Shown here piece after piece: positions 1-64,000 of a stretch of 64,000 nt of DNA. The DNA is taken from NCBI RefSeq assembly GCF_004116385.1, contig NZ_PEIB01000001.1, positions 1 through 64,000 of the forward strand. The letters run 5' to 3'. The stretch is from Veronia nyctiphanis (GTDB lineage Bacteria > Pseudomonadota > Gammaproteobacteria > Enterobacterales > Vibrionaceae). Numbering within the stretch: position 1 is the stretch's first letter; each line of letters begins with the position of its first letter. The translations under genes were made by a program, and so were the position numbers. Under the pieces are notes generated by a model. It ran no database searches. It was not told the DNA's origin and was given only the letters and a program-made list of their open reading frames with translations.

Positions 1-124
1 CGCTGCAGCGCCAGTGGCCGCCAGAGCCAGTCGAAGCACCCGCAGCGCCTGCCGCTCCAGTGGCTGCCATCACTGATGAAGACATCAGTGCAGACGCCAG
101 AAGTGCGATAGTAAGTTTTTTCAT
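1..124 (-). CDS. Partial small secreted Ala/Gly/Ser-rich protein (YjbE-like)
   Basis: This is the 5' end of a gene running off the left edge; 41 codons are visible. ATG at 124-122 is preceded on the minus strand by GGAGAA, a good ribosome binding site. The product starts with a typical Sec signal peptide (MKKLTIALLASALMSSSVMA) and continues into an Ala/Gly/Ser/Thr-rich stretch (ATGAAGAAGASTGSGG). That composition and its position beside a wza operon resemble YjbE, the first gene of the yjbEFGH exopolysaccharide operon (wbfE in Vibrio). The family call is inference, because most of the protein lies outside the window. Confidence 0.6.
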   Translation of the reverse strand, partial: MKKLTIALLASALMSSSVMAATGAAGAAGASTGSGGHWRCS

Positions 125-351
125 GAGTTCTCCAAAGTGATTTATCTGATAGGCTTTCAGCTCTTAAATGCTAGCGAGTTATGCTTATTGAGTAAATACA
201 CACCATGACACCAAATTGAAATTGCTGCCAAATTTTTGGAATAAATAGTGTACGAGTTTTAATAGCGAGAAAGCAGCGCCTATTGCCACTGTCACTCTCC
301 GGCATTAGTATCCTCAGCTATCCACAGAAAAGTGTCTAAAAAAGGTGAGGT

Positions 352-720
352 ATGATTAAGATCTTCAAAGCCACTGCAATAACATTTGCTGCGCTATTGA
401 CACTTCAAGGTTGCTCATTGACGCAAACAAACGCGATGGGAAATTTTAATGGTGTCATCGAGTGGGCGAGTGGCACCACTGAATACGTCAACGTCTCTTC
501 GTCATCTGATTTTTTGACGTTTTCTGGTACGGGTTTTTCCAGTAACAGTGTGGTGATTTACAGCCGAATTGCTGGCGCATCAGACAATAAGTGTGAGTTT
601 TATGTCAACGAGCCTAACCCCAAATCAAGATTAGTCTTGTGCGGAGATGGTGAGGTTAGATTGATGAATAGCGGTAAGACATTGAATGTTGGCCGATTAA
701 AAATATTCGAGTCTTCCTGA
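352..720 (+). CDS. Small putative lipoprotein, function unknown
   Basis: A 122-residue protein with a lipoprotein signal peptide: a positive N-terminus, a hydrophobic core and the lipobox LQGC, with Cys at about residue 21. AAGGTGAGG lies directly in front of the ATG. The mature part is short, rich in Ser and beta-prone residues, and has two further cysteines (in NKCEF and LVLCG) that could form a disulfide. I recognise no family. It lies between the divergent YjbE-like gene and the wza promoter region, so a role in envelope polysaccharide is possible but not shown. Confidence 0.7.
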   Translation: MIKIFKATAITFAALLTLQGCSLTQTNAMGNFNGVIEWASGTTEYVNVSSSSDFLTFSGTGFSSNSVVIYSRIAGASDNKCEFYVNEPNPKSRLVLCGDGEVRLMNSGKTLNVGRLKIFESS

Positions 721-1074
721 TTGTCTCAGGTAAGAGAATAAATATAAATGTAACATTGTCCCAGTAGCGTTACGCATCGAAATTAGATAATGCTGTGATA
801 TTCATGCATTGTGTGATGAAAACATGTGGTTGTGATGTACAAGCGGTAAACAGCTCAACTTTTCAATGAAAACTATCAATAATTGCCACTTGGAATGCCA
901 AACAGATTGTATTTTTTAAAATTCAACTCAGGTCACAGTCATTCATATCATGAGAAGTGTGATTTTGATGGCGTTATGTTAATGTTTGCCGCAAAAAAAG
1001 TGTCTGCGTTTTTGGACTTGATGTCTTTTTTGTCAGTAAGATTCACCCTGCGGGATTTGAGAACGACACTCAAT
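721..1074. other. Untranslated leader/promoter region of the wza operon
   Basis: About 350 bases with no convincing gene. A 73-codon open frame at 883-1104 lacks a ribosome binding site and recognisable protein character. RfaH-controlled operons usually have a long leader ending in an ops element, and one sits at 1075-1086, so this stretch probably holds the operon promoter. I could not single out -35/-10 boxes with confidence. Confidence 0.4.
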
Positions 1075-1086
1075 GGCGGTAGCGTG
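1075..1086 (+). promoter_or_regulatory. ops element (RfaH recruitment site of a JUMPstart leader)
   Basis: The sequence GGCGGTAGCGTG matches the 12-base ops core that pauses RNA polymerase and recruits the antiterminator RfaH. It lies about 130-140 bases upstream of wza, the normal place in the leader of long surface-polysaccharide operons. The upstream part of the classical 39-base JUMPstart is not obviously conserved. It implies RfaH-dependent elongation through the polysaccharide genes. Confidence 0.85.
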
Positions 1087-1217
1087 CCTGTTTTCAGAGC
1101 CTAAATTGCCTTATCCTAGCACTCGCATCAATGACGAAAGCAAACTTATTCGTTAGACTGCCAGACACATGCACTAGCACACCTGTAAAAACGACAAGAA
1201 TGAATGGTTGGAAATTG

Positions 1218-2402
1218 ATGAGAAGCAAAGTAAAGCTTTTAGCACTAATACTACCTATTGCTCTAGTAAGCGGTTGCACGCTGACAGGAAGCCACCTCAG
1301 TACTGAGGATAAACGTGTCGTTACGACATCTGAAGAGAATGACAGTGTTGATATTTCGAAGTTTGTCTTAGTGCACCCTCTCACTGCCTCTAGCGTTAGC
1401 GCCTATAAAAGTAAACTCCCTGAATCAAGACCGAACCCAGACTTAGACAAGAGCATTTCAGCTTACGAATACCGCGTGGGTGCCGGTGATGTACTTAACG
1501 TGATCGTATGGGATCACCCAGAGCTGACTACGCCAGCAGGACAATTCAGAAGCCCCAGTGATTCAGGGCTGTGGGTCGATGCTGACGGCACTATCTTCTA
1601 CCCGTACATCGGCCGTGTTGACGTATTGAACAAAACCGTATCAGAAATACGTGCCATCATCGCTAAACGATTAGCAAAGTATGTTGAAAAGCCACAAGTA
1701 GACGTTAACGTGGCTGCGTTTCGCTCTCAGAAAGTGCATGTAACGGGCGAGGTTGCTCAGCCTGGCCAACAGCCTATTACCAATATCCCGATGACATTGC
1801 TGGATGCAGTAAACAGGGCGGGTGGACTGTCAGAAAATGCGAACTGGAAAAAGGTGACCATTGTTCGAAACGGTGTCAAAGAAACCACCTCGCTTTATGC
1901 GCTGATGCAGCGCGGTGATATGCAGGAAAATCGCCTGTTGCAAGCGGGTGATATTGTTAATGTCGCCAGCAATGATAACCAAAATGTGTATGTGTTTGGT
2001 GAAGTACAAAATCCACAGCTGCTCAAGATAACCAGAAACGGTATGTCACTGACCGCAGCATTGAGCAGTGTTGGTGGCATTAATGAGCTGGAAGCAGATG
2101 CGACGGGTATTTTTGTCATCCGTGGCAGAGAAGCTAACGCAACTGAAGCAACGGCAAACAATAGCGATTTGGCCTCAAATACTGATTCCCACCTTATTGC
2201 CGACCTGTATCAGCTGAATATAAAAGATGCGACTGCTTTGGTAGTAGGCACTGAGTTTGAACTTGAGCCGAAAGACATAGTCTATGTTACGGCAGCGCCA
2301 ATCTCTCGTTGGAACCGTGTTATTCGTCAGCTGTTACCGACTATCAGTGGTTTTGACACCCTCACCGATGGTGTGAGACGAGTACGTAACTGGCCAAATT
2401 AA
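1218..2402 (+). CDS. wza: Polysaccharide export outer-membrane lipoprotein Wza
   Basis: Wza forms the octameric outer-membrane channel that exports capsule or exopolysaccharide. From the chosen ATG the product is 394 residues: a lipoprotein signal peptide with lipobox VSGC (Cys20), a polysaccharide-export domain (YRVGAGDVLNVIVWDHPEL near residue 85), two SLBB-type repeats (VHVTGEVAQPG near 175, VYVFGEVQNPQ near 255), and a C-terminal amphipathic segment (RWNRVIRQLLPTISGF) as in the membrane-spanning helix of Wza. In-frame ATGs at 1131 and 1200 would add 29 or 6 residues before the signal peptide, so I prefer 1218, although its ribosome binding site is weak. First gene after the ops element. 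Confidence 0.93.
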   Translation: MRSKVKLLALILPIALVSGCTLTGSHLSTEDKRVVTTSEENDSVDISKFVLVHPLTASSVSAYKSKLPESRPNPDLDKSISAYEYRVGAGDVLNVIVWDHPELTTPAGQFRSPSDSGLWVDADGTIFYPYIGRVDVLNKTVSEIRAIIAKRLAKYVEKPQVDVNVAAFRSQKVHVTGEVAQPGQQPITNIPMTLLDAVNRAGGLSENANWKKVTIVRNGVKETTSLYALMQRGDMQENRLLQAGDIVNVASNDNQNVYVFGEVQNPQLLKITRNGMSLTAALSSVGGINELEADATGIFVIRGREANATEATANNSDLASNTDSHLIADLYQLNIKDATALVVGTEFELEPKDIVYVTAAPISRWNRVIRQLLPTISGFDTLTDGVRRVRNWPN

Positions 2403-2490
2403 TAGCGCATTCGAAATAAAGCGTGGTTTTTGTCGATTTCTATCGGCGACAACCTAGACGACTAAAGCAGACGACAAAAAGGATAGATAC

Positions 2491-2931
2491 ATGTTTGATA
2501 ATATTCTCGTGGTATGTGTTGGGAATATTTGCCGCTCCCCAACAGGAGAGTACCTCCTCAAACGTCTGCTCCCCAATAAACGGATAGCGTCAGCGGGCAT
2601 TGCGACCAGTAAAAGCAAACTTACTGGTCACCCTGCTGACAAAGTCGCACAACAGGTTGCACTAGCGCATGAACTTAGCTTAGAGCAGCATAGCGCCCAG
2701 CAACTCACGTCATCAATGTGTCAGGAATTTGATCTGATTCTGGTCATGGAAAAAGGGCACATTGATGCGGTTTGCGCTATAGCACCAGAAGCCCGCGGCA
2801 AAACAATGCTGTTCAGTCATTGGCTAGATAAAGTCGACATCCCAGACCCTTACCGCCAGAGTGAAGAAGCGTATCAGCACGCCTGGAACTTGATTGAAAA
2901 ATCTGCTCATAAATGGGCAGACAAATTATAA
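2491..2931 (+). CDS. wzb: Low-molecular-weight protein-tyrosine phosphatase Wzb
   Basis: A cytoplasmic phosphatase that removes phosphate from the C-terminal tyrosines of Wzc and so cycles polymer assembly and export. The 146-residue product is family-sized. It carries the P-loop CX5R signature at the N-terminus (VCVGNICRSP, nucleophile Cys9, Arg15) and the general-acid loop IPDPYRQ near residue 116. It lies between wza and wzc, the standard order. The start is preceded by AAAAAGGATAG. Confidence 0.94.
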   Translation: MFDNILVVCVGNICRSPTGEYLLKRLLPNKRIASAGIATSKSKLTGHPADKVAQQVALAHELSLEQHSAQQLTSSMCQEFDLILVMEKGHIDAVCAIAPEARGKTMLFSHWLDKVDIPDPYRQSEEAYQHAWNLIEKSAHKWADKL

Positions 2932-3021
2932 AGCTCAAAGTGGCTAACTGCCTTTTATCTCTTTTAAAACACATTTTATTTTGCCCAAAAAGTGGCACTG
3001 CATAGCGAAACGAAGAAGCGT

Positions 3022-5169
3022 ATGACAACAACGAATACAACGCAGACAGCATCAGATGAAATTGATTTAGGTCGCTTGTTCGGCATCTTAATTGATAGCC
3101 GTTGGATGATAATCAGCATTACATTTTTGTTCGCAGCCATTGGTGTGGCGTATGCGGTATTAAGTACACCCATTTATAAAGCTGATGCCCTATTGCAAGT
3201 CGAAGAAAAAAGTAACGGCATGCCAGCACTGGGCGAAATGGGAGAGCTATTCAGCAGCGAGTCATCCTCGTCCACTGAGATTGAAATTCTTAAATCACGG
3301 ATGGTGTTGGGCAAAACCGTCGATAAATTTTCACTTACCACAGTGATAGAGCCTGTTTACCTGCCGTTTATTGGAAAGGGTATTGCAAGATTAACCCACG
3401 CTCAGCCAATTATTGATGTTGCTCGTTTCACCTTACCTAAAGATGTATATGATTCCTCTTTTGTTCTGACCATTGACGATGCTGATGCGGGCAAATATCG
3501 CTTGTTAAACAGCCGTGATGAGACAGTATTAACAGGTGTTGTTGGTGGGCTTGCTGAAAAAAATGGTTTTAGCCTCCGAGTACTAAAAGTAGATGCTGAA
3601 AACGGCACCTCATTTTCGATTACTAAAAGAAGCCGACTTGATGCCATTCAGTGGATTCAACAACATTTAATAGTGAGTGAGCGCGGTAAAAAGACAGGCG
3701 TGCTTCAGCTTTCATTTACTGGCGAAAACAAACAGCTTATTGAAAAGCTGCTCGATGATATTGCAACCAACTACTTTCTTCAGAATGTTGACAGAAACTC
3801 AGCTGAAGCACAGAAAAGCTTAACGTTTCTTGAGAGCAACCTACCCAAAGTGAAACAAGAGCTAACCGATGCAGAAAATACACTAAATGCCTTCCGATTA
3901 AAAAACGAATCGGTTGACCTGAGCCTTGAAGCAAAAGCGAACTTAGACGCTGCGGTAAAAGTGGAAGCTAGTCTCAATCAATTGGCAATTGAAGAAAGGG
4001 ATTTAGCCACCCGGTTTACTAAAGAACACCCGCTTTATTCGGCACTGATAGAAAAACGAAAGGCAATACTTGAGCAAAAAGCCAAACTTAATGAGCAAAC
4101 CCAAGCGTTGCCAAAGACACAACGTGAAGTGCTTCGCTACACCAGAGATGTAGAGGTTAAACAGCAGCTGTATGTTGAGTTACTCAACAAAGTGCAAGAG
4201 CTGAAAATTGTTAAGGCCAGTACCGTAGGTAATGTTCGTATACTTGACTCTGCGCAGGCGTTTAGCGCACCGATAAAACCGAAAAAGCCCTTAATCGCTA
4301 TTCTCGCTACTATTCTCGGCGGTATACTGGGTGTTGGCATCGCGTTGTTGCGGGCTGCGCTTCACAAAGGAGTCGAAAACCCTGCAGACCTAGAAGCCAT
4401 AGGATTGTCCGTTTACGCAAGTATTCCGCATTCAGAACAACAATCTGGCTTAGAGAAGCTGTATAAACGGCAGAAGGTGCAGTCTTCAAATGAGGGACTC
4501 CTGGCTGAACTAAACCCAGCAGATCTCTCTATTGAAGCCCTTCGTGGACTTCGTACAAGCCTGCACTTTGCAATGATGGAAGCAAAAAACAATGTATTGA
4601 TGATATCTGGCCCGAGTCCAAACATTGGTAAATCTTTTGTGTCTGCTAACCTTGCTGCAGTAATGGCGAAGGCCGGACAAAAAGTATTAGTGATTGACGC
4701 CGATATGCGAAAAGGCTACTTGCAAAAATACTTTGGTATTAACTGGGAAAACGGATTGAGTGATGTCCTATCTGGTAAAGCAACGTATGCAGATGCCATA
4801 AAACCATCGGGCGTAGAGAATCTAGATATGCTCACGCGCGGCAGTGTACCACCCAACCCATCAGAATTATTGATGCATGTACGATGTAAAGAACTTATAG
4901 ATTGGGCATCGAATAATTATGATTTGGTGATTGTTGATACGCCACCTGTAATGGCAGTGACAGACCCTGCAATTGTCGGTGCGCTTGCAGGTACTACTTT
5001 GATGGTTGGTAGGTTTGGCGTGAATCCGCTCAAAGAAATTGAAGTATCGCGAGAGCGCTTCGAAAAAGCCGGTGTAGAAGTGAAAGGTTTTATATTAAAT
5101 GCCGTTGAGCGAAAAGCGAGTAATGCATATGGTGGCAATTACGGTTATTACAACTATAGCTACAAATAA
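3022..5169 (+). CDS. wzc: Polysaccharide co-polymerase and tyrosine autokinase Wzc
   Basis: An inner-membrane BY-kinase that controls chain length and couples Wzy polymerisation to Wza export. The 715-residue product has an N-terminal Wzz domain with a membrane segment at about residues 25-50, a periplasmic coiled-coil region, a second membrane segment near 430-450, and a C-terminal kinase. The kinase shows Walker A (GPSPNIGKS), Walker A' (VLVIDADMRKG) and Walker B (LVIVDTPP). The C-terminal tail YGGNYGYYNYSYK is the tyrosine cluster autophosphorylated in this family and reset by Wzb. I chose ATG 3022 because the protein begins TTTNTTQTASDEIDLGRLF, typical for Wzc; an upstream ATG at 2992 adds ten atypical residues. 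Confidence 0.93.
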   Translation: MTTTNTTQTASDEIDLGRLFGILIDSRWMIISITFLFAAIGVAYAVLSTPIYKADALLQVEEKSNGMPALGEMGELFSSESSSSTEIEILKSRMVLGKTVDKFSLTTVIEPVYLPFIGKGIARLTHAQPIIDVARFTLPKDVYDSSFVLTIDDADAGKYRLLNSRDETVLTGVVGGLAEKNGFSLRVLKVDAENGTSFSITKRSRLDAIQWIQQHLIVSERGKKTGVLQLSFTGENKQLIEKLLDDIATNYFLQNVDRNSAEAQKSLTFLESNLPKVKQELTDAENTLNAFRLKNESVDLSLEAKANLDAAVKVEASLNQLAIEERDLATRFTKEHPLYSALIEKRKAILEQKAKLNEQTQALPKTQREVLRYTRDVEVKQQLYVELLNKVQELKIVKASTVGNVRILDSAQAFSAPIKPKKPLIAILATILGGILGVGIALLRAALHKGVENPADLEAIGLSVYASIPHSEQQSGLEKLYKRQKVQSSNEGLLAELNPADLSIEALRGLRTSLHFAMMEAKNNVLMISGPSPNIGKSFVSANLAAVMAKAGQKVLVIDADMRKGYLQKYFGINWENGLSDVLSGKATYADAIKPSGVENLDMLTRGSVPPNPSELLMHVRCKELIDWASNNYDLVIVDTPPVMAVTDPAIVGALAGTTLMVGRFGVNPLKEIEVSRERFEKAGVEVKGFILNAVERKASNAYGGNYGYYNYSYK

Positions 5170-5191
5170 TACTCAATAACCTACAGTATAT

Positions 5192-5229
5192 CCTAATATG
5201 CCAATAAGATTACTTAGTGGCATATTAGG
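5192..5229. repeat. Perfect inverted repeat, 12-bp arms, between wzc and rmlB
   Basis: CCTAATATGCCA (5192-5203) is exactly mirrored by TGGCATATTAGG (5218-5229) around a 14-base spacer. No T-run follows, so it is not a classical terminator. It may be an operator, an RNA stem or a processing site in the 195-base gap between wzc and rmlB. Confidence 0.7.
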
Positions 5230-5295
5230 TGTAAAAATAAAGATACCTATCCTTATATATCCATATAAATATAAAATTCGTATTTGTTCTACCAA

Positions 5296-5323
5296 ATAAC
5301 TCTAAGTTTCAGCTTAGAGTTAT
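5296..5323. repeat. Second perfect inverted repeat, 11-bp arms, upstream of rmlB
   Basis: ATAACTCTAAG (5296-5306) pairs with CTTAGAGTTAT (5313-5323) around a 6-base loop, a strong RNA hairpin about 40 bases before the TTG start of rmlB. No U-tract follows. Its function is unknown; it could modulate transcription or mRNA stability inside the operon. Confidence 0.65.
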
Positions 5324-5364
5324 AACCCAGAAATTTATCCGACTTCATAAAAAGAGAGTCAATT

Positions 5365-6426
5365 TTGAAGATTCTATTAACTGGTGGTGCGGGCTTTATT
5401 GGCTCAGCCGTTGTACGTCATATAATAAAGAACACGAAAGACAGCGTTATTAATGTTGACAAACTAACTTATGCTGGAAATTTAGAGTCTATTACTGACG
5501 TTGAAAGCAATGATCGTTATGCATTTATTGAGGCTGATATTTGTAATCGTAGTGCGATGGACGATATTTTTTCCGCCTACCAACCAGATGCGGTAATGCA
5601 TTTAGCGGCGGAATCTCACGTTGATCGCTCAATCGATGGCCCTGCGGCATTTATAGAAACTAATATTATCGGTACTTACACCCTGTTGGAAGCTGGTCGC
5701 CAATATTGGAATTCTCTTAATGACGATAAGAAAGCATCGTTTCGCTTTCATCATATCTCTACTGATGAGGTATATGGTGACTTGGAAGGAACTAACGACC
5801 TTTTTACAGAAAAAACATCCTACGAACCGTCAAGCCCTTACTCTGCATCAAAAGCATCGAGCGATCACTTGGTTCGTGCGTGGCAGCGTACATATGGATT
5901 ACCAACATTAGTGACAAACTGCTCGAACAACTATGGGCCTTACCATTTCCCAGAAAAACTCATTCCGTTGATGATTTTAAATGCATTGGAAGGAAAAGTT
6001 TTACCAGTCTACGGCGATGGCATGCAGATTCGCGATTGGCTGTTTGTGGAAGACCATGCACGTGCGCTATATAAAGTCGTAACAGAGGGAGTTATTGGCG
6101 ATACCTATAACATTGGCGGCCACAATGAAAAATCTAACATTGAGGTAGTGAAAACGATTTGCTCGCTCCTCGAAGAGCTGGTTCCAAATAAGCCTGCGGG
6201 GGTTGCCAAGTACCAAGATTTGATTACTTACGTAAAAGATCGCCCAGGGCACGATGTTCGCTACGCGATTGACGCTTCCAAAATTGAACGTGAATTAGGT
6301 TGGAAACCGGAAGAAACGTTTGAATCAGGCATTCGTAAAACAGTTGAGTGGTATCTGAACAATAAAGAGTGGTGGTCTCGGGTGCTTGATGGCTCCTACT
6401 CTCGTGAGCGTTTGGGGTCACATTAA
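5365..6426 (+). CDS. rmlB: dTDP-glucose 4,6-dehydratase RmlB
   Basis: Second enzyme of dTDP-L-rhamnose synthesis: it converts dTDP-glucose to the 4-keto-6-deoxy sugar with NAD. The 353-residue extended SDR protein shows the Rossmann motif GGAGFIG at residues 7-13, the STDEVYGD active-site segment, and the catalytic tyrosine/lysine motif in SPYSASK. It starts at TTG (5365), preceded by AGAGAG; family alignment ([13 protein letters not shown]) requires this unusual start. First of the rmlB-A-D-C set. Confidence 0.95.
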
Positions 6427-6487
6427 TTACTACTTCTTATATATCTGTTTTTAGCCCCACAAATTTAAACGTCGGAACTAAATATTT

Positions 6488-7368
<881 letters not shown>

Positions 7369-7372
<4 letters not shown>

Positions 7373-8253
7373 CGAAAATACTCATAACGGGAAGCAAAGG
7401 ACAAGTCGGGCGGTGTTTAGTTGAACAACTGAACAATACGATTGATATAGAATTTATTGCACTAGATAGAAACGAACTTGATATTACTGATTCGACTTCT
7501 GTTGAAAAAATTGTAACGTCCTTCCGACCCAACGTGATTATCAATGCTGCAGCGCACACGGCCGTCGACCGCGCTGAAGAAGAAGTTGACCTTTCTTATG
7601 CTATTAATCGAGATGGCCCGAGAAACATTGCTGAAGCCGCTGAAAAAATTGGCGCAGCCATACTTCATATATCAACGGACTATGTCTTCGCTGGTGACAA
7701 AGATGGCGAATATGTAGAAAATGATGAAACTGGCCCTCAAGGTATTTACGGTAAAAGTAAACTAGCCGGTGAAATCGCTGTTGCGCAGGCATGCCATCGT
7801 CATATCATCATTAGAACAGCTTGGGTATTTAGCGAGCACGGTGGCAATTTTGTAAAATCTATGCTGCGTTTAGCCGAGAGTCGAGACACATTGGGCATTG
7901 TTGCCGATCAGTTTGGTGGACCAACGTATGCAGGTGACATTGCCGCTGCCCTAATTAAAATCTCAGCTGCTATCACCAAAGGGGCTAGCGTAGAATTTGG
8001 TATTTACCATTATTCTGGTATGCCACATGTAAGCTGGTATGACTTTGCTAAGACTATTTTCGTTGAAGCGACTGAGCAGGACATGTTAAAAAAGCCTACG
8101 GCGATAAACCCAATAGCGACTGCAGACTATCCAACTCCAGCAAAACGTCCGGCAAACTCCAAACTAAATAACAGGAAAATTTACTCCCAGTTTGGTATAG
8201 CACCAAGTTGTTGGCCGTTGGCATTAAAGAATTTAAAAAACTATACGAGTTAA
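7369..8253 (+). CDS. rmlD: dTDP-4-dehydrorhamnose reductase RmlD
   Basis: Last step of dTDP-L-rhamnose formation, an NAD(P)H-dependent reduction. The 294-residue SDR protein has the Rossmann glycine motif ITGSKGQVG near residue 6, the STDYVF segment, and the YGKSKLAGE catalytic Tyr/Lys motif. It begins at GTG overlapping the end of rmlA, and rmlC follows after three bases. Confidence 0.94.
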
Positions 8254-8255
8254 AT

Positions 8256-8801
8256 ATGAAAGTTATTGATACTGAAATCTCTGATGTGAAAATTATTGAT
8301 CCTACAGTGTTTGGTGATGAACGTGGTTTCTTTATGGAAACATGGAATCAAAGAAGATTTGAAGAGTTAGTTACAGGTAAATCAATAAGTTTTGTACAAG
8401 ATAATCACTCAAAGTCAAAAAAAGGCATTTTGCGGGGGATCCACTATCAGACTGAAAATACACAAGGAAAACTCGTACGAGTTATTTCTGGTGAAGTGTT
8501 TGATGTTGCGGTAGATATTCGAAAAGCTTCGCCTACATTTGGTAAGTGGGTCGGTGTATATCTGTCAGCCGAAAACAAACGGCAGTTGTGGATTCCTGAA
8601 GGTTTTGCACATGGCTTCTATGTGACTAGTGATGAAGCTGAATTTGTTTATAAGTGTACAGACTATTATAATCCCGATGCCGAAGTATCAATAAAGTGGG
8701 ATGATAAAGAAATAGGTATTGCATGGCCTATTACTGATAAGCCACTACTCTCTAAAAAGGACAGTAATGCAAGCTCATTTAGTTCTGAAACTTCAATATG
8801 A
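8256..8801 (+). CDS. rmlC: dTDP-4-dehydrorhamnose 3,5-epimerase RmlC
   Basis: Third enzyme of the dTDP-rhamnose pathway, a cupin epimerase. The 181-residue product shows the family hallmarks DERGFFMETW, LRGIHYQ (catalytic His) and WIPEGFAHGFYV. ATG 8256, three bases past the rmlD stop, gives the usual length and N-terminus (MKVIDTEISDVKI). An upstream in-frame ATG at 8208 would overlap rmlD and add 16 unrelated residues. Codon use starts to drift toward A/T downstream of this gene. Confidence 0.95.
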   Translation: MKVIDTEISDVKIIDPTVFGDERGFFMETWNQRRFEELVTGKSISFVQDNHSKSKKGILRGIHYQTENTQGKLVRVISGEVFDVAVDIRKASPTFGKWVGVYLSAENKRQLWIPEGFAHGFYVTSDEAEFVYKCTDYYNPDAEVSIKWDDKEIGIAWPITDKPLLSKKDSNASSFSSETSI

Positions 8802-8944
8802 AATAACCATTTAAAATATCCTTAATTTCAGATGATACGGTTAGTAAGTGATTATTCAATTAAGCGTAAATATATAAACTGCACAAATATATAATTTAAC
8901 ATCTAGTAACCTCGAATGAATATAACAAAATCCAGTGAGAAAAT

Positions 8945-10566
8945 ATGATGAATATAATAGATTGTACACTACGTGATGGCGGATATTATAACAACTGGGA
9001 TTTTCCAAAAGAAGTAGTAGAGGCATATCTGAATGCTGTTTCTGCTGCAAAAATTGATTATGTAGAGTTAGGCCTACGTAACTTTCCCAAGAAAGAGTTT
9101 CTTGGAGCTTATGCATACACAACCGAGGACCACCTCAATACACTTGAGCTTCCAGAAGGGCCAACTTATGGAGTTATGGTTGATGCGAAAACAATTCTAA
9201 GCTCTGACTTACCAGTAGAGCAAGCTATTGAATCTTTATTCATCCCCGCTGAATTGAGCAAAATAAATCTTGTCCGTGTTGCAGCTCACTTTGACGAGGT
9301 TGAAAAATCAGGTCCAATTGTTAAGAAGCTAAAAGAAATGGGTTACATGGTCGGCTATAACCTGATGCAAGCTGGAGGCAAAGACTCAGCAGTTATTGCG
9401 ACAAAGCTCGTCAAGCTTTAGAGTGGGAAGCGCTAGATATTCTTTACTTTGCAGATTCACTTGGAAATATGGATGGAAAAGAAGTCGAAAGAATTGTTAA
9501 AGCTTTACGTCAACACTGGAAGGGAACACTTGGTATCCATACTCACGATAATATGAGTAAAGGTTTAGACAATACGCTTAAAGCACTTAGTTCCGGAGTT
9601 ACCTGGTTGGATGCTACTATTACAGGTATGGGCCGTGGAGCAGGAAATACTCAAACTGAAAAACTCCTTGCATCTTTATATAAGGAGGGTAGTAAATATA
9701 ACCCTCTTCCTATATACGACATTGTGATTCGATATTTTGAAAAAATGCAAAGAGATTATGGCTGGGGTAGCAATCTTTTATACTTCTTGGGTGCTCAAAA
9801 TGATGTGCACCCTACATACATACAAAACCTTCTTTCTAACTCTCACTTCGGAACTGATGAAATTGTGGGTGCTATAGGGTATTTGAGCAAGTTGGAAGGA
9901 ACAACATCATACAATGGTTCTGTATTAGAAACGGCATTATCGTTTAACTCAACCTCAAATGAGGCTTCAGGTACTGATTGTCTTTTAAATAGATTCGTAG
10001 GTAAAGAAGTTCTGGTTGTTGCTAATGGGGATACGACAAAAAACTATTCTGATGCAATTGAGCTATATATAAAACAAAAGAGACCGGTAGTGTTGTCGGT
10101 GAACTTGGTTGAAGGGATAGACAGTAAGCTCATTGACTTTTTTGTTTTATCACACAATGCAAAGTTCCTATCAGATTCAGAAAATTATAAGAAAATTTCG
10201 AATACAGTTATATTACCGAAGCATCGTTTTAGTGATGATGAAATAGAACTGGTGAACCATTTAGAGATATTTGATGTAGGCTTTGATAGTAACGCTATGA
10301 TGCTGAGTGCTGATGAAAATATTGTAAGAGCACCTTATGATTTAACAACTGCTTATGTTTTAGGGTTATTAATTATCAGTTCTGCGGATAAAGTTAGTCT
10401 TGTCGGATTTGATGGCTATGAAAAAGGCGATACTCGTCAACATGAAATGCTAGATATCATTCAACAATATTCTTTAATAGATTCAGCACCTCATCTTGTT
10501 TGCCTGACACCGACTTCCTATCCAATCGAGAAAGGTTCAATATATGCACTCCATTCAAAAATTTGA
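8945..10566 (+). CDS. DRE-TIM (HMG-CoA-lyase-like) aldolase fused to a C-terminal Rossmann-like domain; one frameshift
   Basis: Read as one gene with a single-base deletion near 9406: AAGCT is probably AAGGCT, restoring KARQALEWEALDILYFADSLG. The corrected product is about 540 residues. Residues 1-330 form a TIM-barrel aldolase: DCTLRDGGYYNNWDF at the N-terminus is the Arg/metal-binding signature and GIHTHDN carries the HxH metal ligands, as in 4-hydroxy-2-oxovalerate aldolase and HMG-CoA lyase. Residues from about 350 to 540 form a second domain (VLVVANGDTT near the start, KVSLVGFDGY near the end) whose layout recalls DUF115/GT42 Rossmann domains; that resemblance is by eye. It sits directly before a HAD phosphatase and a KdsB-like gene, suggesting it builds a 2-keto-3-deoxy sugar acid from pyruvate and an aldehyde. 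The substrate is unknown. A strongly AT-rich gene. Confidence 0.75.
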
Positions 10567-11188
10567 TATTTATATATTTGATTGTGATGGCGTAATTTTA
10601 GATTCAAATGAATTAAAGATTGAAGCTATGAAAAATGCGCTATTAGCGCATTTTTCAATAATTCCCGAAGTAGATTTGTGTATAGATTATTTTCGAAATA
10701 ACTTTGGGAAGTCACGATTCCATCACATTAATCATTTTCTTAACAATATTCTCAATGTCGAACAACAACAAAGAGATAGATATGAAAAACTACTTCTAGC
10801 TGATTTTTCTAAACAGTGTCGTAAATTATACCTAAACGCTGAAATTACACCGGGATTTTTGAATTTCCTTAAGCTATGTGAAGGGAAAAGATACGTAGCC
10901 AGTGGTTCTGAGCAAGAAGAGTTACGGAATGTGTTTATCGCTAAAAGGCTAGATAAATACTTTGACGGTATATTTGGTTCTCCAACACCAAAGGTCGAAC
11001 TAATTAGACATATTCTGAATAAAGAAAAAAATATGAACGCTGTGATGTTTGGTGATGCAGAATCAGATATGGTTTCGGCCTGTCAGAATGATATCGAATT
11101 CGTGTTTTACTCTCGGTATTCCAATGTGAAAGACAAAATGCTTAAATTATGCGCATTAAATAAATTTGCAATTATAGATAATTTTTAA
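10544..11188 (+). CDS. HAD-family phosphatase, probable sugar-phosphate phosphatase
   Basis: A 214-residue haloacid-dehalogenase hydrolase. Motif I is FDCDGVILDSNE (nucleophile Asp13, acid Asp15), motif II ASGSEQEE, motif III lysine in PKVELI, and motif IV MFGDAESDM. The helical cap between motifs I and II resembles beta-phosphoglucomutase or phosphoglycolate phosphatase types rather than the capless KdsC. It overlaps the aldolase end by 23 bases, and the KdsB-like gene follows 17 bases later. It could dephosphorylate the aldolase product before nucleotide activation; this role is inferred from context. Confidence 0.78.
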   Translation: MHSIQKFDIYIFDCDGVILDSNELKIEAMKNALLAHFSIIPEVDLCIDYFRNNFGKSRFHHINHFLNNILNVEQQQRDRYEKLLLADFSKQCRKLYLNAEITPGFLNFLKLCEGKRYVASGSEQEELRNVFIAKRLDKYFDGIFGSPTPKVELIRHILNKEKNMNAVMFGDAESDMVSACQNDIEFVFYSRYSNVKDKMLKLCALNKFAIIDNF

Positions 11189-11205
11189 TAAAGGAAACTT
11201 CAATT

Positions 11206-11949
11206 ATGTGTTACGAGAAGAGTTATGCCGTTGTGATTCCAGCACGGTATAAATCTAGCCGCTTCCCCGGAAAGCCGTTAGTCGATATTTGTGGTAAGCC
11301 AATGATACAGCACGTTTGGGAGCGTTGTTGCACAGCAGTTGAACGAAAAAATGTCTACGTTGCCACCGATGATACTCGTATCCAAAAAATTGTACAAGGT
11401 TTTGGAGGGCAAGTTGTTATGACAAGTTCAGATTGTTTGACAGGGACAGACCGTCTTGCTGAAGCAAACTTACAGCTTAATCGTGATTTTATTGTTAATG
11501 TTCAAGGTGACGAGCCACTTGTAAACCCAAACGACATACACACAGTGATTGATTCATTTCTTAGTACAGGTAATGTTACAAATGCTATGTGTCCAATTGT
11601 ATCTGAGGCTGAATTTAATTCTTTAACCGTACCAAAAGTTACCTTCAGCCAATCGGCTAAATTACTTTACATGAGTCGTGCCGGTATACCCTTAACAAAA
11701 GATGGTAGGTATAAATTTGGTTACAAACAGGTTTGTATATATGCTTTCTCAAAAGAACATTTGGAATTTTTTTCCGAGTATAAGGTCAAATCAGAACTTG
11801 AAGAAGTAGAAGATATTGAGATACTTAGATTTCTCGAAAATGACTTCACTGTATCGATGGTTGAAGTTAAATCAGGAGCATTAGCAGTAGATGTTCCGTC
11901 AGATGTTGATGTGGTTATAGCTAAGCTAATAGAAAGTTCTGGAAATTAA
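11206..11949 (+). CDS. KdsB-like CMP-ulosonate cytidylyltransferase
   Basis: A 247-residue member of the 3-deoxy-manno-octulosonate cytidylyltransferase family, which couples CTP to an ulosonic acid to give a CMP-sugar. It has the N-terminal IPARYKSSRFPGKPL loop, GKPMIQHVW, the metal-binding VQGDEPLV and a C-terminal VDVPSDVDVV. Start ATG 11206 follows AAAGGAAAC. An additional KdsB homologue inside a polysaccharide locus, coupled to an aldolase and a HAD phosphatase, suggests a dedicated CMP-Kdo-like donor for this glycan. The exact sugar cannot be read from sequence. Confidence 0.85.
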   Translation: MCYEKSYAVVIPARYKSSRFPGKPLVDICGKPMIQHVWERCCTAVERKNVYVATDDTRIQKIVQGFGGQVVMTSSDCLTGTDRLAEANLQLNRDFIVNVQGDEPLVNPNDIHTVIDSFLSTGNVTNAMCPIVSEAEFNSLTVPKVTFSQSAKLLYMSRAGIPLTKDGRYKFGYKQVCIYAFSKEHLEFFSEYKVKSELEEVEDIEILRFLENDFTVSMVEVKSGALAVDVPSDVDVVIAKLIESSGN

Positions 11950-12110
11950 ATTTTCAGGAAAATACTAGAATCGTTTGTTAGCGATATGTTTATAAAGTAA
12001 GAATAGACGAGGGTTAATAACTTTATAATAACTGGAATTGTCAGTCAGTAAATTATAGTTATTTGAAACCTGTATCAATTGTGTAATTAATACTGGATCC
12101 ACCCTAGGTA

Positions 12111-12269
12111 ATGGAGCTAGTGATTTTATATAAACAAATAATCGTTAATGGAACTAATTTATATATAATAACTTCTAGGGTGTCTAACTTTGAAAAATTT
12201 AGAAAGATTGATGCTATATCTGTTGTCTCAAATGGAAATATACAATCAAAACATTGGCCTCAATACTGA
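12111..12269 (+). CDS. Possible 52-residue ORF or gene remnant upstream of wzx
   Basis: ATG 12111 opens a 52-codon frame in the otherwise empty gap between the KdsB-like gene and wzx. The product (starting MELVILYKQIIVNGTN and ending IQSKHWPQY) has plausible protein composition but no family I recognise and no clear ribosome binding site. Its stop lies one base before an octanucleotide repeat array. It could be a decayed gene fragment from recombination. Confidence 0.25.
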   Translation: MELVILYKQIIVNGTNLYIITSRVSNFEKFRKIDAISVVSNGNIQSKHWPQY

Positions 12270-12270
12270 T

Positions 12271-12320
12271 AACTATATAACTATATAACTATATAACTAT
12301 AAATCTATAAATCTATAAAT
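12271..12320. repeat. Octanucleotide tandem repeat array in front of wzx
   Basis: About six period-8 units: three copies of AACTATAT, one AACTATAA and two ATCTATAA, ending 24 bases before the wzx start codon. Such AT-rich short repeats are prone to slipped-strand copy change and could vary promoter spacing or leader length. The rest of the 395-base gap (11950-12344) holds only the small ORF at 12111. Confidence 0.85.
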
Positions 12321-12344
12321 GTTTAAAGCGAATAACAATATAAG

Positions 12345-13574
12345 ATGCTGATTAAGAATATTACCGCCAATATGGTTACTACCTTGGTAGGGATGTTGGC
12401 TCCCCTAATAGTTATACCAATTTTAACCAGGGATATGGGTCTGGGTGCGTATGGTATATACATGTCGATAGTAGCCTTGATAGGGTTATTTAATGTACTT
12501 AGTGATTTTGGCTTAGATATGTATATATCTAAGGTTTTGTCAGAAATAAAGAAAGATAGTGAGGACATAAATTTTTATGTTTTCTTCTTTATAATATTTA
12601 AAGTTCTTATCTCAATTTTATCCATTATACCTGTCTATTTGCTTCTCGATCCCACACTGGGAGTTGACGAAAGATTTTTAATAGTACTAATTGGCTTCCT
12701 TTTTCTTAGTAATCTTAAACCAACATGTATACTTAATGGGCTTGAAATGTATACATTTCAAGCTAAAACAGAGCTGGTTGGAAAAATTGTAATGGTGATT
12801 CTTGTATTTCTGTTAAATTTTGAAGAAAATGCGATACTTAAAGCATTATTTGCCATGTCCACATCATATTTTATTGTATTACTAATTTCATATATAAAGA
12901 TTTACAGTCTGGGATATTTAAAATTTAACTTTTATCCGATTTGTAACTTCATTAATGTTATTAAAAATTCATTAGATTTCTACTTTGCAAGACTATTTGT
13001 TAATATCTATCAAAAATCGAGTACATACTTTGTGTCTATTGTATTAAACTCTGATGCAGTTGCGCTTTACTCTATTGCAATACAGTTGTACAAAGTTGGA
13101 CAGGCTATTATAGGTTCAATATCTAAAGTACTATATACAAGCACAATAAGAAGTAAAAAAATAAAACCTATCATAATAGCTTCGCTGTTATGCATAACAG
13201 TCTTATTTTTCCTTTACCCAGTAGTCCACTTCTTTGGATTGGAAATTATAAGCTATCTTATTCCAGCTGCCAATGAGATTTTATTTGAAGTATCAAAGTT
13301 ACTCTATTTTTCTCTTATGTTTGTTGTTTTAGGATCGTTCTGGGGTTATCCTGTTTTAGCTTCTTTCAACCTAGAGAAATATGCGCATTTAGGTATTATA
13401 ATTGGCTCATTAATATATTATTTCGCATTTTTCACATTTTGGATGCTTAATTCATTTACTATATATACAGCTATTATTTGTATATTAATTACTGATGCTG
13501 CAACTGCTGTGATTCGGTTACTTATATGTAAGTGGAAAATATCGGGATTACAGGTTAGATATAATGAAATCTAA
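12345..13574 (+). CDS. wzx: Polysaccharide flippase Wzx (oligosaccharide repeat-unit transporter)
   Basis: A 409-residue, very hydrophobic protein with about 12 predicted membrane spans, of the MATE/PST flippase superfamily that moves undecaprenyl-linked repeat units across the inner membrane. The N-terminus (MLIKNITANMVTTLVG, then PLIVIPILTRDMGLGAYGIY) is characteristic of Wzx proteins. The 3' end overlaps the next gene by 11 bases. It is AT-rich with many AUA and AGA codons, as expected of a variable, transferred polysaccharide core. Wzx is assigned by family pattern and context with a Wzy candidate downstream. Confidence 0.85.
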   Translation: MLIKNITANMVTTLVGMLAPLIVIPILTRDMGLGAYGIYMSIVALIGLFNVLSDFGLDMYISKVLSEIKKDSEDINFYVFFFIIFKVLISILSIIPVYLLLDPTLGVDERFLIVLIGFLFLSNLKPTCILNGLEMYTFQAKTELVGKIVMVILVFLLNFEENAILKALFAMSTSYFIVLLISYIKIYSLGYLKFNFYPICNFINVIKNSLDFYFARLFVNIYQKSSTYFVSIVLNSDAVALYSIAIQLYKVGQAIIGSISKVLYTSTIRSKKIKPIIIASLLCITVLFFLYPVVHFFGLEIISYLIPAANEILFEVSKLLYFSLMFVVLGSFWGYPVLASFNLEKYAHLGIIIGSLIYYFAFFTFWMLNSFTIYTAIICILITDAATAVIRLLICKWKISGLQVRYNEI

Positions 13575-14724
13575 TTATTCAAAATACAAAATCTTTAAAA
13601 AAAAATTCCATGGTTTAATTTATAAAGGTATTGCTCTTGACTATGCTTTAGGGTCATACTTAGCACAGTATGTGTGGAGTAATAAGAAAGTAAGATTTAT
13701 TCTTGGTCTTCTTTTTGAAGGTTATAAATTAGATTATAGTTATATTTCAAAAAAGAAAAATGAGTATGATGTTTTTACATACTATATTGAAAGGGACGAT
13801 TACAGGAAATTAATTGAAGGATATATCGAAAAATCTGATACAGAATATGAATTAGTGAAAATAGAATCAGAAAAGAAATGGAAAAATCTTTTTTTAAGTT
13901 TGACTTATATTTATGAATCATGGGTTCTATCTAGAGGAAGAAAGTTTGGTGTAATTGATTTGTTATTTGTTGCTTTTTCCTTAAGGGTAATTGACAAAAT
14001 TGGAAATTTGAATTTTAAAGGATACATGTCTTTTAATAGTGCTTTCAAATACGAATCGTTCCTATCACTTTATTTCAACGCTAGAGATGTAGAAACATTC
14101 TCTATACAACATGGAGCATACTTTAATTTCAAAAATGATACTCCTATCGATGTCATTAATTATGAAAACTTATGCTCAAGTAACCTTCTTTGCTGGGGTC
14201 AGTATACGGTCGACCAGATAAAAAATCTTGTACCGAAGTATACAAATATAGTAAATTATGGTTATCCCCTAGTTCACTCTGCTAACAATTACAAACCACA
14301 AAAAGAAAATAAGGCTATCTATATTTTAGTGCCCAGGTCTATATATAAAGAAGAGATTTTAAATTTATTTAAGATATTAAAAGATACTGGAGAAGAGTTT
14401 GTTATAAGGCCACATCCGAGTGTAAAAAAAGAAATTGGAAATTATATAACTACAAATAAATTAGAATGGATTATTGATGATAAAGAAACTATGCACTCTT
14501 TGCTAAGAAAATACAAGTTTAAAGCTTGTATTAGCTTTAATTCTACAGCTCTATTTGAATGTATTCTATTTAACCAAAACGCTATTCAATATGTATCTGA
14601 TAACGATGAGTTCATATTAGATAATCTCTGTAAGTTCAACAATATTATCACATTCAAAAATGCAATTGAGACATCAGTTAAACAAACTGTAGATGTAAGC
14701 TATTTCTTTAAGAGTGTACTATGA
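13564..14724 (+). CDS. Probable GT-B-type glycosyltransferase with HP and S/T motifs
   Basis: A 386-residue soluble protein with no close family I can name. Its C-terminal half carries FSIQHGAYF, a strand-turn FVIRPHPSVKKE (HP motif near residue 283) and CISFNSTALFE (S/T motif near residue 325). The HP plus S/T arrangement is seen in CMP-sugar-dependent bacterial sialyl- and Kdo-type transferases, and also in TagF/KpsS-like capsule enzymes. With a KdsB-like CMP-sugar synthase upstream, it is a good candidate for the ulosonate transferase. That is inference. Its stop overlaps the wzy start by four bases (ATGA). Confidence 0.6.
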   Translation: MKSNYSKYKIFKKKFHGLIYKGIALDYALGSYLAQYVWSNKKVRFILGLLFEGYKLDYSYISKKKNEYDVFTYYIERDDYRKLIEGYIEKSDTEYELVKIESEKKWKNLFLSLTYIYESWVLSRGRKFGVIDLLFVAFSLRVIDKIGNLNFKGYMSFNSAFKYESFLSLYFNARDVETFSIQHGAYFNFKNDTPIDVINYENLCSSNLLCWGQYTVDQIKNLVPKYTNIVNYGYPLVHSANNYKPQKENKAIYILVPRSIYKEEILNLFKILKDTGEEFVIRPHPSVKKEIGNYITTNKLEWIIDDKETMHSLLRKYKFKACISFNSTALFECILFNQNAIQYVSDNDEFILDNLCKFNNIITFKNAIETSVKQTVDVSYFFKSVL

Positions 14725-15843
14725 CAAGCGAAAAAAATAACATCTCAGAATTCACAATTTTCACGATAATTATTTTGTTGTATTTCATACAAACTGGGGA
14801 CTATATATTTTCACGCTATTTCTTACCAATTGTTGGTTTCTTTAGCTTTATTTTTTACTTGCTATTTTTAAGGAAAGAAAAATTAAGATTAAAAGTTGAT
14901 GAGCTAATAGTTTATTTTTTTATTTATTTTTCCACGTCACTTTGTATACTTTTTTCAGCTCAATCAATATCAGGTGCAATTTTTGATTACGTAAAGGTAT
15001 TTTTTGCATACTCAAGCTTTATTGTAGGCTATTATACATTCTCTAGGATTAACAGCTATTCAAAAAATAAAAAAGATTTCATTTTATATAATGGTAGTAG
15101 CATCTGTATTTTTATTTCTAGAGTTTTATATAAGAGTTGTGTATAATTATGGCCTTTCATTTTCCATATCAAATTTTTATTTACTTAAAGTATCCAGTCC
15201 CTTCTTCTTTGATTCGAACGGGACAGGAATATATATTCTTTGTCTGTTTTGCTATGTTTTGTGTGTATTTCCTAAATTAGGTAAAGAGAAATATATTTAC
15301 GTTACTATACTATCTGTCTTCCAAACTCTTACCTTTAGTCGCGCAGCAATTTTATGTTCACTTATAGTATTAGTAATATCCTATGTTTATCATCTCCGAC
15401 CATCTCTAAAATTTTTGTTGTCTGCTTTAATAGTAACGATGTTATCGTTGCAAGTACCTAAATATATCGATCTCATAAGTGCTGATGGAAGTGGTTCTAC
15501 TAAGTTAGCAATTTTTAGTAGATTAAGTGACCTATTTTTTAATTATGACCTGTTAGAACAGTTGTTCGGTTTTGGTGTTGAGAAAGGAAATTTTGCTTAT
15601 TCATATTATGATGGAAGTTATGCCCATGCATTAATACCGATGCTTTTGGGAGAATTGGGCTTAGTGGGTCTCTTGTCATACTTGATTTTTTGGTTGTTTT
15701 GGGGAGTTAAAAGTCCCAAGGTATTTTTCACTGTTTTCATACCATTTTTTATCCTTGGGCTTTCATATCTCCCTCCATTAAATGAGACTTACTTTTTAGT
15801 TGCAGGAATTTCTATGGCCCTAACACGCAAGGATGACTTTTAA
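14721..15843 (+). CDS. wzy: Candidate O-antigen/capsule polymerase Wzy, broken in an A-tract
   Basis: Two overlapping frames together encode about 373 residues with roughly ten hydrophobic spans and the late periplasmic-loop and AHALIPMLLGELGLVGLLSYL pattern found in Wzy/O-antigen ligase-like polymerases. The reading frame shifts +1 within 15061-15075, where CAAAAAATAAAAAAG holds two six-A runs; removing one A joins FSRINSYSKNK to KISFYIMVVASVFLFLEF. This is the only insertion-type break seen in the window. It may be a sequencing error in a homopolymer or a genuine slipped-strand on/off site. The product would polymerise repeat units on the periplasmic side. Confidence 0.7.
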
Positions 15844-15845
15844 GA

Positions 15846-16831
15846 ATGAAACAGAGATTACTTTTCATTTGCCCGTCATTTAATAATTATGAAAATAAAA
15901 TCTTAGCTGCCTTAGATAAAAAATTTTTGGTTGACACTATTTTTTATGAAGAGACAGAGATTTTTAATATTTATGGAATTAAAAAAATCTTAGTTGTACT
16001 TTTTAGGTTGTTATTTCAGCTAACGTCTTTAAACCTCTTTGAAAGTATAAAGATTAGCATTTATAGGTTGGGGGCTAAAGGCTCAGTAAAAAATTAAGCA
16101 CCACAGCAAGCGACTTCGATTTTATATTTGTAATTAAAGGGTTCGGTATTTCAATAGATGATGTGAATTTACTAAGAGAAAGGAACCCAAATGCTAAGCT
16201 ATATTTTTATCAATGGGATTCTTTTAATATATATAAAGATGAAAGAGAGATCTCAAAACACTTTGATAGAGTTTTTTCATTCCAGCTTTGTGATTGTAAA
16301 GATGGGGTAAAATATCTACCAAATCCACACTTCTCGGAAGTCAAAGAACTGGAAGTGAAATTGAAAAATGGAATATACTATATTGGGATATTCACTATTC
16401 AAAGATATAGAACGCTAAATTCAATAGCAAAGACTTGCAAAGAAAGAAATATAGAGTTCAAATGGGAATTATATTCAAATAATTTTTTAATTAAATTTAT
16501 ATTCGGAAAAAATATAATTAATAGAAAAGTTTCAGCGGAAAAAATTGTAACTTTATATAAGGATTTTGGTGTTGTATTAGATCTGGGACAATCTAATCAA
16601 TCAGGTGTAACACAGAGATTCTTTGAATCTTTATCATTAGGTTGCTCTGTAATTTCTTTTTCACCAGATGTGAGCAAATTTCAGAATATGAGTAATATGG
16701 TTTTAACATATAAGAGTTTTCGTAAAGGAAAATGGTTTGATGATCAAAAGGCCGAAACTGAGAAATTAAAAGAATTTATATCAAAGTATCATATTGATAA
16801 TTGGATCAATGAAATTTTTAAAAAAGATTAA
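15846..16831 (+). CDS. Putative glycosyltransferase, broken in an A-tract
   Basis: The frame ends at 16097 after GAKGSVKN but continues at once in the -1 frame (KKLSTTASDFDFIFVIKGFG). The break is in the six-A run at about 16088-16093; one added A restores about 328 residues. The C-terminal half (LDLGQSNQSGVTQRFFESLSLGCSVISF) resembles the nucleotide-sugar binding end of GT-B transferases found in capsule clusters. The N-terminal part (LLFICPSFNNYENKIL) fits a GT-B acceptor domain. It lies two bases after wzy and three before the next transferase, so it is clearly co-transcribed. The donor sugar is unknown. Confidence 0.6.
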
Positions 16832-16834
16832 TTT

Positions 16835-17989
16835 ATGAGAATTCTAGCATGCCTCTCCGAGGCTTACGTAAAAAATTGTGATAATTACTATGCTAAACCA
16901 ACGTCAGCACTGTTCTTACAGGAAGTGTTTGGTAAAGATAATATTTTTGTTGTATCACCATATGAAGATGGTAGTCCTCCTACAGGATGGAGTAGTCATG
17001 TAAGTTCTAAAAATTTCTTTGGCGTCCCTAAATTTGATTCGATTAAAAGTTTCGTACTTCGCTCTATTAGAGATCCGTCCTATTTAAAAAGATACATTCA
17101 TAGATGTAATGAAATCATCGATAATCAAGAATGCGATTTTGTTTGGGTAAGAAACCCGTCTTTAGGTAGTTTAATCTTTGCCTTGTGTGCATTAAAAAAA
17201 GATAAGAAGTTAGTCAATCACATGTGCGCAAATGCGATGCAAGGATGGAAGAATGATAAATACTCGAAAAAAGAAAAGATATTAGGACTCGCGTTTTCAT
17301 TCGTTATCAGGTATTTAGCTAAAAAGATTTCATCGCACAGAAACACTATAAACCTTTGTACAGGGGATGTGCTTTACAAGTTCTGTAAAAAGTTCAGTGT
17401 AAATACCCATCAGTTTGTTGATTTACTCGTTCAACCTAACCAGATTCTATTGGGTGATTCGTCCAATACCATATGCTCAAGCTTTCTTTTCATTGGAAGG
17501 TTACAAGCAGACAAAGGTATATTTGAACTGTGTGAAGCATTCTCTTCGCCTGAACTTAAAAACCTTTCTCTCTCTGTTGCTGGCGATGGTAGTGAATATG
17601 CCTATCTTAAATCTAAATATAAGAATGTTGAGTTTCTTGGTCAGATTTCTCACTCTGAACTTTCAAATGTAATTAACAGAACTGATTGTATCGTTGTTCC
17701 TTCAAAGAATAGTTACGAAGGATTCCCTAGAGTAATAATGGAAGCGTGGAGCTACGGAAAGCCAGTTATTGTTAGCGATGCGGGTGGTGTGAAAGCTTTT
17801 GTGATAGATAAAGAAAATTGCTTGCTCTTGAAAAGTGTTTCGAAGCAAAGTATCACCAAGGCAGTTAAATGTATTCATCAAGATACTGCTCTTTATAAAG
17901 AGCTCGCCAGTGGAGCAAGAGATATGAAGCATGTTTCAGATAAAAACTATTGGTTTAGTGTCTTAGAGAATGTGATATATGAAAAATAA
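16835..17989 (+). CDS. Glycosyltransferase family 4 protein
   Basis: A 384-residue GT-B retaining transferase. The C-terminal domain shows FLFIGRLQADKGI near residue 220, SVAGDGSEY, VEFLGQISHSEL and the EX7E signature EGFPRVIMEAWSYGKPVI near residue 297, which bind the nucleotide sugar. It extends the lipid-linked repeat unit in the cytoplasm. It overlaps the acetyltransferase gene by 11 bases. The donor and linkage cannot be deduced. Confidence 0.85.
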   Translation: MRILACLSEAYVKNCDNYYAKPTSALFLQEVFGKDNIFVVSPYEDGSPPTGWSSHVSSKNFFGVPKFDSIKSFVLRSIRDPSYLKRYIHRCNEIIDNQECDFVWVRNPSLGSLIFALCALKKDKKLVNHMCANAMQGWKNDKYSKKEKILGLAFSFVIRYLAKKISSHRNTINLCTGDVLYKFCKKFSVNTHQFVDLLVQPNQILLGDSSNTICSSFLFIGRLQADKGIFELCEAFSSPELKNLSLSVAGDGSEYAYLKSKYKNVEFLGQISHSELSNVINRTDCIVVPSKNSYEGFPRVIMEAWSYGKPVIVSDAGGVKAFVIDKENCLLLKSVSKQSITKAVKCIHQDTALYKELASGARDMKHVSDKNYWFSVLENVIYEK

Positions 17990-18500
17990 AGTAGTCTTAA
18001 TATATGGTTGGTTTATAAGGATGGGGTTGTTTTTTTTGCCTGATGCACCTGTAATAATGAAGTTTAGAGGGTGGCTTTATTCGATAGCGATGAAACGTGC
18101 CGGAGCAAATTTTCAAGTATCAAGCTCTGCTCTTTTGTTAGGGCTTGAAAATATAATCGTCGGAAAAGATGTATATATTGCACATGGAGTAGTAATCGCA
18201 GCAAGAGACTCCATAGATTTGGGCGATGAGGTAATGGTGGGCTTTAACTCTGTCCTTGTTTCGGGGAACCATACTAAAGTAAAAGACTCAAATAGTTATC
18301 GATTTGGAAAGTCTGAAACTAGACCTATTCGTATATATACGGGTGCTTGGATTGCGAGTAATACAACGGTTACTGCCGGAACATTTATTGGTGAAGGGGC
18401 CCTCATTGGACCTGCATCGGTTGCGTCAGGACATTATGAAAGTAATACTGTTAATTTGTGTGAGAAGGCTAAAGTAAAGGATAGTAAAAAGAATGTATGA
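17979..18500 (+). CDS. Left-handed beta-helix (hexapeptide) O-acetyltransferase
   Basis: A 173-residue protein related to WcaF/maltose O-acetyltransferase types. Hexapeptide-like turns are visible (IIVGKDVYIAHGVVIAARDSI, WIASNTTVTAGTFIGEGALIGPASV). It probably adds acetyl from acetyl-CoA to a sugar of the repeat unit. It overlaps both neighbours by 8-11 bases, indicating translational coupling in the polysaccharide operon. Confidence 0.8.
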   Translation: MKNKVVLIYGWFIRMGLFFLPDAPVIMKFRGWLYSIAMKRAGANFQVSSSALLLGLENIIVGKDVYIAHGVVIAARDSIDLGDEVMVGFNSVLVSGNHTKVKDSNSYRFGKSETRPIRIYTGAWIASNTTVTAGTFIGEGALIGPASVASGHYESNTVNLCEKAKVKDSKKNV

Positions 18501-19275
18501 GCAACCACTGGTTTCAATAATAACTCCAACCTATAACTGTTCTAAATTCATTCGTGATGTATATGAATCTATCGTTAACCAAGAATATAAACATTGGGAG
18601 TGGGTTGTTACAGACGATAACTCAACAGACGATACATTTACAGTACTTAGAGACTTGGCTAATAAAGATGATAGAATAGTTCTATCTAAAACAGATATTA
18701 ATTCAGGCGCTGCTGTATGTCGCAACAACTCAATAGAGTTGTCATCTGGTAGGTTCTTAGCATTTATTGATGGTGACGATCTTTGGCTACCAAATAAGCT
18801 AACAACTCAAATTAAATTCATGTTGGAAAATAGAGTTTCATTTAGTTTTACAGCATACCAACTGGTTAATGTTAGTGGCGATTTAAGTTCCAAAGTCGTT
18901 GACTTAAATCAAAAGCTTCCATTATCTTATCAAGATATGTTGCGAAAAAAAGCAACGTTAGGTTGTTCGACTGTTATGTTAGATAAGACTGCATTTAATG
19001 ATATATCCTTACCTAATTTACGTACAGGTCAGGATTATGCACTATGGCTTAACTTGCTGAGAACCGGTGAAAATGCCCATCCTATACCAATAGTTTTGAC
19101 TTACTACCGCATTACTCCAAACTCGATCTCAAGAAACAAGTTTAAGAAGGCAATTCGTCAATGGCAAATATATCGTAAGATTGAAAAAATAGATTTTTTT
19201 AACTCTATCCCATTATTTTTCAACTATGCATGGCGAGCGTGTTTCGAAAGTAACTTCGTGTTTTTTTTGTATTAA
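18493..19275 (+). CDS. Glycosyltransferase family 2 protein
   Basis: A 260-residue GT-A inverting transferase. The N-terminal signature VSIITPTYNCSKFIRDVYES, the nucleotide-binding VVTDDNSTDDT near residue 38 and the metal-binding FIDGDDLW (DXD type) near residue 91 are clear. RTGQDYALWLNLLR near 170 matches the catalytic-base region of the family. Last gene of the AT-rich core; ugd follows with more normal codon use. Confidence 0.87.
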   Translation: MYEQPLVSIITPTYNCSKFIRDVYESIVNQEYKHWEWVVTDDNSTDDTFTVLRDLANKDDRIVLSKTDINSGAAVCRNNSIELSSGRFLAFIDGDDLWLPNKLTTQIKFMLENRVSFSFTAYQLVNVSGDLSSKVVDLNQKLPLSYQDMLRKKATLGCSTVMLDKTAFNDISLPNLRTGQDYALWLNLLRTGENAHPIPIVLTYYRITPNSISRNKFKKAIRQWQIYRKIEKIDFFNSIPLFFNYAWRACFESNFVFFLY

Positions 19276-19322
19276 AGGCCCTTAAATAGACCTTTTGACT
19301 AATAAATTGGGTATTACTGATA

Positions 19323-20489
19323 ATGAAAATCGCAATTGCTGGAACCGGCTACGTTGGTCTGTCTAATGCAATGTTATTAGCACAAAATCACGAAGTGGTT
19401 GCTGTTGATATTGTCAAAGATAAAGTACAGTTATTAAATAATAGAATCTCACCTATCGCTGATAGAGAGATTGAATATTTCTTGAAGAAAAAGCAACTAA
19501 ACTTTCATGCGACCTTGGATAAATTCAGAGCTTACGAAGGTGCAGAGTATATTATTGTAGCTACACCGACTGATTATGATGTTATTACAAACAACTTCAA
19601 TACTTCTTCTGTTGAAGCAGTAATTTCTGATGTTATATCGATTAACAGTAATGCAACGATCGTGATAAAATCGACTGTCCCTGTTGGTTACACAAAGCGC
19701 ATAAAAAAAGAACTGGATTATGATAACATTATTTTCTCCCCTGAATTCTTGCGCGAAGGCAAAGCACTGTATGACAACCTCTATCCTTCTCGTATCATTA
19801 TCGGCGATAGAAGTAAACGGGCTCAAACTTTTGCGGACCTTTTAGTTGAAGGTGCGGAAAAGAATGATATAGACGTTTTGTTCACTGGCCCAACTGAGGC
19901 AGAAGCCGTCAAGCTTTTTTCAAATACCTATCTCGCTATGCGGGTTGCGTATTTTAATGAGCTGGACTCCTTTGCTGAGGCCCATGGACTGGATTCACGT
20001 CAGATGATAGAAGGTGTTGGTCTCGATCCTCGTATTGGTCGTCATTATAATAACCCCTCATTTGGCTATGGTGGTTACTGTTTGCCAAAAGATACAAAAC
20101 AACTTCGGGCAAACTATGCGGATGTCCCAAATAATATTATCCAGGCTATTGTAGATGCGAATACCACTCGAAAGGACTTTATAGCAGAGTCTATTTTACG
20201 AAAGAATCCAAAGGTAGTAGGAATTTACCGCTTAATAATGAAATCTGGTTCAGATAATTTCCGTGCTTCATCAATTCAAGGAATTATGAAACGTATTAAA
20301 GCTAAAGGAGTCCAAGTTGTGGTTTATGAGCCAGTGCTTAAGGAAAGTGATTTTTTCCATTCAGAAGTCATAAGCGACTTTGATACGTTTAAGGAAAAAT
20401 CTGATGTAATTGTTTCAAACAGGATGGCAGAAGAGCTGAATGACGTCGCTGACAAGGTATATACCCGCGATCTATTCGGTAGCGACTAG
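19323..20489 (+). CDS. ugd: UDP-glucose 6-dehydrogenase Ugd
   Basis: Oxidises UDP-glucose to UDP-glucuronate with NAD, supplying an acidic sugar precursor. The 388-residue protein has the Rossmann motif [11 protein letters not shown] at residues 6-16, the STVPVGYT segment, [16 protein letters not shown], and the catalytic cysteine in [12 protein letters not shown] (Cys253). It indicates that the polymer may contain a uronic acid or a sugar derived from one. Confidence 0.95.
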
Positions 20490-20579
20490 TTTATATCTAG
20501 TTCCTTAATATTTGAGAATACAAATCAACTTACACAAAATAATCAGTCCATTACGGACATATTATTACAGAAGATATTT

Positions 20580-21404
20580 ATGATTAAAAAATGTTTATTC
20601 CCGGCAGCTGGCTACGGGACGCGCTTTTTACCAGCAACCAAGTCCATGCCAAAAGAGATGATGCCTATCGTTAATAAGCCGCTTATTGAATATGGCGTTG
20701 ATGAGGCTATTCAGGCGGGTATGACTGATATGGCAATTGTGACAGGTCGTGGTAAGCATGCGCTGATGGATCATTTTGATATGAACTATGAGCTGGAGCA
20801 TCAAATCTCGGGTACCGCCAAGGAAGCGCTGTTAAATGATATTCGTGATGTCATTGACTCTGCGAACTTCACCTACATCCGTCAACGTGAAATGAAGGGC
20901 TTGGGTCATGCAATTTTAACAGGCCGCGAGTTAGTTGGTGACAACCCGTTTGCTGTTGTGCTGGCGGATGACTTGTGTATCAATGAAGAGCAAGGTGTAC
21001 TGGCCCAAATGGCTGCGTTGTACAAGCAATTCCGCTGTACAATTGTCGCAGTAGAAGAAGTACCCCGCGAAGAAACACATAAATATGGTGTCATTGCGGG
21101 TGAGCCACTGACCGATAGCATTATTCGTGTTACGGATATGGTTGAGAAGCCTGAGCCCGGCACTGAGCCAAGCAACCTGGCCATTATTGGTCGCTATGTG
21201 CTAACTCCCGATATCTTTGAAATACTTGAAAACACAGTGCCAGGTAAAGGTGGAGAGATCCAAATTACCGATGCGCTGCTTGAGCAAGCGAAAAATGGCT
21301 GTGTGCTGGCATATAAATTTAAAGGTAAGCGCTTCGACTGTGGCAGTGTCGAAGGGTTTATTGAAGCAACCAACTATTGTTACGAAAATATCTATAAAAA
21401 ATAG
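20580..21404 (+). CDS. galU: UTP-glucose-1-phosphate uridylyltransferase GalU
   Basis: Makes UDP-glucose, the substrate for the neighbouring Ugd and GalE. The 274-residue product has PAAGYGTRFLPATKSMPKEM at the N-terminus, VLADDLCI near residue 122 and VEKPEPG. It is slightly shorter than E. coli GalU, within the range for the family. A rho-independent terminator follows at 21422. Confidence 0.94.
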   Translation: MIKKCLFPAAGYGTRFLPATKSMPKEMMPIVNKPLIEYGVDEAIQAGMTDMAIVTGRGKHALMDHFDMNYELEHQISGTAKEALLNDIRDVIDSANFTYIRQREMKGLGHAILTGRELVGDNPFAVVLADDLCINEEQGVLAQMAALYKQFRCTIVAVEEVPREETHKYGVIAGEPLTDSIIRVTDMVEKPEPGTEPSNLAIIGRYVLTPDIFEILENTVPGKGGEIQITDALLEQAKNGCVLAYKFKGKRFDCGSVEGFIEATNYCYENIYKK

Positions 21405-21421
21405 TACTGGTTGGGTAATTT

Positions 21422-21447
21422 AAGGGGCGTTATCGCTCCTTTTTTTG
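21422..21447 (+). terminator. Rho-independent terminator after galU
   Basis: The stem AAGGGGCG/CGCTCCTT (one G-T wobble) has a TTAT loop and is followed by a run of T. It lies in the short galU-galE gap, so galE may be partly uncoupled from upstream transcription; RfaH could allow read-through. Confidence 0.75.
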
Positions 21448-21461
21448 TTTGAGGAAAAGAT

Positions 21462-22481
21462 ATGAATGTTCTGGTCACTGGTGGTATGGGGTATATTGGC
21501 AGCCATACCTGTGTACAAATGATTGAAGCTGGTCTTAACCCGGTGATACTCGATAACCTCACTAACAGCAAACAAGCTGTTCTCGTACGTATCGAAGCGT
21601 TAACCGATAAAAGGCCAACGTTTTATCAGGGGGATATCAGAGACAAAGCGTTGTTAGTTGAGTTGCTGCAAAGTGAAAATATTGAAGCTGTCATTCACTT
21701 CGCGGGTCTGAAAGCCGTTGGTGAATCAGTAGAAAAGCCGCTGGAATACTATGACAACAACGTCAATGGTACGCTTGTCTTGCTTGATGCCATGAGAGAG
21801 GTTGGCGTCAATAAGCTAATATTTAGCTCGTCTGCAACCGTTTATGCCGAGTCAGATATTCAACCCATGAACGAGGAGTTTCCTAGAGGAGCATCGAGTC
21901 CTTACGGCCGATCTAAGTTAATGGTAGAAGAGTGCCTGACGGATTTTCAACATGCCAATCCGGATTGGAGCATTACCTTGCTTCGCTACTTTAACCCCGT
22001 TGGTTCACACCCCTCTGGCACTATGGGCGAAGACCCGCAAGGAATTCCCAATAACCTGATGCCATTTATCTCTCAAGTCGCAGTGGGTCGAAGAGAGAGC
22101 CTTTCGGTATTCGGTGATGACTATCCGACACGTGATGGCAGCGGCGTAAGAGATTATATTCATGTTGACGATCTGGCCTCTGGGCATATTGCGGCATTAC
22201 AAAAAGCTGGCAATGTCGCTGGTATTCATACATACAACCTCGGTTCTGGTGACGGTAAAAGTGTCTTCGAGATGATTTCTGCTTTCTCAGAAGCTTCCGG
22301 CAAGGACATTCCATTTGTCGTGAGTGCGCGCAGAGCCGGCGACTTGGCAGAATATTTTGCTGATGCCTCAAAAGCTGAAAAAGAACTTGGTTGGAAAACA
22401 ACGCGTTCTCTGACTGACATCGCTCGTGACACATGGCGATGGCAATCGCAAAACCCTGAAGGGTATCCCGACGATAAATAG
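21462..22481 (+). CDS. galE: UDP-glucose 4-epimerase GalE
   Basis: Interconverts UDP-glucose and UDP-galactose. The 339-residue SDR protein shows TGGMGYIGSHT near residue 6, the YDNNVNGT segment, SSSATVYA and the catalytic YGRSK motif. It provides UDP-galactose for the polymer or for lipopolysaccharide. GAGGAAAAG precedes the ATG. Confidence 0.94.
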   Translation: MNVLVTGGMGYIGSHTCVQMIEAGLNPVILDNLTNSKQAVLVRIEALTDKRPTFYQGDIRDKALLVELLQSENIEAVIHFAGLKAVGESVEKPLEYYDNNVNGTLVLLDAMREVGVNKLIFSSSATVYAESDIQPMNEEFPRGASSPYGRSKLMVEECLTDFQHANPDWSITLLRYFNPVGSHPSGTMGEDPQGIPNNLMPFISQVAVGRRESLSVFGDDYPTRDGSGVRDYIHVDDLASGHIAALQKAGNVAGIHTYNLGSGDGKSVFEMISAFSEASGKDIPFVVSARRAGDLAEYFADASKAEKELGWKTTRSLTDIARDTWRWQSQNPEGYPDDK

Positions 22482-22526
22482 CCTTTATTGTTTGTTATCT
22501 CGATGGCGTTTTTAGTCGTAGTTTAC

Positions 22527-22555
22527 AAGAGCAGCAGAGGCTGCTCTTTGTTTTT
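22527..22555 (+). terminator. Rho-independent terminator after galE
   Basis: A perfect 9-bp stem AAGAGCAGC/GCTGCTCTT with an AGAG loop, followed by TGTTTTT. It closes the galE transcript. Confidence 0.85.
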
Positions 22556-22604
22556 ATGCAGTGTAATTATTCATTGTACTTCTCTGATTTTATAGGTGTA
22601 ACTT

Positions 22605-22997
22605 TTGTCAGTTAACGCGATTAAATTGATTAGACAAGGTGCTATGGCATTAGTGTTGACCTTAGGTGTGCTCTCTCTTTTTAGCAACGTTGGTCTTGGT
22701 TCTCTGGGTATTAATGGAACCACATTTTTTTACGGTCATGGTGACTGGTTCTTTCATTTTGCTCTATTTTTTATCGCGACGTGCTGGCTTGGTCTATTCA
22801 TCCCTAAAGACTATGCGCATGTTTTATGGTGTATTTTATTTGTCTGCGGTATCGCATCTGAACTGGTTCAGCATTTTTATCTCGTTCATCGCGATGGAAG
22901 GTGGGGAGATGCAGTGATTAACACTGTCGCTATTTTGATTGGAATACTGTGTTTAAAGGGGATTGCTGTGTATAAAGCGAGGTCGAGCGAGTATTGA
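22605..22997 (+). CDS. VanZ-like small membrane protein
   Basis: A 130-residue integral membrane protein with about four hydrophobic spans. The pattern HGDWFFHFALFF, FVCGIASELVQHFYLVHRDGRWGDAVINTVAILIGI is the VanZ-like family signature (conserved SE-Q and R-D-N positions). It starts at TTG 22605 behind AGGTG; no better start exists. The family's molecular function is unknown; such genes often sit beside polysaccharide clusters. Confidence 0.8.
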   Translation: MSVNAIKLIRQGAMALVLTLGVLSLFSNVGLGSLGINGTTFFYGHGDWFFHFALFFIATCWLGLFIPKDYAHVLWCILFVCGIASELVQHFYLVHRDGRWGDAVINTVAILIGILCLKGIAVYKARSSEY

Positions 22998-23456
22998 TTG
23001 GCGATTCAACTCAAGATGTATAGGGGTATGCCTGCGGTAATTAATAGAAGTCTCTTTTCCCTCTGTTTATTTCATTCACTAATGGCAGAGGGAAGTAAAC
23101 CTAACTAAAAAGCGCTCATGCTCAACTCAATACCACTTCGACTTTTCCCCTTTTCACTTTCCCAATGAAAACTTTCGCTAGACTTCCTTTCCCTCAAAAT
23201 TATTAACTCTAAAAAAGCACTGACTCTTACTGCTTCAGTATATCCTCCAGCTTGAAGAAAGTATCAAGTTAAATCTGTGGCTGCTGTTTGGCTTGATATG
23301 AGCTCTGATATTAAAGGCCAGTTTGCTGCTTGAGCGACTAATACTGTGAAGAAATAAAAGACATGTTTTTAGTGAGGGGAGAAAGTGGAGATAACGCTGT
23401 GCTGGATTGAACACCCCCGGGGATATTCCCGGAGGTCGTTACGCTGAAAGATGTGA
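22998..23456. other. Intergenic region between convergent vanZ-like and wecA genes
   Basis: About 460 bases without a supportable gene on either strand. A 9-bp inverted repeat TTCCCTCTG/CAGAGGGAA (23057-23094, 20-base loop) lies after the VanZ-like gene and CCGGGGATATTCCCGG lies just before the wecA stop; neither has a T-run. They may be weak factor-dependent termination points. Confidence 0.4.
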
Positions 23457-24569
23457 TTAACTTTCTTGTTGATAGGTGTAATCAGTCTGTTTTGTAAATT
23501 TTCGGATAAAGCGAGTGAACTTCCAGACGTGTGCGAGTAAGAAGTAATAGCCCAGAAATACGGCTATAAACCCGTAAAACATAATTCCTTCACTGATGGC
23601 GTAAGCCTCACCAAGCAAGCCTATACAAACGAAAAATGACGCCAGGGAGCAAATTGCAACGAGCGTTTGCACTGATGACAAGCCAATACGTTGGCATATG
23701 TGATGTAAGTGTTCACGATCAGGCTGGAAAGGTGAGTCACCTCGCTTAATTCGTCTCATCATGATGGCTGCCATATCCATCAGCGGAAGAGCGATTAACC
23801 AAAGTGCGGTAACAGGTCGCATTGTAGTGTGTCCCTGCTCATTCGCTATTTGGCTGCCGCTCAACAGTAACCAAATCACAGTAAAACCAATCAGCATGCT
23901 TCCCGCATCACCCATAAAGACTTTTCGTTTTCTGCCAAGAAGTCCAAGGTTTAACAATACATAGGGTATCAGCGCTGCAATGATAATAAGGCAAAACTCA
24001 AAAAGGAGTGCGGTGCTTTCATACCCTTTAAAGAGGTAGGCAAGCCCAGAGAAGGTCACAATGGAAAGCCCGCCGAGTAACCCATCAATGCCGTCTACCA
24101 TATTGAATGCATTAATGGCCCCAATTACCGCAAACACAGTAATCAGCAACCCGAAGATGCCTAGGTCAATGTTTCCGATAGCAAACATATCCCCTAGCTG
24201 TACCAGCGCAAGATCGGCAAAAAACATCATAATCGCGGCCAATACTGCCTGAATGATGATGCGTGTTTTATAGCTGACGTCATATTTATCGTCTAACGCA
24301 CCAATCACTGTGAGCGTAATTGCGCATAGTAGATAGATAGGTGATTGGCTCAAATGTTCTTCTGATAGTGAATATTGAGCAAGCAAATAAATCACGATAG
24401 TCATACAGACAGCAATGCCACCGACTAAAGGTATGACACCTTGGTGATGTTTACGCTGATTGGGTTTGTCTACCAATCCTACTTTTTTTGCCATTTCCCT
24501 GACGATGAGAAGACAAAAAAGTGACACTATAAAGCTTGTAGTTATTAAAAATGGGGTATTGAGCAACAT
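23457..24569 (-). CDS. wecA: Undecaprenyl-phosphate GlcNAc-1-phosphate transferase WecA
   Basis: Transfers GlcNAc-1-phosphate to undecaprenyl phosphate, starting lipid-linked glycan repeat units. The 370-residue polytopic protein (about 11 spans) has VDKPNQRKHHQGVIPLVGG near residue 33, the catalytic NAFNMVDGIDGLLGG near 155, MGDAGSMLIGF near 220 and the HLHHICQRIG basic loop. It is encoded opposite to the polysaccharide operon. As no other initiating phosphotransferase is visible, it may prime this polymer. Confidence 0.93.
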   Translation of the reverse strand: MLLNTPFLITTSFIVSLFCLLIVREMAKKVGLVDKPNQRKHHQGVIPLVGGIAVCMTIVIYLLAQYSLSEEHLSQSPIYLLCAITLTVIGALDDKYDVSYKTRIIIQAVLAAIMMFFADLALVQLGDMFAIGNIDLGIFGLLITVFAVIGAINAFNMVDGIDGLLGGLSIVTFSGLAYLFKGYESTALLFEFCLIIIAALIPYVLLNLGLLGRKRKVFMGDAGSMLIGFTVIWLLLSGSQIANEQGHTTMRPVTALWLIALPLMDMAAIMMRRIKRGDSPFQPDREHLHHICQRIGLSSVQTLVAICSLASFFVCIGLLGEAYAISEGIMFYGFIAVFLGYYFLLAHVWKFTRFIRKFTKQTDYTYQQES

Positions 24570-24963
24570 ACGTTGTTCCGCCTTTGTCTAGCCAACAATT
24601 AGTTTTGTGATGTCTTATTTTTTTGGCAATTTTAAACGAATATGATGCGTATAATGTGTCACACTGGGCGTTTTGCGAGGAGAGTCAATCATACGTTTTT
24701 TTGCATTAAATGCTTTCATTTATCATTTGCTTAAAATCTATGCCTGGCATGTATTTTCAAATTTAAATAGAACGCTAAATGATACATGAATCACGCTTTA
24801 TGTTGAAACTAAAGAATCAACGCAAAGGGACACATCTTACAATTATGGTTTTATGATGAGTGAGATATTTATTAACTGATTGATTTGTAAGTGATACTAC
24901 GGATTTGATTGCTATCGGACGCTACAGGTAGGAGATATATTTAGTGAGAGAGCTCTTGAGATG
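24570..24963. other. Intergenic region upstream of wecA, no gene seen
   Basis: About 390 AT-rich bases between the divergent-facing wecA start and the 3' end of folD. Presumably it contains the minus-strand wecA promoter. I see no supportable ORF, RNA gene or repeat. Confidence 0.4.
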
Positions 24964-24998
24964 AATGTAAAAGCCGACATGGTGTCGGCTTTTACATT
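24964..24998 (-). terminator. Rho-independent terminator of folD
   Basis: A perfect 16-bp inverted repeat AATGTAAAAGCCGACA/TGTCGGCTTTTACATT around TGG lies directly after the folD stop on the minus strand. The U-rich arm is inside the stem, as often in Vibrionaceae. It is symmetrical and could act both ways. Confidence 0.85.
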
Positions 24999-25000
24999 GT

Positions 25001-25855
25001 TTAGGAGTGAAACTGTTCGCATGCCATCAGCGTGTTTTCTATCAGCATAGCGACTGTCATTGGCCCCACACCTCCGGGTACTGGTGTGATGTGTTTTGCG
25101 TGTTCTCTTGCTACGTCGTATTCAACATCACCCACAAGTGTGCCGTCATCTAGTCTATTAATACCGACATCGATGACCACTGCGCCTGGTTTGATCCAAT
25201 CGCCAGGAATAAAGTTAGGTTTCCCCACTGCGACCACAAGAATATCAGCCTGACGCACATGCCCTTCCAAATCTTTAGTAAACCGGTGACATGTTGTTGT
25301 GGTACTTCCCGCTAGGAGAAGCTCAAGTGTCATTGGGCGACCAACGATATTGGAAGCTCCGACAACCACAGCGTGCTTGCCACGGGCGGCAATATTGTAC
25401 CTTTCTAGCAGCGTGATAATTCCCTTTGGTGTGCATGAACGCAGCAGAGGTATGCGTTGGCTAAGTCGACCAACGTTATACGGATGAAAACCATCGACAT
25501 CTTTGTCTGGAGCAATGCGCTCAAGGACATTCACCGGATCCATTTGTGCAGGTAATGGTAACTGCACCAAAATACCGTCTATTTCGGCGTCTGCATTTAG
25601 CTCGTCGATGAGAGAAAGCAGAGCGTCTTCTGTTGTTGACGCGGGTAAGTCGTAGGATTTCGAAACAAAACCGACTTCTTCACAAGCTCGGGTTTTATTT
25701 CCGACGTAAACCTGAGAGGCCGGATTGTCACCAACAAGAACAACGGCTAAGCCGGGTGCTCTCAGTCCTGCATCTGTTCTGGCTTTTACGCGGGCTGCTA
25801 CTTCTTGTCTGACGGTTTGAGCGATCAGTTTTCCATCGATAATTTGGGCGGCCAT
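25001..25855 (-). CDS. folD: Bifunctional methylenetetrahydrofolate dehydrogenase/cyclohydrolase FolD
   Basis: Interconverts 5,10-methylene-THF, methenyl-THF and 10-formyl-THF with NADP. The 284-residue product shows [14 protein letters not shown] (catalytic Tyr/Lys), [26 protein letters not shown], the GASNIVGRP nucleotide motif and the C-terminal [13 protein letters not shown] chose ATG 25855 (AAAGGAAAACC before it, N-terminus [12 protein letters not shown]); an upstream ATG at 25933 adds 26 unrelated residues. Confidence 0.95.
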
Positions 25856-26040
25856 GGTTTTCCTTTGGCAAAATTGAGGAAGGGTAACTGGTGCGTATTT
25901 TGTCAAAAACGAGGCGTAATATCCATAGGGCAAACGTTTGCTTTTTGCTTTTTATGCGTAAACATGAATTGCCTGAGTGCGAATGGTCATCCCCATATAA
26001 TGGCTTCTTTTACCCAAGCCTCATTATCAATTCCATCTCA

Positions 26041-26754
26041 CTATGGCCGCGAGATAACAAGTGCACCTGAGGCATTGTCATCAGCGAATAGGGCGATTTT
26101 CTTACCGTGGTACTTATCGACGGTGTATTGAAGCCAGCCTTTTATAAAGAGGCTTGAGATGAACACGCTGGTTCTCTTGTTACCAAGGTCTTGCTGACCG
26201 AGCACTTTAAAACCTGAGCCAGACATACCTGAGATGATACCGACCAAATGTCCTTTCTCGTTATAGACACCGCCGCCACTCATTCCCGACTGAATGGGCG
26301 CATCGGTGATGCTTGCCGGACACTTTTTGAAAATGGCACTGTCTAGGAAGTTGACGTCTAAAAAGTATTTGCCTTTGCCCGTAATAACTTTTCCTGTCAT
26401 CCCAAAGCCGTAGACATTAAGGTTGTCGTTTGGAAATACTTTACCAAGTAGGGGCAGTTTTTTATCGCTATTATCGGCTTTGATTATCGCTACGTCGCAA
26501 TTGGGGTGATAGGCAACGACTTCACTAAAATCATACTGGGCAACGTGCTTGGCAGTCAGGCTTAGTTCTTCGGTGAGAGGTACACTCGACCCAAAGCCAC
26601 CAAGCACAAACGGAATACCGATGGGTAGGTAGTTTAGGTCAGGGGCGGTTTTTTCATCGGCGAATTGAGTCGGCCCGTTTGTGAGGAAGCAGCCTTGTAA
26701 GCTGGCTGATAACAGTAGGTAAATGCTCAAAAGCACAAACTTCTTTGATTGCAT
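26041..26754 (-). CDS. Trypsin-like (S1 fold) serine protease lipoprotein
   Basis: A 237-residue predicted lipoprotein (lipobox LQGC, Cys near residue 22). The mature part has the complete catalytic triad of chymotrypsin-fold proteases: His in LTAKHV, Asp in CDVAIIKAD and Ser in QSGMSGGGVYNEKG, followed by LVGIISGMSGSGF. Thus it is probably an active envelope protease anchored in a membrane. No PDZ domain is present, unlike DegP/DegS. It lies alone between an MFS gene and folD on the same strand. The substrate is unknown. Confidence 0.75.
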   Translation of the reverse strand: MQSKKFVLLSIYLLLSASLQGCFLTNGPTQFADEKTAPDLNYLPIGIPFVLGGFGSSVPLTEELSLTAKHVAQYDFSEVVAYHPNCDVAIIKADNSDKKLPLLGKVFPNDNLNVYGFGMTGKVITGKGKYFLDVNFLDSAIFKKCPASITDAPIQSGMSGGGVYNEKGHLVGIISGMSGSGFKVLGQQDLGNKRTSVFISSLFIKGWLQYTVDKYHGKKIALFADDNASGALVISRP

Positions 26755-26985
26755 AACAACAAAACCTCAACAAATATGATTTAAGTCTCATTTTCGAGTC
26801 TCTTAATTGAGATTAGAGTGTTATCAGCGTTCTTTCCATCAACCCACTTGAAAAGTCATCTACATATAGAGGCGGCGATTTTCTTGAATCATCGAGTGGA
26901 ATAGTAGCTAGGTAAAGTGTTTCTCATTAGAGTGGCTGTGATAAAGAGAAAGGCTACTTGTTTTTGATTGGCGGGACGAATCAAA

Positions 26986-27006
26986 GGGCGCGCTCAGCGC
27001 GCACCC
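26986..27006 (-). terminator. Hairpin after the MFS gene, probable terminator
   Basis: GGGCGCGC, TCA and GCGCGCACCC form a GC-rich stem (one bulged A) 20 bases past the stop of the minus-strand MFS gene. The following minus-strand sequence is only moderately T-rich (CTTTGATT). Confidence 0.55.
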
Positions 27007-27025
27007 ATTATATTCTCAGGTAAAT

Positions 27026-28228
27026 TTAGATATCGACTTTTACATGCTCGACTTCAGCAATTGGCTTTGGCTGAACCACAACTGCAGGGGTACGAAGCCA
27101 CGCGACCAGCATGTAGCCGAAAGTTACTGCAAAACCAATACCGAAGTAGCCCATTAAATCATTAGTTTGAACAACCCAACCTTTTGCCAGTGCTGGGCCA
27201 ATCACTGAACCAATACTGTAGCTTAAGAGCATCAGTTCGGTCGCCGCTACAATCTGATTCCTGTTTATTGATTGGCACGCCAGCGTAATTGCTATCGGGT
27301 AGAGGGCAAACGTGGCCGCACCCAATATAAATAGGCTAATAACCATACCAACAGGGTGGGTTGCTACTTCAATCATTGCGATCGCCAAACCACCGATTAG
27401 GCTAAACATCGCCATCAACAAACGCTTGGCAAAGCGAGCATTTAGCCAGCTCACCAAAGGTTGTACCATCATGCCTCCCAAAATAACGACAGACATCAGT
27501 GTTCCAATCTGATCGCTATTGCTGAAACGACGTCCCAGCTCCAGAGGCAGCAAACCGTAAACCACACCCATCAATAAGCCGGAAACGATACAGCCAATGA
27601 ATGCAGCCAACGGCAGTGTTTTCAACTCTTTCAATTTGATTGGGCTGTGTGACACATCTTTCGGTTGCGACTGTCTCTTCAGTAAAGGAGGTAAGGTCGC
27701 CAATGCCATCATTGCCACAATCAACGCAAAAGGAAGCGTGCCCTCAACACCAAAAAAGCCGATTCCCAGTTGGCCAAATGCTGTGCCGCCGTATAGCGAA
27801 GCCATATATAGGCCAAGTCTTTTTGAGCGCGCTTTCTCTGTATCAGCCATTAGAAGCCAAGATTCGATAACAACAAACACACCAGCCACAGCAATACCTG
27901 CAACGAACCGAGCAAATAACCAAACAGGTTTGTTGATAAAAATAGCCATTACCGCAACCGTTATTGCAATAACGGTTAAAAACATGATTAATGCTGAGCG
28001 GTGCCCGAGTCTTGAAACAACGTTTGCACTCAGTAAGGCACCCACTAATAGGCCGAAATAGTAAATGCTCGCCAGCCACGCAGCCAGATCTGTAGATAGG
28101 CCGTGGCTTTCCAATGCGAGTGGAACCAGGCTCATCAAATATCCTGATGCCAGAGCAAAAAGGCTTAGGCTGGCAACAGGGACAAAAGTGCTGTTGCCCA
28201 CATCGAGAGATAGCGGGTTTGCTTTCAC
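27026..28228 (-). CDS. MFS transporter, YcaD-like
   Basis: A 400-residue major facilitator protein with 12 predicted spans. SRLGHRSALIM between spans 2 and 3 is the MFS loop motif, and ARFVAGIAVAGVFVVIESWLL matches the conserved ESWL of the YcaD/YfkF group. The substrate is unknown. Monocistronic, reading away from tRNA-Arg. Confidence 0.8.
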   Translation of the reverse strand: MKANPLSLDVGNSTFVPVASLSLFALASGYLMSLVPLALESHGLSTDLAAWLASIYYFGLLVGALLSANVVSRLGHRSALIMFLTVIAITVAVMAIFINKPVWLFARFVAGIAVAGVFVVIESWLLMADTEKARSKRLGLYMASLYGGTAFGQLGIGFFGVEGTLPFALIVAMMALATLPPLLKRQSQPKDVSHSPIKLKELKTLPLAAFIGCIVSGLLMGVVYGLLPLELGRRFSNSDQIGTLMSVVILGGMMVQPLVSWLNARFAKRLLMAMFSLIGGLAIAMIEVATHPVGMVISLFILGAATFALYPIAITLACQSINRNQIVAATELMLLSYSIGSVIGPALAKGWVVQTNDLMGYFGIGFAVTFGYMLVAWLRTPAVVVQPKPIAEVEHVKVDI

Positions 28229-28789
28229 GTTTTTAATCCGAAATCAGAGGGTTGTTAGTCTTGAGGTTTAGGCGGTCGCCATACGCTCAGGTTGTTTAGC
28301 GCGCGGATTATGGTGGTCAACTTGTAGGCCGTAAAGTGAATTAAATTCATTTCAGTCATTAGAATAGTTAATACGAGTTATGGGCTTTTAGTCGTCGTTT
28401 GTGTGACGTTAGATAATGTTTCTAGCTCTAAACAATTAGTGTGTATCCCTTTCAATAAGAACAGAAGGTTACGGACTCATTAGGCAAATAAATCTTCTAT
28501 CTCTAAAGGGCCGCTTTTACAGAGAAAACAATAAAAGTGCCGACCTATTGGCCTCCATGACTAATATATTCACCTAAATTTTTGGAATTCCATGCTTTGT
28601 TGTCTATTAGTAAAGAAAACGTCCTCACTGGCGAGACCAGCCATGTCTATTAGCACGGCATTATTGCGCTAATGTCTATTTATTAGACGGTTAGAAGGAA
28701 ATTGTAAGGAAAACCGTTGACGGGCATGAACCTGTCTATATAATTCAGCTGTGTTTCGGGGCTAACTGCTTCGGAGCACCTTCAAATGT
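28229..28789. other. Intergenic region between MFS gene and tRNA-Arg
   Basis: About 560 bases with no supportable gene. It must hold the MFS promoter (minus) and the tRNA promoter (plus), but I could not assign boxes with confidence. No attachment-site duplication or integrase is visible beside the tRNA. Confidence 0.4.
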
Positions 28790-28866
<77 letters not shown>

Positions 28867-29021
28867 TTTCTTGACTACCTCCCCGAGTAAATACCTAAAA
28901 CGAAATTGCTAAAAGCCCCCTCTCATAAGGATTCGTAGGCCTGACGGTATCTTTTTTCTTTTCGTTGACTGAGAAAGCCCACTGCGAGTAGTGAGCTAAC
29001 TGAATCTCTTTGATACGTGAA

Positions 29022-29642
29022 TTAACTGTGATTCCAGTTATCGAGCGCTTCGCCATCGTTGGGCGATAACCCTAAAATGTCACCGTCAGTATTGATACCT
29101 AGCCCAGTCACAGTGCGGTTTGCATAGGCAAAGTAGGCTGTCACTTGGTTAATCTCCAGTACCTCGCCGTCACTCCAACCAAGAGCAAGCAGTTTTTCGA
29201 CATCGCGTTTCCCAACATTACTGGGTGATGTCGTGAGGACGCGCACATAGTCGAACACCTTCGCATGCTTGGTGTCGAATGCATCGTCGAATTGGTGTGT
29301 CTTGAGCGATTGTTTAATTCTGTCAGCGTAATGAGGAGGATGCTCGCCTTTCTCTGCCAGCAAACGTTGCATGCCCGCGTAGTGGTGCTCAAAACAGTAA
29401 CTGCAACGGTTGAGGTAACTGACGTAAACACCAATGGCTTCCAGGAACCATTTTGGAACCGTATTTCGTGGATGGTGGAGCACATACTTATAGATAGTCA
29501 TGTGACCTTCCATGGTATGTGGGCGTAAGCTGTGTGCCAGCATGATGTTGTCTACATTGTTATCTGGTCCTTTTACTTTGTCGTAAAGTTTTTTTAGAGG
29601 TCCAGTAGCATCTTCGTAGCTTACGGTTTTTATCCAGCTCAT
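29022..29642 (-). CDS. AhpD-like peroxidase-related protein (carboxymuconolactone decarboxylase family)
   Basis: A 206-residue protein with the CXXC-X3-H alkylhydroperoxidase D motif in RCSYCFEHHYAGM near residue 90, within a helical carboxymuconolactone-decarboxylase domain. Members with this motif show thiol-dependent peroxidase activity. ATG 29642 is chosen because AAGGAGAGACT precedes it; an upstream ATG would add 37 basic residues without family support. Monocistronic and divergent from tig. Confidence 0.8.
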   Translation of the reverse strand: MSWIKTVSYEDATGPLKKLYDKVKGPDNNVDNIMLAHSLRPHTMEGHMTIYKYVLHHPRNTVPKWFLEAIGVYVSYLNRCSYCFEHHYAGMQRLLAEKGEHPPHYADRIKQSLKTHQFDDAFDTKHAKVFDYVRVLTTSPSNVGKRDVEKLLALGWSDGEVLEINQVTAYFAYANRTVTGLGINTDGDILGLSPNDGEALDNWNHS

Positions 29643-29864
29643 AGTCTCTCCTTGTGAGCATCTTGTTTTATTTTTCTCTGGTTTGTGTTTCTTGACTAGT
29701 ATAATGCCCTCACTATGACGAGGCGTTTTGCGCAGAGCCATGTCGACCACCACGTTTTGAGAGGCTTTTCATTTTACCGTGATAACTTTTGCTGTTTGTT
29801 GAAGGTAACGCAGAGTCAAACGGGATTTAGTCGACAAAAACGGACAATAAATTTTAAATACTCC

Positions 29865-29892
29865 CTTGAAAGGGCGAAATGTGTCCCCATTT
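29865..29892 (+). promoter_or_regulatory. Sigma-32 heat-shock promoter upstream of tig-clpP-clpX
   Basis: CTTGAAA (29865-29871), 13 bases, then CCCCATTT (29885-29892): a full match to the RpoH consensus CTTGAAA-N(11-16)-CCCCATNT. It would heat-induce tig and, by read-through, clpP and clpX. Confidence 0.85.
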
Positions 29893-29923
29893 CACAGAAA
29901 CATTGCGATAGCGCTGGCCTGTC

Positions 29924-29952
29924 TCGACTCGGTCGAATGGTGCCGCTATAAT
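29924..29952 (+). promoter_or_regulatory. Sigma-70-like promoter of tig
   Basis: A perfect -10 box TATAAT (29947-29952) lies 17 bases after TCGACT (29924-29929), which matches four of six -35 positions. It is probably the vegetative promoter for trigger factor. Confidence 0.6.
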
Positions 29953-30135
29953 GGCGCGTCTTAATTTTTGGCTCCCGGTTTGGGAGCAAACTGATACCAG
30001 CAGAAAACGCGCTGCGTATCCCTATTCACAGGCGTCATTGCATGGTTACATGCTGTGACACGAAAGGATGCTAACGGCCCTGAGCTTGGTAGCATCACTC
30101 AGATACCCTGAGTAAGTTTTGAGGTTTAATTAAAA

Positions 30136-31437
30136 ATGCAAGTTACCGTTGAAACCACAGAAGGCCTAGAGCGCCACCTGACCATCACTGTTCCGGCTTC
30201 TAACATCGAAGACGCTGTAACCGCTGAATTGCGCAACATTGCTAAAAATCGTCGTTTCGATGGTTTCCGTAAAGGCAAAGTGCCTTTGAAAATGGTTTCT
30301 CGCATGTACGGCAAAGCGGTACGTATGGACGTGATGGGTGAAGTGATGCAACGCCACTTCATCGAAGCGATCATCAAAGAGAAAATCAACCCAGCAGGCG
30401 CACCAACTTTCGCGCCAGTTGACAATGAAGAAGGCAAAGACTTGGTCTTCAAAGCGTCCTTCGAAGTTTACCCAGAAATCGAACTGAAAGGCCTGGAGAG
30501 CATCGAAGTTGCTAAGCCAAAAGCGGAAGTGAAAGACGAAGACGTTGCAGAGATGATCGACACACTGCGTAAGCAACAAGCAGAGTGGTCAGAAGTTGAT
30601 GCAGCTGCTGAAGCGAACAGCCGTGTAACTATGGACTTTGTTGGTTCTATCGACGGCGAAGAGTTCGAAGGCGGTAAAGCTGATGGCTTCGCACTGGAAA
30701 TGGGCCAAGGTCGTATGATCCCTGGTTTCGAAGACGGTCTAGCTGGTAAGAAAGCGGGCGACGAGTTCTCAATCGAAGTTAACTTCCCAGAGGATTACCA
30801 CGCTGAAAACCTGAAAGGTAAAGCAGCGAAGTTTGAAATCAAACTGCACAAAGTTGAAGCGCAGGCACTGCCAGAACTGACTGAAGAGTTCGTTCAGCGT
30901 TTCGGTGTGGCTGACGGTTCTGTTGACGGCCTGAAAGCAGAAGTTCGCAAAAACATGGACCGTGAACTGAAGCAAGCGGTTAAGAACAACATTAAAGAGC
31001 AAGTGCTGAATGGTCTGGTAGAGCAAAACGATATCGACGTTCCAGCTGCTCTGATTGACCAAGAAGTGAATGTTCTGCGTCAACAAGCTGTTCAACGTTT
31101 CGGCGGCAACGCTGATAACGCGCCAGAGCTGCCAGCTGAGCTGTTCCAAGAGCAAGCTAAGCGTCGTGTAGTTGTTGGCCTGCTGCTGGGTGAAGTGATC
31201 AAGTCTGAAGAGCTGAAAGCTGACGACGAGCGTGTTAAAGCACTGATCACTGAAATGGCATCTGCTTACGAAGATCCAACAGAAGTTGTTTCTTATTACG
31301 AGAAAGACGAAAAACTCATGGACAACATGCGCAACGTTGCTCTTGAAGAGCAAGCGATTGACGCGCTTCTGGGCAAAGCGAAAGTATCAGAAAAAGAGCA
31401 AGCATTTTCCGAGCTGATGAACCCAGCTCAAGCTTAA
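30136..31437 (+). CDS. tig: Trigger factor (ribosome-associated chaperone and prolyl isomerase)
   Basis: Binds nascent chains at the ribosomal exit tunnel. The 433-residue protein has the N-terminal ribosome-binding domain with the GFRKGKVP signature near residue 44, an FKBP-type isomerase domain at about 155-240 ([28 protein letters not shown]), and the C-terminal helical chaperone domain. Codon use is strongly biased, as for an abundant protein. Heads tig-clpP-clpX-lon. Confidence 0.97.
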
Positions 31438-31489
31438 GTGCTAGAATTGTAGAGTGGACATTTGACTTAGAATTCACTCTTCTGATAAC

Positions 31490-31531
31490 AATGGTCCGTA
31501 TGAAGTTTTTCATTCGGGCCATTTATTTTTA
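31490..31531 (+). terminator. Terminator between tig and clpP
   Basis: AATGGTCCG/CGGGCCATT (one wobble) with an internal ATGAA/TTCAT extension, then TTATTTTT. It ends part of the tig transcript 14 bases before clpP, so clpP expression must depend on read-through or an internal promoter. Confidence 0.75.
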
Positions 31532-31544
31532 GGGACTTAATATT

Positions 31545-32168
31545 ATGAGCTATCAAGAAAAAAACGGTATGCCTTCAATCATGGATGCATTGGTGCCCAT
31601 GGTCGTGGAACAAACATCCCGCGGTGAACGTTCTTACGATATCTACTCCCGTTTGCTCAAAGAGCGGGTGATTTTCCTGACGGGTCAGGTTGAAGATCAT
31701 ATGGCCAACTTAGTGGTTGCTCAGTTGTTGTTCCTGGAATCTGAAAATCCCGATAAGGATATTTTCCTGTACATCAACTCGCCAGGCGGCTCTGTAACAG
31801 CAGGTATGTCTATTTACGATACCATGCAGTACATTAAACCTGATGTAAGTACGGTGTGTATGGGGCAGGCGTGCTCGATGGGCGCATTCTTGCTAGCTGG
31901 TGGTGCGAAAGGCAAGCGTTTTTGTCTGCCTAACTCGCGTGTGATGATTCACCAGCCTCTGGGCGGTTTCCAAGGCCAGGCATCTGACATTCAGATCCAT
32001 GCTCAGGAAATTTTGACCATCAAAGAAAAACTGAACAAATTGCTGGCAGAACACACTGGTCAGCCACTGGAAATAATCGAACGTGATACAGATCGCGACA
32101 ACTTTATGTCTTCGCAGGATGCGATGGATTATGGTCTTGTCGATGATGTGCTCAATAAGCGTTCATAA
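31545..32168 (+). CDS. clpP: ATP-dependent Clp protease proteolytic subunit ClpP
   Basis: Serine peptidase forming the tetradecameric chamber of ClpXP/ClpAP. The 207-residue product has [13 protein letters not shown], the nucleophile serine in [11 protein letters not shown] near residue 111, the histidine in [10 protein letters not shown], and DRDNFMS near the catalytic aspartate. An N-terminal propeptide is probably removed autocatalytically. AGGGACTTA precedes the ATG. Confidence 0.97.
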
Positions 32169-32306
32169 GTAATCCAGTCAGAAGTTTAGCGCGTTTACCT
32201 ACACTGGTTCCAATAATTGAGCTCATCACATCTCGGAAATTTACCCCGAAGTGTTATAGACTCAAAACATGGCAATAACGGGTAAACGCCACAAAGAGGA
32301 TAGCTA

Positions 32307-33587
32307 ATGACAGATAAGCGTAAAGATGGTGGCAGCGGTAAATTGCTCTACTGCTCCTTCTGCGGCAAAAGCCAGCATGAAGTACGCAAATTAATTGCCG
32401 GACCTTCTGTTTATATCTGCGATGAATGTGTTGATTTGTGCAACGACATTATCCGCGAAGAGATAAAAGAAGTGATGCCGAAGCGTGATAGCAATCAGCT
32501 TCCTACTCCACATGAAATCCGTGCTCACCTTGATGATTATGTAATTGGTCAGTCGCAGGCGAAAAAAGTACTGTCTGTTGCGGTATATAACCACTACAAA
32601 CGCTTGAGCAATGGCGACACCAATAAAGAAGGTGTTGAGCTTGGCAAGAGTAACATCTTGCTGATAGGCCCTACAGGTAGCGGTAAAACGTTGCTTGCAG
32701 AGACACTTGCAAGGTTCCTTGATGTTCCATTCACTATGGCTGACGCAACAACGCTGACCGAAGCGGGTTACGTTGGTGAAGATGTTGAGAACATAATCCA
32801 GAAGCTCCTACAAAAGTGCGACTACGATGTAGCAAAAGCCGAGCGTGGTATTGTCTACATTGATGAAATCGATAAGATTTCACGCAAGTCTGATAACCCG
32901 TCAATCACCCGCGATGTGTCAGGTGAAGGGGTTCAGCAAGCGCTGTTGAAGCTAGTTGAAGGAACGATTGCTTCGGTTCCACCTCAGGGTGGGCGTAAGC
33001 ATCCACAGCAGGAATTCCTGCAGGTAGACACGTCGAAGATCTTATTCGTCTGTGGTGGTGCATTCGCAGGTCTCGACAAAGTCGTTGACCAGCGCGTCTC
33101 TAAAGGTTCTGGTATTGGCTTTGGCGCTGAAGTGCGTTCTCAGGAAGAAGAGGCGTCACTCAGTGATCTGTTCAGTCAGGTTGAGCCAGAAGATTTGGTC
33201 AAGTATGGTTTGATCCCAGAGTTCATTGGTCGTTTGCCAGTGACAGCAACGCTGGGTGAACTTGATGAAGCTGCATTAGTGCAGATTCTCAAAGAACCTA
33301 AAAATGCACTGACCAAGCAGTATGCTGCGCTACTCGACATCGACGGTGTTGAACTTGAATTCCGCGACGATGCGCTGACTGCTATTGCACACAAAGCGAT
33401 GGAGAGAAAGACCGGTGCACGTGGACTCCGTTCAATCGTTGAGGCAGTCTTACTTGAAACCATGTACGACTTGCCGTCGTCGAAAGACGTCAGCAAAGTG
33501 GTTATCGACGAGTCAGTAATCAAAGGTGAATCTGATCCCCTGTTGATTTACGAAGCAAACGACAATCAAGCTGCAGGTGCTGAGTAA
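32307..33587 (+). CDS. clpX: ATP-dependent Clp protease ATP-binding subunit ClpX
   Basis: AAA+ unfoldase feeding substrates to ClpP. The 426-residue protein has an N-terminal zinc domain (CSFCGKS then CDECVDLC), Walker A GPTGSGKT near 120, the pore loop GYVGEDV, Walker [10 protein letters not shown], and the ClpP-docking loop [10 protein letters not shown] near residue 270. It lies 138 bases after clpP; a terminator follows. Confidence 0.97.
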
Positions 33588-33637
33588 CCATACGCAAGCT
33601 AAGCCCTTTACCTTCGCATGAGGTATCAGGATAGTAG

Positions 33638-33661
33638 AAAGGAGGCGAAAGCTCCTTTTTT
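33638..33661 (+). terminator. Rho-independent terminator after clpX
   Basis: AAAGGAG and CTCCTTT form a stem around GCGAAAG with T6 at the end, about 50 bases past the clpX stop. Confidence 0.85.
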
Positions 33662-33694
33662 GTCAAATAACGGCCACTATAGTGTCACTTTGGC

Positions 33695-33722
33695 ATTGAA
33701 TACGGCTTATCCGACCCCATAT
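33695..33722 (+). promoter_or_regulatory. Sigma-32 heat-shock promoter of lon
   Basis: ATTGAA (33695-33700), 14 bases, then CCCCATAT (33715-33722): a full -10 match and a one-mismatch -35 match to the RpoH consensus. It lies about 36 bases before the lon start and just after the clpX terminator, so lon has its own heat-shock promoter. Confidence 0.8.
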
Positions 33723-33757
33723 ACTCAATAATTACGAAAAGCGGAAGAGAGATAAGT

Positions 33758-36130
33758 ATGAACTTGGAGCGTTCCGAGAGCATTGAGATTCCGGTCCTGC
33801 CACTGCGCGATGTGGTAGTGTACCCTCATATGGTAATTCCTCTGTTTGTTGGCAGGGAAAAATCAATCCGTTGTCTTGAAGCAGCCATGGACGACGATAA
33901 ACAAATTCTGTTAGTTGCTCAAAAAGACTCAGCAACTGACGAGCCTACTGTCTCTGACCTCTACGAAGTGGGCACAGTAGCAACCATTCTTCAATTACTG
34001 AAACTGCCAGACGGTACGGTGAAAGTGCTGGTGGAAGGCCTTCAGCGCGCAGAAATCAAAAAATTCTCTGATAACGACTTTTTCGTTGCCGATGCTCAGT
34101 ACCTCGCAACGCCAGAAATGGATGAGCGTGAGCAGGAAGTTTTAGTTCGTACTGCGATCAGTCAGTTTGAAGGCTTTATAAAGCTGAATAAAAAGATCCC
34201 GCCAGAAGTACTGACATCAATGAATGGTATCGATGAGGCCGCACGCCTTGCTGATACCATTGCTGCTCATATGCCATTGAAACTTCAGGATAAGCAACAA
34301 GTACTCGAAATCTTTGACGTTGCTGATCGTCTCGAATTCCTGATGACAATGATGGAGTCAGAGATTGACTTGCTGCAAGTTGAAAAGCGTATTCGCAGCC
34401 GTGTCAAAAAGCAGATGGAAAAGAGCCAGCGCGAGTATTACCTAAACGAGCAGATGAAAGCTATCCAGAAAGAACTTGGAGAGCTGGATGATGCGCCTGA
34501 TGAGTTTGAAACGCTTCAAAAGAAAATCGACGAGGCGAAAATGCCTCAGGAAGCCAGAGAAAAGACTGAGCAAGAGCTACAAAAGCTGAAAATGATGTCG
34601 CCAATGTCAGCCGAAGCAACGGTTGTGCGCAGCTACATCGATTGGATGGTCAGTGTTCCTTGGGCGAAACGCTCTAAAGTGAAAAAAGATTTGGCAAAAG
34701 CGGAAGAAATCCTCAATGCCGATCACTATGGCCTAGAACGTGTTAAAGAACGCATTGTAGAGTACTTAGCGGTGCAAAACCGTGTAAACAAGCTTAAGGG
34801 TCCAATCCTGTGCCTTGTTGGTCCTCCAGGTGTGGGTAAGACCTCACTGGGGCAATCTATCGCCCGTGCCACTGGTCGTAAGTATACGCGTATGGCGTTG
34901 GGTGGCGTGCGTGACGAAGCGGAGATTCGTGGTCACCGTCGTACTTACATTGGCTCTCTGCCGGGTAAACTTATCCAGAAAATGGCGAAAGTTGGCGTTA
35001 AGAACCCACTTTTCCTTTTAGATGAAATCGACAAGATGTCCTCTGACATGCGCGGTGACCCGTCGTCAGCATTGCTTGAGGTTCTTGACCCAGAACAGAA
35101 CAATGCGTTTAACGACCACTATCTGGAGGTCGATTACGACCTGTCTGATGTCATGTTCGTTGCTACGTCAAACTCAATGGACATTCCTGGGCCTCTGCTT
35201 GACCGTATGGAAGTGATTCGTCTGTCGGGTTATACCGAAGATGAAAAACTCAACATTTCGAAGCAGCACCTTGTTGAGAAGCAAATTAAGCGAAATGGCC
35301 TAAAGCCTGCTGAAGTGATGATTGAAGACTCTGCAATCATTGGCATTATTCGTTACTACACGCGAGAAGCGGGTGTGCGTAGTCTTGAACGCGAAATCTC
35401 AAAACTTTGCCGTAAAGCAGTGAAAGAGATTCTGCTTGATAAAGATATCAAGACATTGACCATCACCGGCGACAACCTGAAAAATTACCTCGGTGTCCAG
35501 CGTTACGACTACGGTAAAGCCGATGAGGAAAACCGTATCGGTCTTGTAACGGGTCTTGCGTGGACGCAGGTAGGCGGCGATTTGCTGACGATTGAAACCG
35601 AGTCTGTACCTGGTAAAGGTAAGTTGACGCAAACAGGCTCTCTTGGTGATGTCATGCAGGAGTCTATTCAGGCTGCAATGACAGTGGTACGTAGCCGTGC
35701 TGACAAGCTAGGTATTGCCAGTGATTTCTACGAGAAGCGTGATATTCACGTTCACGTCCCTGAAGGCGCCACACCAAAAGATGGTCCAAGCGCAGGTATT
35801 GCAATGTGTACCGCATTGGTGTCGTCTTTGACCGGCAACCCGGTGAAAGCGGAAGTGGCCATGACAGGCGAAATCACTTTACGCGGTGAAGTTTTACCCA
35901 TTGGTGGATTGAAAGAGAAACTGCTAGCTGCACACCGTGGTGGAATTAAAACCGTTGTGATCCCGAAAGAGAACGAGCGTGATCTGGAAGAGATTCCTGA
36001 CAACGTAAAAGCAGATTTATCAATTCATCCAGTACGTTGGATTGATGATGTACTGACCCTTGCATTGCAGAATAATCCGCTGGGAATAGAGCTTGTCACC
36101 CCCCGAAATAGTGACGCGCAGCAAAATTAA
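33758..36130 (+). CDS. lon: ATP-dependent protease Lon
   Basis: Homohexameric AAA+ serine protease degrading damaged and regulatory proteins. The 790-residue protein has an N-terminal substrate-binding domain ([22 protein letters not shown]), a central coiled coil, Walker [12 protein letters not shown] near 360, Walker [11 protein letters not shown], and the C-terminal peptidase with the catalytic Ser/Lys dyad in PKDGPSAG (near 680) and [14 protein letters not shown] (near 722). Length matches the family. Confidence 0.97.
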
Positions 36131-36141
36131 GCAACGAAAAG

Positions 36142-36176
36142 AGCTGACAGTCGGCAAAAGGCTTGTCAGCTTTTTT
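36142..36176 (+). terminator. Rho-independent terminator after lon
   Basis: The stem AGCTGACA/TGTCAGCT, with additional inner pairing, is followed by TTTTTTG, a few bases past the lon stop. Confidence 0.85.
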
Positions 36177-36331
36177 GTTGAGGGCTAACTTAAATTTGAG
36201 CGCTGCATGCCTTATTAACTCTGATGCAGCAGCGTCAAGTAGAAACAAGGTTTAACAATAATGGACGATGAGAGTCGTCTTTATACCGCAAAAAATGGGA
36301 TTTGCGGATTTGCTTCATAAGGGGATTTAAC

Positions 36332-36604
36332 GTGAATAAGTCGCAGCTAGTAGAAAAAATCGCAGAAAATGCTGACCTGTCAAAAGCGTCAGCGGGTCGT
36401 GCATTGGATGCACTGATCGAAGCTATTTCTGATTCGCTCAAAGACGGCGATCAGGTAGCTCTGGTTGGTTTCGGTACGTTCTCTGTTCGTGAGCGCTCAG
36501 CGCGTACAGGCCGCAACCCACAAACAGGTTCAGAAATCAACATTCCAGCCGCTAAAGTGCCTGGCTTTAAGGCAGGTAAAGCGCTCAAAGACGCAGTAAA
36601 CTAA
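36332..36604 (+). CDS. hupB: DNA-binding protein HU-beta
   Basis: A 90-residue histone-like nucleoid protein. The GTG start at 36332 follows AAGGGG; the same N-terminus and GTG start are known for E. coli hupB. Family hallmarks are [21 protein letters not shown] (the DNA-binding arm) and the C-terminal [14 protein letters not shown]. It lies between lon and ppiD, the conserved order. Confidence 0.97.
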
Positions 36605-36691
36605 GCCGCACCTTTGTCTTTTGTCGCACCATGTTGGTTAAAGGCTTTAAACATAGCGACTTGAGCGTATAATCAGGCTCCATAAGAGTGT

Positions 36692-36718
36692 AAAGGCGCA
36701 TCTCGGATGCGCCTTTTT
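36692..36718 (+). terminator. Rho-independent terminator after hupB
   Basis: A perfect stem AAAGGCGCATC/GATGCGCCTTT with a TCG loop and T5. Confidence 0.9.
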
Positions 36719-36795
36719 AGTTGTTTAATTATGCAACAAGTTCAATACAGTATTTTGAAGAACAGTAGTTTCAAGAGTAGGAGTGACGGCAAGTT

Positions 36796-38691
36796 ATGAT
36801 GGAACGACTGCGTGAAGGCGCTAATAGCTTCGTGGTGAAGATAATCCTGGCATTGATTATCTTTTCCTTTGTATTTGCCGGTGTGGGCAACTATCTGGTA
36901 GGCGGTACCAGTACTCCCGCTGCAAAAGTCGGCGATCGTGAGATCAGTCGAAATGATTTCGAACAGGTTTATCAGAACGAGCGTGCTCGTATGCAAAATC
37001 AGGCGGGTGAGTTCTTTACCGCTTTGCTGGGCGACCCTAGCTACCTGGCGGAATTCCGTAGAAATGTTCTTGACCGCATGGTGAATGACGTTTTGTTGGA
37101 AGAGCAAGCTTCTGAACTGGGGATGCGTATCAGCGACCAACAGATCAAAGAAGCGATTCTGGCAATGCCTCAATTCCAACAAGGCGGCAGCTTCGACAAT
37201 GATATGTATAAAGCGGCACTCCGCCGTGCAGGCTTCACACCAGAGAGCTTTGCAGAATACATGCGTCGTGAGTTGGTGAGAGAGCAACTTGTTTCCGGCC
37301 TTCAGGGCAGTGAATTTGTCCTCAAGGGTGAGTTAGACAGCCAATATAAGCTTGAGAACCAGACACGTAAGGTAAGCACACTGACGCTGCCTGTTAGTGA
37401 CTTCGCAGCGAAAGCTGACGTGACTGAGCAAGAACTTCAAGATTACTATCAACAGAACGCATCACAATTTGTGCGTCCGGAGAAGTTCAAGATCGCTTAC
37501 GTTGAGGTCTCAGGCGATTCTATTGCAGACAATGCCCCAGTCACTGATGAAGAGGTTCAGGAGTACTACGAGGCTAATAAGGGGACTTACAGTACTGCTG
37601 CACAGCGTAAAGTGAGTCATATTCTTATTGAAGGCGATAGTGACGAAGCAAAACAGAAAGCTGAGGCGCTGCTTTCAGAGCTGAAATCGGGTGCAGACTT
37701 CGCGACGCTTGCAAAAGAAAACTCTGCTGACACATTCAGTGCTGAACAAGGCGGTCAACTCGATTGGTTTGAAGCTGGAGTCATGGACCCTGAGTTTGAA
37801 AAAGCGTCTTTCGCAATGTCGGAAAAAGGTCAACTGTCAGAGGTGGTTCAGTCGTCATTTGGTTATCACATCCTTAAGCTGGATGACCTGAAAGATGTTG
37901 TCACTAAACCGCTTGAGACTGTGAAAGCTGAAATTGTTGAGCAACTCAAACAGCAACATGCGGCTGAGAAATTCTATGCAATGCAAACTGCGCTATCTGA
38001 AAAAGCATTTGAGATGCCAGATAGCCTTGATGACGCCGCTGAAGCCGTTAATCAATCAGTGGTGACAACGGATTGGGTCTCTCTTGACGAGTTGTCAGGT
38101 AGCCTGTCAAACCCTTCTGTTATCCGTGTGTTGCAGAGTGAAGAAGTGAAAGATGATGGGTTGAACTCAGAAGCCATTGAGCTGGGCTCAGAGAACATCA
38201 TTGTAGTTCGTATTGAAGATACCCAGCCTGAGACTATTCTGCCGTTCGAGGATGTGTCTGAGCAGGTTAAACAGAAGCTCTCTGATGAAAAAGGTGAGAA
38301 AGCGGCGCAAGCTTTGGCTGATTCACTGGTGGCAGAGTTGTCTGAAGGGAAGTCAGATGCGTTGAACAACTCAGGCTATAGCTTCGGTGAGTCTGAAGTG
38401 CTTGAGCGTGTTTCTCAGCAGCGTGAGGTGGCTCAGTTGGCATTTACTCTTGGTAACCCAGAGGAAGGTCAAAAGCGATATGGCACCACGACGAATATCA
38501 ACGGAGATATAGTTGTTGTAGCGCTTGAAGCCGTTAACGAGCCAGAAGCGGCGCAACTCACTGCAGCTAACCCGCTGGCAACGCGTGTAGAGAGAACGTT
38601 GGCGAATACCAATATTTCGGCGACATTACAGCAGTTAAAAGATAAAACTGGCGTCACTTACCTGGTAAGTGCAGCAGAACAGACCGAGTAA
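36796..38691 (+). CDS. ppiD: Periplasmic folding chaperone PpiD (SurA-like, membrane-anchored)
   Basis: An inner-membrane-anchored chaperone at the SecYEG exit. The 631-residue protein has one N-terminal membrane span (VVKIILALIIFSFVFAGVG, about residues 14-32), a SurA-N-like helical region, a parvulin-type domain at about 268-360 (RKVSHILIEGD, FATLAKENSAD, GGQLDWF, FGYHILKLDD) and a C-terminal helical tail. A second ATG three bases downstream is an equally good start. Confidence 0.95.
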   Translation: MMERLREGANSFVVKIILALIIFSFVFAGVGNYLVGGTSTPAAKVGDREISRNDFEQVYQNERARMQNQAGEFFTALLGDPSYLAEFRRNVLDRMVNDVLLEEQASELGMRISDQQIKEAILAMPQFQQGGSFDNDMYKAALRRAGFTPESFAEYMRRELVREQLVSGLQGSEFVLKGELDSQYKLENQTRKVSTLTLPVSDFAAKADVTEQELQDYYQQNASQFVRPEKFKIAYVEVSGDSIADNAPVTDEEVQEYYEANKGTYSTAAQRKVSHILIEGDSDEAKQKAEALLSELKSGADFATLAKENSADTFSAEQGGQLDWFEAGVMDPEFEKASFAMSEKGQLSEVVQSSFGYHILKLDDLKDVVTKPLETVKAEIVEQLKQQHAAEKFYAMQTALSEKAFEMPDSLDDAAEAVNQSVVTTDWVSLDELSGSLSNPSVIRVLQSEEVKDDGLNSEAIELGSENIIVVRIEDTQPETILPFEDVSEQVKQKLSDEKGEKAAQALADSLVAELSEGKSDALNNSGYSFGESEVLERVSQQREVAQLAFTLGNPEEGQKRYGTTTNINGDIVVVALEAVNEPEAAQLTAANPLATRVERTLANTNISATLQQLKDKTGVTYLVSAAEQTE

Positions 38692-38738
38692 TCTTCTACG
38701 AGTAATATTATTTGCTGTTGTAATTGATAAGTAACTAT

Positions 38739-38772
38739 GACGGAGTCCAAAGAGGGCTCCGTCTGTTTTTTT
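38739..38772 (+). terminator. Rho-independent terminator after ppiD
   Basis: GACGGAG.../...CTCCGTC with an inner CC/GG extension and AAAG loop, followed by TGTTTTTTT. Confidence 0.85.
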
Positions 38773-38848
38773 ACTCTGCTATTTTGATGGCAAAGTTTTG
38801 ATGATTAGTCTCTTGTGTGAATTTTATACAACGCCAAGAGAGGAAAAC

Positions 38849-39133
38849 ATGAAAAATCTGGTCGCTGCAGTTTGTTTTGCAATCACTATAGTCTTGAGCC
38901 CGATTTCGGTCGCTGAAGACAGCATGCAAGTTCAAGTTGAAATGGTCAATATCAACACGGCTGATGTTGATGAGCTGGATAAAATACTGTTGGGGATAGG
39001 TGTTAAGAAAGCACAAGCGATTGTCGACTACCGCAATGAGTTCGGGCCGTTTCTATCTATTGAAGATATCACTAACGTGAAAGGAATAGGTGAAAGTACT
39101 CTGGATAAGAATCGCGATAGGATAAAGATCTAA
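38849..39133 (+). CDS. ComEA-like helix-hairpin-helix DNA-binding protein
   Basis: A 94-residue exported protein: signal peptide (MKNLVAAVCFAITIVLSPISVA) then a ComEA-type HhH domain (VNINTADVDELDKILLGIGVKKAQAIVDYR, and IEDITNVKGIGESTLDKN). ComEA-like proteins bind incoming DNA in the periplasm during natural transformation; this short form after ppiD is widespread in vibrios. ATG 38849 follows GAGAGGA; an earlier frame start would disrupt the signal peptide. Confidence 0.88.
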   Translation: MKNLVAAVCFAITIVLSPISVAEDSMQVQVEMVNINTADVDELDKILLGIGVKKAQAIVDYRNEFGPFLSIEDITNVKGIGESTLDKNRDRIKI

Positions 39134-39360
39134 CTCCCCAGAAACTCTGCTGTGTGCAGGGGAGCACGCTCTCCCCGCTTAATTACCTTCCGCAACACAT
39201 TAGCTTAACCTTCAAACAAAGATAATTCTTTTTTTCAGTGCTTTTTACTTGAGTATTGGAATGTCTGGCAACACAATGAATTAAGCATTATTTTTCGTCA
39301 TTAATTAGCGATGAGCGAGTGAAAATACTTAATCATTGCGCTTATCATTGTAAGGACGAT

Positions 39361-39963
39361 ATGACAAAGCACCCAAATACCAGCCATTTCTTTGCCTACC
39401 TTGCCCGAATGAAGCTCATTTATCGCTGGCCTCTAATGCGCAATGTCTTTGACGAAAATATCTCTGAGCATAGTCTTCAGGTAGCCTTCGTCGCTCATGC
39501 ACTGGCTTTGATAGAGAATAAAAAGTTTGATGGGAATTACAACCCTGAAAGAGTCGCATTACTGGCGATGTTTCATGACTGTAGTGAAGTTATAACAGGG
39601 GATTTACCTACGCCCATCAAATATTTTAACCCTGCAATCGCCGATGAATACAAGAAGATAGAGGAGATTGCGGAAGAGAAACTCATTTCTATGTTACCAG
39701 AAGAGTTTCAGGCAGATTACCGCAGCCTGATTGTCAGCTCAGAGCTTGATGAATCAGACTACAGGTTAGTCAAACAGGCTGACTCAATCTGCGCATACCT
39801 GAAATGTCTTGAAGAATTATCCGCGGGTAATCACGAGTTCAAACTGGCAAAAAGTCGTCTTGAGAAAACCATGGCTAAACGTCGAAGTGACGCGACCGAA
39901 TACTTCATGAATACCTTCGCGGCGAGCTTTACCCTCACCTTAGATGAGATCAGTGATGAGTAA
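39361..39963 (+). CDS. yfbR: 5'-deoxynucleotidase YfbR
   Basis: An HD-domain phosphohydrolase that dephosphorylates deoxynucleoside 5'-monophosphates. The 200-residue product shows [16 protein letters not shown] (first His), [18 protein letters not shown] (HD pair) and a late Asp in [19 protein letters not shown] 39361 has TAAGGACGAT before it. Its end overlaps the dgt start by eight bases, pairing two nucleotide-pool enzymes. Confidence 0.93.
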
Positions 39964-41310
39964 CTATATTCCCTCTGATGCTTGGGAGGCGCGTCTGGCA
40001 TCAGAGAATAAAAAGCGTCGAGATGATCGTCGGTCTGTTTTTCAAAGAGACAGAGCGCGTATCCTTCACTCTGCGGCATTCCGTCGCTTGCAGGCGAAAA
40101 CTCAGGTGCTGGGGGTAGGGCATAATGATTTTTATCGCACCCGCCTTACGCATTCTCTTGAGGTGTCACAGATTGGTACTGGTATTGTCGCCCAGCTAAA
40201 GCAAAAACAGCCCGAGTTTCGTGATTTGTTGCCATCCACAAGTCTGATGGAAAGCCTTTGTTTAGCGCATGATATTGGTCACCCTCCTTATGGCCATGGT
40301 GGTGAAATAGCGCTTAATTATCTGATGCGAAATGACGGTGGCTTTGAAGGGAATGCACAAACATTTCGTATCGTTACTTTGCTAGAGCCGTACACTGAAA
40401 ATGACGGGATGAATCTGGCGCGACGGACATTGCTTGGACTGATGAAATACCCAGTTGCTATCAACGATGTCAGAAAGACGAAGTCAGCAGAGGATGTCGA
40501 CAGCTTTCGCCACTTAAAAGTTGATGATTGGCACCCTGCCAAAGGCCTATATGACTGTGATGAAAAACGCGTCGACTGGGTGCTGGAACCTCTGAGTGAC
40601 AACGACAAGGCCTTGTTTACCTCGTTGAAGTTGGATCCAAACGAAAATCAGCATGGAAAGCCACGTTTTAAATCGCTCGATTGCTCTATCATGGAGCTGG
40701 CGGATGACATAGCTTACGGCGTCCATGATCTTGAAGATGCCATCGTTATGGGGATCGTTACCCGTGAACAATGGCAGGTCGCGGTGGCAAGTAAAATTGC
40801 TGAATGTAATGACCCGTGGCTTGAGGAAAATATTGGTTATCTCAGTGAGCAGATGTTTGGCCCTTATCATGAGAGAAAAGACGCCATTGGTGCGCTTGTA
40901 AATACCTTATTGACCTCTATCACGATATTGCCTTCTGTGCAGGATGGGTTGAATGCGTTTGAAGACCACTGCTGCAGTGGAAAGCAAGCATGCCGGATAA
41001 CATGTATCAGGTGCTTGATATTCTGAAACGTTTCGTCAGTGTGTATGTGGTGAAAAAGCCTGAACTTCAGGTGGTTGAATATAAAGGCCAACAGTTGGTG
41101 ATGGAGCTTTTCGATGCTTTCGACTCTGATCCAGAGCGTCTGTTGCCTTCTGCCATTCGCGAGAGTTGGCTTTGCGCAATCGTTGAAGGCAGGAGTGGAA
41201 AACGGGTGATCGCTGATTATATTTCAGGTATGACAGATGGGTTTGCTCAACGCCTTCATGCCACCATGTTTACCGCATCGAGTCAGGGCCCGCTTTACGA
41301 TATTCGTTAA
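39956..41310 (+). CDS. dgt: dGTPase-like HD-domain triphosphohydrolase, one frameshift
   Basis: Hydrolyses deoxynucleoside triphosphates to nucleoside and triphosphate. The N-terminal part has [34 protein letters not shown], the HD motif [15 protein letters not shown] and [17 protein letters not shown]. The frame breaks near 40966: GACCACTGCTGCAG should read GACCCACTGCTGCAG, which joins ...[24 protein letters not shown] and gives about 451 residues. A one-base C deletion in the sequence is the likely cause. The 3' end overlaps convergent tapT by four bases. Confidence 0.85.
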
Positions 41311-41939
41311 TCTTTTTTTGATGCGCCAAACTGCCTTTCGTAGATTTCGGGGGGCAGCTGATTAATATGAAAATCCACCATTTTTTCAAAACACGAAAGT
41401 AGAGGCTGATAGTGCTCTGGTTGACCTAAGAGTAGGGAAAGAGCGTGATATCCTGCTTCTACTGTCGATAAACCACCGCTTTTAGATGTTTTTCTTATTT
41501 TGTAATGACCGGATAAGGCCGAGGGCAGTGTCAGAGAAGGTAGGTGCTTAATACTCTCGGACAGCTGGAACATCTTATATGCTTTCTTCCAAGTACCATC
41601 GAGAAGAATCAGACCAATCTGTTTTTTTCTGGCTTTCAATGTTGGTGACGAAACTAATGTTGCGTTTTCGTTGGGGTAAAGAATATGCCAATCTACGTCT
41701 TTTCGATTGAGCTGAGCCTGAAAGGCGCTGTTATCATCAAAACACTCACCAACAATGACTTCACAATTGGAAAGAGAAAGAGACAAAATACGAGCAGTGC
41801 CTTTGGCATGATTGACTTCAGAGGTGTGTTGAAGAATCAGCAGGGGAATTGTGTTTTCAACCGGTGATATCCAGCCACATATGCAAGCTTTATGCGCTTT
41901 GTTACAGCGTTGGCAGTATCGTGATGTGTTTTGTTGCAT
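41307..41939 (-). CDS. tapT: DTW-domain tRNA-uridine aminocarboxypropyltransferase
   Basis: A member of the DTW family that in E. coli (TapT/YfiP) transfers the aminocarboxypropyl group of SAM to U47 of tRNA. The 210-residue protein has an N-terminal cysteine cluster (CQRCNKAHKACICG), a family-typical LILQHTSEVNHAKGTARIL and the DTW-like core LILLDGTWKKAYKM near residue 113. Convergent with dgt. Confidence 0.85.
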   Translation of the reverse strand: MQQNTSRYCQRCNKAHKACICGWISPVENTIPLLILQHTSEVNHAKGTARILSLSLSNCEVIVGECFDDNSAFQAQLNRKDVDWHILYPNENATLVSSPTLKARKKQIGLILLDGTWKKAYKMFQLSESIKHLPSLTLPSALSGHYKIRKTSKSGGLSTVEAGYHALSLLLGQPEHYQPLLSCFEKMVDFHINQLPPEIYERQFGASKKD

Positions 41940-41997
41940 CGTGTTTATTTCGCTGACTATAGTGGCGTTATGATTTATTCAGTACGTCTATCAAATA

Positions 41998-42599
41998 TTG
42001 ACGATTCTGATAGCGGCCAAGAATTCGGATTATGGAGACAATTTGCCAGTCGTAATTTTAGTGTGTTTAGGGGCAGTTGCACTTGTCGCCCAACTTCCGG
42101 ACCTTAAGCCATATTTTATATGGAGCCGCGAGCTCATACTCAATGGTCAGTGGTGGCGAATATTATCAGGAAACCTTACTCACACCAACGCTATTCACTT
42201 ATTGATGAATGTAGCGGGCTTGGCTGTTATTGGCTGGATGCATCGCGAATATTATCGCATGCGGGAGCTCTTGCTTTTACTACTCTGTTGTATGGCAGCC
42301 GTTGGTTGGTGATGTTCACCAGTCGCTACGGGTTATATGCAGGTTTATCCGGCACACTTCATGGCCTGTTTGCATGGGGTATTGTGAGGGATATGCTGGG
42401 CGGTATTCGTTTCAGTGGATTGTTGTTTTTTGGCTTGTTAGCAAAGCTTGTTTATGAGGTCATCTATGGTGGTGCGGCATCAACCACTGAGATGATCGGC
42501 GCGTCCGTGGCTGTGGAAGCACATGTCGCTGGTGCGGTGGTTGGTTTGCTGTTTGCTGTTCCTCATGTTGTCGAGTATTTAAGAACAAAGCCCGTATAA
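41998..42599 (+). CDS. rrtA: Rhombosortase (rhomboid-type intramembrane serine protease), one frameshift
   Basis: Two frames encode one polytopic protein of about 200 residues: N-terminal spans, GQWWRILSGNLTHTNAIHLLMNVAGL, then after a break GLYAGLSGTLHGLFAWGIV (catalytic Ser in GLSG) and SVAVEAHVAGAVVGLLFA (catalytic His). The frame loses one base somewhere in 42250-42310. This small rhomboid next to tapT corresponds to vibrio rhombosortase, which processes GlyGly-CTERM exoproteins of type II secretion. The start is uncertain: TTG 41998 gives the N-terminus used here. Confidence 0.75.
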
Positions 42600-42610
42600 C
42601 GGGCTTTTCA
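42587..42610. terminator. Bidirectional terminator between convergent rrtA and alaA
   Basis: AAAGCCCG/CGGGCTTT around TATAA, followed by T4 on the plus strand and by TTGTTCTT on the minus strand. The rrtA stop codon TAA lies inside the loop. Confidence 0.75.
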
Positions 42611-42636
42611 GATGTGCTGATGTTTTGTGTACGGTG

Positions 42637-43851
42637 TTATTGTTTGTAGCCAGACAAGAAGCGCTCAAATCGGCTGATCGCCATTTCGAGATCATCCACA
42701 CGAGGCAAGGTGACAATTCTGAAGTGATCCGGTTTAGGCCAGTTAAAGCCCGTCCCGTGTACCATAAGCACTTTTTCCTGCATCAGAAAGTCCAGCATCA
42801 ACTTTTCATCGTTATGGATGTTGTACCGCTTGGTATCGATTTTAGGGAAAAGATAAAGTGCGCCTTTCGGCTTGACGCAGCTTACACCAGGGATCTGATT
42901 GATCATCTCATACGCTTTATCACGCTGCTCAAGCAAACGTCCACCAGGGAGGATCAGTTCATTGATGCTTTGGTAGCCTCCAAGTGCTGTCTGAATAGCA
43001 TGCTGCATGGGTACATTGGCACAAAGGCGCATCGAAGCCAGCATGTCTAAACCGTCAACATAGCCTTTTGCAAGGTGCCTCGGGCCAGAAAGAAGCATCC
43101 ACCCAGCGCGGAAGCCACAAACACGGTAAGACTTCGATAGACCGCCAAAGGTGACACAGAAAACATCCGGTGCCAGCGGCGCAATAGAGTGGTGTTGTGC
43201 ACCGTCATAGAGAATTTTGTCGTAGATTTCGTCAGCAAAAATGATCAGCTTGTGTGTTCTCGCCAGCTCGACCACTTCCAGAAGGAAATCTCGGCTGTAG
43301 ACGGCACCCGTTGGGTTATTTGGGTTAATTAACACAATACCTTTGGTGTTTGGGGTTATCTTACTTTTTATATCGTCGAGATCCGGATACCAGTCAGATT
43401 CTTCATCGCAGATATAGTGCACCGGGTTACCGCCAGAAAGCGAGACCGCCGCTGTCCACAATGGGTAATCAGGGGCAGGCACCAACAACTCATCTCCGGT
43501 ATTCAACAGCGCCTGCATCGCCATAACGATAAGCTCAGACACGCCATTACCGATGTAAACATCCTCAACATCTAAATCAAGCATTCCACGTTTCTGATAA
43601 TGCTGAACAACCGCTTTACGTGCTGAGTAGATACCTTTCGAGTCGCAGTAACCTTGCGAAGTGGGAAGGTTGCGAATGACATCCACCAGAATTTCATCAG
43701 GCGCATCAAAGCCAAATGGGGCTGGGTTTCCGATATTGAGTTTGAGTATTTTGTGGCCTTCTTCTTCCAGGCGTTTCGCCTGTTTTAGCACTGGCCCCCG
43801 AATGTCATAACAGACGTTGTCCAACTTTGAAGACATCCCGACTTCTTGCAT
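42637..43851 (-). CDS. alaA: Glutamate-pyruvate aminotransferase AlaA (YfbQ)
   Basis: PLP-dependent transaminase making alanine from pyruvate and glutamate. The product, about 404 residues, is very close to E. coli AlaA: YDIRGPVLKQAKRLEEEG, LNIGNPAPFGFDAPDEI, QGYCDSKGIYSARKA, INPNNPTGAVYS and the PLP lysine in GGLSKSYRVCGFRAGW near residue 240. ATG 43851 (GGGAAAG upstream) aligns with the E. coli start; ATGs at 43866 and 43836 are alternatives. Confidence 0.94.
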   Translation of the reverse strand: MQEVGMSSKLDNVCYDIRGPVLKQAKRLEEEGHKILKLNIGNPAPFGFDAPDEILVDVIRNLPTSQGYCDSKGIYSARKAVVQHYQKRGMLDLDVEDVYIGNGVSELIVMAMQALLNTGDELLVPAPDYPLWTAAVSLSGGNPVHYICDEESDWYPDLDDIKSKITPNTKGIVLINPNNPTGAVYSRDFLLEVVELARTHKLIIFADEIYDKILYDGAQHHSIAPLAPDVFCVTFGGLSKSYRVCGFRAGWMLLSGPRHLAKGYVDGLDMLASMRLCANVPMQHAIQTALGGYQSINELILPGGRLLEQRDKAYEMINQIPGVSCVKPKGALYLFPKIDTKRYNIHNDEKLMLDFLMQEKVLMVHGTGFNWPKPDHFRIVTLPRVDDLEMAISRFERFLSGYKQ

Positions 43852-43942
43852 GTTCTTTCCCGGCATTGTTTATTGTTATCAACCATAAAATACACTAATC
43901 ACCGTAAGGATTTAAATAGCTTCCAGATAAAAATAAGGTAAT

Positions 43943-43971
43943 AAACAGGATTAAGTTATTTAATCCTGTTT
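43943..43971 (-). terminator. Hairpin downstream of the MFS-PlsC gene, probable terminator
   Basis: A perfect 12-bp inverted repeat AAACAGGATTAA/TTAATCCTGTTT with a GTTAT loop, about 40 bases past the stop of the minus-strand MFS-PlsC gene; TTATTTTTA follows on that strand. Confidence 0.65.
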
Positions 43972-44010
43972 AAATGGAATGAAATGCTGAGTGCTGGCGG
44001 AAAGCCCGTG

Positions 44011-45874
44011 TTAACGGGCATCGCCGCGAAGTGTGGCAACTTTTTCAAACATTTGATCGGAACGTGCTTCTCTCGGAGGGACAGGTGCGTCGGCGACAAT
44101 CGTAATTTTTGACCAGAAACGTTTGGGTAATTTCAGCAAGGCGCGGCCTCCCTCTCGACTGAAATAGCTACCCCAGAGCCCTTGAAGTGCCATAGGAACA
44201 ACAGGAACCGGCGTTTGGCGGAGAATGAGGTCAATACCGCGTTTAAACGGAATCATTTCGCCATCAGAAGTCAGGTGCCCTTCGGGGAAAATACATACCA
44301 CCTCACCCGCTTCCAGTTCGGTTTTAACCGTATCCAGCGCTTTTCGAATGGAGTTGCTCGAAGTATGGATGGGAATCACCTTGGCAGCGCGGAAAAAATA
44401 ATGCAGTACAGGTATGTGGTAGTAATCTTCGTCCATCACAAAGCGGATAGGGCGAGGGCAGGCGCCCGCGAGCAAGAGTGCGTCGACGTAGCTGACATGG
44501 TTACAAATCAGTAATGCACCACCTTTTTCAGGAATATTGTGCAGATCTTTGTGGGTGACGCGATACATGGTGTGGCTCAGTAACCAAATAAAAAAGCGCA
44601 GTGCGAACAGGGGCACTTGTCTTCCGACATAGAGTGCGACAAGTAAATTGGTGACAGCCAAGCCAAGGAAAAATGTGGGGATGCTGATCTCAAGAATCCC
44701 CAACATGATAATCGCAATGACTGCACTGGTTACCATAAATAGCGAGTTATAGATATTGTTTGCAGCGATGACCTGTGAGCGCTCACTATCTTTGGCTCTT
44801 TGTTGCATCATGGCATACAGCGGAACAATAAAAATACCGCCAAATATGCCGAGAAAAGCAAGATCGATAAATACCCAGAATAATTCAGGGTGAGTTATGA
44901 AATCGGTAAAACCCGTTGTGGCTGGCACAGCGTCTGGTGTGGTGAAGAAAAGGTGACCTGCAAAAATGGTAATACCGAGGCTGCCAATTGGCACTATGCC
45001 GGGTTCTATTCTGTGGTTAGATAATTTGTCGCACAGCAATGAACCTGTGGCGATACCGACAGAAAACAGCCCTAGAAGAAATGATACACCTGCTTCGCTT
45101 CCCCCAAGGTAGGTTTTGGCGTAGTTAGGGAATTGAGTCAGATAGCTTGCACCCAAAAACCAAAACCAGCTAATCCCCATAATTGATTGCAGAACAACTT
45201 TGTCAGCGTGCGCAATGGACAATGTTTTTCGCATTTGGCTGATTGGAGCGAAACGGACTTTAAGATCGGGGTTACTGGCTTTCACCTCTGGGATATATCT
45301 TGCGCTGAGATAGCAAGAACAGCAAAAATAACGACAGAGGCAGCTGCTATTATCCGCCCTTGTTCTTGATTGGCGATAAGCCTGCCACCAAGGTTCCCAT
45401 CAATATCGCCAGAAAAGTACCAGTTTCAACTAGGGCGTTACCAGAAACCAGTTCTGAGGGTTTAAGTTGTTGCGGCAGAAGTGAGTACTTCACCGGACCA
45501 AAGAAGGTCGATTGTGTACCCATAAGAAAAAGAAGCAACAGCAAAATCGTGTAGCTCTCGGTGACGAATGCAACGGCAGCGGCACTCATCAGAACAATTT
45601 CAATCAGCTTGACGACGCGTATCAGCGACGACTTCTCGTATTTATCAGCTAACTCGCCCGCAAACGCAGAAAAGAGAAAGAAGGGGAGAATAAACAGACC
45701 TGCGGCCAAGTTGATAAATGTATCACTGTTCACCGCTAACGTACCCGGTGCCGCGAAGGCCACCAATATCAGCAGGACGTTTTTATAGACATTGTCGTTA
45801 AAAGCCCCCAGAGCCTGAGTGATGAAATACGGTAAAAAGCGCCGCTGCTTCAGCAGGCCCGATTGTGTCGTCAT
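44011..45874 (-). CDS. MFS (LplT-like) transporter fused to PlsC acyltransferase, two frameshifts
   Basis: Reads as one protein of about 621 residues interrupted by two one-base deletions. The first is near 45381 (GGCTTATC for GGCCTTATC, giving GLIANQEQGRIIAAAS). The second is near 45303, just before RYIPEVKASNPDLKVRF. Residues 1-400 are an MFS transporter starting LPYFITQALGAFNDNVYKN, as in lysophospholipid transporter LplT. The C-terminal 200 residues are a PlsC acyltransferase with NHVSYVDALLLA (NHX4D) and FPEGHLTSDGEMIPFKRG. The combination resembles LplT plus Aas, suggesting lysophospholipid uptake and reacylation at the inner membrane. It lies 28 bases after a TetR regulator gene. Confidence 0.82.
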
Positions 45875-45902
45875 TATTTACTCCAGAGGCTTATTGTTGT
45901 GA

Positions 45903-46502
45903 TTATTTACCTTGCCATGAAGAGAGATAGCCGTTGAGCAAGTTGTTAATCAGAGCATCACCATCAACAGGTGTATCAGTGAAAAGCTTGTCATCTACAG
46001 TCAGCAGTGTGATACCGTGAACACCTGCCCAGAGAACACGGCTGGCTTCAATGACGGTCTCTTTATCTTTCGATGGAGCCAGTTGCTCAAGCATCTGCTC
46101 GATGAGTCCGGTCATGTTATCGATACGATCACTGTGCCATTTCGGCAGCTCTTGTCCGTTCATGCTGTGTTGGAAAACCAACTGCCAACGATGAGGGTTA
46201 TCTCTTGCGTAATCTAGGTAGACTTTTGCCAACACGTTGAGGCCTTCTTCAGCGCTTGTACAGGTGGAAATTTTTTCCTGCGCTGTTTGACCCATATCAT
46301 CTAATGTTCTGGCTACAACATGAAGTAAGAGAAGGTTATAAGAGCCAAATACATTGATGAGAGTGCTGGGTACATAGCCAATCATTGCGGCTACTTTTCG
46401 TAAACTCAGTTGCTGATGTGGCTTTTCTGCTAGGAATTGCTCGACGGCAGTCAGCGTCATTTCTACAAGTTCGTCGCGACTGTGGTCATTTCGGCGTGCC
46501 AT
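45903..46502 (-). CDS. TetR-family transcriptional regulator
   Basis: A 199-residue regulator. The N-terminal helix-turn-helix is LSLRKVAAMIGYVPSTLINVFGSYNLLLLHVVA (about residues 32-65), followed by a helical ligand domain with a TetR_C-type segment. ATG 46502 has GGAAG at good spacing; ATG 46529 would add nine residues. It precedes the MFS-PlsC gene in an apparent operon and may control it. The ligand is unknown. Confidence 0.85.
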   Translation of the reverse strand: MARRNDHSRDELVEMTLTAVEQFLAEKPHQQLSLRKVAAMIGYVPSTLINVFGSYNLLLLHVVARTLDDMGQTAQEKISTCTSAEEGLNVLAKVYLDYARDNPHRWQLVFQHSMNGQELPKWHSDRIDNMTGLIEQMLEQLAPSKDKETVIEASRVLWAGVHGITLLTVDDKLFTDTPVDGDALINNLLNGYLSSWQGK

Positions 46503-46856
46503 AGGTGCTTCCGGTTCTTTGATGAACAATGTTCACCAGTTTATTGTGCCAGTACAAAAAGGCAAGTTTACAAGAGGAAGCAACACACATTTATCAAACT
46601 TGATCCAAGAGTGGGCTGTACCTTGTTGCTAATTTAGACAAGGAATACATTATTCCGCCTGTTTCATTCTCTTCAGTTGCTCAATTTTGACTCTAGCTGC
46701 AATACCCCCCGTAACCATTGTGTGTTGTAGTTAAATGAGGAAATCCAGAAATGTGGTTAGAACTGAAATGTTACATTTGCTATCTTTGTTTACATTGACA
46801 TTCTACGAGGAGAACCTAGCATGTCGATAATTCTCAATATTCAAGTAAGGGACGCA
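46503..46856. other. Divergent promoter region between tetR-like and Tim44-like genes
   Basis: About 350 bases with no gene. TTTACA and TTGACA candidate -35 boxes lie at about 46788-46800, close to the Tim44-like gene. CTTGTTGCTAATTTAGACAAG near 46622-46642 is an imperfect palindrome that could be a TetR-type operator. Confidence 0.35.
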
Positions 46857-47753
46857 ATGAAACGCTTTTTTGCTATGTTTGCGCTGATGTTCGTGGTGGT
46901 TACAGCTGCACCACATGCGGAAGCCAAGAAGTTCGGGGGCGGCAAATCTTTTGGCAAGAGTTATAAGACTGCCCCAGCACCTAAATCCCAACCTCAGAAG
47001 AATTCTCTGGATCAGAAACAAGCGACAAAGAGTTCATCGAAGAAAGGCCTGATGGGCGGTTTGCTTGGTGGCTTACTGGCTGGTGGTTTACTGGCTGCGT
47101 TGTTTGCAGGCGGTGCGTTTGAAGGTCTCCAGTTTATGGATATCCTGATTGTCGCAGTGATTGCCTTTATCTTGTTCAAGATCTTTAAGTCTATGATGGC
47201 GGCGAAAAACGGTGCCATGCGACAGCAAGGTCCTGCAATGGCAGGCACTTCTGGCGAGAAAAAAGGCTACTTCCACGAAAACCAAAATGCGTTTCGTGAG
47301 TCGGCAGCACCTCAGTCTGAAAGCGGCTTTGGCTCTAACAGCGCTGGTGGTTTCGGTGCAGTCTCTAATGATGTGCCACATAACTTCCCGCCTAATTTTG
47401 ACATGACGGGCTTTGTAAATGGTGCACGTGACCATTATCGTACGTTACAAGAAGCTTGGAACTCAGGCGATCTGGCTAAAATTCAGGAATACGTAAACCC
47501 TGAGCTATACAATGAGCTGAGCAAAGAGCGTGCGTCGTTGTCTGGTGAGCAGCATACTGAAGTGATGTTTGTTGATGCAGAAATTGTTCGCGCTGACCAT
47601 GACCAGGCAACTGCAAGTATCAGCCTGAAATTCAGCGGTCGTTATCGTGATTCTCACGAAGGTGTCGAAGAGGACATTACTGATGTTTGGCACCTTGAGC
47701 GTGACCTGAAAGTACCAAATGCGCCTTGGCTTATTGTCGGTATTGAACTGTAA
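46857..47753 (+). CDS. Tim44-like domain protein, exported or membrane-anchored
   Basis: A 298-residue protein. After a signal-like segment (MKRFFAMFALMFVVVTAAPHA) comes a Lys/Gly/Ser-rich low-complexity stretch, a glycine-rich membrane segment (GLMGGLLGGLLAGGLLAALF), a second hydrophobic segment (FMDILIVAVIAFILFKIF) and a C-terminal Tim44-like domain (about 180-298, HYRTLQEAWNSGDLAKIQEYVNPEL...). The bacterial family is of unknown function. ATG 46857 follows AAGGGA; an earlier ATG at 46821 adds 12 residues. Confidence 0.8.
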   Translation: MKRFFAMFALMFVVVTAAPHAEAKKFGGGKSFGKSYKTAPAPKSQPQKNSLDQKQATKSSSKKGLMGGLLGGLLAGGLLAALFAGGAFEGLQFMDILIVAVIAFILFKIFKSMMAAKNGAMRQQGPAMAGTSGEKKGYFHENQNAFRESAAPQSESGFGSNSAGGFGAVSNDVPHNFPPNFDMTGFVNGARDHYRTLQEAWNSGDLAKIQEYVNPELYNELSKERASLSGEQHTEVMFVDAEIVRADHDQATASISLKFSGRYRDSHEGVEEDITDVWHLERDLKVPNAPWLIVGIEL

Positions 47754-47776
47754 GAATTGAAAAAACGCATATTTGG

Positions 47777-47802
47777 AAGCAGCGCTTAGCGCTGCTTTTT
47801 TG
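47777..47802 (+). terminator. Rho-independent terminator after the Tim44-like gene
   Basis: A perfect stem AAGCAGCGC/GCGCTGCTT with a TTA loop and T6. Confidence 0.9.
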
Positions 47803-47942
47803 TATGGAAAATTTGTTGAAGCTGGTTCCTGATTCAGACAAACGCATACCGTCGTATCGCGTAAACCTATAAGTTAACGATGATTTGGTACTTGTTGCCA
47901 GATGTTGAGTTTTTGTCTGAACTGAGCTGGAGACAAATTTTA

Positions 47943-48821
47943 ATGAAAACAGGTAAAGCGTTAAATCACCTTATTAAAGGAATTCTGAGCGTATCACTTA
48001 TTTCCACTGCAGTTGCTGTCCATGCTGAATCAGCGGTATGGGAAGTATCCAAGGGGGACGATGTTGTCTACCTTGGCGGCACAATTCATGCGCTACCGAG
48101 CAGCGCCTACCCACTTCCACCTGCCTATGATGCAGCGTATCAAAAGTCTCAGGAAGTAATTTTCGAAGTGACGGGTTTAGATAATCCTGATCTGACAGAA
48201 AAAGTTATCGCGCATGGTGTCTATCACGACGGCAGCACCTTAAGCAGTAAGTTGAGAGATAACACCAAAGCGCAGCTTGATAAAGCGATGCAAGGTTATG
48301 GAATGGGCCTTTCTCAAGTCGATGTGTTTAAGCCTGGAATGCTTTTATCTCAGTTGACGATGTTTGAAATGCAAAAAATCGGTGCAGACGGGCAAGGCGT
48401 TGATGCGTTTTTCGAAAATAAAGCCAATTCAGATGGTAAGCCTGTTTCAGGTTTAGAAACGGTAGAGGAGCAGCTTACGTTTCTGTCAGAGCTAGGCAAA
48501 GACAATGAAGACGCGTTTATCCGAAAGATGTTAGAGGATTTGCCTGAATTTGAGCAACAGATGGATGAGCTTATGGTTGCCTGGCGAAAAGGTGACATGA
48601 AAGCGCTCGAGCTGGTGATTAATCAGGACACCAAAGAGAACTATCCCGCTCTTTACCAAAACCTGATTGTCGAGAGAAATAATAACTGGATGCCGAAAAT
48701 TGAGCGCTTGTTTGGTGACGATAACACCGAGTTCGTACTCGTAGGTGCAGGTCACTTGTCCGGTGATGTTGGGTTACTCAAACAGCTTGCGGACAAAGGG
48801 TACAACCTGAAGCAGCTTTAG
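47943..48821 (+). CDS. TraB/GumN-family protein, exported
   Basis: A 292-residue protein with a signal peptide ending near VHAES, then the TraB/PrgY/GumN domain. Hallmarks are VYLGGTIHALPSSAYPLPPAYDAAYQKSQEVIFEV (GX2H motif) at the start and EFVLVGAGHLSGDVGLLKQLADKGY at the end (second GXXH). Related Tiki proteins are metalloproteases, and the conserved His and Glu residues are present here, so a periplasmic protease role is possible. ATG 47943 fits the signal peptide; an upstream ATG at 47880 adds 21 residues. Confidence 0.82.
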   Translation: MKTGKALNHLIKGILSVSLISTAVAVHAESAVWEVSKGDDVVYLGGTIHALPSSAYPLPPAYDAAYQKSQEVIFEVTGLDNPDLTEKVIAHGVYHDGSTLSSKLRDNTKAQLDKAMQGYGMGLSQVDVFKPGMLLSQLTMFEMQKIGADGQGVDAFFENKANSDGKPVSGLETVEEQLTFLSELGKDNEDAFIRKMLEDLPEFEQQMDELMVAWRKGDMKALELVINQDTKENYPALYQNLIVERNNNWMPKIERLFGDDNTEFVLVGAGHLSGDVGLLKQLADKGYNLKQL

Positions 48822-48837
48822 TTCTCTGCATTTTATT

Positions 48838-48867
48838 ACCTGCCAGATTACGCTGATACTGGCAGGT
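48838..48867 (+). terminator. Hairpin terminator after the TraB-like gene
   Basis: A perfect 9-bp stem ACCTGCCAG/CTGGCAGGT with a 12-base loop, followed by the moderately T-rich ATCTTCTTT. Confidence 0.65.
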
Positions 48868-49009
48868 ATCTTCTTTACTCCTTCATTTTTATTCTCGATT
48901 ACATTTTTTCTTCTGACTGACTCGCGGAATGCACGAAAAGTGCCTGCCAAGTATTAAAGCGTTTTGCGCTTGTATATAGTGACAAAAGAAACAACAGTCT
49001 GAGGTGAAT

Positions 49010-50191
49010 ATGGCCCGTGATACAAAATTTTTGCTGGTGTTAATGGCAGTTGTCATGACGCTGGTTTTTTCTGTCTGGAATGTACTGCTCAATAACTTCG
49101 TGGTGGAAAAAGCTGCGTTTACGGGTCAGGAAATCGGTATTTTACAAAGCCTCCGCGAAGTGCCCGGCTTTTTGGCCTTTACGGCCATTTATTTACTCCT
49201 TTGGTTTAAAGAGCAGACCTTTGCGCTGATATTTCTGGCTGTCATGTGTCTCGGTGTGGCGATAACAGGCTGGTTTCCTTCTACCTATGGTCTCTATCTG
49301 ACCACCATGGTGATGTCTATTGGCTTCCACTACTTTGAAACCGTCAACCAATCTTTGACGTTGCAATGGGTCGATAAATCCGAAAGTGCTGCCTTTATGG
49401 GAAAGGTGATGGCATGGAAAGGCGCGGCAAGCTTACTGGCCTATGGCGGAGTCTGGTTATTGATGGAAGTATTCGGCGTGAGCTACAACATCGTATACAT
49501 GGCGTTTGGCTTTGTCGGATTTGCGATTGTCGTCGTGCTGTGGCTGTATTTTCCAATGTTTCGACAAGTGCACGAACAACATCGGAAAGTGGTTTTGCGA
49601 AAACGCTATTGGCTGTATTACAGCCTGACCTTTCTGAGTGGTGCAAGAAGGCAGATCTTCATTGTTTTTGCTGGCTTTATGATGGTTGAGACGTTCGGCT
49701 ATTCAGTGGGTGAGATAAGTCTGCTCTTCATCGCTAACTATGTCTTCAACATGTTATTTGCCGAGAAAATCGGTGCGTGGATCGGAAAAGTGGGTGAGCG
49801 CAAAGCATTGACGGTTGAATACATTGGACTGATTGCAGTTTTTACGGGGTATGCCTTTGTGGAGAACAGCCACATAGCAGCAGGTTTGTATGTTCTTGAT
49901 CACTTGTTTTTTGCTATGGCAATAGCGATAAAAACCTATTTTCAGAAAATCGCTGATCCTGAAGATATTGCTGCGACATCAGGTGTCAGTTTTACTATTA
50001 ATCACATCGCCGCTGTATTTATCCCTGTCTTGCTTGGAGTGGTGTGGTTACATTCTGTGACGCTGGTATTCCTGGTCGGAAGCTTACTGGCCCTCTCCTC
50101 TCTGGTGATGGCACGTATGGTTCCGCATGCCCCTTCTAAAGGCAATGAGGTGCTTTCTTTTGGTAAATCTGTTACTTCTGAACAGACTTAA
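49010..50191 (+). CDS. MFS transporter of unknown substrate
   Basis: A 393-residue membrane protein with about 12 spans and weak MFS features. Near residue 20 NNFVVEKAAFTGQEIGILQSLREVPGF resembles the membrane-sensing part of atypical MFS proteins, and YFPMFRQVHEQHRKVVLRKRYWLYY is the central cytoplasmic loop. ATG 49010 is preceded by GAGG at five bases; an in-frame GTG lies two codons earlier. Monocistronic. Confidence 0.75.
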   Translation: MARDTKFLLVLMAVVMTLVFSVWNVLLNNFVVEKAAFTGQEIGILQSLREVPGFLAFTAIYLLLWFKEQTFALIFLAVMCLGVAITGWFPSTYGLYLTTMVMSIGFHYFETVNQSLTLQWVDKSESAAFMGKVMAWKGAASLLAYGGVWLLMEVFGVSYNIVYMAFGFVGFAIVVVLWLYFPMFRQVHEQHRKVVLRKRYWLYYSLTFLSGARRQIFIVFAGFMMVETFGYSVGEISLLFIANYVFNMLFAEKIGAWIGKVGERKALTVEYIGLIAVFTGYAFVENSHIAAGLYVLDHLFFAMAIAIKTYFQKIADPEDIAATSGVSFTINHIAAVFIPVLLGVVWLHSVTLVFLVGSLLALSSLVMARMVPHAPSKGNEVLSFGKSVTSEQT

Positions 50192-50328
50192 AATTACCGA
50201 AAGGTAGACTCAATTCAGGCGGCGTTTTTCCATTAATTGGACTTGGCGCAGAGTCAGACAAAGGAAGTCAGGTTAATCTAGTATTCAGGATGCAGGCAAA
50301 ATAAGAATGTCCACTTTCAGGAGGTTAT

Positions 50329-50570
50329 ATGCCATTTACGAACGAACTTGTAGATGAAATGAACGTACTGGTGAAGTTACTCTCTCATCCGATATGGCTG
50401 GTATAAAAGTTCACAGCGATGCTGAGCCATCGTTAGTGGCCGCAACGGAACGTCTGTTTGATAAAGGGCTTGTGACCAGCTGCGATGGTGGTTACCTCAC
50501 GTCAATAGGGCGGGATGCTGTCGAGCATGCCAAGGAGGCTCTTCGGATCCTCAGCTCTTCTCCTCATTAA
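50329..50570 (+). CDS. Small TIGR02647-type DNA-binding-like protein, one frameshift
   Basis: ATG 50329 with a strong AGGAGG starts MPFTNELVDEMNVLVKL; the frame then stops early, but the -1 frame continues as LSSDMAGIKVHSDAEPSLVAATERLFDKGLVTSC...GYLTSIGRDAVEHAKEALRIL to 50570. One missing base near 50384 would restore an 80-residue protein with the winged-helix-like layout of the TIGR02647 family (initial E-L, GIKVHxDA, DKGL, GYLT-GR-A-EHA). Function unknown. Confidence 0.7.
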
Positions 50571-50582
50571 ACCTCATAGTAG

Positions 50583-50611
50583 AAAAGGGAAGCCAACTGG
50601 CTTCCCTTTTT
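50583..50611. terminator. Bidirectional terminator between convergent genes
   Basis: A perfect 12-bp stem AAAAGGGAAGCC/GGCTTCCCTTTT with an AACT loop. The flanking A4 and T5 allow termination of the small gene (plus) and the symporter gene (minus). Confidence 0.9.
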
Positions 50612-50644
50612 GTCTTAGTACTGTTTTTATTAGGGTCTGCGAGC

Positions 50645-52082
50645 TTATTTTTTATTCCACACATCAGCGTCAATTTGTTTATCCAACATCGGAAACTTGG
50701 TTCTGTCAAACGTTGGAGTCTTGCCTAGCTTACGTTGCTCTTCATAGTCTTTTAGCAGTGCGAACACGATGTTTGACAACAGTAATATGGCAACAAGGTT
50801 GATCAGTGCCATCATCCCCATCGAAAGATCAGCGAACGACCACACGGTCGGCAGGTCAACCACCGCACCTACAATGATGATGACCAGAACAGCCGCGCGA
50901 TACAGGTTGATTGCTATTTTGCTCTTAAAAATATATTCGATGTTTGATTCACCATAAGAATAATTAGCAATCAGCGACGTGAAGGCGAACAGTAGAATCG
51001 CAATCGCGATGAAACCCGACCCCCAACTACCGACCTCGACCTCTAGCGCTTTTTGCGTCAGAGCGATGCCTGTCAGACCGCTACCTGGCTCCATGACACC
51101 AGAAAGAAGAATGATGCTGCGGTTGCCGTACAGATGATAATGGTGTCGACAAAGACGCCAAGCATCTGACATAACCTTGCGCCACCGGGTGGTTAGGGTT
51201 GGTTGTTGCTGTTGCTGCTGCATTTGGTGCGGAGCCCATGCCAGCTTCATTCGAGAATAAACCGCGCTTGATGCCTTGCATCATTGCCTGAGCTATCGCA
51301 TAGCCCATGGCTCCACCTGCTGCCTGCTCAACGCCGAATGCACTTTTGACAATGGTCGCGAATACAGCGGGTAACGAAGAGATATTGATGAAGACGACAT
51401 AGAAAGCGACAATCAAATACCCAAGGGCCATAAAAGGCACGATCAGTTCTGCGACACGGGCGACTGAACGCATACCGCCGAAAATGATCGGTGCGACTGC
51501 CACTGCCAAAGCAATACCGACCAAGGTATGGTCAAGGCCAAATGCGGTATCCATTGCGGCAGCAATAGAGTTGGACTGCACACCGTTAAAGGCGAGACCA
51601 AAAGCGATGATCAGGCAAATAGCAAAGAGGATCCCTAACCAGCGTTGGCCAAGGCCTTTCTCGATATAATAAGCGGGGCCACCTCGGAAGGTGTTGTCGC
51701 CGTTATTGACTTTATATGCCTGTGCCAGCGTCGATTCAATAAAGCTGGTTGACATGCCGACCAGTGCAGTGACCCACATCCAGAAGATGGCACCCGGACC
51801 ACCGAGGTAGATTGCCACCGCAACACCTGCCATATTTCCCGTACCTACCCGGGCCGCGAGGCTGGTGCTGAAGGCTTGGAAAGATGAGATCCCGCCCGCT
51901 GCGCCTTGTCGGCTGGATGAGATCAGAGAAAACATATGTCCGAATTGCCGGAACTGAAGAAAGCCCATTCGGATGGTAAAGTACAAACCTGCACCAATAA
52001 GGAGATAAATGAGAACGCTTCCCCAAAGTACGCCGTTACCGGCATCAACAAAAGAAACGAAAGCGTCTTTTACATCCGTCAT
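50645..52082 (-). CDS. Sodium:alanine symporter (AGCS family), two frameshifts
   Basis: An inner-membrane amino-acid/sodium symporter; the corrected product is about 479 residues with around 11 spans. Signatures are ISSFQAFSTSLAARVGTGNMAGVAVAIYLGGPGAIFWMW near residue 70, GGPAYYIEKGLG, and GIKRGLFSNEAGMGSAPNAAA near 280. The frame breaks near 51167 (GTCAGATG for GTCCAGATG, giving QGYVQMLGVFVDTIIICTAT) and again near 51120 before SIILLSGVMEPGSGLTG; each needs one added base. ATG 52082 follows GTGGAG. It imports alanine or glycine. Confidence 0.88.
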
Positions 52083-52094
52083 ATTACACTCCAC

Positions 52095-52474
52095 TGTAGA
52101 TTCTTATTTCACTTCGGAATATCGGTATCCGATGTGTCAGCTTATCTAGTGGCGATCCATTGCCAGTGAGTGGTATCCATTCCGTTGACATCAGGTGAAA
52201 GTTCGGTTGATTTCATGGGAGAGTGACAGGCTGTCCTCTCGGCAAGAAAGATGAAACTAATCCAATAACCATGATGAAAGCGGCAGAATGATACATATAA
52301 ATGGAATCAAAAGCAGGTTTTGATTAAATCTGATGAGTGATTTTTACTGCTTTGTTCTTAATGTGTGAGATTTGTTCGGGTTTTATTTTACACGGGCATG
52401 CGCAAATGCCTGACAGTATTTTAGCTGTACCGCACTTTACAGCAGTTGATTAAATTTCTGATAATATTGACAAA
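52095..52474. other. Intergenic region upstream of the symporter gene
   Basis: About 380 AT-rich bases between the 5' end of the symporter gene and the 3' end of rsmS, both on the minus strand. It presumably contains the symporter promoter. I see no gene or strong hairpin. Confidence 0.4.
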
Positions 52475-52642
52475 TCAAATCTCGCTCACTTCTTGTTTTC
52501 TGATTAAGTCACTCTTTACAATCTCTAATGCCTTTAGCGCTGTCTCAGGAGAAATTTCATTGGTTTCCAGTAAGTAAATCAGGTCTACCGCCAGCTTTAC
52601 TTCCTCCGGCGCGTCATCAAGGCCGTGATGTGGCTTGGTCAT
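52475..52642 (-). CDS. rsmS: Small regulatory protein RsmS/YbaM (DUF2496)
   Basis: A 55-residue protein, too short for most ORF cut-offs. AAGGAAGAG precedes ATG 52642. The core APEEVKLAVDLIYLLETNEI and TALKALEIVKSDL matches the YbaM/RsmS family (DUF2496), described as a pleiotropic regulator of secondary metabolism in Pectobacterium-type bacteria. In E. coli ybaM is next to priC; here a histone-deacetylase-like gene lies between them. Confidence 0.88.
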   Translation of the reverse strand: MTKPHHGLDDAPEEVKLAVDLIYLLETNEISPETALKALEIVKSDLIRKQEVSEI

Positions 52643-52666
52643 TTTCTCTTCCTTCTCTGAGTCTTT

Positions 52667-53578
52667 CTAGGTTGCCACACTGTGAAACGTTGCTAAAGCG
52701 GCGCGAACCAGTTCTGCATGCAAGGGAACAAGTGCCGTTTGTTCAGTACGATAGCCTCCGCCAATGACTGCGGCGACAGGTATTTGGTGCTCTTTACAGA
52801 GAGCGAAAACTGCATTGTCCCGGGCACGAATTCCTGCCTGATCAACCGAAAAATAACCTAATTCGTCATCTTCGTGAATATCAACACCTGCATCATAAAT
52901 CACCATATCAGGTTGGTATTGATGAAAGGCAAGGTTCAAACAGGGAAGGAATGCAGACAAATACTCTTCACTTTGTGTGTTTCGCGGTAAGGGCAAGTCA
53001 ATATCAGAGGGCGGCTTCCGCGATGGGAAGTTTTTATCGCAGTGGACTGACAACGTAATAATCTCGTCGTTACCTGCTGCCATGGTCGCTGTGCCATCGC
53101 CGTGGTGAACGTCACAATCCACAATCAGCACACGTTCGATGCCGGGCGCTGAGAGGGCATGGTGAGCGGCAAGAATTAGGTCATTGAACAGACAAAATCC
53201 GCTGCCGAAATCAAAATGTGAATGGTGATAACCGCCAGTCAGGTGTATCGCACAACCTGTTTCAATGGCCTTATCGACTGTCAGCACCGTTCCCCCCAGT
53301 GACGTCATACTCCTTTCAATTAACGCCTCACTCCATGGAAATCCGATACGGCGCATTTTTGCTAAAGGTAATTTACCGTAAACCAGCGACTCAACATAAT
53401 CTGGCTGATGCAGTTCGCAGAGCCTTTGCCACTTATGGGAGTGAGGCTGGTGATAGTTGACGGGCCATTGGTTAAGGTCGATATGTTCTTTGAGTAATCG
53501 ATACTTTTGCAAAGGGTATCTGTGCCCCTCGGGCAGGGGAAAATCTGAGTATATGGGGTGGTAAATCAACGGCAGCAT
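52667..53578 (-). CDS. Histone-deacetylase-family protein (class II-like amidohydrolase)
   Basis: A 303-residue zinc-dependent deacetylase-fold protein. Visible features are LTGGYHHSHFDFGSGFCLFNDL (catalytic His pair and FC-FND), VDCDVHHGDGTATM (zinc ligands Asp and His) and YDAGVDIHEDD (third ligand Asp). Bacterial members act on acetyl-amines or related small amides; the substrate here is unknown. ATG 53578 has AAAAAGG upstream and overlaps nothing, lying one base past the priC stop, so priC, this gene and rsmS form one operon. Confidence 0.88.
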   Translation of the reverse strand: MLPLIYHPIYSDFPLPEGHRYPLQKYRLLKEHIDLNQWPVNYHQPHSHKWQRLCELHQPDYVESLVYGKLPLAKMRRIGFPWSEALIERSMTSLGGTVLTVDKAIETGCAIHLTGGYHHSHFDFGSGFCLFNDLILAAHHALSAPGIERVLIVDCDVHHGDGTATMAAGNDEIITLSVHCDKNFPSRKPPSDIDLPLPRNTQSEEYLSAFLPCLNLAFHQYQPDMVIYDAGVDIHEDDELGYFSVDQAGIRARDNAVFALCKEHQIPVAAVIGGGYRTEQTALVPLHAELVRAALATFHSVAT

Positions 53579-53579
53579 A

Positions 53580-54131
53580 TCAGCCTTTTTTCTCCCGGAA
53601 TGCAATTCTACCTTCTATGCGCTTTTTAGAATCACGGCATCGTGTTAGGCGCTTTTCTAATGCCAATAGCTTTTGCTGGCATGCTTGCTGTTCTTTTAAC
53701 GTTGCGCATTGCCCAAGCTGCGTTTCACAATCACGCACCATATCTTCGAGCCTGCGCTCCCAACTTTGATGTTGCGCGACATCCTGATAAAGCTGGCTGA
53801 TTGAGGCTTTGGCTTTCGGCGCATAATCTTTTTCTTTTTCACGGATCTCCATCGTCGCCATTTCACGATGGAGCGCTGAAACCTGATTAAGTAAAGTTTC
53901 GCACAGGTGATCTGCCCGCATAGCGGATAGCTTCCCTGCATCTTGCTCTCTTTCCAATGTTTTCAGCAAAGATTGTGTTTCATTGACACAGGCTGTTAGC
54001 AAGCGGGCGCGGCATTTGAATAATCTCTCATCGAACAGAGGTTGTCTGCTTTCACCGCGCCGACGGTCAATCTCCGCTGCATTTTTTGCTAATTGTTCCA
54101 GCTGTTCTTTGATTGGCGCCAATACCGTCAT
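53580..54131 (-). CDS. priC: Primosomal replication protein PriC
   Basis: A replication-restart protein that helps reload DnaB at stalled forks. The 183-residue, largely helical, highly charged protein has the PriC pattern (DRRRGESRQPLFDERLFKCRARLLTACVNE near residue 22 and a C-terminal KLLALEKRLTRCRDSKKRIEGRI). The order priC then rsmS is that of E. coli priC-ybaM, supporting the call. Confidence 0.87.
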   Translation of the reverse strand: MTVLAPIKEQLEQLAKNAAEIDRRRGESRQPLFDERLFKCRARLLTACVNETQSLLKTLEREQDAGKLSAMRADHLCETLLNQVSALHREMATMEIREKEKDYAPKAKASISQLYQDVAQHQSWERRLEDMVRDCETQLGQCATLKEQQACQQKLLALEKRLTRCRDSKKRIEGRIAFREKKG

Positions 54132-54161
54132 GCGATTTGCTACCTTTGAACCTTATTCGCG

Positions 54162-54934
54162 TTAAAACCAAGCATCTATGGCAAGTTTACCCGACATTAC
54201 CAATACGACTGTAATAAATATCGGTCTTATGAACTTGGCACCAAATCGTATTGCTGAATGTGCACCGACATAGCACCCGCCATAAGACATAGACCCATGG
54301 TGAGACCCAGCATCCAGTTAACATGGCCAAGGATAATAAAAGTGATCAGGGACGTGAAGTTGCTGACAAAATTCATTGCCTTGGCAACCCCGGTCGCTAG
54401 CAGCATATTGATTTTATAGATCGACATGGTGGATACCGTCCAGAATGCGCCTGCACCGGGGCCAACCACACCGTCATAGAAGCCAAGTGATAGCCCTTGA
54501 ACCCACTGCTTCTTTTTGACATCGCCATCTTTCTTCGGTAGTTGGTCCAGTTCCCCTTTCACTTTCGGGTGCCAAATGGTGTATACCGCGGTAGCGATAA
54601 TGATCATCGGCAGTAACTTGTGTAGCCATTCTGTGTCGATAACATCAACGAGCAGGGTACCCAAGACGGCTCCGATCAGAGTTGCTAACCCTGCACGTAA
54701 CCAAAAGCCGGGCGAAAAGAGCTTTTTCCGGTAAAAGGTTACCGAGGCTGTTGAGGTCGCAAAAGTGGCGGCAAGTTTGTTGGTTCCCAAAGCGAGGTGC
54801 GGTGGAAGACCTGTTGAGAGCAGTGCAGGCACCATCAGCATTCCGCCACCACCAGCAACAGCATCAATAAAACCTGCTGCAAAAGCAATAATCGCCAGCA
54901 ACGACAACATTGATGCGTCAAACATCTCCGGCAT
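54162..54934 (-). CDS. TauE/SafE (TSUP) family membrane exporter, one frameshift
   Basis: A polytopic membrane protein of about 257 residues after correction. The N-terminus FAAGFIDAVAGGGGMLMVPALL is the TSUP signature, repeated as LGFYDGVVGPGAGAFWTVSTM. The raw frame stops at 54227 within VHIQQYDLV, but one added base near 54271 gives GAYVGAHSAIRFGAKFIRPIFITVVLVMSGKLAI, the usual family C-terminus. Members such as YfcA move organosulfur or organic anions; the substrate here is unknown. It follows dinG with a 19-base gap. Confidence 0.85.
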
Positions 54935-54953
54935 TCTATGTTCCTTTTTATAG

Positions 54954-57039
54954 TTAGTATTCTATGACCCGTTTGAATGGAGGGAGGGAGTCAAGAAGTG
55001 CCTTTCCATAGCGGCGGGTGACGATGCGTCGGTCAAGAACAACGACCCTACCAGAATCACTTTCTTTACGCAGCAAACGCCCCGCCGACTGAATCAACTT
55101 TTTGCTCGCTTCCGGCACCGAAATTTGCAGGAAGGGATTCCCACCCTTGCTTTCTATATATTCCGAGTGTGCTTCCTCAACAGGTGAGGTCGGGACAGCA
55201 AAAGGAATTTTGGTAATAATGAGATTAGTGAGTTGGTCGCCCGGCAAGTCTAAGCCCTCAGAAAAACTGCCTGTACCAAACAAAATGCTGACTTTTCCCT
55301 CTTTACAGTTTTTCCTGTGTCGTTCAAGAATGGCATGGCGGGATGCTTCACCCTGAACAAGCAGTCCCCATTTATTGCCTTTCATTTTTTTCCGTACAAG
55401 CTCCGCAACTTGATTCATTTGCCAATAAGAAGAAAAAAGGACAAGGCTTGAGGTTTCACCTTCAAGATACTCGAGCAGCAGTGCCGGTAAGCTATCGGTA
55501 AATTTGTCGTGTTGAGGTTCATAAGGAACATTAGGCACTACTAAGCGCGCATTGTTCTGGTAATCAAATGGCGATGGCAGAGCAAGAAAGCGCGTGCCGT
55601 CATTTTCATCCAGACCAATTTGCCGACAGAAGTAAGTAAACTGATTGAGCGCCCGCATGGTGGCAGAAAATAAACCAACTCCTGCGCTTTTGACCAAAGC
55701 ATTTGGTCAAGTCGCCAGCCAATCTCAAGAGGGGAGACATGGACGACAAGGTCCCGCTCTCTCTCATCGCAACGTTTTATCCAACGTGCTAGCGGCGCCC
55801 TTTATCAGCATTTGGCTGTGCCATTAATGTCCAGACTTTCTCAAGGTTTTCCAGACGCTGTAAAAAGAAGGCGGATTCAGCAAGCACAGGATCCGCGAGA
55901 CGTGCGCTGATTTCTCCGTCTTTTAAACGCTCAGAGATGAGGTCATGAATTTTTGCTTGCGACTGTTGCGCCTTCTTTGCTGCTTTTTGTAAGTCCTTTG
56001 AAGCGAGATGCAGAGACTCGGGCAATTCGCCGTCTTTGAATCGGAAAGCGCCATCATCATTTAATGGCAACTCACTGAGCTGATCTCTGACTTGCCGCAG
56101 GCCAGGAATTAACTCCTGAATGCTTGACTGAAGTGAATCTAGAAAGCGACCACTACGTTTAATGTCTGCGGTATTAGCAATTTTGCTACCGGATTGGTTA
56201 AGTTTCTCAAGCCATGCAGCAGCACCCAGTAAACTTGCCGATGCTGCTGAGAAGTCGCGAGCAACGCTAGGAAGGTGGTGCGCCTCATCAATCATATATA
56301 TGGCCTGATCCGGCTCAGGCAAAATGATCCCGCCGCCGAGTTCAAGATCGGCCATCAGTAAACTGTGGTTGGCGACGATCACATCTGCTTTGTCCAAGTG
56401 TTCGCGAGATTTAGCAAAGGGACAGTTTCTGTGCGATGCAAGACCATTGTGGCAAGTATGCTTATCTGAAACGATGGCACGCCATATGGTATCAGGTATT
56501 GTTTTTGGCCAGCTATCACGGTCACCATCCCACTTACCTCTGCTCAGCGCGCTATACATATCTCCGGCAAGTACAATGTCATCTCGTTTTGGCTTTTCTT
56601 CAAACAACACCTGTTGCTCAACGATATTGTCCCCTTCATTTACCCCTGCTAACGCCGCTAATTTTTCGGCGCAGCAATAGCGCTGACGACCTTTCGCGAG
56701 GATAAAGCTAAATTCTCGGGGGTAAATGCGGTTAAACAAAGGTAGGTCTTTATTGATGAGCTGCTCCTGCAGAGCCACTGTTGCCGTCGATATCACCACT
56801 TTTTTGTTGTTATTCACTGCAAAGGGAATAGACCCAAGCAGGTAAGCCATCGATTTACCGATCCCTGTGCCAGCTTCTGCCACAAAAATCTGACGCTTAG
56901 CGTTATATTCTCCTGCCAGCGTTTTCGCTAATTCTGCAACAAGATAATTCTGCGCTTTGCGGGGAATAAAATTGTCTAATTGTTCGCGCAGGTTCTCGTA
57001 GCACGTCCGAATGTCTTTTTTTAAAGAATTATTAAGCAT
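54954..57039 (-). CDS. dinG: ATP-dependent DNA helicase DinG, two frameshifts
   Basis: An XPD-like 5'-3' iron-sulfur helicase involved in resolving R-loops and replication conflicts. The corrected length is about 695 residues. It has Walker A VAEAGTGIGKSMAYL near 53, iron-sulfur cysteines (RQRYCCAEKL and CHNGLASHRNCPF), the MIDEAHHLP helicase box, and motif VI QSAGRLLRKESDSGRVVVLDRR. Two one-base deletions interrupt it: near 55792 (GGGCGCCGC, restoring PLARWIKRCDERERDLV) and near 55690 before KSAGVGLFSATM. Confidence 0.9.
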
Positions 57040-57549
57040 ATATGGCAGAAAAATGGGTTGGATAGCCAGATTATATCACGCCCGTAGAATGTGAATGAGC
57101 TCAAAATTTGGCATATAAGTCGCTGATTATGAGATTGAGATCACGAATGTAGTGACTTTTAACAAACAATCGGATGTTTGGTGAACTTATTGTAGATCTT
57201 CGATGTCACCGTATATTGCCAAGCATTTTATTCTGAAAAATAAGTTATTTTAAAATAAATTAGTCATTAATTTCTGTTTGGTGTCTTGTTCGAGTCTTAC
57301 ACTTTCCTGACATTGCGTTCTATTGCATGTAATGCATTTCTGTTTAATGATTTTAAATTATTGATTTTTAATAATATTTTTTATTTTTTTAGATTATGAC
57401 TGCTTATTTGACAGAACTTTGATTGTTCTGCACGATAAATCACGAAGTTTAATGGTTTGTTGTCGATTCCACTTTTGGCGGCAACAAGCACAACATAAAA
57501 GGGATTCTGGAACAGGAATTCCAAATTCTTAAGAAGGCAGTGGATTACC
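57040..57549. other. Long AT-rich regulatory region upstream of the porin gene
   Basis: About 510 bases without a gene. The stretch 57230-57400 is especially A/T-rich with runs of T, fitting binding by ToxR/H-NS-like regulators that control OmpU-type porins in vibrios. A consensus -35 TTGACA (57408-57413) lies about 135 bases before the start codon, with a poor -10 (near 57431-57439). Promoter assignment is tentative. Confidence 0.45.
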
Positions 57550-58581
57550 ATGAAAAAAACTATCTTAGCGATGGCAGTACCAGCACTGATGGCAGCAGGC
57601 GCAGCAAACGCAAGCGTTTCTTTGTATGACCAAGACGGCGTTAGCGTAACTGCAAGCGGTGCGATGGAAGTTCAATACAAAAAAGGTACTGGTGAAGACA
57701 GCAAGGCTCAGCTTCGCCTAGATGATGGCGACCTGGCTCTGAAGACAGAGGTTGAGATTTCTGACAGCCTAACAGCAATCGGTGCAATGGAATTTGCATT
57801 TGAAGGTGCTGATGAAGTAAATGTCCAAGAAGTTGATGCGAACGGTGATGTACTCGTTGGTGGCTCTACTTCAAAAGGTCAAACCAAAAACGCTTCAGTT
57901 GTAAACGACCGCCTTTACGTTGGTCTGAAAGGTGATTTCGGTACTGTGACTGCTGGTCGCCAAGTTGTAGTTCTTGATGACATCGGTATCGGTAAAGATA
58001 TCGAGTTTGGTGGTGGTCACGATTCTGGTGACGCTGCTATTTTTGCTGACCAAGTTGTAAAATACACCTATGACAGCGACATGTTCTACGCTGGCGTATC
58101 AACTGTTTTGTCTGAAGATGGTGACAGCAGCACAAAGGAAAACAAATACTTCGACGGCCGTGTTGGTGCTCGTTTTGAAGGCGTAGATGCTCGCGTTTAT
58201 TTCGCAGATTGGGAAAAAGGCGACAAGTCTGACGAAGTTAAGCTGATGGCTATCGAAGCTGAATACTCTATCGAAGGCATTGGTCTTGCAGCTGGTTATG
58301 GCCAGTCTGAAGAAGGTAAAGCTACTAAGACTAAAAATAAGTTCATCCAGCTAGCAGCTGATTACAGCATGGGTGATACTACTTTTGCTGTTGGTTATGA
58401 CAAAGCGACCAACGACAAAGATGATGCTGAAGAGCAGAACATCTACGCTAACGTAACGCATCAACTTCACAGCAACGTTAAAGTTTATGCAGAAGTTGGT
58501 AGCCAAGACGCAAAGAATACTGCTGGCAAAGATGTTGACACCGAAATGGGTTATGCAGCGGGTCTAGAAGTTAAATTCTAA
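57550..58581 (+). CDS. OmpU-like general diffusion porin
   Basis: A 343-residue outer-membrane beta-barrel porin. The signal peptide MKKTILAMAVPALMAAGAANA is followed by SVSLYDQDGVSVTASGAMEVQY, RLDDGDLALKTEVEIS, RLYVGLKGDFGTVTAGRQ (the typical porin G-F-G-GR strand) and a C-terminal phenylalanine (GYAAGLEVKF) needed for barrel assembly. The composition is acidic, common in marine porins. Highly biased codon use suggests abundance. GAAGGCAG precedes the ATG. Confidence 0.93.
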   Translation: MKKTILAMAVPALMAAGAANASVSLYDQDGVSVTASGAMEVQYKKGTGEDSKAQLRLDDGDLALKTEVEISDSLTAIGAMEFAFEGADEVNVQEVDANGDVLVGGSTSKGQTKNASVVNDRLYVGLKGDFGTVTAGRQVVVLDDIGIGKDIEFGGGHDSGDAAIFADQVVKYTYDSDMFYAGVSTVLSEDGDSSTKENKYFDGRVGARFEGVDARVYFADWEKGDKSDEVKLMAIEAEYSIEGIGLAAGYGQSEEGKATKTKNKFIQLAADYSMGDTTFAVGYDKATNDKDDAEEQNIYANVTHQLHSNVKVYAEVGSQDAKNTAGKDVDTEMGYAAGLEVKF

Positions 58582-58596
58582 GCATCCCGTTAAATT

Positions 58597-58628
58597 AACA
58601 AAGCCGCCTACGAGGCGGCTTTGTTGTT
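58597..58628 (+). terminator. Rho-independent terminator after the porin gene
   Basis: A perfect 13-bp stem AACAAAGCCGCCT/AGGCGGCTTTGTT with an ACG loop and a T-rich 3' side. Confidence 0.9.
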
Positions 58629-58657
58629 TCTAAAATGATCTGGCTATAGGTATTAAA

Positions 58658-59296
58658 GTGAGAAAAGCACTCAACTTCATATTCTTATCGTTCTTTTCAA
58701 CATCAGTATTGGCAGGAAATTTATCCGCATCTGATGGTATAAAAATCCTGGCCGTCGATGGTAAAAAAGCCAAATTTGAACACTCTTTGAGTGAGCAATT
58801 AGTCTCTTTAGCAGACGGTAAACATCAAGTCGTTGCAAGATTTGATGATGAGGTTCGGGATGGCTCAAGGAAGGTTATCTTTACCTCTAAGCCTTATGTT
58901 TTTGAGATAATTATGTCCGATGATGATTTAGAATTGACTCTACCTAGATTAACTACCGATAGTCAGGCTAGGGCACACTTTAGTCGTGGCCCTAAGTGGG
59001 CATTGGTCAATGAAAAGAGTGATGAAAAAATATTAATCGATTATGAGAGACTACCCGGTATCGGCTTCGGTGGTTTTGGCAACATAGAAAAAGTCATTGC
59101 TGAATACAATCGTGAAAAGGGCATTGTTTTATATTCTGGCCAAGTCTCCGGTAGCAATGATTTAGTCAAACTCAAACATGATGCTCAAATCTCTAGTCAG
59201 GGAAATGATACGCTACGTCAGCTTCAGTTATGGTATACCAAAGCGTCTGATGAAGAGCGTAAAGCATTCAAACGCTGGATGATAGACGTAGATTAG
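58658..59296 (+). CDS. DUF2057 (YccT-like) secreted protein
   Basis: A 212-residue exported protein: signal peptide ending at STSVLAG, then the DUF2057 domain (GIKILAVDGKKAKFE, VSLADGKHQVVARFDDEVRDGSR, FTSKPYVFEI). The family (YccT in E. coli, reported to affect curli formation) is periplasmic. It starts at GTG 58658 behind TATAGG. It lies 15 bases before a small lipoprotein gene, probably one operon. Confidence 0.82.
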   Translation: MRKALNFIFLSFFSTSVLAGNLSASDGIKILAVDGKKAKFEHSLSEQLVSLADGKHQVVARFDDEVRDGSRKVIFTSKPYVFEIIMSDDDLELTLPRLTTDSQARAHFSRGPKWALVNEKSDEKILIDYERLPGIGFGGFGNIEKVIAEYNREKGIVLYSGQVSGSNDLVKLKHDAQISSQGNDTLRQLQLWYTKASDEERKAFKRWMIDVD

Positions 59297-59310
59297 AAAT
59301 AGGAAAAAAG

Positions 59311-59721
59311 ATGAAAATCAAAGTAGTAGCAGGCATCATTTTTCTCTCACTTTTAGCAGGCTGTAAAGCCAAATCAGGGGCTGGTTTGCCATCATCTGAT
59401 TTTCAAGGCAAGGTGCCTGATGAAATAAACCAAAAGCTCTTGGCATTAAATGAACTGCCAACTGAATCGATGCGTGGCGCTACCGCCTATGCTTATTACG
59501 ATGAAAAGCGTGCGCTTTTGACCATTACCCACCGACTTCGTAGTAGTCGCTGGGCATGGAGTATGAATAAATCTGATATTGAGCCTTCTATTATAGCGAA
59601 TACCTGTGACAGGTTTTCAGAAGAGCTCTATTACGGCGCAGGCATCAGGAATTGGTTTGCTGGCAGCGGCGGCTTCGTGACTAAAACAATCACGGCTGAC
59701 GATTGTACTTTTGAAAACTAA
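59311..59721 (+). CDS. Small putative lipoprotein, function unknown
   Basis: A 136-residue protein with lipobox LAGC (Cys18). The mature domain has KVPDEINQKLLALNELPTESM, two cysteines (NTCDRF and DDCTF) likely to form a disulfide, and no family I recognise. It follows the DUF2057 gene closely and ends at a terminator, so the two probably act together in the envelope. Confidence 0.75.
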   Translation: MKIKVVAGIIFLSLLAGCKAKSGAGLPSSDFQGKVPDEINQKLLALNELPTESMRGATAYAYYDEKRALLTITHRLRSSRWAWSMNKSDIEPSIIANTCDRFSEELYYGAGIRNWFAGSGGFVTKTITADDCTFEN

Positions 59722-59724
59722 CAA

Positions 59725-59750
59725 AAAACCTCCAAACAGGAGGTTTTCTT
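59725..59750 (+). terminator. Rho-independent terminator after the lipoprotein gene
   Basis: The stem AAAACCTCC/GGAGGTTTT with an AAACA loop, then CTTCTCT. Confidence 0.85.
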
Positions 59751-59953
59751 CTCTCTGACTTTCTTCTGTCACTTTTAATACTAAATAGCTCCGTCCCTTA
59801 GAAATACCCTACTGTTAAATAGGAAATTGATATTGCTTCCACCTGCGTTGCAACTCGTTCTGTTTGATACTTTGTTGAAACACCATACCAAGGTATAGTG
59901 TTGTCGCATTTCATTAAGAAACAGCCATAATATAGTAATGAGGAAATGACAGG

Positions 59954-60070
59954 ATGGAAAAAGGATTTCAGGAACCCTTTAATGTGCGTTACTTATTAGG
60001 GTTTCTCGCGGTACTTTTGATACCGACACTCCCTGCGACAATCACTTGGATAAAGATGCTGGCAGGATAA
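59954..60070 (+). CDS. Possible 38-residue single-span membrane protein
   Basis: ATG 59954 opens a 38-codon frame encoding MEKGFQEPFNVRYLLGFLAV and a hydrophobic continuation LLIPTLPATITWIKMLAG, a likely single membrane span. GAGGAA lies about 10 bases upstream. It ends 17 bases before the ybaN GTG. No family recognised. Its position in front of ybaN and its clean hydrophobic profile argue that it is expressed. Confidence 0.45.
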   Translation: MEKGFQEPFNVRYLLGFLAVLLIPTLPATITWIKMLAG

Positions 60071-60087
60071 ACCTGCTCGGAGGGACA

Positions 60088-60486
60088 GTGAAGAGTAACC
60101 TCAAACGATGGATATTACTTTTTTTTGGCTGGCTTTGGCTCATTATTGGCGTAATTGGCATCTTTGTTCCGTTACTCCCGACAACACCTTTTTTGCTGCT
60201 GGCAACAGGCTGCTTTATCAATAGTTCTCCAAAGCTTGCGCATTGGTTATTGAATCACCCTAAGTACGGCCCGGCCATTGTTGATTGGCGTGAAAACAGA
60301 GCAGTCAGTAAAAAAATCAAACGCAGAGCAAGCATATTTATTGTGATTAGCTTTACGATATCCGTCTCGTTGACCCCTATGCTTTGGGTGAAAGGGATGT
60401 TGGTCGTGTTCTGTGCTGTTTTATTAATTTGGTTTAACCGTCTTCCCGAGAGCGGCATTGTTGCTCCCACCCCAGAAAATTCATAA
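60088..60486 (+). CDS. ybaN: DUF454 inner-membrane protein YbaN
   Basis: A 132-residue membrane protein with about three spans. The family pattern GWLWLIIGVIGIFVPLLPTTPFLLLATGCFINSSPKLAHWLLNHPKYGPAIVDWRE is clear. GTG 60088, behind CGGAGGGA, gives the family N-terminus; an upstream ATG at 60046 overlaps the preceding small ORF. ybaN before apt-dnaX is the E. coli order. Function unknown. Confidence 0.9.
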   Translation: MKSNLKRWILLFFGWLWLIIGVIGIFVPLLPTTPFLLLATGCFINSSPKLAHWLLNHPKYGPAIVDWRENRAVSKKIKRRASIFIVISFTISVSLTPMLWVKGMLVVFCAVLLIWFNRLPESGIVAPTPENS

Positions 60487-60596
60487 CATAGCCCGCTTGT
60501 AGGAACACAATGACTTGCCATCTTTTGTAGGCGCTCGCTTAGCTGACAAAGTATTTGTGCTCCTTTCGCTTATCTAACAGAGTTGTGCCATTTATC

Positions 60597-61142
60597 ATGA
60601 ATCAAGAAACCGAAACCCTGATCAAAGACAGCATCAAAACTGTTCCCGATTATCCTAAAGCCGGCATTATGTTCCGTGATGTAACAAGCTTGCTCGAAGA
60701 CCCTAAAGCCTATCAGGCGACCATTGATGCCTTGGTTGCGAAGTATAAAGATGCGGGATTCGACAAAATAGTCGGTACTGAATCACGTGGTTTTCTGTTC
60801 GGTGCACCACTGGCACTGGCATTGGGTGTTGGCTTTGTTCCTGTTCGTAAGCCGGGTAAGCTGCCGCGCGAGGTGATTTCTGAAGATTATGAGCTGGAAT
60901 ACGGTACAGATACGCTTCAGATTCATCAGGATGCTATCCAGAATGGCGATAAAGTTTTAATGGTGGATGATTTACTGGCAACAGGTGGCACTATTGAGGC
61001 GACGACCAAGCTAATCCGTCGTTTAGGTGGTGATGTTAAACATGCTGCATTTGTGATTAATCTGCCTGAAATTGGTGGAGAACAGCGATTACAAACACTC
61101 GGCTTGGAAGTCTTTAGCCTTGTGGCGTTTGAAGGCCATTGA
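60597..61142 (+). CDS. apt: Adenine phosphoribosyltransferase
   Basis: Salvages adenine to AMP using PRPP. The 181-residue product shows [51 protein letters not shown] and the PRPP-binding [20 protein letters not shown] 60597 gives the normal length; an earlier in-frame ATG at 60555 adds 14 unrelated residues. Upstream of dnaX as in enterics. Confidence 0.95.
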
Positions 61143-61265
61143 TAAGCCCCAAAGTGTCAACCATCCTTAATATAGGTGGTAAAATGATCGGTTGTGAGTT
61201 GATGCTTCGCGCCGATCTTTGCCGTGTGCTAGGATGGCAGCATAGCCAGAAAAAATAGAGAACGT

Positions 61266-63490
61266 ATGACTTATCAGGTATTAGCGCGCAAGTGGCGTCC
61301 TCATGTATTTAAGGATGTCGTGGGGCAGTCACATGTGCTGACAGCACTTGCAAACGCGCTGGATCATGACCGTCTTCACCATGCCTACCTGTTCAGTGGA
61401 ACACGTGGTGTGGGTAAAACAACCATCGCCCGTATTTTCGCCAAAGGCTCAACTGCGAACAAGGGGTTTCCTCGTCGCCATGCGGGAAGTGCGCGTCTTG
61501 TGTGGATATTGATGAAGGGCGGTTTGTAGATTTACTGGAAATCGACGCTGCATCGAGAACCAAAGTCGAAGACACACGTGACCTCCTTGATAACGTGCAG
61601 TACAAACCTGCACGAGGTCGATACAAAGTCTACCTCATTGATGAAGTCCATATGCTGTCTCGCCACAGCTTTAATGCCCTTCTGAAAACATTGGAAGAGC
61701 CCCCTGAGTATGTGAAGTTTTTGCTGGCAACGACTGACCCGCAGAAGCTTCCGGTTACTATTCTTTCTCGCTGTTTGCAGTTTCACCTCAAACACCTTGA
61801 TGCTGGTCAGATACAGGGACAGCTCAGTCATATTTTGACAGAAGAGTCCGTATCTTCTGATGAGCGAGCGCTGTCTCTCATCGCTCGTGCTGCTGAAGGA
61901 AGTATGCGCGACGCATTGAGCCTGACTGATCAGGCCATTGCTCTTGGTAATGGCTCGGTGAATGAACCTGATGTGACAGAAATGCTGGGGACCTTGAGCA
62001 CGGATCAGGCTCTATTGCTGCTCGAGGCATTATCACAAGGTACACCAGATATATTGATGCAGTGCCTTGAGCAACTTGCGGAAGTCGGCGTGGAGTGGGA
62101 CGGTTTACTTAAAGAGTTAGCGTCGCAACTTCACAGGCTGGCGATGGCGCAAATGCTGCCTGCCAGCGTTGATGCCAGCTCACCAGATGCTGACAGAGTT
62201 ATTCAGCTGAGTAGCGTATTCAGCCCTCAGGATGTCCAACTCTTCTATCAAGTTGTTTTGCAAGGGCGTCAGGATCTTCCGTATGCGCCAGATGGCCGTG
62301 CAGGCCTCGAAATGGTGTTATTGCGAATGTTGGCATTTCGCCCTGTGGCTGCCAGTCATTTTGAGCCAACAGCGGTTAATGTTCCAGAGAGCGAGCCTAC
62401 CCGTCATCAAGCGCCTGCCCCTGCCGCTGAAACACAACTTGCTGCTTTGAAAGCACAAGTTTCTCAGACGGCTCAGAGTCGGCAATCTAAACCTGGGGCT
62501 CCTCCCGCAACCGGCGCAGCCAAAGCTCAATCGAACCTAGTAGAAGCAGCGCCTGTTCAGCATCGCTCGCAAGAAGCGGCTACTCAGCAAAATACAGTTC
62601 CAAACCCGGTTCAGCCGCGTGACTCCATGTCACTGCAATCAACCGAAGACGCGCAGTTGGCATCACATATTGCAGCGATGGAACAAATGGACCAGACGGA
62701 GTCTGAGCCCCCCGTTGAAGAGCAGCCGCCAATGATTCAGGCGACGCCTGTTTCTCAAGAGAGCACGCCATCTAGCCCGTCGTCAGCCAGTCAGCTGGTG
62801 GCGGCAAGAAATATGCTGCGTAGTAGAGCCAAAAAGGGAGATGATGGCGTAAAAAAGGATAAAGGGGTATCGGTTCAGCGGGGAAACCCGGTGTCAGTGC
62901 TCGATCGGATTGCGGAAAAGCACAAACCGATGGACCCGGCAGTGATGACAGCTCCGGTACCTGAAGATAAAGCGTTGTCTCAGACTGAATACCAGTGGAC
63001 GCCGAAAAGTGCGCCTGCTCCAGAGAAACTGGTACAACTGACGCCAAAAAAGATAAAATCAGCCCTTGCTCATGAAAGAACACCTGAGCTAAAAGAAAAA
63101 TTGGTGAGAGAGTCTGTCCAGCAAGATAGCTGGTGTGAGGTAGCAAATTCATTGGATGTAGCCAGGCTGGTTAAACAGATGGCGTTGAATGCATCGATGG
63201 AGAGAGATGGCAATAGCGTCATCCTATACTTACGTCCAGAGCAGGCACACCTAAAAACAGACGTGTCTGTTACTCAATTAGCGCAGAGTTTATCTGCGCA
63301 GCTCGGCAGCAATATTAACCTCACCGTTGAGCTTGGGCAGCAGGGTAAAACGCCACTTGAGTGGCGAGATGATATTTACGCAGGCAAACTGGCTCAGGCC
63401 AGTCAAAGCCTTAACGAAGACCCGAACATTCTTTTCATCTGTCAGCGGTTTTCCGCTGAACTGGATGAAGACAGTATTCGACCAATTTAA
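61266..63490 (+). CDS. dnaX: DNA polymerase III subunits tau and gamma, one sequence frameshift plus a programmed -1 site
   Basis: Clamp-loader ATPase. [18 protein letters not shown] and Walker A GTRGVGKT are N-terminal, then a zinc module (CEQG...CGKCASC), [25 protein letters not shown] (Walker B) and the arginine finger SRC. The frame is interrupted near 61447 (GGCTCAACTGC, one base short of GGCCTCAACTGC), inside a conserved segment, so most likely a sequence error as dnaX is essential. Corrected tau is about 741 residues. A separate, genuine -1 frameshift signal at 62851-62857 would yield gamma of about 532 residues. The long Pro/Ala/Gln-rich linker at 300-480 precedes the tau-specific C-terminal domain. 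Confidence 0.93.
62835..62862 (+). promoter_or_regulatory. Programmed -1 ribosomal frameshift signal in dnaX (gamma subunit)
   Basis: AGGGAG (62835-62840, an internal Shine-Dalgarno stimulator) lies ten bases before the slippery heptamer A AAA AAG (62851-62857), which is in the zero frame as GTA AAA AAG. After a -1 slip the ribosome reads GGA and then stops at TAA (62860-62862). The heptamer, stimulator, 10-base spacing and one codon before the stop are the arrangement known from E. coli dnaX. A small CGGG-GAAA-CCCG hairpin lies at 62879-62890. Confidence 0.88.
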
Positions 63491-63516
63491 ATAGCCAATA
63501 ATGAAGAGAGATCAAT

Positions 63517-63846
63517 ATGTTTGGTAAAGGCGGAATGGGTAACCTGATGAAGCAGGCGCAGCAAATGCAAGAGCGCATGCAACAAATGCAGGAAGAGATT
63601 GCCAATATGGAAGTCACCGGTGAATCAGGTGCAGGTCTGGTAAAAGTTACCCTGACTGGCAGCCATAGCGTTCGCCGCGTTGATATCGACGAGAGCCTGA
63701 TGGAAGATGACAAAGATATGCTGGAAGATTTGATTGCTGCGGCATTCAATGATGCATCTCGACGTATCGAAGAGACTCAGAAAGAGAAAATGGCCGGCGT
63801 CACTGGTGGTATGCAGATGCCACCGGGCTTCAAAATGCCATTCTAA
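63517..63846 (+). CDS. ybaB: Nucleoid-associated protein YbaB/EbfC
   Basis: A 109-residue DNA-binding dimeric protein. It begins [20 protein letters not shown], continues with a Met/Gln-rich helix and has [18 protein letters not shown] and [15 protein letters not shown]. It lies between dnaX and recR, the universal order, and recR starts two bases after its stop. AGAGAG precedes the ATG. Confidence 0.95.
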
Positions 63847-63848
63847 TT

Positions 63849-64000
63849 ATGCGTACAAGCCAACTGCTTGAACAGCTGATGGAAGGGCTGAGATGCCTGC
63901 CGGGTGTCGGCCCTAAATCCGCACAGCGCATGGCATTTCACCTCTTGCAGAGAAATCGACAGGGTGGGGTACAACTCGCTGAAGCCTTGTCGGCCGCGAT
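63849..64000 (+). CDS. recR: Recombination protein RecR (5' part, cut by window end)
   Basis: The first 50 codons are present: [20 protein letters not shown] and then [17 protein letters not shown], the N-terminal helix-hairpin-helix of RecR. RecR works with RecF and RecO to load RecA at gaps. The zinc finger and Toprim domain lie beyond the window. Confidence 0.93.

Follow-up and report, generated by a model that had tools for sequence, protein, structure and literature searches.

What does a polysaccharide locus make with a DRE-TIM metallo-aldolase, a HAD phosphatase and a KdsB-like cytidylyltransferase encoded side by side? The question is raised by a cassette of Veronia nyctiphanis, which lies in a stretch of 64,000 nucleotides (here, the window) and which an initial annotation had read as a candidate pathway to a CMP-activated ulosonate. 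Comparing the cassette with its relatives, we consider it likely that it makes a 2-keto-3-deoxy sugar acid (ulosonate) in CMP-activated form, with the aldehyde, the product and all of the activities being inferred. What we observed is the association of the genes, their fusion, conserved catalytic residues, a sequence signature and, in one genome, a failure to find other routes; against the pathway reading stands the fact that no member of the family has a known activity. The gene set is widespread and apparently uncharacterized, and no description of it was found among the matches listed in the open PMC literature, which leaves subscription papers outside its scope.

In the proposed pathway, the metal-dependent DRE-TIM domain would, judging from its family and motifs, add the enol form of pyruvate to an aldehyde, probably one of the sugar phosphates of central metabolism, to yield a 2-keto-3-deoxy aldonate phosphate, and so would replace the PEP-dependent KdsA or NeuB of other pathways. 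The HAD protein is inferred to take off the phosphate, and the KdsB-like enzyme, in which the catalytic residues are present, would join the anomeric C2 hydroxyl to CMP. A CMP-sugar transferase, for which the window offers one weak candidate, would finally put the residue on the surface polysaccharide, while the C-terminal domain of the aldolase might act as a product or nucleotide sensor, or as a transferase. This logic of aldol bond, dephosphorylation and CTP activation without KdsA or NeuB, as initially annotated, is favored by the comparative data because of five lines of evidence: the linkage of the genes, an aldolase-KdsB fusion in viral contigs, a private signature of the KdsB-like proteins, the swapping of KdsB for NeuA and the absence of other detected routes in a Rossellomorea genome.

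The cassette and its polysaccharide locus

Open reading frames and Pfam matches confirm the three gene families at 8945 to 11949 (Table 1), and the cassette is indeed AT-rich, with GC contents of 37.5, 31.6 and 38.0% for the aldolase, HAD and KdsB-like regions against 43.2% for the whole window. The start of the HAD gene overlaps the end of the aldolase by 23 nucleotides. The polysaccharide setting likewise holds, with the locus reading Wza-Wzb-Wzc-RmlBADC-[cassette]-Wzx-glycosyltransferases-Ugd-GalU-GalE; domain matches back only Wzx and the glycosyltransferases, the remaining names coming from translations. Homologues of Wza, Wzc, the four rml genes, the cassette and Wzx occur in the same order in Brenneria salicis, and the cassette DNA had no match in Escherichia coli genomes.

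Table 1. Features of the cassette and its surroundings in window coordinates
Feature	Coordinates	Strand	Remarks
rmlB, rmlA, rmlD, rmlC (context)	5365..8801	+	names from translations
DRE-TIM aldolase, N-terminal piece	8945..9421	+	158 aa; TLRDGG; RDGG at ~8972-8983
DRE-TIM aldolase, second piece	9469..10566	+	365 aa; HTHDN at ~9538-9552, GMGRGAGN, YGWGSN, then C-terminal domain; PF00682 E 3.4e-14
Aldolase C-terminal Maf/GT42/MptE-like domain	9994..10563 (approximate limits)	+	fold of the equivalent L066 domain
HAD phosphatase	10544..11188	+	214 aa; PF00702 E 3.2e-8; PF13419 also above cut-off
KdsB-like cytidylyltransferase, aldolase-linked subclass	11206..11949	+	247 aa; PF02348 E 1.9e-42
Wzx-type flippase (context)	12345..13574	+	PF01943 E 3.2e-28
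Candidate CMP-ulosonate transferase	13564..14724	+	weak polysialyltransferase-family similarity, PF07388 below cut-off

Linkage and fusion across relatives

Relatives were sampled by aldolase similarity alone, and partners were counted within 6 kb, the CMP synthetase on the same strand, for the 79 loci whose aldolase ORF is at least 480 aa long. A KdsB- or NeuA-type CMP-sugar synthetase was linked in 68 of these loci, a HAD protein in 57 and both in 52, so that the search for adjacent DRE-TIM aldolase, HAD and KdsB-like genes called for by the initial annotation returned a conserved linkage. Cassette members were found in Pseudomonadota, Bacillota, Cyanobacteriota, Bacteroidota, Campylobacterota and Omnitrophota; because identical gene families recur together across phyla, the cassette is not a chance assembly. 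Among the 11 loci without a synthetase by these criteria, the stretch ends at or shortly past the aldolase in two (L036 and L081), KdsB lies on the opposite strand in L049 and the match falls below threshold in L025; in the other seven (L043, L047, L053, L057, L079, L088 and L089) none was seen. No HAD was found within 6 kb in 22 of the 79 loci, some of them on short stretches, and, since HAD is a large superfamily, some of the 57 linked proteins are possibly chance neighbors.

The linked synthetase is NeuA/PseF-like in 22 of the 79 loci, that is, it replaces KdsB in 22 of 68. The best-known substrates common to the KdsB and NeuA families are 2-ulosonic acids. On a quick aldolase tree of 74 of the 86 loci (L036, L063, L081, L088, L089 and ORFs shorter than 480 aa were left out), the synthetase label changes 10 times in all; for the KdsB label there are 9 changes, at least 5 of them forced by starred branches. 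Neighboring genes from CMP-sugar-transferase families include GT52 in L066, MptE-like in L074 and L012 and a weak GT29 in L005, although these are examples without a control, and six of the nine neighboring genes in one scan had no such match. The candidate transferase of the window reaches 21.4 bits against PF07388 (cut-off 23.3) and, in the genome search, 22.9 bits, or 23.4 with in-frame neighbors. PF07388 has three places in 20 genomes (E up to 0.001), this ORF included, and two of the three lie beside a cassette; the ORF had no useful PDB match.

In 39 of the 63 viral contigs with a relative (for which we have no capsid or terminase data), the aldolase and a KdsB-like domain form one polypeptide. 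The fusions fall into 21 clusters at 90% identity, and both Pfam domains were above cut-off in all eight of the 39 that were scanned. A HAD-like ORF of the viral family phrog_1238 lies within ~4 kb of 27 of the 39 fusions, which we do not take as proof. INPHARED phages gave no full match to the fusion, the KdsB part alone being matched in four records.

The HAD protein of the window meets the definition of a HAD phosphatase, with DCDGV, SGS, K and GDAESD all present (the consensus of 47 cassette HADs being FDCDGV, SG, K and GD..D), and shares 40 to 51% identity with the cassette HADs of L066, L056, L065, L071, L055 and L058.

The aldolase domain

Motifs, profile matches and structural matches agree with the initial placement of the aldolase in the DRE-TIM superfamily: the RD and HxH motifs, both found in the window's two pieces, and a TIM barrel meet the definition of a DRE-TIM metallo-aldolase. 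The N-terminal piece is 62 to 71% identical over 145 to 157 aa to L056, L066, L055, L061, L071 and L065, and the second piece 47 to 55% identical to L066, L056, L061, L071, L055, L065 and L058; intact relatives measure ~540 aa and carry the C-terminal domain. The metal-site residues R9, D10, H198 and H200 are invariant in 67 aligned aldolase rows. The top structural matches of the aldolase model are 3dxi (TMt 0.89) and 1nvm (TMt 0.79). The former is the N-terminal domain of the putative aldolase BVU_2661 from Bacteroides vulgatus, which belongs to the same aldolase family (E 6.4e-47; E 3.5e-21 for the window's second piece) but has no stated function, and a search of the open PMC literature for its locus name found no paper.

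The TIM barrel, the RD...HxH metal site and the fold are shared with DmpG/BphI. Unlike these enzymes, the cassette aldolase has an extra C-terminal domain and falls below the 286-bit cut-off of the 4-hydroxy-2-oxovalerate aldolase equivalog TIGR03217 (103.7 bits for L066; 18.3 and 57.0 for the window pieces). No acylating aldehyde dehydrogenase adjoins the aldolase in the window, where its neighbors by translation are RmlC and the HAD protein. Moreover, the residue aligned with DmpG His21, a catalytic base, is a tyrosine (Y13 in at least 90% of the 67 rows), so that aldol chemistry with pyruvate cannot be taken for granted. A loss of catalytic residues from the aldolase, which would have refuted the initial annotation, is not what the sequence shows: the metal-site motifs are present across the two pieces, although tyrosine stands at the position of His21.

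This tyrosine, together with weak matches to homocitrate and isopropylmalate synthase models, leaves room for a Claisen-type (acyl-CoA) or other condensation, in which case a non-ulosonate hydroxy acid would be CMP-activated. We think this very improbable, given that the best characterized structural and sequence neighbor is the 4-hydroxy-2-oxovalerate aldolase (1nvm, E 5.1e-16) and that the linked synthetases belong to the two families whose best-known substrates are ulosonic acids. We give even less credence to a CMP-phosphonate pathway that would use a DRE-TIM enzyme and a cytidylyltransferase as in the synthesis of phosphonate antibiotics or phosphonoglycans. Phosphonate pathways can pair a homocitrate-synthase-like enzyme with CMP activation, and most of 20 cassette genomes have sub-cut-off matches to the PEP mutase model; however, PEP mutase was above cut-off in only one of the 20, a Prochlorococcus, and the linked synthetases are of KdsB or NeuA type.

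The KdsB-like synthetase and the question of Kdo

A harder alternative to dismiss is that the cassette is another route to ordinary Kdo, with the aldolase standing in for KdsA, the HAD protein for KdsC and a second KdsB, and that it supplies extra Kdo for O-antigen or capsule. The synthetase is close to a solved CMP-Kdo synthetase structure (1gq9, E 4.7e-47) and meets the NCBIfam KdsB subfamily models NF009905 (299.5 versus 255 bits) and NF003952 (248.4 versus 193), and Kdo is among the listed components of Pseudoalteromonas polysaccharides (PMC3210612). Yet it misses the cut-offs of both KdsB equivalog models, TIGR00466 narrowly (154.0 versus 155.2) and NF003948 by far more (167.6 versus 281), and residues of its sugar-binding half differ from those of other KdsB proteins. 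The catalytic Lys and the two Mg-A Asp residues of Aquifex aeolicus KdsB are K19, D95 and D219 (PMC3149649); the residues that we equate with them by motif in the window, K23, D102 and D229, are kept in all 48 cassette rows. By contrast, a signature in the sugar domain (N126, P143, K165, Q175, C177, F181, I204 and I206 in window numbering) is present in 43 of the 48 cassettes and 38 of the 39 viral fusions and in none of 15 other KdsB proteins, a set made of 16 non-cassette stretches minus a split KdsB of the window genome. The linked KdsB proteins without the signature are those of L026, L050, L051, L064 and L062. Three of these loci (L026, L050 and L051) are among seven in which the carbon skeleton could come from an HpcH/HpaI-type aldolase that is encoded as well.

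The distribution of other ulosonate routes also bears on Kdo. Bacillus sp. ISL-41 encodes KdsA, KdsB and KdsD within a few kilobases of the cassette, which is therefore not needed for Kdo there. KdsD was above cut-off in 16 of 20 genomes and not in those of L024, L046, L054 and L026. In the Rossellomorea genome (L024), no KdsA, NeuB or KdsD was found: at E 1e-10 CTP_transf_3 has no place outside the cassette, DAHP_synth_1 has only one, a DAHP synthase/chorismate mutase, and KdsD matches lie far below cut-off (44 versus 204 bits). Of 38 genomes searched for NeuB, 20 have it and 18 gave no detection, and among these 18 are six whose cassette is of the NeuA type (L013, L016, L017, L023, L032 and L034); with KdsD so frequent as well, other routes coexist in many hosts. 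Within the window there is no place for a PEP-dependent synthase (PF00793 or PF03102, E up to 1e-10), the nearest on its contig being at C1:284197 and the genome's one NeuB place being on contig C35.

Taken with the replacement of KdsB by a NeuA-type synthetase, these data make a Kdo route unlikely; the product of the proposed ulosonate module is probably not Kdo, and its identity is unproven. The module has in common with the Kdo pathway (KdsA, KdsC, KdsB) the proposed order of chemistry and the K, D, D residues, and differs from it in its DRE-TIM synthase, in its own KdsB signature and in its presence in a genome without detected KdsA or KdsD. With the nonulosonic acid pathways (NeuB, NeuA; Pse, Leg) it shares a proposed CMP-ulosonate for surface glycans, the NeuA/PseF-like synthetase of some loci and a Maf/GT42-type fold, whereas many of its genomes lack a detected NeuB, for which the aldolase would substitute.

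The C-terminal domain and a possible third route

The fold was studied in the equivalent domain of L066, which matches the Maf structure 5mu5 with a VIA Z of 16.1 (rmsd 2.7, 180 of 190 residues), MptE with 12.3, the GT42 sialyltransferases CstI/CstII with 10.1 to 10.8 (1ro8, 10.8) and mammalian sialyltransferases with 7.8 to 8.8. Archaeal HPPK (Z 12.3), SteA (11.8) and thiamine pyrophosphokinases (9.0 to 9.5) appear among the same matches, so the fold does not by itself point to a CMP-sugar enzyme; SteA was the best match by Foldseek alone and Maf after the second look with VIA. An hhalign comparison with two Maf and two MptE-like rows gave a probability of 94.7, and PF01973 (MptE-like) scored 26.7 bits (E 5.7e-6), below its cut-off of 34.6. 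The domain thus has a Maf/sialyltransferase/HPPK-type fold, and CMP-sugar binding or transfer is only inferred. Unlike Maf flagellin glycosyltransferases, GT42 enzymes and MptE, it is fused to an aldolase, has no known activity and does not strictly keep the GPS loop. This loop reads NGDTT in the window copy, which, as far as sequence can tell, may therefore have a degenerate nucleotide site; the window's own piece has no Pfam match in this domain, PF01973 included. Both the domain and the breadth of the family go beyond what was initially annotated.

More broadly, the cassette may represent a third general route to CMP-ulosonates beside KdsA and NeuB, built on a metal-dependent pyruvate aldolase whose fusion partner is a Maf/sialyltransferase-like domain in bacteria and the CMP-ulosonate synthetase itself in viral contigs, and making a class of ulosonic acids that are short or unusual in some other way, for Gram-negative and Gram-positive surface glycans and for virus-encoded glycan modification; we see the arguments for and against this wider proposal as evenly balanced. 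A 3-deoxy-pentulosonic acid occurs in a Klebsiella capsule. The open PMC literature gave no lead to a known short ulosonic acid, the "pentulosonic" papers among the matches listed concerning, by title, sugar metabolism. If the proposal is true, it would mean a new enzyme type for ulosonate synthesis and an overlooked class of monosaccharides in bacterial, perhaps viral, glycans; annotations such as "3-deoxy-manno-octulosonate cytidylyltransferase" and "aldolase catalytic domain-containing protein" (e.g., on Leisingera plasmids) would need renaming, and the fused aldolase-CMP-synthetase could serve for one-pot making of CMP-sugars. The question lends itself to immediate in vitro testing, either with the three bacterial genes or with the viral protein that joins two domains.

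The frameshift in the window copy

The two aldolase ORFs of the window lie in different frames. The second frame is open from ~9362, so that the break falls within ~60 nucleotides (~9362 to 9421) and no conserved block is lost. It is possible, if doubtful, that the frameshift is real, the cassette dead and the pathway decaying in this strain, a reading that concerns the strain and not the family. A similar split is suggested for two nearby genes (14721-15146/15091-15843 and 15846-16097/16163-16831), although it is unconfirmed, the first pieces matching no family above cut-off. Against decay, the aldolase keeps all of its conserved blocks, the HAD and KdsB-like genes are intact and the genome is a draft in 127 contigs. 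Moreover, because another KdsB of the same genome, of housekeeping-type sequence (L113), is likewise split into different frames (92-622 and 547-840), the aldolase frameshift may be an assembly error, which is unproven. Between 8700 and 12400, a scan found no excess of promoter- or terminator-like sites over shuffled sequence; a repeat scan of the same interval found an 8-nucleotide tandem repeat at 12269 to 12317.

RESULTS AND DISCUSSION

The three cassette genes lie tightly packed between RmlC and Wzx in a Wzx/Wzy-type surface polysaccharide locus and are AT-rich, with a GC content of 31.6 to 38.0% compared to 43.2% for the window. The initial annotation had read them as a candidate new CMP-ulosonate pathway with an aldolase in place of KdsA or NeuB, and all three gene families that it named are present, the aldolase in frameshifted form (see the table). 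Both aldolase pieces can be aligned to intact relatives of ~540 aa, with all conserved blocks retained. Given that another KdsB of this genome (L113), housekeeping-type by sequence, is also split over two frames and that the draft assembly comprises 127 contigs, an assembly error is a plausible, although unproven, cause of the frameshift. Downstream, the unit length of the tandem array, which is not a multiple of three, and its position upstream of the flippase gene mean that it could be a phase-variation site. The first pieces of the split-looking Wzy-like and WaaS/CpsH-family genes gave no family match above the cut-off.

Coordinates of the features discussed (window positions unless another locus is named)
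Feature	Coordinates	Remarks
Surface polysaccharide locus	1131 (Wza) to 22481 (GalE)	gene names partly from translations
DRE-TIM aldolase		split by a frameshift between ~9362 and ~9421
HAD phosphatase	10544-11188
KdsB-like cytidylyltransferase	11206-11949	PF02348, E 1.9e-42
Tandem array	12269-12317	8-nt unit, 6.1 copies, 95% matches; just 5' of the Wzx start at 12345
ORF	13564-14724	weak polysialyltransferase match
Wzy-like gene	14721-15843	looks split into two ORFs, like the aldolase
WaaS/CpsH-family glycosyltransferase	15846-16831	looks split into two ORFs, like the aldolase
Another KdsB of the same genome (L113)	G000:C42:70253-70902	two frames
475-aa protein	L024:8548-9972	directly upstream of the Rossellomorea aldolase; no Pfam match at E 1e-5

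The aldolase is a scattered accessory gene, since a relative of its larger piece occurs in only 7 of 369 genomes of the class at E 1e-20 (both counts including the window's own genome) and since, among 41 genomes drawn as relatives, it is present solely in the window's own. A pattern scan of genome_contigs yielded at least 592 stretches, of which at least 583 proved to be relatives of one kind or another. We retained the best 80; adding six loci of other genomes from the class search brought the total to 86 loci, each with an aldolase ORF. In 79 of these the ORF reaches at least 480 aa, two of which (L088 and L089) match the barrel only.

Within this sample, the gene neighborhood is conserved. 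In 68 of the 79 loci, a same-strand gene no more than 6 kb away encodes a CMP-sugar synthetase (46 KdsB-like, 22 NeuA-like), and in 50 it comes directly after the aldolase; an HAD protein is found in 57, both partners in 52, and an HpcH/HpaI-type aldolase in 7. Where at least 3 kb downstream is known (66 of the 79), the synthetase occurs in 57, HAD in 52, and both in 47. Among the seven loci with a shorter aldolase ORF, a synthetase was found at L044 and L045 and not at L076, L080, L082, L084, or L087. Two Leisingera plasmids also carry the cassette, annotated as "aldolase catalytic domain-containing protein," "3-deoxy-manno-octulosonate cytidylyltransferase," and "HAD family hydrolase." Overall, our analyses support the main claim of the proposal and extend it; which aldehyde is used, what product is formed, and all catalytic activities are inference. 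When the neighbors were clustered, the cassette families were the three commonest (83, 69, and 56 loci); the next, of Polysacc_synt_2 type, reached 36. This suggests, by inference, that the three genes suffice and that central metabolism supplies the aldehyde. At three Pelagibacterales loci (L043, L047, and L079), the aldolase is full-length and no CMP synthetase lies within 6 kb. A B12-binding radical SAM family, identified in L043, occurs in seven loci (L035, L043, L047, L053, L057, L064, and L079).

KdsB- and NeuA-type synthetases are best known for ulosonic acids. On a quick tree of 74 aldolases, which carried long-branch warnings, the label KdsB, NeuA, or none changes 10 times and the KdsB label 9 times, at least five of these being forced by starred branches. 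That two such families replace each other points to an ulosonate as the inferred product.

We compared the cassette KdsBs with 15 other KdsB proteins of cassette-bearing genomes. The catalytic residues are common to both groups; 11 positions set them apart, every one of them in the sugar-binding C-terminal half. A signature of eight of these positions, picked on that same comparison and counted as held at six or more, is held in 43 of 48 cassettes and in none of the 15; it is also held in 38 of 39 viral aldolase-KdsB fusions, a set not used for choosing the positions, the last one having at most two. Judged by sequence alone, the aldolase-linked KdsB forms a separate class. Among the five deviant cassettes, four (L026, L050, L051, and L064; the fifth is L062) are probably a second subtype, because they have a residue pattern in common and three of them have an HpcH/HpaI-type aldolase nearby. 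In all four, over 2 kb separates KdsB from the aldolase.

We searched 20 cassette genomes for DAHP_synth_1, NeuB, CTP_transf_3, KdsD, and PEP mutase; the genomes are drafts and matches were taken only up to E 1e-10, which limits every absence stated here. In Rossellomorea aquimaris (L024), whose locus encodes EpsG-family and Wzx-type proteins, the one CTP_transf_3 place is within the cassette, the sole DAHP_synth_1 protein is a DAHP synthase/chorismate mutase, and, within those limits, NeuB was not found and KdsD was not above the cut-off. Two Prochlorococcus genomes (L046 and L054) have one DAHP synthase each, NeuB, and no KdsD above the cut-off, and Bacillus sp. ISL-41 carries KdsA, KdsB, and KdsD within a few kilobases of its cassette. 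After 19 more genomes were added, one of them already among the first 20 (n = 38), NeuB was not found in 18 under the same limits, six of them with a NeuA-type cassette.

The modeled aldolase of Shewanella abyssi (L066; pLDDT 93.2, pTM 0.77) matches 3dxi, the N-terminal domain of putative aldolase BVU_2661, and the 4-hydroxy-2-oxovalerate aldolase DmpG. Its C-terminal domain, modeled alone (pLDDT 94.9), best matches a Maf glycosyltransferase (Z 16.1), followed by archaeal HPPK (12.3), SteA (11.8), and a Pasteurella sialyltransferase (11.2); CstI/CstII score 10.1 to 10.8, thiamine pyrophosphokinases 9.0 to 9.5, and mammalian sialyltransferases 7.8 to 8.8. As HPPK, SteA, and thiamine pyrophosphokinases rank among the matches, CMP-sugar enzymes are prominent but not alone for this predicted fold, and transfer, sensing, or other binding are all possible. 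At the loop where relatives have GPS, the window's domain has NGDTT.

Three of nine cassette neighbors scanned have hits to families that include CMP-sugar transferases or show the fold of these enzymes, namely, GT52 in L066 (E 7.4e-18), MptE-like in L074 (E 1.1e-11), and, below the cut-off, GT29 in L005 (E 1.3e-4); the other six lack a CMP-sugar-transferase family match. L012 also has an MptE-like neighbor, and in the window the ORF at 13564-14724 weakly resembles polysialyltransferases. These neighbors are examples, without a control.

One scan of viral_contigs, all uncultivated, gave 63 loci with an aldolase relative, 22 of them barrel-only and 2 with the C-terminal domain. The remaining 39, which fall into 21 clusters at 90% identity, encode the barrel fused to a KdsB-like domain in a single protein of 537 to 598 aa, except for L136 (480 aa, running to the end of its stretch). 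Both Pfam domains are above the cut-off in all eight fusions scanned, and RDGG and HxHxN occur together in 38 of the 39. No fusion was found in INPHARED phages. Neighbors in the few contigs scanned include phage exonuclease and glycosyltransferase families, and a protein family with MptE-like members (L124 above the Pfam cut-off, L138 below) is present in 25 of the 39 fusion loci. Given these fusions, with MptE-like proteins and glycosyltransferases near some of them, viruses may have an ulosonate pathway of their own.
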